23,104 nucleotides of DNA from a virus: positions 1-23,104 of IMG/VR virus record IMGVR_UViG_3300022700_000019. One strand, written 5' to 3'. This document shows, in pieces, positions 1 to 23,104 of the stretch. Made by a program: the position numbers and the translations under genes. Each line of letters opens with the position of its first letter. Position 1 is the stretch's first letter. The notes beneath the pieces are model-generated. The model did no database searches, had not been told where the DNA came from, and was given only the letters and a program-made list of their open reading frames with translations.

Positions 1-89
1 GTGAATCCCGCCAAAATCATGTACAGCCCGGCAGGGCGCGATCCAAGACTGTGAACACTCGGCTGGTGCATCGTCAGTGTAGTGCCCAT
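1..89 (-). CDS. Partial hypothetical protein (N-terminus only)
   Basis: This reading frame starts at an ATG that overlaps the stop of the upstream gene (ATGA) and runs off the window edge after 29 codons. It begins MGTTLTMHQPSVHSLG. A GGGGGA ribosome site ends 3-4 bases before the ATG; a second ATG one codon upstream (92) is in frame but too close to that site. The coupling shows it continues the head operon, so a head-completion role is possible, but the visible part has no recognisable motif. Confidence 0.6.
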   Translation of the reverse strand, partial: MGTTLTMHQPSVHSLGSRPAGLYMILAGF

Positions 90-523
90 CATTCCCCCAG
101 TTCGGTCAGTATCACCTCGCCGCTTGACACGGATGCAGAGAAAGCCAACACGATATCCTCAACCTTACCGCTCACGCCTTCGATTACCCGCGTAGTGGAT
201 GCGGGCACTTCATACCCCGGCGTATTGCTTGTGCTTGTCAGGTACAGCGTCACGTCGGCGCTGCTGTTATTGTACAGCTCAAGGTTGTCAGTGTCGGCAT
301 GCAGGCTGATTGACGTTGTATCCGTGCCGGATGACGTGGCTGTCAGCGTGTCGTAGACCGCCTTGACCGGGTTGAAATACGGCGTGTCTGCCGTCTTTCC
401 CCAGCCGTCCCGCGTCAGCAGTTCATGTGTTTCGACCGACTCGCCCGGCGCAACAAAAACCAGACTGCCGGATGCGTTCGTGACAGACCGCGTCGCGGTC
501 GAATTGTTCGTATAAGTCGGCAT
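89..523 (-). CDS. Hypothetical beta-rich head-operon protein, 144 aa
   Basis: I do not recognise a family. The protein starts MPTYTNNSTATRSV and is rich in Ser, Thr, Val and Asn with alternating hydrophobic residues, as in beta-sandwich virion proteins. It lacks Cys, membrane segments and a signal peptide. The ATG at 523 was chosen because a strong AGGGGGAACA site precedes it; the open frame extends upstream to 712 but that part only shadows the neighbouring gene. It sits two genes downstream of the capsid gene, so a capsid accessory or head-tail role is a positional inference. Its stop overlaps the next start (ATGA). Confidence 0.75.
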   Translation of the reverse strand: MPTYTNNSTATRSVTNASGSLVFVAPGESVETHELLTRDGWGKTADTPYFNPVKAVYDTLTATSSGTDTTSISLHADTDNLELYNNSSADVTLYLTSTSNTPGYEVPASTTRVIEGVSGKVEDIVLAFSASVSSGEVILTELGE

Positions 524-531
524 TGTTCCCC

Positions 532-837
532 CTATAATCCAAGTAGAAGTTTGACGCCGATAGCAAGCTGAGTGAACCCCATCGGCACAACAATCAGCCA
601 CAAATATCTGATCTGTTTCCGTGGGCATGACGCCTGATAAGTGTGCATTTTGGTCAGCACGCCGTCTTTCCCGGAGATATCTTCTATCTGTTGCCGAAAC
701 TGTCCCTGACATTCCCGGAGCTGGCGCAACTGCTCATCCTGCACCGCCATGTGGCTGAGTGTTGTGGCGATCTGCGCCAGCTTTCCGTCCTGCTCCTCCA
801 GCTTGCTATATATGCGCTTGATATCTGTGTCGGTCAT
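532..837 (-). CDS. Coiled-coil protein with C-terminal membrane segment
   Basis: About 101 aa. Residues 1-60 are charged and helical with Gln/Leu heptad-like spacing, predicting a coiled coil. A hydrophobic stretch near the C-terminus (RYLWLIVVPMGF followed by LAIGVKLLLGL) looks like one membrane anchor, and a Cys precedes it. The architecture resembles XhlA-like phage membrane proteins, but similarity by eye is only architectural. Tandem ATGs occur at 840 and 837; the second is better spaced from GGAGG. It lies between the capsid gene and another head-operon gene, an unusual place for a membrane protein. Function unknown; a role in lysis or exclusion would be speculation. Confidence 0.7.
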   Translation of the reverse strand: MTDTDIKRIYSKLEEQDGKLAQIATTLSHMAVQDEQLRQLRECQGQFRQQIEDISGKDGVLTKMHTYQASCPRKQIRYLWLIVVPMGFTQLAIGVKLLLGL

Positions 838-851
838 CATGACCTCCGACG

Positions 852-1856
852 TTAACTTGATGCCGTCATGTCAAGCAGATAACCGCATGCCTTGCTGATC
901 TCACTCTTTGCGGAACCATCCTCATCATAGGAGGTGAGGAACGACTCACTGGAATCATGCCGGACCCTGAGAACGTCGCCGCGGACTTTATCGTCACGGT
1001 ACTGCTCAACAATCGGCATGCTGCCGTTCTGCCCCTCGTTCCAGAGGAACGTGCGGCCGATAGACGGGTCTGTAATGTCGGCGGCCTCGGATGACGTTCT
1101 GCACAGCATGGCATACGTGCTACCCCAGATTGCCGACAGGCTTGCATCCTGACCCTTTTTGGCGCTGTTGTATATCGCCCCGGCAACCAGGATTTTATCC
1201 AGGTCAAACACGGTCCGCAGGTGCTCAACGGTCACCCTCCCGGTTTTGGCGGCGTCGGGGAAAAGCTGATACACCTGTTCTTTCAGGTCATCGTTCTGCC
1301 GCAACCACTTGTACCCTACCCACGGGATAATCAGAGTGTTGGGCTCAATGCCGTTGTCACGCAGAGAATCTTTCCCCTCGTCGATGTCATAGACAGGATC
1401 GGCTGACGCCGTGGTTGACCATGCAGTGGTGGCGTTGGTGGCCGAAAAATTGGACACGTTGAACAGCTTACCGGCAACCCGGTTTTCATGCGCCCGGAGA
1501 ATCTTGTCTATCAGCATCATGGCGATAGTGGTTTCATATGCAAATTTGCTCGAATAGATCGCGGAAAGGCGGTCGTCAATCGGATATTCAAGGCCGTTGT
1601 CGTTGGTCGTGTAGAAGCCTTCCTCGAACGCTTCCGCAACACGGTTGTATCCGCCCATTGCGCTGCGTTTAACGTCATGGATGTTATACAGCGCCTCTTT
1701 CGGCATGACCGGATATGTTGATGTATATTCGGCCACCGGGAAAATAGGCATAACTTGCAGCCCGATAAATCCCATCGTGGGTGCCGCCCTCATGCCCTCA
1801 TATACAGCCTGCCCCAGGTCAGGGCGGCTTAACGTGGTATCATTTGTCGGTCTCAT
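852..1856 (-). CDS. Major capsid protein
   Basis: A 334-aa protein, close to the 341 aa of lambda gpE, placed directly after the decoration protein as in the lambda D-E order. It has no membrane segment and no Cys-rich motif. The N-terminal part (PTMGFIGLQVMPIFPVAEYTS) and the middle region with NTLIIPWVGYKWL and ILVAGAIYN resemble HK97-fold capsid proteins of this type, where a strand-rich core follows a long helical region. The start has a GGAGTGAACATATT site upstream. It should self-assemble into the icosahedral head around the nested scaffold. The capsid call rests on size, position and sequence style; the fold is inferred. Confidence 0.85.
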   Translation of the reverse strand: MRPTNDTTLSRPDLGQAVYEGMRAAPTMGFIGLQVMPIFPVAEYTSTYPVMPKEALYNIHDVKRSAMGGYNRVAEAFEEGFYTTNDNGLEYPIDDRLSAIYSSKFAYETTIAMMLIDKILRAHENRVAGKLFNVSNFSATNATTAWSTTASADPVYDIDEGKDSLRDNGIEPNTLIIPWVGYKWLRQNDDLKEQVYQLFPDAAKTGRVTVEHLRTVFDLDKILVAGAIYNSAKKGQDASLSAIWGSTYAMLCRTSSEAADITDPSIGRTFLWNEGQNGSMPIVEQYRDDKVRGDVLRVRHDSSESFLTSYDEDGSAKSEISKACGYLLDMTASS

Positions 1857-1880
1857 AATATGTTCACTCCTTTTCGATTT

Positions 1881-2885
1881 TTATGATGTCAGAATCTGAC
1901 GGGTGTATTCCAGCCAGAGGCCCACAACAATCACGTCGTCAGTGCCGAGCGTGCCGTCAGTGGGCTGCAAGGTAAGAGAAATCACTCCGGGAGCGCCGGA
2001 CACGTCAGACGCTGAGATGGTAGCGGTCTCCTCCTGCAAGGTTTTTGCGGTGGCATCACCGGTCATGGCGGTAGTTGTGTCTCCTGCGTCTGCGTCTGCG
2101 TCATAAAGCGCCCCGTCGGTCAGGAAAAAAGCGCCCACGTCAAACGTGGTGGCGTCGCCCACAGTCGCGCCGGTCTTGGCTGCCAGCACATGCACAACCA
2201 CATCTTCGCTCGAATCCAGATCGGGCGGAATCACAACATTCGTAATGATCGGGTCGGGGTTGGCGTGGTTGTTCCAGCGTATGCCGATGGCCTCGCTTCC
2301 GAGCGTGTCGATGCCGGGAGTTGTAGATGCGCCGTCGGAGAAGGCGGCCAGTACAGTGCCGTCAACCTCGGTGGCTCCGAGCAGGTTCACGGGCGCGATG
2401 GCCTGAGCGGATGCAATGTGCTGATAAATCTCCTGCAAAGCCGCCTCAACGGTGGCCGTGCTGGTAAACCCGCCTGAATCCGTGATTGATACGTTACCGG
2501 CAGTTGTCGCCACACCAGGATGCAGTACGGCTTCGATGATGTCGCCCTGTGCCGTCGCAGCCACAAGTGCCTTGAAATACGCCGTGCCGGAGCTGGTATC
2601 TGCCACGCGGCCATCATCCGCGCCGTACAGGTCTGATCCGGCGGAAAGTGCCTCGTCTGCCTCGACCAGGAACGAACCGTCTTTTGCAATGGGCTGCACG
2701 GCAATCGGATCGCCGGACTCTGCATTGTCCAGAGTAACCCCGATGAAATCCTCCCCGGCATCCGCATAGGACACGGTGACCGGTGAGGTAGTATAGTCAG
2801 ACCCTTTCACCCGCCGGTAGGCTGCAAGTTCCTCGCCCGCCGTGAATGTTAAAGGGCCGTCAGTGTATTTTGCTTGTGTCGTCAT
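1881..2885 (-). CDS. Capsid decoration protein (DUF2190/gpD-like) with C-terminal extension
   Basis: Residues 1-125 look like the phage capsid-cement family (DUF2190): a start of the type TDGPLTFTAGEELAAYRRVK, then AVQPIAKDGSFLVEADEALSAG and TAYFKALVAATAQGDIIEAVLHPG. The remaining ~210 residues form a Thr/Asp/Ala-rich, beta-patterned extension not found in lambda gpD (110 aa). This looks like a displayed domain on the capsid surface. A GGAGG site lies 8 bases before the ATG. The gene sits between protease/scaffold and capsid, as in lambda. The first domain call is good; the function of the extension is unknown. Confidence 0.75.
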   Translation of the reverse strand: MTTQAKYTDGPLTFTAGEELAAYRRVKGSDYTTSPVTVSYADAGEDFIGVTLDNAESGDPIAVQPIAKDGSFLVEADEALSAGSDLYGADDGRVADTSSGTAYFKALVAATAQGDIIEAVLHPGVATTAGNVSITDSGGFTSTATVEAALQEIYQHIASAQAIAPVNLLGATEVDGTVLAAFSDGASTTPGIDTLGSEAIGIRWNNHANPDPIITNVVIPPDLDSSEDVVVHVLAAKTGATVGDATTFDVGAFFLTDGALYDADADAGDTTTAMTGDATAKTLQEETATISASDVSGAPGVISLTLQPTDGTLGTDDVIVVGLWLEYTRQILTS

Positions 2886-2900
2886 GATGTCATCCTCCGT

Positions 2901-3401
2901 TTATGATTTCTGCTGCTTTTTCAGCCATGCCTGATGAAGCTCCGGCCTCTGAGCAACGACGGCTTTCAGCGCGTCGGCCCGTGAGCAGTTGTGTTTTGTC
3001 TGATACTCGTCAACCAGCTTTTCAAAATCCTCGGCATTGTCTGCACTGCCGCCGTCAACGTCGTTTGCCGTGTCCGGTGCGGATGACTGAATGCCGTCCA
3101 GAATCTGCTGGCGCGTGTCTCCTGTGTCCTGGTCTCCATCGTCTCCGGCAGTCTGCTGACCAAAAAGGTCACGGCTGACCCTCACCTGCTCCGCTGTCAT
3201 ACCGGTTTCGATCACCTTGCTCAGCTTTTCCCTGGCATCCTCGCCAAGTACGGCTTCAACCAGCTCAACCGTCTGCGTCTGCCCGTCTTCTGCTCCGTCA
3301 GCACGTGCCTGGTCAACCTCCTGCCGAACCTCCGCCCGGCCTGATTCCATGACCTGCGCGTAAAGCTCGGCATGCTCTGTTTTCAGTGTCTGTAAGTCCA
3401 T
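2901..3401 (-). CDS. Nested scaffold protein (Nu3-like), internal start
   Basis: An in-frame internal ATG at 3401 gives a 166-aa product identical to the C-terminus of the protease. It is preceded by ACAGGAG with about 8 bases to the ATG, and the codons just before it encode an Asn-rich linker, as expected for an inter-domain start. The product begins MDLQTLKTEHAELYAQ and is acidic, charged and helical, like capsid scaffolds. In lambda, Nu3 is made in the same way from within C. It would guide capsid assembly and then be degraded by the protease. The internal ribosome site is seen; its use is inferred. Confidence 0.65.
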   Translation of the reverse strand: MDLQTLKTEHAELYAQVMESGRAEVRQEVDQARADGAEDGQTQTVELVEAVLGEDAREKLSKVIETGMTAEQVRVSRDLFGQQTAGDDGDQDTGDTRQQILDGIQSSAPDTANDVDGGSADNAEDFEKLVDEYQTKHNCSRADALKAVVAQRPELHQAWLKKQQKS

Positions 3402-4292
3402 AATATTGACTCCTGTGTTGTTGTTATTAATTTCCGCGATCAAGTCCTCCATGTTGCTGATCCGATCAGCCAGCCCGGCTTTAATCGCTTTGCTTGTAAT
3501 CACCATGTCGCCTTGAAGGTCGATCACCTGCTCTCTGGTCATCCCCCGGTTTGCCATGACCGTTTCAACGAACACCTCGGCAATGGCGTCGGCGCGGGCT
3601 TGATATGTCTGCCGCCCCTCGTCTGTTGCCGGGTCCGGTCGTTTTTTCGGTGACACGGATGATATGATTTCGATTGTATTGTCTGACCTGCGGCGCGTGG
3701 ACATCACCACGCCAATTGACCCGAACTCCGCCGTGTCCGCACCGACAATATCATCAGCCGCCGAAGCGATCCAGTAACCGGCGCTGGCGGCATAATCGCC
3801 GACATACGCGTAAACGGGCTTTTCAACTTTAGTCCGGATAAACCCGGCCAGCTCGGTAATCCCGCCCACCTGACCACCGGGTGAGTCGATCTGCAAGATA
3901 ATTGCGGTCACGTCCGGGTTTTCAGACGACGCTCTTATTTCCCGCATGATGCCCTCTGCCGAAGGGAAGCCAAATACCCATGACAGGATATTGTCATAAT
4001 GGAATATCGGGCCGATGATTTCGATAACGGCCACACCGTCACGAATCTGTGTGTATTCCGTTTTATCCGGGCGGGTGCCGTTTCTCGCCATAATCGCCTG
4101 CACCGCTCCGGCACCGGCGGCGGCATCCTCAACCTGAGTCAGCCCTGTTTCCGTAATGGCCCATGCGGAGTGGTTCAGTACCTGCGATAAATCATTGACG
4201 GCACCATTATCGGTCGTGGTGGTGGCACTATCGCCGCTTGCCCATGTGCCGCCGGTGTCATTAATCCGAACGTTGTTGTCAGTCCAGTCCAT
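2901..4292 (-). CDS. Head maturation protease (S49, lambda gpC-like) fused to scaffold
   Basis: A 463-aa protein, near lambda gpC at 439 aa. Residues ~85-225 carry the S49/SppA-type protease: IILQIDSPGGQVGG, then AASAGYWIASAAD with likely nucleophile Ser170, and SPKKRPDP holding the likely general-base Lys216 or Lys217; lambda gpC uses Ser166 and Lys218. Residues from ~298 on are charged, helical and scaffold-like. The ATG at 4292 follows AAGGGGGCGAGG and overlaps the portal gene by 14 bases; the longer open frame to 4415 only shadows the portal gene. It should form a transient internal protease that cuts scaffold and itself during head maturation. An internal start makes a separate scaffold. 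Confidence 0.9.
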   Translation of the reverse strand: MDWTDNNVRINDTGGTWASGDSATTTTDNGAVNDLSQVLNHSAWAITETGLTQVEDAAAGAGAVQAIMARNGTRPDKTEYTQIRDGVAVIEIIGPIFHYDNILSWVFGFPSAEGIMREIRASSENPDVTAIILQIDSPGGQVGGITELAGFIRTKVEKPVYAYVGDYAASAGYWIASAADDIVGADTAEFGSIGVVMSTRRRSDNTIEIISSVSPKKRPDPATDEGRQTYQARADAIAEVFVETVMANRGMTREQVIDLQGDMVITSKAIKAGLADRISNMEDLIAEINNNNTGVNIMDLQTLKTEHAELYAQVMESGRAEVRQEVDQARADGAEDGQTQTVELVEAVLGEDAREKLSKVIETGMTAEQVRVSRDLFGQQTAGDDGDQDTGDTRQQILDGIQSSAPDTANDVDGGSADNAEDFEKLVDEYQTKHNCSRADALKAVVAQRPELHQAWLKKQQKS

Positions 4293-5829
4293 CCTCGCCC
4301 CCTTCTGCGCTGACAGGCATCTCCGCCAGCTCTTTCTTTTTCTCGCGGCCTCTCTGTTCAACTTGGCTTTCCCAGTCCCTGCCCTGCTCTGCGGCCAGAT
4401 CACCGAGTGTTGCAATATTGCTTTGCAGCGCCATTATGTTGGCCTTCATTTCTTTGAGCGGGTCTACATGGCCCTTGCTCGGCCCAATCCACGTACAGTT
4501 TGTGTATTCGGCCATAGCGTCGTAAAAGTCCGGGCCGCCGGGCGGCAGCGTCAGCTCGCCGCGCAGCCATGCTTCCTCTAAAACCATGCACCATACCGGA
4601 TGACAGTAATGGCGCTCAAGCCATGTGCGGTACAGCTTGTACACACGCCATGCCTCAAGCAGGGCCGCTCGTGCCGAGCTGTAGTTCGTTTTGGAAAAGT
4701 CCTTTGCCACGACCTCGTAGGGCATGCCCACAGATGCGCCGACGGCCCGCAGGATAGTCTCAACAAATCCATCAAACGTGTTTCCGGGCCGCTCGTTTTT
4801 CAGCACATGCGGTTTTTCGCCGGGGTTGCCGTACATGATCTGTCCGGGATCAACTTCCTGATATTTGATCTCGTCATCGCTGCCGGGGTTCTCCGTCGGG
4901 TATCCGCTCGTAAAATCAACCGCGTTATTTTTCTCGACAAAGACAGGGAACGAGCTGGCCACGATCGCGCCGACCAATTCAAAGTCCAGATAGTCAGACA
5001 GGTCTCGGAAAAACTTCATGGCCGGTGCAAGGATAGACACGCCCCGAACCCGGTCCGGCTCTTTCGCAGCGGCATGAAATGAGTGCAGCACACCGGGCCG
5101 ATGGCCGATCCATGCCGGGTAATATGTGAAATCTTTTGACGTAAGGTGCAGGCTCATCCTGCCGCTTTTCGGTGTTGCGACGTAATACCCGGAAGGGCCG
5201 CCGGAGGTGGTCAGCTTTACACCGTCCCTAATTGACTGGTTGCCGGCCAGATCAGAAGGTGTTGCCATGCGCTCGGTAGACAGCGCCTGTAATGCCAAGC
5301 GGACCTTTGACTGTCCGGGCATGGGCGGGTCTTTTCGCATGGTCGGCAAAGACAAATATTCGCCGGTCATCAAGAACGAGTAGATAGTCTGATATTGCTG
5401 GTCGCCAAAGTGTAAGCGGTTGTTGATGTCCGAGTGAGTAGACCATTTTCGGAAAACCCACTCGGCATTCTCAGCGAACGTTTTGGCCTGCTGCTCTGTT
5501 ATGTTTAGAAGCTTCCACTTCGGCTGAGACTGCGGCATCAATCCGCTGCCGACAGAATTGACGGTCATTGATTCGATGCAGGATGTGGCGTGGGGATGGT
5601 TGGCGGTCAGGTCTTGCGCCCGGCTTGTTACGGCCTCTCGCTCAGTCCCTTCGTTGTATCGTGTCAGCTTTTTGACGATCCAGTTGAAAAGCGTGCCTTT
5701 CTTCTGGCCGCCCCGCCGCTGAACAGGGCCGACGTTTGTAATAGCCGCCTTGTATTGCAGCCGCTTAAACCCGGTCTTTGGCGATACATATCCGATTACC
5801 CGATCAAGGCGTGACGGTTTGATTTTCAT
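4279..5829 (-). CDS. Phage portal protein (lambda gpB family)
   Basis: A 516-aa protein, similar in size to lambda gpB (533 aa). It starts MKIKPSRLDRVIGYVSP and contains motifs typical of lambda-type portals: the DLTANHPHATSCIESMTVNSVGSG-like early region (residues ~70-95), HSFHAAAKEPDRVRGVS and APAMKFFRDLSDYLDFELV in the middle, and VGMPYEVVAKDFSKTNYSSAR followed by AALLEAWR. It forms the dodecameric ring at the capsid vertex through which DNA passes and on which terminase docks. The ATG overlaps the gpW stop (ATGA) and its own 3' end overlaps the protease start by 14 bases. Confidence 0.93.
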   Translation of the reverse strand: MKIKPSRLDRVIGYVSPKTGFKRLQYKAAITNVGPVQRRGGQKKGTLFNWIVKKLTRYNEGTEREAVTSRAQDLTANHPHATSCIESMTVNSVGSGLMPQSQPKWKLLNITEQQAKTFAENAEWVFRKWSTHSDINNRLHFGDQQYQTIYSFLMTGEYLSLPTMRKDPPMPGQSKVRLALQALSTERMATPSDLAGNQSIRDGVKLTTSGGPSGYYVATPKSGRMSLHLTSKDFTYYPAWIGHRPGVLHSFHAAAKEPDRVRGVSILAPAMKFFRDLSDYLDFELVGAIVASSFPVFVEKNNAVDFTSGYPTENPGSDDEIKYQEVDPGQIMYGNPGEKPHVLKNERPGNTFDGFVETILRAVGASVGMPYEVVAKDFSKTNYSSARAALLEAWRVYKLYRTWLERHYCHPVWCMVLEEAWLRGELTLPPGGPDFYDAMAEYTNCTWIGPSKGHVDPLKEMKANIMALQSNIATLGDLAAEQGRDWESQVEQRGREKKKELAEMPVSAEGGEDGLD

Positions 5830-6050
5830 CGCCTAACCCTCCCGCGAACGAAAACAGGCCCCTGGGTGCCGGAAAGGGCCTGCTTCTCTGACTCTAAAAA
5901 TCGTAATGTTTTGCGGATTTCGGGAAGGTCGGCATAGGTGAGTTTTCGGCCGGATGCGTCGGTAAACTCTCTACCTGCGGCAACGTCCTTTAACGCCGCC
6001 TTCCATGCGGTAATCTGTTCGTTAAGTTCTGTTACAGTCCATATACTCAT
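5826..6050 (-). CDS. Head-tail joining protein gpW-like
   Basis: A 74-aa protein with the gpW pattern: a helix (LNEQITAWKAALKDVAAG), a short beta hairpin (REFTDASGRKLTYAD) and a second helix (LPEIRKTLRFLESEKQAL). Lambda gpW is 68 aa and lies at the same place, between large terminase and portal. It caps the portal and lets the tail connector attach. No good ribosome site precedes the ATG; instead the ATG overlaps the stop of the upstream short ORF (ATGA), which suggests translational coupling. Its stop also overlaps the portal start. Confidence 0.8.
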   Translation of the reverse strand: MSIWTVTELNEQITAWKAALKDVAAGREFTDASGRKLTYADLPEIRKTLRFLESEKQALSGTQGPVFVRGRVRR

Positions 6051-6196
6051 GCAGCCATGAGATCATCAAAAGAAGCGGCTGTCTGTAACGCATGAAAAGG
6101 ATGATACAAAAGAAACAAATGATACAAAAGAAACAAATGAAACGGGATTTTCAGTATTGCTTCAAGTTTTTGTCGTTCATCACACCTCCGCCTCAT
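6047..6196 (-). CDS. Possible 49-aa ORF coupled to gpW
   Basis: This frame is open from 6283, but its first part overlaps the HTH gene. An ATG at 6196 gives 49 aa with a hydrophobic stretch built on an in-frame 18-bp duplication (HLFLLY twice) and an end of SFDDLMAA whose stop overlaps the gpW start. The upstream ribosome site is weak. A strong GGAGGTGTG site serves instead a 9-codon ORF (6180 to 6151, MNDKNLKQY) in another frame. The ORF may be real because gpW lacks its own ribosome site, or it may be an incidental frame in a 130-bp gap. Confidence 0.3.
   Translation of the reverse strand: MRRRCDERQKLEAILKIPFHLFLLYHLFLLYHPFHALQTAASFDDLMAA
6103..6138. repeat. Two perfect tandem copies of an 18-bp unit
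   Basis: On the plus strand the unit GATACAAAAGAAACAAAT occurs twice in direct succession. It lies in the only sizeable gap between the HTH gene and gpW, and its length keeps the minus-strand frame open (six codons per unit). Confidence 0.9.
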
Positions 6197-6368
6197 CCCG
6201 CTGCTGCCGGAACGATTCAACCGCCGCCTCCGTGATACGAATGCAGTGTGCCGTCCCAAGCCGTGACGCAGGCAAATGACCACTGTTGATAAGCCTGTAA
6301 ATGGTCGCCCGGCTCACGTTCAACCGTCTGGCCGCCTGACTGACATCAAGCAGTTTCCCTGTTGTCAT
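6180..6368 (-). CDS. Excisionase-like helix-turn-helix protein
   Basis: A 62-aa protein of the HTH_17/excisionase type: LLDVSQAARRLNVSRATIYRLI is the classic DNA-binding helix pair, followed by the wing residues NSGHLPASRLGTAHCIRITEAAV. Such small proteins act as recombination directionality factors or as DNA-binding adaptors. Here it lies between the large terminase and gpW, with no integrase in sight, so it could be a terminase accessory or late-gene regulator rather than an excisionase. The ATG overlaps the stop of the 39-aa gene (ATGA), with a GGGGGCGATC site. Family call is good; role is open. Confidence 0.85.
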   Translation of the reverse strand: MTTGKLLDVSQAARRLNVSRATIYRLINSGHLPASRLGTAHCIRITEAAVESFRQQRDEAEV

Positions 6369-6484
6369 GATCGCCCCCTGTCATGAAAATGATTAATCGT
6401 TAGCCGTATACCGATCAGCACAAGGAAAAACAGAATAACCGCGCCGAAAAACCACGGCACCCAAAAGAATACAAATTTAAACAT
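6365..6484 (-). CDS. 39-aa single-pass membrane protein
   Basis: A short ORF starting MFKFVFFWVPWFF, with one hydrophobic span (residues ~3-28) and a basic/His tail (RLTINHFHDRGRS). AGGAGGTAGGCT lies just before the ATG and contains the stop (TAG) of the large terminase gene. Its own stop overlaps the HTH start (ATGA). The tight packing and strong ribosome site make it a likely real gene. No family recognised; a membrane protein among packaging genes is unexpected. Confidence 0.7.
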   Translation of the reverse strand: MFKFVFFWVPWFFGAVILFFLVLIGIRLTINHFHDRGRS

Positions 6485-6487
6485 AGC

Positions 6488-8434
6488 CTACCTCCTGTTG
6501 AACCACGACGGCCTCCGCCGTGCGCTCGCGTTGTTTGTCCTGCCGGGTGCCTGTCTCTTTTCCGGTGCCCTGCCACCCGGCTTCCCGGTGCGTAACAGAT
6601 TCAGCCCGCCGCCCGGACACTCCGGGTCAACGAGCGCATGCGCGATAACCTCGGCATCAAAAAGATGATTTTCACCACGCACATGCACCCAACCCCCAAC
6701 TCCCTTTCTGTCAATCTGCTTCTCCTCGGCCATTATTTGCCTGACGTAATCATTGCCGGTTTCGCCATGCAGGTACGCCGCCTGCGGGTCGCCGTCGCCC
6801 GCAACAGCCTTTGACAGCCGGAAATGGTACGCATCTTTCATGTCATCCGTGTCGATGCTGATAATCTGCAACCCGCCCGGTATCGGCTTGCCTGACGGTG
6901 CCCGGTCCAGCGGTTTCCCCACACTCAACTTGCCGGCAAGCCTCGTATTTGACCCTTTCGTGCACCACACACGGCACCCGCGGCCCGTGCCGTTCTTCCG
7001 CACCCACCAATAAACCTCCTCCGTCATGGACATGGCATCATCAAATTTTGTGCCGCCGATATCGATGCCCGCACGCCATACCGGCAAAGACCGCTTCCCG
7101 GCCTGATCCGGATACGCCGTCTCGAACAACAATCGTTCAATGTCCTGCCATTCCGCCAGATGACCGTAATCAATAAGCCATGATGTGTAATCGGCCGCCC
7201 ACGCCCGGACTGCAAACCAAAAGCCGTATTTCTGATTGTCAATCCCGCATGTCAATACCACGGCATCCTCCGGGATAGTTTGCGGCGGCAGATCAACCCG
7301 TGCTTTCAGTATCTCCGCCTCGTTCGCCTCAACAACCACTTGTTTCCACGGCTCGGCCAGACTGGAATTGACAAACCCCTGTATCTGCTTGAGGTCGCCG
7401 CTTTTCACCGCGTCGATCCATTCGCTGACCAGATTCTCAAGACGACCGCCGGGAAACAGGGAATACAGGCGATTTGTGTGAAATCCGATTTTCCGGGCAT
7501 GCGTCGGTACCTCCGCTCTCGGCACCATTCGGCCCTGTTGCACGGCCTGATTTTTCTCCACTGTTGACCAGATCGCCTCACACTCCCCGCACTGATACCC
7601 GGCCGCCTCGATCTGTTCACGGGTCGCCTCCCGGCCGCCTTCCCATACGACCTGACCGACCTGATGCAAGGTGCCATCCTCTGCTCTGTACTGACCATCC
7701 ACGCAGCCAGACGCGTATTTCAGCGACCACCGCATCGGCTGCATCTGCCCGCATTCCGGGCAGGGCACGTGCCAGTCATAAATCACGTCACAGGACTTCA
7801 GCTCCCGCGTGATCCGTCCGGTGTCAAGCGTCGGTGTTGACAGTAGCGCAATCTTCCGGTTGGCGAACGTATTGGTTCGCTCTTTGGCCAGCCCGATGGC
7901 GTCGCCCTCGTTGGTTGTGACCTCGTATCCTTGCTTGTCGATCTCGTCACAACACACGATCCGGAACGGCCTCGATGCCAAGCGTGCCACAGAGGATGCC
8001 CACGCGAATGTCAGCCTTGCGCCATTGATAAATCCCAGCTCCCGCTTAGTCCACTGGTCCTTGTCCGGCAGGTGCTGAAGATCCGGAGATTCAAAAAACA
8101 TTGGCTGCACACGACGCCTGGACATCTCCTGTATGGCCGTGTCCTCATCTGCAAGCACAAGCATGATGCTGGACGGGTCTTGATCGATATAATACCCGAT
8201 AACATTCAGCATGGCATCCGTCCCTCCGATCTGCGCCGGTTTGCAAAAAACCACGGTCTCGACATCCGGGTCAGCGAACACGTCCATGATGGGCGGCAGC
8301 ACCGGCACCATGCCGGACTGATACGGGCCCCTGATTGCAGCGTTCGTCAATACCCGCTTCTGTTCCGACCATTGCGTCACCGTCAGCCGGTCTTTCGGGC
8401 GTGCTGTCATGATTTCATAATCGGACCAGATCAT
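6488..8434 (-). CDS. Terminase large subunit (GpA-like packaging ATPase/nuclease)
   Basis: A 648-aa protein, near lambda gpA at 641 aa. Residues ~63-73 hold the Walker-A-like CKPAQIGGTDAM, residues ~158-168 the Walker B RIVCCDEIDKQG. A C4 zinc-like pair (CPECGQ, then CGECEAIW) lies between ATPase and nuclease. The C-terminal nuclease carries CGIDNQKYGFWF, AGIDIGGTKFDD and FDAEVIAHALVDPE. It cuts concatemers and drives DNA into the head with the small subunit and portal. The ATG at 8434 follows GGCAGGA and overlaps the small-subunit stop (ATGA); the open frame continues to 8512 but overlaps that gene. Confidence 0.95.
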   Translation of the reverse strand: MIWSDYEIMTARPKDRLTVTQWSEQKRVLTNAAIRGPYQSGMVPVLPPIMDVFADPDVETVVFCKPAQIGGTDAMLNVIGYYIDQDPSSIMLVLADEDTAIQEMSRRRVQPMFFESPDLQHLPDKDQWTKRELGFINGARLTFAWASSVARLASRPFRIVCCDEIDKQGYEVTTNEGDAIGLAKERTNTFANRKIALLSTPTLDTGRITRELKSCDVIYDWHVPCPECGQMQPMRWSLKYASGCVDGQYRAEDGTLHQVGQVVWEGGREATREQIEAAGYQCGECEAIWSTVEKNQAVQQGRMVPRAEVPTHARKIGFHTNRLYSLFPGGRLENLVSEWIDAVKSGDLKQIQGFVNSSLAEPWKQVVVEANEAEILKARVDLPPQTIPEDAVVLTCGIDNQKYGFWFAVRAWAADYTSWLIDYGHLAEWQDIERLLFETAYPDQAGKRSLPVWRAGIDIGGTKFDDAMSMTEEVYWWVRKNGTGRGCRVWCTKGSNTRLAGKLSVGKPLDRAPSGKPIPGGLQIISIDTDDMKDAYHFRLSKAVAGDGDPQAAYLHGETGNDYVRQIMAEEKQIDRKGVGGWVHVRGENHLFDAEVIAHALVDPECPGGGLNLLRTGKPGGRAPEKRQAPGRTNNASARRRPSWFNRR

Positions 8435-8922
8435 TTTTTCCTGCCTTTCTTTGGCTTTGGTTGCTGCTTGCAGAACTTTCCGTACCGGGTGACGCGTTTG
8501 AACATATCCCAAACATATCCCTCGATGGCTTTTCTCATGCCCGCCTGATCCTCTCCCTCAAGGAGCGGCGGGAGGGCATTCACCAGACCGTAGCAGCCGT
8601 TCTTGTACTCGGCCATGCGCTGCGCCCACTGCTTATACACCGTGTCTTTTGGTATCAAATCTTCCCGCGCCTGGCTGACCTTGATCTGGCCCTCCTCGGC
8701 CTTTGACCACCAATACTGACGCTTGGCCTCGTTCAATGATTCATCCCCGCCCATCTTAGCCGCGCGTTCGGAGGCGATGTTTTCCCACCACCAGCCAAAC
8801 ACCTTTTTGAGATCCCACTTCCCCCGGCTCTCTTTCGGGCACCCGTTCTTTGCCCACTCTGCAAGCGTCTTTCTCGTTATGTCAAAAAAATCACATGCCT
8901 CTTGAGTCGATACCAGAATCAC
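8431..8922 (-). CDS. Terminase small subunit (Nu1-like)
   Basis: A 163-aa protein with an N-terminal winged-HTH: VSTQEACDFFDITRKTLAEWAKNGCP then GKWDLKKVFGWWWENI. This is the Nu1/DNA-packaging pattern that binds the cos or pac region. The remaining helical part probably mediates assembly and large-subunit contact; the basic tail ends KQQPKPKKGRKK. The start is GTG at 8922, preceded by AAGGTGA; an in-frame TAA lies just upstream, so no longer form exists. The gene is followed directly by the large terminase. Confidence 0.88.
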   Translation of the reverse strand: MILVSTQEACDFFDITRKTLAEWAKNGCPKESRGKWDLKKVFGWWWENIASERAAKMGGDESLNEAKRQYWWSKAEEGQIKVSQAREDLIPKDTVYKQWAQRMAEYKNGCYGLVNALPPLLEGEDQAGMRKAIEGYVWDMFKRVTRYGKFCKQQPKPKKGRKK

Positions 8923-8926
8923 CGCA

Positions 8927-9001
8927 TCACCTTACGTTTCTTGTCTGTGGAACGTTTTTTGTTTTTCCGTTTGCCGTCAAACTTTTGTCAACCAGCTTCA
9001 T
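8927..9001 (-). CDS. Possible 24-aa basic peptide upstream of small terminase
   Basis: ATG at 9001 opens 24 codons (MKLVDKSLTANGKTKNV at the start) and stops five bases before the terminase GTG. AGGGTAAC precedes the ATG. The short length and the location in a suspected packaging site make this weak. Confidence 0.2.
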   Translation of the reverse strand: MKLVDKSLTANGKTKNVPQTRNVR

Positions 9002-9010
9002 GTTACCCTG

Positions 9011-9181
9011 CTATTTTGTCAAAAAAGTGTGCAAAACATGCGGTTTGGATTGCCCGTATGGAGAGGCTCCCAGTAAGGACCCACAACCCATGCGGCTTTC
9101 AACTCCAAACCTAACACGAAGCGCCGCGTTCCTCATATGTGTGACGGCCTCCAAAACCGTCAATATTTTGACACCCCTCAT
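9011..9181 (-). CDS. Doubtful 56-aa ORF
   Basis: ATG at 9181 preceded by GGGGTGATTTG, the same spacing as the neighbouring gene start at 9426. The product starts MRGVKILTVLEAVTHMRN and has no recognisable domain. It contains the 70-nt inverted repeat, so its codons may be incidental to that element. The frame is open further to 9220 without a better ribosome site. Confidence 0.35.
   Translation of the reverse strand: MRGVKILTVLEAVTHMRNAALRVRFGVESRMGCGSLLGASPYGQSKPHVLHTFLTK
9042..9111. repeat. 70-nt imperfect inverted repeat in a weakly coding gap; possible cos-region element
   Basis: The outer arms on the plus strand are GGTTTGGA (9042-9049) and TCCAAACC (9104-9111), continued by TTG/CAA across a one-base bulge, then an inner pair CCGTATGG/CCATGCGG with one mismatch. 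The interval 8923-9210, directly upstream of the small terminase, has only two doubtful ORFs and also carries two TTGACAAAA repeats. In lambda-like phages cos lies in this position. A structured RNA, a termination element or a packaging site are all possible. Confidence 0.5.
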
Positions 9182-9210
9182 CAAATCACCCCGTTTCTGT
9201 CGCGTGAAAC

Positions 9211-9426
9211 TTATTGACATTTTTTGTCTACTTCCTCCTGTAAATTGTCACAATATTCTACCGCCTTCCTCAAAGACGAACCGACAAGCTCGCGATGCCG
9301 CTTTACTGCATGAAGTTTGCTTTTTGTTTCAAGCCATGTATTCAAAACCTCTTTACGAACCTTGTAATTTTTTAACACCTTCGGCACCCACCCAACATAC
9401 CGAATTTCAAAACACAACACCCTCAT
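9211..9426 (-). CDS. Hypothetical protein, 71 aa
   Basis: Starts MRVLCFEIRYVGWVPK and continues as a basic, mainly helical protein ending LQEEVDKKCQ. Family not recognised. The ATG at 9426 was chosen because AGAGGTGATACG precedes it and it overlaps the stop of the MazG-like gene (ATGA). No membrane segment or zinc motif. It lies at the end of the replication block, before the packaging genes. Confidence 0.65.
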   Translation of the reverse strand: MRVLCFEIRYVGWVPKVLKNYKVRKEVLNTWLETKSKLHAVKRHRELVGSSLRKAVEYCDNLQEEVDKKCQ

Positions 9427-9728
9427 CGTATCACCTCTCTTTCCATAATAGCTTGCCGCAAATACATGCAAGCGTCAAGCATTTCCTGATACGCATCCAT
9501 GAGCGCATCCCTGCCATTGTTGGTTTTCAGATACGTTCCGTACTTTTCCCTGCCTACTTTCGCCCGATCCATCAGGTCGTGCATCACCTCGAATAAAACG
9601 ATCTTGCCGTCTCCTGTCGGCTGAGTCTCCGGTGTCGCTGCGTCACTTGACCCGGGTACTTCCGCCGGGATATAATTTTTGCATCCCGAAACATCACACA
9701 ATGCATAGTATAAACACCTGTTAAACAT
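9423..9728 (-). CDS. MazG-like nucleotide pyrophosphohydrolase-type protein
   Basis: About 101 aa. The C-terminal two-thirds has the helical pattern HDLMDRAKVGREKYGTYLKT then NGRDALMDAYQEMLDACMYL, matching phage proteins of the all-alpha MazG-like group with an E-x2-D metal motif (QEMLDA). Such enzymes hydrolyse nucleoside triphosphates and may clean pools or act on modified nucleotides. The N-terminal ~35 residues are Cys-containing and then Pro/Thr-rich. Start is ATG at 9728 (TGATG overlap with the upstream gene); GTG at 9731 is possible. Catalytic activity is inferred only. Confidence 0.6.
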   Translation of the reverse strand: MFNRCLYYALCDVSGCKNYIPAEVPGSSDAATPETQPTGDGKIVLFEVMHDLMDRAKVGREKYGTYLKTNNGRDALMDAYQEMLDACMYLRQAIMEREVIR

Positions 9729-10141
9729 CACGTTAGGCTTGTCAAAATACGGACACCACTTATTCGCGCACGGTATAACTTTTTCAGTCCTTTTGTTTCC
9801 TCCTTCTGCTTCCCAGTCTCATGCCTCTCCGGCGGCAACCCGGTCGCCATGTTAATTATGCGATTACCCCGGCACAGGCTGCAATACTTTCCCCACATTC
9901 CAGACAGGTCGGTCTCGCCCCCCTCGCCTTCACACAATGGGCACATTTGCCAGTTCCCTGTTTCTTCCTCTTTTGACTCGTAAGGTTCGGTATTCGCCAA
10001 GGTTCCTTTCTCTGCTTCGATCCTCCACCGGCTCCCTGGTTTATGTTCTGCGTTCACGCTATACCCTTCACAAGCGAAAAACTTGATCATCTCTTTTGCC
10101 GTCTCTATCGAACATTCCATGTTAATGTTTATTTTTTGCAT
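9728..10141 (-). CDS. Zinc-binding-like hypothetical protein, 137 aa
   Basis: Residues ~65-95 contain CPLCEGEGGE and, about 20 residues on, CSLCRGNR, a pair of CxxC knuckles like those in DnaJ-type zinc domains. The N-terminal ~45 residues (MQKININMECSIETAKEM) look like a small alpha-beta fold. The tail is basic. ATG at 10141 follows GGAGGTGACAAC; the frame opens six codons earlier without a ribosome site. It overlaps the end of the RusA gene by 13 bases. Function unknown, likely nucleic-acid or protein binding. Confidence 0.65.
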   Translation of the reverse strand: MQKININMECSIETAKEMIKFFACEGYSVNAEHKPGSRWRIEAEKGTLANTEPYESKEEETGNWQMCPLCEGEGGETDLSGMWGKYCSLCRGNRIINMATGLPPERHETGKQKEETKGLKKLYRARISGVRILTSLT

Positions 10142-10509
10142 GTTGTCACCTCCCACCAAAGCACAAGCCTTGGTTCATATGCCCATCTTTTTTCCGTGTA
10201 CCCGCGCGCTATCCCGCTATCCTCAGACAGCAGCGCATCGAGTATCGCCTTATCCACATTGTCCCTGTCCGGCCTCTGCCGGTGCAGCTTGCCGTCCATC
10301 TCCGCCTTTTTCTTTTTCGACCATGACCGTGGCATCGGGAAATATGCTGTCCAGGACAGGTTATCGATATCATCCGGTAATTGAACGGCCAGCCTGAGCG
10401 CATCCTTGAACCTGTAATAATCAACCACGCAGGGCCGCTTTGCCCATTTGTCCCGCTGCGTCATGCGCGGCTTGCCGATTGGTGTTATGGGTATTTCGAT
10501 GCGGTACAT
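10129..10509 (-). CDS. rusA: RusA-type Holliday junction resolvase
   Basis: A 126-aa protein starting MYRIEIPITPIGKPRMTQRDKW. The RusA signature is clear: RPDRDNVDKAILDAL holds D81, D83 and D91, matching the catalytic aspartates of the dimeric resolvase family (D70, D72, D91 in the E. coli enzyme). A later SGIARGYTEKRW carries the basic residues. It cuts four-way junctions made during recombination and concatemer formation, before packaging. ATG at 10509 overlaps the upstream stop (TGATG) and is better spaced from AAAGGA than the GTG at 10512. Confidence 0.93.
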   Translation of the reverse strand: MYRIEIPITPIGKPRMTQRDKWAKRPCVVDYYRFKDALRLAVQLPDDIDNLSWTAYFPMPRSWSKKKKAEMDGKLHRQRPDRDNVDKAILDALLSEDSGIARGYTEKRWAYEPRLVLWWEVTTCKK

Positions 10510-11066
10510 CACTCAATCCTTTCGGTCAGCTTGTCAGCTACACCCATCAACTCCGCGACAGCCTTGTTGTTTTTATAATCCAGCATTTTCTGATCTGCTT
10601 CGTTCCTCTCAGCATGCGCCATGTACGCCTCGACAAAATCCTTTTTCCACCATTTGACCTCATCCTCCAGCACCGTTGGCGCCCATTTGTGATACGGCCA
10701 CCTACGAGACATCAGGTGGCTTGTTATGGGATCCTCAAACCCCCCTGATGCTTTCCGGCCTTTTGACATGAGCGTGGCAATCACTTCATCCGCCTGAAGC
10801 TCCGCTCTGCTCTTTGCGCTTATCTGCGGCACCCCTTTCGACTCGATAACGTCAATGAACTCTTTTGTTGTCGGGACCGCCGGAAATGCCTTTTCCCGGT
10901 TTTTCAATAACCAGGTACCGGCCTGTGTAATTTCCTCAATCGAATACTCCTGAAGCGCCTGGAATCTCATCCTTAAGCCATCTTTTGACAATTTGCCGCC
11001 GAAATCCTCCGCGACACCCCACATGACGGTTGCAAACTTTTGTCTTATTTCTTTTGTATCATCCAC
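10509..11066 (-). CDS. Replication protein, probable helicase-loader-like
   Basis: A 185-aa soluble protein right after the O-like initiator. Residues ~1-60 (FATVMWGVAEDFGGKLSKDGLRMRF... ALQEYSIEEITQAGTWLLKN) then AFPAVPTTKEFIDVI form the helical N-terminal module seen in lambda P-like and other phage loader proteins. The rest is helical with HLMSRRWPYHKWAP. By position, like P after O in lambda, it could bring the host helicase to the origin. No ATPase motif is present. GGAGGTTTTTGTGG precedes the ATG, which overlaps the previous gene by 8 bases. Loader role is an inference from module and order. Confidence 0.6.
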   Translation of the reverse strand: MDDTKEIRQKFATVMWGVAEDFGGKLSKDGLRMRFQALQEYSIEEITQAGTWLLKNREKAFPAVPTTKEFIDVIESKGVPQISAKSRAELQADEVIATLMSKGRKASGGFEDPITSHLMSRRWPYHKWAPTVLEDEVKWWKKDFVEAYMAHAERNEADQKMLDYKNNKAVAELMGVADKLTERIE

Positions 11067-11913
11067 AAAAACCTCCTTCGCTTATAAACTCAGAGCATGC
11101 CCTGGCATTTTCCTCCGACCTCCCGCCCCGTATCGGCTTCTTTTCTTTTTCAAACGAATTGGCTATTTTCTGAAATTTTGTGCGGGGATCGTCCTTATCC
11201 TTCTTTCTCAGCGACGCCAGGGAAAATAAATTGCCGGACCAGAAATGATCCTTAACCGCCCATAAAAGGACATCACGTATATATTCAAGATCAAAGTCGT
11301 CAATCCTGATAAGCTGGTCAACGACCTTGCAGCTATTTTCAAACAATCCGTCCGCCTTCGGTGCCAGCTTCGGATATGTTTTGTTGATGTAATGAATAAA
11401 ATTCTGACATAGATTTTTTATGTCAGCAGACCTCTCGGGAGTATTATATTTATATAATACTCTTTCTATTGTACTAGTTTCTATTGTGGGGGTACTATCG
11501 TTCACCCTTTTTTGACGTCTTTGTTCACCGGTGAACATTTGTTCACCCTTTTTTTTGGTCTTTGTTTTCCATGTATCATAGTGTTTATTAAACAAATATT
11601 CATTTAAGGGTGAACCACGCTTCACCCTTTTTGAAGGGCGGAAAAAAATGATTTTTTTATCAAAAAGTGACGCGCGGGCCTGTTTTATTGCTCTCGGCGT
11701 GAACCCGGTGGCCTCCACAAACTGGCTTGTAGAAATAGCATCCGTCGTTTTGTTAAACCCCCAGGTCTTAGATATAATCGTCAACACAACACTCATCTCC
11801 GTTGTCGGCAGTTGGGCCCTTATAAGAGCGTCCAGCACATAAGAATTGATTTGCCGGGTACCATCCTCTCTCTGGGGGTTTATTTTCGAGTTTTTTTTCC
11901 ACGGGTTTTTCAT
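11059..11913 (-). CDS. Phage replication initiator, lambda O-like
   Basis: A 284-aa protein. Residues ~15-95 form a winged-HTH of the phage replication O N-terminal type: INSYVLDALIRAQLPTTEMSVVLTI... TISTSQF-like helix and FTPRAIKQARASLFDKKII. Residues ~95-155 are a low-complexity Lys/Thr/Asn linker that is encoded by the iteron cluster. The C-terminal part (residues ~165-245) is helical and may contact the loader or helicase. In lambda the same arrangement places ori inside O. The ribosome site before the ATG is weak (GGAG about 14 bases away). It would bind its own internal repeats and start replication. Confidence 0.78.
   Translation of the reverse strand: MKNPWKKNSKINPQREDGTRQINSYVLDALIRAQLPTTEMSVVLTIISKTWGFNKTTDAISTSQFVEATGFTPRAIKQARASLFDKKIIFFRPSKRVKRGSPLNEYLFNKHYDTWKTKTKKKGEQMFTGEQRRQKRVNDSTPTIETSTIERVLYKYNTPERSADIKNLCQNFIHYINKTYPKLAPKADGLFENSCKVVDQLIRIDDFDLEYIRDVLLWAVKDHFWSGNLFSLASLRKKDKDDPRTKFQKIANSFEKEKKPIRGGRSEENARACSEFISEGGFCG
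11440..11632. other. Predicted replication origin inside the initiator gene
   Basis: Six copies of a GTTCACC(C)-type iteron occur within 133 bases: 11500 (plus), 11523 and 11530 (head-to-head, forming the palindrome GTTCACCGGTGAAC), 11541 (plus), 11606 (inverted) and 11620 (plus, with CTTCACCC). Four carry the T-rich tail CCCTTTTT or its complement. On the low-coordinate side is a perfect AT palindrome, AGTATTATA / TATAATACT (11440-11461), a good unwinding element. This parallels lambda, where O-binding iterons and the AT-rich region lie in the O gene. Confidence 0.75.
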
Positions 11914-11918
11914 TGCTT

Positions 11919-12632
11919 TTAGATTGACTCCGGCAAAAGATCCCTGTCCTGTAATGCTACCCGAATTTCTTTATAAACATCCTGGTCAAGTAGACGGCTG
12001 TTTGTTAATGCTTTTCTGTTGCCGCTTTCAATCTGTTGTTGAACCACATTCGCGAATGTATTACAGCATCTTTCATACTGAGCGCGTATATAAACAGGCT
12101 GACTGCTCAACCACTCTATCTGTTCCGCCCGATATTCTTGATCCGAGTGCATAATAAACCAACCAGAAATGCCAGATGAATATTCAGCGTCTATCCTGCC
12201 CGTTTTTTCGTTTATATATCCTCGTCCATATAGAAATTCAAGGTTTTCATATTGGAGATTCGCAGCTTTTTTGTTTATAAAATCGCTCTTCATGATGCTT
12301 GTCATGGCCCATGTCCTCGGCTCCGGCCACTCCATACAATACCCAAACTTGCGCATCTGAAAATCAAGGTCCATTTGAGAGGGTTTTTTTATGCCGGCGT
12401 GCTCTAAAATTCCTTTTTGCAAATATTCCGGGGCGCTTTGCCAGTGCCGCCCCTTGCCCCATAAAAGCTGGCCCTTTGACAGCCATGTAATGTACGGGTA
12501 GAGGTAAACTTCGGTATCAAGAACGTGCTGAATCATACCCGAAACGATTTGTTCCATTGTTAAGTCATGGCTTAATGTCGATAACTCCTTCTTCCTTGTC
12601 CCATTTTTCTCTTTTTTCTCGTTCGCTTTCAT
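11919..12632 (-). CDS. Hypothetical protein, 237 aa
   Basis: Starts MKANEKKEKNGTRKKELST. The lysine-rich N-terminus is followed by a mixed region with WLSKGQLLWGKGRHWQSAP and many aromatic residues (WPEPRTWAM, WFIMHSDQEYRAEQIEW), then a helical C-terminus. No family or catalytic motif recognised and no membrane segment. AAGGAAATAAGCT precedes the ATG. It overlaps the upstream gene by 68 bases in a different frame and lies directly before the initiator, so a replication or regulatory role is suggested by position only. Confidence 0.75.
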   Translation of the reverse strand: MKANEKKEKNGTRKKELSTLSHDLTMEQIVSGMIQHVLDTEVYLYPYITWLSKGQLLWGKGRHWQSAPEYLQKGILEHAGIKKPSQMDLDFQMRKFGYCMEWPEPRTWAMTSIMKSDFINKKAANLQYENLEFLYGRGYINEKTGRIDAEYSSGISGWFIMHSDQEYRAEQIEWLSSQPVYIRAQYERCCNTFANVVQQQIESGNRKALTNSRLLDQDVYKEIRVALQDRDLLPESI

Positions 12633-13347
12633 AGCTTATTTCCTTTCCAGGATTGATTAAGGTTTGATAGACCCTGTTCAGGTCTACCCCAAGTTTGTGA
12701 AATTGCCAGATAAAACCCGGCCCTTTCATTTTTATAGCTTTAATCCAGACCTCATCGCCTCTTTCGGGATCAATGTTCCCATCCGCGTAATGGTGAAGCT
12801 CCTCCAACACTCCAACCAGCCTGTCGTTTAATCTTCTGAGTCTGCTCTTTTTGGGCAACTGATCAACAAATTCCTTTCTTTTTTCCGGGTTATGGCCGGT
12901 TTTATTCAATGCCCTGCGAGTATCTTCAAGGTCACGATTTGTAATTTCACCGGATTCAATAGCTTGGTTGATCTCTTTCAGCTTCTCCTTTGTTTCGGGT
13001 TTGGTGGTGGGGCTGGATTCTGTAACTAAATTTTTAGTTGGCCGCAGTCCCCCTTGGCTTGTTTTTGTGTAGGATAAGCCATACTTTTGAAACCAGTTTA
13101 TTGGCGTCCTGTCTGAATACCCACACTGCTCACAGAACCGGCCCCAAGTCCAGCCCTTCACTTTTTTGTTGACGATCATTTCGTGAGCAATCCAAAATTC
13201 CATAATGATATCCTCAACTGCCGGCTTGAGCTTCTGCACTCTGTTTGAAATATCTGTTATTTTTTGGATAGCCTGCTCAGGCGTCCACTCGTTTGTTCCC
13301 GGTAAAGACGGCTCCCGTACCGATTCAGGCAAAAAAACATCTTCCAT
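12565..13347 (-). CDS. Hypothetical DNA-metabolism-type protein (DUF3102-reminiscent), 260 aa
   Basis: Starts MEDVFLPESVREPSLPG. Residues ~25-85 (QAIQKITDISNRVQKLKPAVE, WIAHEMIVNKKVKGWTWGRFCEQCGYSDRTPINWFQKYG) resemble the DUF3102-like pattern in which a helical segment leads to an HTH-like unit. The middle is a Lys/Glu-rich helical stretch and the C-terminus is charged. ATG at 13347 was chosen for GGAAGGAGGCCATA; the frame opens to 13473 without a ribosome site. It is the first large gene downstream of the promoter at 13526-13553. DNA binding is inferred, not shown. Confidence 0.72.
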   Translation of the reverse strand: MEDVFLPESVREPSLPGTNEWTPEQAIQKITDISNRVQKLKPAVEDIIMEFWIAHEMIVNKKVKGWTWGRFCEQCGYSDRTPINWFQKYGLSYTKTSQGGLRPTKNLVTESSPTTKPETKEKLKEINQAIESGEITNRDLEDTRRALNKTGHNPEKRKEFVDQLPKKSRLRRLNDRLVGVLEELHHYADGNIDPERGDEVWIKAIKMKGPGFIWQFHKLGVDLNRVYQTLINPGKEISYESEREKREKWDKEEGVIDIKP

Positions 13348-13486
13348 TATGGCCTCCTTCCCACGCCATGATTTGCCATGACAACCCAGGGCAGCGCACC
13401 GAGTGTTGGCACGGGAAGGAAATCCTTGGGAACGGATCAAAACCCCACCCGATGCGCTGTTCTGAATTGTCATGTAATTGGTTCAA
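13325..13486 (-). CDS. Possible 53-aa TTG-start ORF at the head of the operon
   Basis: A TTG at 13486 is preceded by AAAGGAG with six bases between, and lies about 33 bases from the expected start of transcription. The product starts MNQLHDNSEQRIGWGFDP and ends GGHNGRCFFA, with several Cys, Trp and Phe. It overlaps the start of the 260-aa gene by 23 bases. No family recognised; could be a leader ORF that couples translation. Confidence 0.35.
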   Translation of the reverse strand: MNQLHDNSEQRIGWGFDPFPRISFPCQHSVRCPGLSWQIMAWEGGHNGRCFFA

Positions 13487-13525
13487 GTTAGACTCCTTTC
13501 AGCGGTACCAATCGCCATTTCTACC

Positions 13526-13553
13526 ATCATATCACCCGTAATCGTTCTGTCAA
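13526..13553 (-). promoter_or_regulatory. Strong sigma70-type promoter
   Basis: On the minus strand a perfect -35 box TTGACA (13553-13548) is followed after 16 bases by TATGAT (13531-13526). The expected start is near 13519. It sits between the end of the MBL gene and the replication genes and is the best promoter found in the window. No clear operator palindrome was seen beside it. Confidence 0.75.
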
Positions 13554-13565
13554 GTGTGTTTCTCA

Positions 13566-14276
13566 TTATCCCGCGCAATACACCGGCAAGCCGGTTGTTT
13601 TTTGTATTTCAGCCTTGAACACATCCGGGTCTCCATTGCCGGTGCTGATGTGTATCAGATGTATTTCACGCGCCCGGCTCATGTCTTGCGCCCGGAAAAA
13701 CGCCTTGACGTTTTCCAGCTCAAAATGGCTTTTCACGATCCGGTTCCTTACGGCCGCCGGCGTCCTCCCGGACCTGATGTTCTCGTCAAGGATTTGCCGG
13801 GAATAATTGCACTCAATCATGTAATAACTCACGCCGCGAAAACGATATCGGCAATAAAAAGAGTCAGTAATGAACAACAGTTTTTCACCAGAAACCCTGC
13901 TTTTAATGAGAAACCCGACGGGCTCCGCTGCTTCGTGCTGTGTTGAAAACGGCAGAACATCGAATGTCTCTATCGCTACTTTTTTGAGCGGTTCTATCAA
14001 CTTTATGCGATGGCCGGAGACCCTCAATTCGTTGCGGGTGCCCTCGGTCATATAGCAGTCAACACCGGCTTTCATGATGTTTTTTACTGCTTTGGAGTGA
14101 TCGCCGTCTCAATGTTCATGAGAAATCAAACACGCATGATTCTCATGAACCGTAAAACCCCCTTTCTCCCTTATATTGCGGATGGGAATGCCGCACTCGA
14201 TCATGATCTTTGTTTTTGAATCGTCAATGATGTAGCAGTTGCCGGTTGAACCGGATGCTATGATTTTGATATTCAT
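13566..14276 (-). pseudogene. MBL-fold hydrolase (YycJ/WalJ-like) interrupted by in-frame TGA
   Basis: Read from ATG 14276 (ATGA overlap with the upstream gene), the frame gives 235 residues plus one internal stop. It starts MNIKIIASGSTGNCYIIDD and has IECGIPIRNI, typical of YycJ/WalJ-type metallo-beta-lactamase-fold proteins. Downstream are FSTQHEAAEPVGFLI, LLFITDSFY and YMIECNYS, the expected metal ligands. The first motif should read HxHxDH; here it is ISHEH, TGA (14111-14109), DGDHSKA. Six bases, TGAGAC, appear inserted between HEH and GDH, adding the stop without changing the frame. A downstream ATG at 14075 has no good ribosome site and lacks this motif. In phages this family often lies beside RecT and a Rad50-like ATPase and may act as the nuclease. 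The gene is broken unless read-through occurs. Confidence 0.75.
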
Positions 14277-14623
14277 CAGTGCCACCATAAAAATATTTCT
14301 GTGTCCGGTGGCAATACGGAAAGGTAAGCCGCAACCGCAGTATTCTTGCAGCTCAAGATATCGTGATCCATCATTACATCCGCCATGAGTTTTGCGCGTG
14401 TGCTTTTTATGGGCTCTCCGTAAGCATCGGTGGTTGTGTGCTCGATACCATCGTCAGAGTACCATAAGAGTTTTCTGCCCTCTCCTAACGGCACAAGCCC
14501 TGCTTTGTCCTTAAGACTATCGAATAGGCCATAACTCCTGTCCAGGCGCATTCGCTCATACGCAAGCGGCATTTCATCGTTAAACCCAAAGCAGCTGACA
14601 ATTATTGTTAAATCCACTCCCAT
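14276..14623 (-). CDS. Conserved-looking phage hypothetical, 115 aa
   Basis: Starts MGVDLTIIVSCFGFNDEM and continues LAYERMRLDRSYGLFDSLKD, a start pattern I associate with small phage proteins of unknown role. No Cys cluster or membrane span; ends LPPDTEIFLWWH. A good AAAGGAGGCAAGAC site precedes the ATG. Its stop overlaps the start of the MBL gene, so the two are probably translated together. Function unknown. Confidence 0.75.
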   Translation of the reverse strand: MGVDLTIIVSCFGFNDEMPLAYERMRLDRSYGLFDSLKDKAGLVPLGEGRKLLWYSDDGIEHTTTDAYGEPIKSTRAKLMADVMMDHDILSCKNTAVAAYLSVLPPDTEIFLWWH

Positions 14624-14672
14624 GTCTTGCCTCCTTTCATTATAATTTCCTTTCTAATGACGGGGATCATCG

Positions 14673-14687
14673 GCACCGGCCCGGCGC
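14673..14687. repeat. Short GC-rich hairpin between small genes
   Basis: The plus strand reads GCACCGG-C-CCGGCGC, a 7-bp stem with one wobble and a one-base centre, in the 70-bp gap between the 71/69-aa gene and the 115-aa gene. No T tract follows on either side, so it is not a standard terminator. It lacks the paired 7-base core boxes of an attC site. Confidence 0.5.
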
Positions 14688-14693
14688 ATCTGC

Positions 14694-14903
14694 CTAAACG
14701 GATGGTTGGTTGTCGACAATCTCAACTTCAAATCCCCGTAATGCGAGTTTTTTATCGGCCGGATTTTCAATATTAACAATTTCCCGCGTCATCATTGCTC
14801 CAATGCCAGGATATCGCTTTTTAAAATCACGTTTCCATCGATATCTTTTGCCCCCGATAATCCCGATGTCATCCGATGTCATGTCCCATACATTTTTTTT
14901 CAT
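14694..14903 (-). CDS. Hypothetical protein in cassette-like unit, 69 aa
   Basis: Starts MKKNVWDMTSDDIGIIGGKRYRWKR when the ATG at 14903 is used; the ATG at 14909 is only two bases from GGAGG, so the second is better spaced (8 bases). A basic first half and a second half ending FEVEIVDNQPSV. No family recognised. It is the first gene after attC-like site C and its ribosome site directly abuts the R' box. Confidence 0.65.
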   Translation of the reverse strand: MKKNVWDMTSDDIGIIGGKRYRWKRDFKKRYPGIGAMMTREIVNIENPADKKLALRGFEVEIVDNQPSV

Positions 14904-14915
14904 GTTCATGCCCTC

Positions 14916-14972
14916 CGATAACGGTTGAAATAACCGGCACTGTTAAGCGTCCGGTTTAGTGGTTGGTTAGCC
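14916..14972 (-). other. attC: attC-like recombination site C
   Basis: Read in gene direction: R'' GGCTAAC (14972-14966), then an arm AACCGG-A-CGC, loop TTAACA, arm GTG-CCGGTT, spacer ATTTCAACC and R' GTTATCG (14922-14916). The extra unpaired A sits on the first arm, where integron attC sites carry an extrahelical base. The R'' box overlaps the stop of the preceding gene and GGAGG follows R' directly, as in compact gene cassettes. R' departs from GTTRRRY after GTTA. Confidence 0.65.
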
Positions 14973-15203
14973 GCTATTTTCGCTCAACTTATGATCTCCA
15001 CACCAGTCCAATTCAAACACGACCGGGAAACCGCTCATTGTTGGTGCATGACGGCGGCAGCGGCCCATTGATCCACGTTCAGCCTCTTGTTTACTGATAT
15101 CGCGCATCGGTTCGTCTTCGAGGCTTTCTCTTTTTTGCTTTTTCACAAACCATATACATGTTCTACATTTCATACCTTCGCTTCTATGTCTCCAATTGTC
15201 CAT
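14967..15203 (-). CDS. Cys-rich zinc-finger-like protein, 78 aa
   Basis: Contains MKCRTCIWFVKK, then GRCRRHAPTMSGFPVVFELDWCGDHK. The spacing C-x2-C ... C-R-x-x-A-P ... D-W-C-G matches a common small phage/metagenome protein type that likely binds one zinc ion. AAAGGAGTTTTAAA precedes the ATG. Located between attC-like sites B and C. Partner and function unknown. Confidence 0.78.
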   Translation of the reverse strand: MDNWRHRSEGMKCRTCIWFVKKQKRESLEDEPMRDISKQEAERGSMGRCRRHAPTMSGFPVVFELDWCGDHKLSENSG

Positions 15204-15233
15204 TTTAAAACTCCTTTCGTTGTTGGTTTATGC

Positions 15234-15252
15234 GGCTAACGGTTAGTTAGGC
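15234..15252 (-). other. Collapsed attC-like site B (core boxes only)
   Basis: In gene direction: GCCTAAC (15252-15246), TAACC, GTTAGCC (15240-15234). Both boxes fit the attC cores (RYYYAAC and nearly GTTRRRY), and TAACC matches the end of the L'-R' spacer in sites A and C (TAGCC, CAACC). The paired arms are missing, so this looks like an attC that lost its middle. The R'' box contains the stop of the 73-aa gene. Confidence 0.45.
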
Positions 15253-15468
15253 GGTGCGCTTTTTACCACAGGCATCACACACCACCCCTTCAAACTTGTT
15301 TGTTGTCGGTGGATATGGATATTTGCACCGGCAATAAGCATCCGCTTGAACGGCTGGTTGGGAAGCGTATCCCAATCGAGCCTCTAAATGATTGCAATAC
15401 GCCTCAAGATCATCAAAATATTTATCTCGCTGTGAGCTCGGGTAATCTAAAATATCTGGCCTTTTCAT
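15247..15468 (-). CDS. Small zinc-ribbon-like protein, 73 aa
   Basis: Starts MKRPDILDYPSSQRDKYFDDL. The second half has CRCKYPYP and later VCDACGKKRTA, giving two pairs of Cys for one zinc. The first half is helical (YFDDLEAYCNHLEARLGY). GGAGGCTTAA precedes the ATG and adjoins the R' box of attC-like site A. Function unknown. Confidence 0.72.
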   Translation of the reverse strand: MKRPDILDYPSSQRDKYFDDLEAYCNHLEARLGYASQPAVQADAYCRCKYPYPPTTNKFEGVVCDACGKKRTA

Positions 15469-15475
15469 TTAAGCC

Positions 15476-15538
15476 TCCTAACGGCTAAAATGAGCGGTGC
15501 GGTCGCCTACCCGCATCCGCTCGATTGGTTTGTTATGC
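15476..15538 (-). other. attC: attC-like recombination site A
   Basis: In gene direction: R'' GCATAAC (15538-15532), arm GAGCGG-A-TGCGG, loop GTAGGCGA, arm CCGCA-CCGCTC, spacer ATTTTAGCC, R' GTTAGGA (15482-15476). The arms pair along 11 bp with one extra A on the first arm, the arrangement of aadA-type integron attC sites (arm, extrahelical base, second half-arm, loop, return arms, TTATTTCA-like spacer, GTTAG). It starts 9 bases after the recT stop. Confidence 0.72.
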
Positions 15539-15546
15539 CCCGGCAA

Positions 15547-16485
15547 TCAGAAATCCGGCCCGTCTGTGCCTGTCGCCGCCTGCGCCTGCTCCTCGGCCTC
15601 GATGGCGGCTTTTTCCTCGTCCGTCATATCAGGATCATCGGGTGCGCTGCTATCGGTTTCCGGGCCGGTACCGGGCTCCGGCTTTATGTCGATATAGTCC
15701 TGATTGGCGTTTTCCTGTATTTCTGCCTCGGCGTCATGGTCCGCCTGGATATCGTCTGAATGCCGCACGGCTTTGATTAGCAGGTTTGAGTCACTGCTTG
15801 AATTGATGATCGGCTTGCACGCCCGGTTGATCACGGTCTTTTTTGCCATGTCAGCGGCGAACTTGTCATGCGTGGAGTCCTTCTTGATGCTTCCGTCTTT
15901 GTTAACAGGGTACATTTTTGACTGTTTCCACGCCTGCTTGATCTCATCGAACGTCATAATCTCGGTCTTTTTGACCTGCCCGTTCTTGTCCGTGATTATG
16001 CAGTATGCGGCCTTGATCTGCTTGCCAACGTTATCGATATCCTGTTCATGGTCCGTTATGGCCTTCCGGCCTTTGTCAATCTTGTACCGGAACGTATCGC
16101 CCTCATAAACGACCTCAGCCACTATGTCATTAATGGTCGAATCCACCATTTTTGCAACTGACATGCTGCCGAAATATGACCGCTGGCACACCAGCTGATT
16201 GCCGTACACGACAAAGTAGCACTGCTTTTTTGCCGGGTTCAGGGCCTGAACGACCATGTACAGCAGGGCGTTTGCGATGCTCTCTTTGGTGCAGACGTCC
16301 AGGGCGGGCGTGCTGTTCTTATCTTTCGTCTCCTGGATGATCAGCCATGCGGATTTCATGGCATTCTCGGCGCTGTAATTGTCTGGCAGATGAAGCTGGC
16401 CGGTCTCGTGAAACGACCGCACCCTCTGCGCCACAACGTCCACTGTGTCCTTTTTCATGATTGCTTTTGTGTTTTTCTCCGCCAT
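15547..16485 (-). CDS. recT: RecT-family single-strand annealing protein
   Basis: A 312-aa protein. Residues ~65-115 hold the RecT core: CTKESIANALLYMVVQALNP, then KKQCYFVVYGNQLVCQRSYFG and MSVAKM. A second conserved part, ITDKNGQVKKTEIMTFDEIKQAWKQS followed by HDKFAADMAKKTVINRACK, is the RecT/Erf-type nucleic-acid region. The C-terminal ~70 residues are acidic and disordered, as in many phage RecTs. It anneals complementary strands after resection during phage recombination. GGAGTCTTTATT precedes the ATG. It follows the Rad50-like ATPase, a known phage pairing; no RecE or lambda-exo nuclease is nearby. Confidence 0.95.
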   Translation of the reverse strand: MAEKNTKAIMKKDTVDVVAQRVRSFHETGQLHLPDNYSAENAMKSAWLIIQETKDKNSTPALDVCTKESIANALLYMVVQALNPAKKQCYFVVYGNQLVCQRSYFGSMSVAKMVDSTINDIVAEVVYEGDTFRYKIDKGRKAITDHEQDIDNVGKQIKAAYCIITDKNGQVKKTEIMTFDEIKQAWKQSKMYPVNKDGSIKKDSTHDKFAADMAKKTVINRACKPIINSSSDSNLLIKAVRHSDDIQADHDAEAEIQENANQDYIDIKPEPGTGPETDSSAPDDPDMTDEEKAAIEAEEQAQAATGTDGPDF

Positions 16486-16505
16486 AATAAAGACTCCTTT
16501 CTTGT

Positions 16506-18425
16506 TTATGATGCTCTCTTGGTTTGTGCCGCTTGGGATACGTGCAGAACATTATATCCATCGGCAACGATCAGACAGATCACCTGTGATTCTATCGGCA
16601 CAATACTTGTCGTCGACTCGGCGTTGTCAATCCAGATCGGCCCCCGGAATCCGTAATGCCTTGATAATGCGTCGATTATGTCGATACCGACATTCAGCCG
16701 GGCCCCGTTGTTGAGGCCATGATTATACGGCACACCGTTATATATGGTCTCGCAGGTCTCTTTGATGCCCTCGTTAATTTGCGTCTCGAACAGTTTGAAG
16801 CGGGCCAGCTTGAAATGATCGTTGATCTTGCCCTCAAGCATCTCAACCTTTTTGACCACGAACCGCTCGATCAGGTTCATCTCGCCCTCAAGCCGCTCGT
16901 ACTCGGCCGCCAGGTCTTTTTCCCTCTGCTCAAGTGCCTGTATCCGGTCCCTGGATTTTTGCGCTGCCTGATAAGCCGCCTCGTCTCTGGCAATATCCGC
17001 GATGCCCTGTTCGAGCTCCGTGATCCGCCGCTTGATGTCCCGCTCTTTGATGGCCGTGCCGTTCCGGATGGCGTCCAGCTCCATCTGGAGGCTGCTCTTT
17101 TCCTTTTCAAGGGCAGAGGTATCAGCCTCTTTCGGTGCCACAAGCTTATCCCTCTCCGCCGCGATCTCTTTTTCGATCCGGGCACGCTCCTCTTTTGCCG
17201 CGGCAAGCCCTTTTTCCTCCGCCGGGATGGCTTCAGTCTCCTTGTACTCGACCTCATCTTTAAGGGCCTTGCCTTTTCGGTTGATATCCTCAAGCAGGCG
17301 CGCCTTGTTTGTGTTGAAGTTTTCGACGGTTTCCTGCACGGCATCTTCCGGCAGCGACTGCCCACAGGTGGGGCATGTATCATCAACGTCAGGCGCATTG
17401 CTCTTAACGCTGATGTATTCCTGCCTCAATCTTTCCATTTCCGCCTTGGCGCTGCGGACTTCCTCTTTCAGCCTGGCGATTTTTTCCTCGTGCTTGTACA
17501 GGCTTGTGCCGGACATCTCAGCCTCAAGCGCCTGTATCCGGTTGCGGACTGCCTGATTGTCCGCCTCAGCACCGTCAAATGATTGCTTTTTCAGTTGAGA
17601 TATTTCCGTGTCGATCTCGGCTATGCGCCGCCGCTTTTCCTGCTCCTGTTCGCCGGTATGGATAGAGTTGAAGCGTGCCTTTTCCTTTTCAAGCAGACTA
17701 TACAGGCGGTTTTTCTCTTTTGCGTCCGGCGCGGGCACATCCATCTCAGACTTGTGCTCGTCAATCCGGGCCGGGATTTGCTTCAGCTCGTCATTGATTT
17801 CCCGCTGCTTTGCCTTCACCTTTTTCCGATGATCATCAATGCCGCCACCGTTGAGGATGTCGGACAACGCTTTTAGATTCTTGTCAGAGTCGATCACCTC
17901 CTGATCCGGCACGTCTCCGCACATTTCGAGCAGGATGGCACGCCGCTTTTCCCAGTGCATGCTATTGAACGCGAGCGGGTCCGTCACCAGATTGAAAACA
18001 CCGGCGTCGATGATCTCATTGACAGCGGCATCAAAATCTTTTTTCTTGGCCGGCACATCATTAACGAAATAATCGGTTGTGTGACCGGTGAACTCAGCCC
18101 TGGCAGCGCCCCTTTTTTTGGTCCATTTTTCTTTGTACCGCTTCATCAAAATGGTGTCTTTGCCGTTGTAGTCGATTCGGGCTTCAACCTCTGTGTCCAA
18201 ATTATGTATTTCGGCCCCGGATTCATCAACCGGCTTGATCTGAAAATCAGCCTTTCCGGTACTGTCCTTGCCGAAAAACAGCCAGCAGAAGGCGTCCTGC
18301 AAGGTCGTCTTGCCAGTCGCGTTGTCACCATATACGCCCGCGTCCCGGCCTCCCGGCTCAAAGGCGAACTCTTTAATGCCTTTGAAGTTTTTCAGCCGCA
18401 GCCTGTAAAGATTTAATACATTCAT
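16506..18425 (-). CDS. Rad50/SbcC-like ATPase with zinc hook
   Basis: A 639-aa protein. The start LYRLRLKNFKGIKEFAFEPGG and GDNATGKTT (residues 33-41) are an SMC/Rad50-type N-terminal ATPase with Walker A. Residues ~165-560 are coiled coil, with the zinc hook CPTCG at residues 351-355 in its middle. The C-terminal lobe has a degenerate signature (LNNGARLNVGIDII) and Walker-B-like PIWIDNAEST at ~596-605. This matches the ATPase found next to RecT in many phages. It probably tethers or opens DNA ends for a nuclease. The stop-start overlap with the 92-aa gene is ATGA, with AGGAGGGGGTGGC before the ATG. No Mre11/SbcD-type partner is visible. Confidence 0.92.
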   Translation of the reverse strand: MNVLNLYRLRLKNFKGIKEFAFEPGGRDAGVYGDNATGKTTLQDAFCWLFFGKDSTGKADFQIKPVDESGAEIHNLDTEVEARIDYNGKDTILMKRYKEKWTKKRGAARAEFTGHTTDYFVNDVPAKKKDFDAAVNEIIDAGVFNLVTDPLAFNSMHWEKRRAILLEMCGDVPDQEVIDSDKNLKALSDILNGGGIDDHRKKVKAKQREINDELKQIPARIDEHKSEMDVPAPDAKEKNRLYSLLEKEKARFNSIHTGEQEQEKRRRIAEIDTEISQLKKQSFDGAEADNQAVRNRIQALEAEMSGTSLYKHEEKIARLKEEVRSAKAEMERLRQEYISVKSNAPDVDDTCPTCGQSLPEDAVQETVENFNTNKARLLEDINRKGKALKDEVEYKETEAIPAEEKGLAAAKEERARIEKEIAAERDKLVAPKEADTSALEKEKSSLQMELDAIRNGTAIKERDIKRRITELEQGIADIARDEAAYQAAQKSRDRIQALEQREKDLAAEYERLEGEMNLIERFVVKKVEMLEGKINDHFKLARFKLFETQINEGIKETCETIYNGVPYNHGLNNGARLNVGIDIIDALSRHYGFRGPIWIDNAESTTSIVPIESQVICLIVADGYNVLHVSQAAQTKRAS

Positions 18426-18700
18426 GCCACCCCCTCCTCCGCCGGCCTCTCGAACAGATCCTGTTCTACCTCGTTGGCCGTGATGTTGACGGTGTCTTTA
18501 ATTTTAACGCCCTTTACAAAGGTGAGATCGCTCTTTATGTCAACCTCTCCTCCCCTTTTGCCGGGTGACAACCTGACCTTGAATGTCAGATCAAGGGCAT
18601 CCGGTGTTAATGTGTACGCGCCATCGATTTCGGTAATATAATCGTCAACCAGTCCCTTAACTGTATAGACGATCATGTCCCGGATGTTCTCTCCTATCAT
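18422..18700 (-). CDS. Hypothetical protein upstream of Rad50-like ATPase, 92 aa
   Basis: Starts MIGENIRDMIVYTVKGLVDDY, then ITEIDGAYTLTPDALDLTFKVRLSP with alternating beta strands, and ends NEVEQDLFERPAEEG. No Cys or membrane span. It is translationally coupled to the ATPase, so it may assist it. The family is not recognised; the name would be a guess. AGGGGGTAGC precedes the ATG. Confidence 0.75.
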   Translation of the reverse strand: MIGENIRDMIVYTVKGLVDDYITEIDGAYTLTPDALDLTFKVRLSPGKRGGEVDIKSDLTFVKGVKIKDTVNITANEVEQDLFERPAEEGVA

Positions 18701-18701
18701 G

Positions 18702-19355
18702 CTACCCCCTTTCGGTTAATGTTGATTGCTTTGCCGCCATATGCTTCCTCAGCCACCATCGTACTTGCGCCTCGATAGTGCGCTCCTCCTCCGCCGCAAC
18801 CCTCTCAATGCGCTCGTAAACCTCCGGGCAGTCTGTTAGGTCAATCGTTATGATCTTAACCTCTGCCTCGCCCTTCTCGGCTTTCGGCTTGCCGCTGTTG
18901 GTCAAGCAAATTTTACTGGTCATCTCTTCACACTCGGCATTGGTTATTTTCGCCGCTGGTGCCGGCCGTTCATATTCCATCGCGTTTTCCGGCTCTTTCC
19001 CCCGGCATTTCAGACAATCCTTTGTCAGGCCGTCAATGGCCCGATTGGCCCGCCCGAAATGTTCAAGGTCCGGCGGGTACATCTTGCCGCATGTCTCGCA
19101 TTTTTTTAATTTCGTGGTCGGCACTTCTGTTGCCGACGGCACTGATTTTGCCATAGCTTCCTCCCTCTCTATTAGTTTTGGCAGGCGGGTTAAACAATCC
19201 CGACAGCCCTCGTAAAAACTTTCCTGTGCCCCGGAATTACCCCAGTGCTTGCTGCCACCTTGCCTATTTTTTTCATCATGGTCCTTCAGCTTTTTCATCC
19301 GCGCTATGCACGTGCTGACTGAATGCGTCGCCTTGTATTTTTCGCAGTGGATCAT
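18702..19355 (-). CDS. Multi-zinc-motif protein with C-terminal ribbon-helix-helix-like segment
   Basis: A 217-aa protein with three parts. Residues 1-55 hold scattered Cys/His (MIHCEKY, STCIARM, EGCRDCLTR). Residues ~82-115 are a clear zinc-finger pair, CETCGKMYPPDLEHF ... TKDCLKCRG. The C-terminus, VKIITIDLTDCPEVYERIERVAAEE then RTIEAQVRWWLRKHM, has the strand-helix-helix pattern of Arc/MetJ-type DNA-binding proteins. It could be a phage regulator or host-takeover factor. The ATG follows the TAG of the previous gene directly, with a poor ribosome site, suggesting re-initiation. The fold assignment of the tail is inference. Confidence 0.72.
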   Translation of the reverse strand: MIHCEKYKATHSVSTCIARMKKLKDHDEKNRQGGSKHWGNSGAQESFYEGCRDCLTRLPKLIEREEAMAKSVPSATEVPTTKLKKCETCGKMYPPDLEHFGRANRAIDGLTKDCLKCRGKEPENAMEYERPAPAAKITNAECEEMTSKICLTNSGKPKAEKGEAEVKIITIDLTDCPEVYERIERVAAEEERTIEAQVRWWLRKHMAAKQSTLTERG

Positions 19356-19568
19356 CTACGGATACATAAAGTTGTTGTAAGCCCTGATGCTGGCCGGGTT
19401 TTTGTTCTCGCGGATGTCTTTACGCAGGGCCTTCAGGCATTTTCTGACATAAGTATCCGGGGCGAAACGGATGCCAAGCCAAGCTCGCTGCTTTGCCCTT
19501 TGCAGCTCCCTCTTTTTGATTTTGTGTTTGTTTCTGGATAAATAACGCCTTGCTGTTTTTGGTTTCAT
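19356..19568 (-). CDS. Small basic hypothetical protein, 70 aa
   Basis: Starts MKPKTARRYLSRNKHKIKKRE and is very rich in Lys and Arg through residue ~55, suggesting nucleic-acid binding. Family not recognised. AAAGGAGGAAGCG precedes the ATG, which overlaps the upstream stop (ATGA). Confidence 0.65.
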   Translation of the reverse strand: MKPKTARRYLSRNKHKIKKRELQRAKQRAWLGIRFAPDTYVRKCLKALRKDIRENKNPASIRAYNNFMYP

Positions 19569-19771
19569 CGCTTCCTCCTTTCAAGTTTGTTTTTTGCCTC
19601 CGCCTTCTTCGCCGCCCTAACCGCCTCACTATCCACGACCTTGACCGGCGGCCTCGGCTCGATCGGGCTGCCGCATGGCCGCCATGCCGAATAGCCATGA
19701 TCAACGCATGAGCTCAGACTGACCGGGCAGATCGACCGGAGATAAGCGCAGTTGCCACAATGTTTGATCAT
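19565..19771 (-). CDS. Cys-containing hypothetical protein, 68 aa
   Basis: Starts MIKHCGNCAYLRSICPVSLSSC, a run of closely spaced Cys (CxxC, then two more) that could bind zinc, as in small phage zinc proteins. The tail is basic (KKAEAKNKLERRKR). Coupled to the ASCH-like gene upstream by ATGA. Function unknown. Confidence 0.65.
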   Translation of the reverse strand: MIKHCGNCAYLRSICPVSLSSCVDHGYSAWRPCGSPIEPRPPVKVVDSEAVRAAKKAEAKNKLERRKR

Positions 19772-20403
19772 GTGCCCCCCTTTGTACTCTCAACCTTAAA
19801 CTCAACCACCCACACCCAAGGGTTGTCCTCCCATGAACAGCCCGGCTTTTTGCCGTTGATAAAACTCCAGAGCATTTTGAACCGAGCTTTCAAATGATTC
19901 ACTGCATCCTGTCCGCGCAAACTGCTCGACAACCCTTCCGAAATACAGTCTTCCGCCGTTATCTCCTGTACCCGCTCAACACGGATATGCGTTATTTCAA
20001 GCGTAACGCGGGACGCCCATTTCGGCATAAATATTGAAGACCTTTTATTCCACCAATATGGACACCCCTTTTTATCTGTTGCAGGCGCTTTGTCTGTCGC
20101 AATATATTGGACACGATCCACAGGCCATTCAGTCCAATATTTCAACGGGACTTTCCCGCCGCAGCCACGAATTGCCCATGTCTCTCGCACCCAGAGAAGT
20201 TGATCAGTATCGGAGTAAGGACATTTCATATAATTGTCTTCATGTATACAGTCGTAATCCTGCCACCCTATCGGCCATCTTGTTCCGTCTTGAAATTTTG
20301 CGATATCAAAACCTATCCTGTGCTTGACCACCCTGCGAGTCATTGTTTTACGCCCGTCAAGGATGGCCCGGATACTTTCGCTGTTAAATATTATTGGTTT
20401 CAC
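19768..20403 (-). CDS. ASCH-domain-like phage protein
   Basis: A 211-aa protein of a widespread phage type: MKPIIFNSESIRAILDGRKTMTRR at the start, LLWVRETWAIRG in the middle, MPKWASRVTLEITHIRVERVQEI, and CSWEDNPWVWVVEFKV near the end. Such proteins are often assigned to the ASCH/PUA-like RNA-binding group, though some carry a misleading morphogenesis label. It may bind RNA or modified nucleotides; no enzyme activity is known from sequence. The start is GTG at 20403 with GGAGGCAAC upstream. Confidence 0.82.
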   Translation of the reverse strand: MKPIIFNSESIRAILDGRKTMTRRVVKHRIGFDIAKFQDGTRWPIGWQDYDCIHEDNYMKCPYSDTDQLLWVRETWAIRGCGGKVPLKYWTEWPVDRVQYIATDKAPATDKKGCPYWWNKRSSIFMPKWASRVTLEITHIRVERVQEITAEDCISEGLSSSLRGQDAVNHLKARFKMLWSFINGKKPGCSWEDNPWVWVVEFKVESTKGGT

Positions 20404-20416
20404 GTTGCCTCCATCT

Positions 20417-20599
20417 CTACTCTTGAATCATGCTTTCAAATTCCGCCCATGCCCTGACACCTTCCCATTGTCCGACCTGCCGACCGTCCATAATATCCAA
20501 TGCGGAGTCTATAAAGCCTTTGATCTGCTCATCCGTCATAATGTCAGCCGCAGTAGCAATGAGTTCCTTGGCCCATTGTCTGTGTTCATCCCTTGTCAT
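20417..20599 (-). CDS. Hypothetical protein, 60 aa
   Basis: Starts MTRDEHRQWAKELIATAADIM and is an acidic helical protein ending AWAEFESMIQE. ATG at 20599 overlaps the DUF4406 gene stop (ATGA), with GAGAGGGCCGA upstream; the frame opens six codons earlier. No family recognised. Confidence 0.65.
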   Translation of the reverse strand: MTRDEHRQWAKELIATAADIMTDEQIKGFIDSALDIMDGRQVGQWEGVRAWAEFESMIQE

Positions 20600-20952
20600 T
20601 CGGCCCTCTCTCCCCACATTTCCAGATGCACCAAGTTGTCAAAAACAGGCAAGTAAAGCGCCTCACGCGCTCTCTTTATCTCCGCAAGCGTGCCCTTACT
20701 GTTCTCCCATCCCGGCACCAGGAATAATGCGTCCGATACTTCCAGCCATGCCATTGAGTATTGATAAAACTGCTCAACGGTCAGCTCGCGGTGCCACAAC
20801 TTGATCGCAAAATCCTTGTCGTGCCAGGGACAAAAAGGTGCCATGCCGAGCGCAAAGATTTCAGCGGCGTAAGACTCGCCCTTGCCGATGTTTTGTAATA
20901 CGTCAATCACGTTGTCTGCGCTATAAGCGCCGGCTATGTAGATTCGTTTCAT
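20596..20952 (-). CDS. DUF4406 / nucleoside 2-deoxyribosyltransferase-like protein
   Basis: A 118-aa protein starting MKRIYIAGAYSADN, then MAPFCPWHDKDFAIK, and VSDALFLVPGWENSKGTLAEIKRA. These match the DUF4406 group, relatives of nucleoside 2-deoxyribosyltransferases: a Rossmann-like start and a PGWxxSxG motif near the nucleotide site. It probably binds or cleaves a nucleotide or nucleoside; the reaction is not settled by sequence. GGAGCTTTTCGC precedes the ATG. Its start overlaps the zinc-ribbon gene stop (ATGA). Confidence 0.82.
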   Translation of the reverse strand: MKRIYIAGAYSADNVIDVLQNIGKGESYAAEIFALGMAPFCPWHDKDFAIKLWHRELTVEQFYQYSMAWLEVSDALFLVPGWENSKGTLAEIKRAREALYLPVFDNLVHLEMWGERAE

Positions 20953-21416
20953 GCGAAAAGCTCCATCTCACTTATCCGATCACCGGATCCGTCATAGATG
21001 CTCTCCTGATAGAACGCCCGCAGCTCCAACTCCTCACGTTCGTACCGGACACACTCTTTCCAGCTATAAAACTGTTCAGAACACAAGCACGCCGTCCTAT
21101 GAGCACAGTCAATGTGCGAGCACGGCTTGCCGCGTTTTTTCTTTGGCACGATCTCGCCGGACTTGACCTTTCGGGCATACTCTCTGGCCCGTCGGCGCTT
21201 TGTGTTGTCGTATTGTCGCTTGTGGTTATACTGACATTCAGGACACCGGACGCGGTATCCCTTCCCTGCGTCCGTGAACTCTTTTCCGCAATCCTGACAG
21301 CGGTACTTTTTCGTCTGCATATAACCCTCATGACAGATCGGGCAGCGGTAGCGCTTTTTTGTCAGTGTCTTATCTTGTGACTCATGACCGCAATCGTATA
21401 TGTAGGATATAAACAT
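20949..21416 (-). CDS. Multi-zinc-ribbon protein, 155 aa
   Basis: Several Cys pairs appear in order: YDCGHES, YRCPICHEGY, YRCQDCGKEF, VRCPECQYNH, then later CSHIDCAHRTACLCSEQ. The first half is two to three zinc ribbons; a basic KRRRAREYARKVKSG region follows. Such proteins usually contact nucleic acid or act as adaptors. GGAGGATTCCTG precedes the ATG, which overlaps the upstream stop by one base (TGATG). Specific function unknown. Confidence 0.78.
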   Translation of the reverse strand: MFISYIYDCGHESQDKTLTKKRYRCPICHEGYMQTKKYRCQDCGKEFTDAGKGYRVRCPECQYNHKRQYDNTKRRRAREYARKVKSGEIVPKKKRGKPCSHIDCAHRTACLCSEQFYSWKECVRYEREELELRAFYQESIYDGSGDRISEMELFA

Positions 21417-21799
21417 CAGGAATCCTCCATCTCAATTTCGATTGCTGTGGCGACAAGGTCTACGATGATCCTGTATCCAGCAGCTTTCCTGGCCTCCTCA
21501 GCGGTTTCCCACGAAGTCCATATGTGATTATCATACAAATTAACATACCGCTTCACCTTCCTGACCGGGTTTTCTTCTCCGATCACCTTGACGTTATGGC
21601 CGTGGAAAAGAGAAGGATGGTTGTCGGTCTCTTCATATCTCCCGCAAAGCGTATAAGAAGGCCTGATAGGCATTTTGTTTTTGTATCCGAAAAACGCTAC
21701 TATCGGATATGTTGAGTCTCCATCAATCTCTTCAATCAATCCTCTGCCAATGCGAATATCCGTCACCTTGTCGCCTACCTGAAAATCTTTGTCTTTCAT
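21416..21799 (-). CDS. Hypothetical phage protein, 127 aa
   Basis: Starts MKDKDFQVGDKVTDIRIGRGLIEEI then STYPIVAFFGY and YTLCGRYEETDNHPSLFHG, a beta-rich KOW-like pattern seen in small phage proteins. The C-terminal part (VNLYDNHIWTSWETAEEARKAAG) may be a second small fold. GGAGGAAACCGAA precedes the ATG. No enzymatic motif is seen; role unknown. Confidence 0.75.
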   Translation of the reverse strand: MKDKDFQVGDKVTDIRIGRGLIEEIDGDSTYPIVAFFGYKNKMPIRPSYTLCGRYEETDNHPSLFHGHNVKVIGEENPVRKVKRYVNLYDNHIWTSWETAEEARKAAGYRIIVDLVATAIEIEMEDS

Positions 21800-21813
21800 T
21801 TCGGTTTCCTCCT

Positions 21814-21993
21814 TTACGCTATCTTTTCTTCAGTTATTTTAACAATCGCCATGTGCGGATCTTGGGCAACCGCCGCCCAGAACGCCTCCCTTGCCGCTTT
21901 CTCGGTTAAATAGTAATCAATCGTGACCCATTTTGGAACACCACCAACAAGCTCAACCCTTTGCATTATTTTATATTTAATTAGTTTATCCAT
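21814..21993 (-). CDS. Hypothetical protein, 59 aa
   Basis: Starts MDKLIKYKIMQRVELVGGVPK, followed by WVTIDYYLTEKAAREAFWAAV, a small alpha-beta pattern. ATG at 21993 is preceded by AGGAGATAGGACA; the frame opens earlier at 22026 with no ribosome site. No family recognised. Confidence 0.7.
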   Translation of the reverse strand: MDKLIKYKIMQRVELVGGVPKWVTIDYYLTEKAAREAFWAAVAQDPHMAIVKITEEKIA

Positions 21994-21997
21994 TGTC

Positions 21998-22207
21998 CTA
22001 TCTCCTTTTTTTATTTTTAATGTCACAATCCACCTGCTCCAGTATATCTGCGCCGGGGTCTGGCAACATCGGGAATCCGATACAAACGTCCTCTTCCCCT
22101 ATTACAACATGAACCCCGTCATCATCTCTTGTGTATTCAATCTCTGCGCAATACTCAGTGCAAAGCGCGGACAGCTTATTAATAAATTCAGTCATCTTGC
22201 CGGTCAT
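21998..22207 (-). CDS. Hypothetical protein, 69 aa
   Basis: Starts MTGKMTEFINKLSALCTEYCAEIEY, then VHVVIGEEDVCIGFPML; mixed helix then strands. ATG at 22207 lies 10 bases after GGAGG and overlaps the upstream stop (ATGA). The frame continues upstream to 22354 only as a shadow of that gene. Function unknown. Confidence 0.65.
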   Translation of the reverse strand: MTGKMTEFINKLSALCTEYCAEIEYTRDDDGVHVVIGEEDVCIGFPMLPDPGADILEQVDCDIKNKKRR

Positions 22208-22419
22208 CTTTTCATTGCCTCCTTGACCTGATAATCCACCACCGTCTCCGGCACCTGCTCTCGCAAAATCACGCCGTGCCTGACCACCTGCGTATAATGT
22301 CGCTCCAGCCGTTGCAGCCGTTGGTAGTCCTGATAGGCCGTGTTGTAGAGGCACAGGCCGAGGACAGCGATTAGCAGCAGTAGAGCGGTTATTATGGCGG
22401 TTGGGCGGGTCGTTTGCAT
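22204..22419 (-). CDS. Small membrane-anchored protein, 71 aa
   Basis: A hydrophobic helix at residues ~8-26 (AIITALLLLIAVLGLCLY) follows a short polar start, then a charged helical tail (DYQRLQRLERHY). The topology is a signal-anchor with a likely cytoplasmic or periplasmic coil, as in small phage inner-membrane or spanin-like proteins, but there is no lysis context. The ribosome site before the ATG is weak. Confidence 0.6.
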   Translation of the reverse strand: MQTTRPTAIITALLLLIAVLGLCLYNTAYQDYQRLQRLERHYTQVVRHGVILREQVPETVVDYQVKEAMKR

Positions 22420-22425
22420 GTTTGG

Positions 22426-22662
22426 TTATCTGATTTCAAATAGTCTTTTAAAGCCTTCCACTTTTTTGTTTTGCCCGGCCGCATGGCCACAGTCATATGC
22501 TTTGTTTGCAAATCGCAGGGCGACAATTATCTGGTGGTCAGTCCATTCTTGCGGAACTGATAACAGTATATCCCCGTCGCACGTCATAAGCACAGCCTGC
22601 CCTGGATGGCTTTCAAGGTCGCGCTCTATATAGCAATCTTCCTCATATGCGTATTTTTCCAT
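22426..22662 (-). CDS. Hypothetical protein, 78 aa
   Basis: Starts MEKYAYEEDCYIERDLESHPG, with DGDILLSVPQEWTDHQIIVALRFANKAYDCGHAAG in the middle, a helical end of the type found in small phage proteins. The ATG overlaps the upstream stop by one base (TAATG) with GGAGGCAT nearby. No domain recognised. Confidence 0.7.
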   Translation of the reverse strand: MEKYAYEEDCYIERDLESHPGQAVLMTCDGDILLSVPQEWTDHQIIVALRFANKAYDCGHAAGQNKKVEGFKRLFEIR

Positions 22663-22922
22663 TATGCCTCCTTTGGCAAATAACGATTAAAATCAGGCTT
22701 CGTCTCTATATTATCAATAATGCCGCGAATAACAACACCGGAAATATTGCCATCTCCATCGTAATCTATTACAATGCCTTCAACAGCGCATATACTGTTT
22801 CCGTCTCTGTCGTCAATCTGCACAGAGACTGGTACATCTTCCATCGTTTCGGTATAATCATTATAATCATAAATATATCGGAACACTCTTATTAATTTTG
22901 TATGAAATTCTTTTAAAGTCAT
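22662..22922 (-). CDS. Hypothetical protein, 86 aa
   Basis: Starts MTLKEFHTKLIRVFRYIYDY; the rest is beta-patterned and acidic (VPVSVQIDDRDGNSICAVEGIVIDYDGDGN). No membrane span or Cys pair. AGGAAAGAGTA precedes the ATG. Function unknown. Confidence 0.7.
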   Translation of the reverse strand: MTLKEFHTKLIRVFRYIYDYNDYTETMEDVPVSVQIDDRDGNSICAVEGIVIDYDGDGNISGVVIRGIIDNIETKPDFNRYLPKEA

Positions 22923-22935
22923 TACTCTTTCCTTT

Positions 22936-22958
22936 CCCGCCCGTAGCGGTTGGGCGGG
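22936..22958. repeat. GC-rich hairpin between early genes
   Basis: CCCGCCC and GGGCGGG form a perfect 7-bp stem around a 9-base loop, between the stop of the 34-aa ORF and the ribosome site of the 86-aa gene. Downstream on the minus strand are A-rich bases, not a T run, so it is not a standard terminator. It could protect mRNA or attenuate. Confidence 0.55.
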
Positions 22959-22964
22959 CCATTT

Positions 22965-23069
22965 CTACATCACAAACATCATGACGGTAAGCACATACAC
23001 GACCGCCAGCATCAGAATGATCCCCGCCGCGTATGCCAAGCACTTTGCCAGTCCCTTAATCATTTCCAT
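22965..23069 (-). CDS. 34-aa single-pass membrane peptide
   Basis: ATG at 23069 follows AAGGAGGGAGGT with good spacing. The product starts MEMIKGLAKCLAY and is hydrophobic from residue ~9 to the end (IILMLAVVYVLTVMMFVM), one membrane helix with a short basic N-terminus. It stops just before the GC-rich hairpin. No family recognised. Confidence 0.6.
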   Translation of the reverse strand: MEMIKGLAKCLAYAAGIILMLAVVYVLTVMMFVM

Positions 23070-23104
23070 ACCTCCCTCCTTTTTGGTTGTGAGAAAGCCC
23101 GGAT

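Follow-up and report, generated by a model that had tools for sequence, protein, structure and literature searches.

Three attC sites form an integrase-less cassette array between two core genes of a tailed-phage fragment

Results and Discussion

An attC-bearing insert between recT and a metallo-hydrolase gene

The window analysed here is the whole of a 23,104-base IMG/VR virus record, which encodes a major head protein, a head protease, a portal protein and both terminase subunits, together with RusA, a replication initiator, an SbcC-like protein and RecT. The record is a fragment of a tailed-phage genome. Following the recT stop codon (15547), its minus strand carries in order attC A, the small gene g1 with an overlapping attC B, g2, attC C, g3, orf115 and a metallo-hydrolase gene:

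15547 to 16485, minus strand: recT, a core gene and the upstream edge of the insert (phrog_148, E = 4e-67; PF03837, E = 1e-37)
15476 to 15538, minus strand: attC A, GCATAAC...GTTAGGA, with R' box GTTAGGA; predicted cut 15482/15481; covariance model score 52.0 bits, E = 1e-11
15247 to 15468, minus strand: g1, 73 aa, with a cysteine-rich C-terminus; gene of cassette 1 (predicted cassette 15481-15240, 242 bp, g1 plus attC B)
15234 to 15363, minus strand: attC B, a long-loop site of 130 nt, with R' box GTTAGCC; predicted cut 15240/15239; 24.9 bits, E = 1.8e-4
14967 to 15203, minus strand: g2, 78 aa; gene of cassette 2 (predicted cassette 15239-14922, 318 bp, g2 plus attC C)
14916 to 14972, minus strand: attC C, GGCTAAC...GTTATCG, with R' box GTTATCG; predicted cut 14922/14921; 43.7 bits, E = 1.7e-9
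14694 to 14909, minus strand: g3, 71 aa, on the 3' side of attC C, with no attC site beyond it by covariance model
14276 to 14623, minus strand: orf115, the last insert gene before the metallo-hydrolase gene
13566 to 14288, minus strand: metallo-hydrolase (MBL fold) gene, the downstream edge of the insert (phrog_392, E = 3e-46)

The three attC sites span 623 bases in a single orientation, and the cassettes are co-oriented with the phage operon. There is one attC site for each cassette gene, such that g1 with B and g2 with C make two complete cassettes. The stop codon of g2 (TAA) lies inside the R'' box of attC C, as is seen in cassettes, and a ribosome site follows closely behind R' for each gene. 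A preliminary description of this DNA had placed such ribosome sites next to R' and had put the small genes at 69-78 aa; the measured lengths are 73, 78 and 71 aa. The overlap of attC B with the 3' part of g1 is unusual for a cassette, since the gene runs through the site and leaves the R' box between g1 and g2.

Only g2 belongs to a recognizable family, a widespread small phage protein with the pattern CxxC...GRCRRHAP...DWCGDHK. Its relatives number 257 in viral contigs, genomes of bacteria and archaea contribute another 25 loci, and its AlphaFold model is uninformative (mean pLDDT 43). No relatives of g1 were found in viral or genome contigs, and g3 has none in viral contigs apart from weak, unconvincing matches in Gordonia phages. 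The downstream neighbor is an MBL gene, as had been described, except that its reading frame is interrupted: an in-frame TGA at 14109-14111 falls within the HxHxDH metal motif (HEH*DGDH, where the related locus L001 has HEHADH). The gene is therefore broken or recoded, or the TGA is an assembly error.

The three sites are genuine integron recombination sites

Sites A and C share the layout R'', eight bases, an extrahelical base, a 6-bp arm, an extra A, inner pairs, a loop, the returning arm, nine bases and GTTA. The R boxes (RYYYAAC-like R'' and GTTRRRY-like R') are represented at all three sites by AAC...GTTA. At A and C, five of the seven box positions pair, and the outer box letters are off consensus. 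Site B consists of R'' TCCCAAC, a bulged C, the arm AAGCGG, a bulged A, a long loop, the returning arm CCGCCT and R' GTTAGCC; it departs from the other two by one mismatch in the 6-bp arm and by spacers of 8/8. The middle R''/R' pair (GCCTAACTAACCGTTAGCC) was at first read as a collapsed attC site lacking a stem, a reading that was ruled out because the model assigns this R' to the 130-nt long-loop site.

We encoded the attC layout as a search grammar, in which AAC is followed by a spacer, a bulge, a 6-bp arm, a second bulge, a loop, the returning arm, another spacer and GTTR, and in which the spacers can be varied. With spacers of 8/9, this grammar occurs at just two places in the window, which are A and C; the plus-strand matches are their mirror images. 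Reference DNA came from the neighborhoods of integron-integrase genes, identified by TIGR02249 scores over cut-off, in bacterial genomes of two phyla. Left free there (6-10 and 7-11), the spacers took the exact values 8/9 in 24 of 33 clustered sites, and 32 of the 33 had A as the second bulge, or extra base.

From 21 attC sites adjoining integron-integrase genes we built our own covariance model, R1, in place of attc_4.cm. The grammar that selected these training sites came partly from the studied record itself and partly from the form of aadA-type sites, and the E-values are rough owing to a short calibration. Under R1 the scores of A, B and C (52.0, 24.9 and 43.7 bits) stand far above the next best match in the record, at 11.5 bits. 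Sites A and C also exceed the attC sites of Tetrasphaera phage TJE1, which receive 35.5, 33.5 and 32.4 bits. The covariance-model search that the preliminary description had proposed thus bears out both of its attC sites, at 15538-15476 and 14972-14916 on the minus strand, each with 8/9 spacing and the extra A. Its count of two was too low, given the third site at 15363-15234.

Palindromes arising by chance can be set aside with near certainty. Folding energies alone would leave room for them, because the z-scores are modest: -2.4 for attC A on the plus strand (-15.6 kcal/mol) and -1.2 for attC C, and at site B the attC stem does not appear in free folding. A strict form of the grammar speaks against chance far more strongly; besides the extra A, it demands a minimum of four R-box pairs and the presence of the conserved T-A pair. 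It was matched four times in total in 1500 dinucleotide shuffles, or 0.0027 sites per window, compared to the two observed, and it had no match in a comparison set of 771 kb, made up of 566 kb from related phage loci and 205 kb from prophage loci. In addition, the E-values of A and C are 1e-11 and 1.7e-9, and both sites are intergenic and on the same strand.

It is likewise highly improbable, if slightly less so than chance, that the hairpins are weak terminators or processing sites whose resemblance to attC is convergent. Their positions between co-directed genes, and the fact that stems can form, would suit such RNA elements. Terminators, however, need neither R boxes nor 8/9 spacing nor an extra A, all of which match attC here. 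Moreover, Rfam has no match in the region, the folding z-scores are modest, and by model the relatives have no such hairpins between genes. The covariance model, the geometry, the shuffle controls and the synteny described below together support the attC reading, with B as the weakest of the three sites.

The array is extra DNA relative to most relatives

We identified 13 related loci through RecT (44-61% identity), 12 of which extend past recT. The gene order sbcC-recT-MBL holds in all 12, and in 10 of them the recT stop codon overlaps the MBL start codon or sits no more than 37 bases away. Because 1,258 bases (1.26 kb) separate the same two genes in the window, the stretch with the three attC sites is extra DNA between two core genes. 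The preliminary description had held that related phages with the same genes and gaps would count against cassette exchange; the distant relatives found here are without the cassette genes. A near relative of the phage was found neither at the DNA level, where the record resembles no other phage, nor in the RecT-based comparison, and for this reason exchange at A, B and C themselves is not observed. Two of the relatives, L003 and L008, carry other genes at the recT-MBL junction. In L003, one of these (5911-6651) encodes a 246-aa protein with tandem repeats of the GVNGSYG/GVSWSNG type.

No integron integrase (TIGR02249) is encoded anywhere in the 23-kb record, as the preliminary description had noted for the DNA in view. 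Since the record is a fragment, this absence is weak evidence. An attI site was not recognized by eye in the recT-MBL interval. Thus, the array falls short of a complete integron, which comprises an intI gene and an attI site. In the DNA that separates recT from attC A, no G|TTR boundary marks a route of entry. We also examined whether the type of attC site points to a host, by sampling a phylum (that of G011) via genomes that bear g2 relatives. A single pattern match among the 395 genomes leads us to assign no host from attC type.

These observations can be read in two ways. We favor the view that the array is a CALIN, a set of attC sites that lacks an integrase, in a tailed phage, made mobile in trans by a host IntI that acts on the folded bottom strand, and we give this reading a probability of roughly 0.65. 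A somewhat unlikely alternative is that the phage took up part of a host's chromosomal integron on a single occasion, through illegitimate or homologous recombination, and that the attC sites, although real, are now idle. The record without IntI, the degenerate site B and the gene g3 with no attC site after it would all fit such a relic. So would the relatives, which have no attC site at this junction: the array may represent one event, and L003 and L008 acquired genes at this place without attC sites that the model supports. Against a relic, A and C retain every feature and score highly, and g2 is a phage-type gene rather than an obvious host cassette gene. A further argument against it, that cassettes do change at attC sites in other phages, comes from the comparisons that follow.

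Cassettes differ between near-identical phages

A pattern derived from sites A, B and C matched six viral contigs, five of which have model-supported attC sites. A pattern for one common stem added 27 contigs, all with attC sites, up to about a dozen each. None of the 33 attC-bearing virus records encodes an integron integrase (E<=1e-20), and several contain phage portal, head or replication genes. The g2 family recurs inside the attC arrays of two other contigs, L109 and L036.

One comparison involves L232 and G586 (L250/L251), which share 99.97% identity across a 6,265-base stretch with the portal and major head genes, and whose arrays differ. Specifically, one cassette of about 350 bp comes after an attC site (6720-6775) in one of the two; in the other it comes after a different boundary, CAATGG|TTA. 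A third phage, G581 (L248/L249), has a different terminase, portal and capsid, and shares cassettes and one flank with L232 and G586 at 98.5-100% identity. All junctions among the three that could be placed fall at G|TTR, and the boundary GCAAAATGGTTTGTTAATCAATGG|TTA in this comparison resembles an attI- or attG-type site. Both L232 and G586 have N6/N4 methyltransferase genes in their arrays, and one of the differing cassettes, in G581, carries an MT-A70-type methyltransferase (phrog_359).

Such differences are the trace that would be expected of integrase-type recombination on phage genomes. They suggest that host integron enzymes may swap genes between phages through attC sites. For the studied phage, the support that this case lends to the mechanism is one of analogy; it does not bear on that phage directly.

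A phage CALIN that host integrases may mobilize

We infer recombination by a host IntI in the studied phage. Under the favored reading of a CALIN mobile in trans, the phage would infect an integron-bearing host, whose IntI would bind the folded plus (bottom) strand of the phage attC sites and cut at G|TTR. Cassettes could then be excised, inserted or swapped among the phage, the host array and other phages.

The array belongs to the phage CALINs, a kind already known from Qi et al. (2023; PMC9892861), who presented such arrays with functional attC sites and reported phage CALINs as rare (17 in 10,705 genomes). Their examples include Tetrasphaera phage TJE1, two attC sites of which were recombined by IntI1 in an in vitro/in vivo assay, Pseudoalteromonas phage PH101/H101 and Polaribacter phage P12002L. 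The earlier remark that phages rarely carry cassette arrays consequently needs the qualifier that phage CALINs are on record. Like the known examples, whose TJE1 sites R1 also detects, the array described here lies in a tailed phage and has at least two attC sites, no integrase and small genes between the sites, where others have small or methyltransferase genes. It differs from them in its phage group and genes, in its position between recT and MBL, in the attC site that overlaps a gene, and in being known from sequence alone.

Sedentary chromosomal integrons share the R boxes, the 8/9 spacers, the 6-bp arm and the extra A with this array; in contrast, the array has no intI, no attI that we found and only three sites, and it resides in a phage genome. 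Loot et al. (2024, as cited in PMC11389934) deal with the insertion of cassettes at attG sites, which would, as far as that citation conveys it, offer IntI a possible route into DNA that lacks attI. We identified no attG core at the recT/MBL junction.

A broader proposal, to which we give even odds, is that uncultivated phages use integrase-less attC arrays as a standing exchange port, through which host IntI would swap small early genes, including those for DNA modification, between unrelated phages and host integrons. The studied array would be a port of this type, composed of phage genes.

What the locus documents is one phage CALIN between two core genes at a place where most relatives have no insert. 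Two short pattern scans revealed more than 30 further attC-bearing viral contigs. The cassette differences between near-identical phages, with junctions at the integrase core site, open cassette exchange by phages to direct testing, and methyltransferase genes belong to the cargo. Full-text searches of one open-licence library returned no later paper on phage CALINs than that of Qi et al. To our knowledge, the exchanged cassettes of near-identical phages go further than that work, as do the numerous arrays in IMG/VR.

Cargo and orientation in other viral arrays

Genes in or beside the viral arrays often relate to DNA modification and encode N6/N4, C5, Dam-like and MT-A70 methyltransferases, Mom and PAPS-reductase-like proteins. 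Array records with DNA-modification genes are L215, L216, L217, L218, L220, L232, L234, L242, L246, L109 and L036. Among them, L109/L207 (G553:C5) corresponds to contig JAJVIE010000007.1, a 42-kb phage-like sequence in a MAG labelled Omnitrophota, which has at least 11 attC sites in both orientations. The same contig also holds two near-identical cassette genes, a methyltransferase gene and a g2 relative.

Contig L036 contains five weak, clustered attC-like sites on one strand (1265-3585; 20-24 bits), in which the second bulge is TA instead of A. Among the small genes that these sites flank are a relative of g2 and a Dam-like gene, and the sites perhaps represent an attC subtype.

The direction of the genes relative to their attC sites also varies among arrays. 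In L207 (G553:C5), L220, L232, L242 and L246, clear genes for methyltransferases and PAPS-reductase-like proteins oppose the attC direction, unlike canonical cassettes, whereas genes and attC sites run in the same direction in the studied record, L217, L218 and TJE1.
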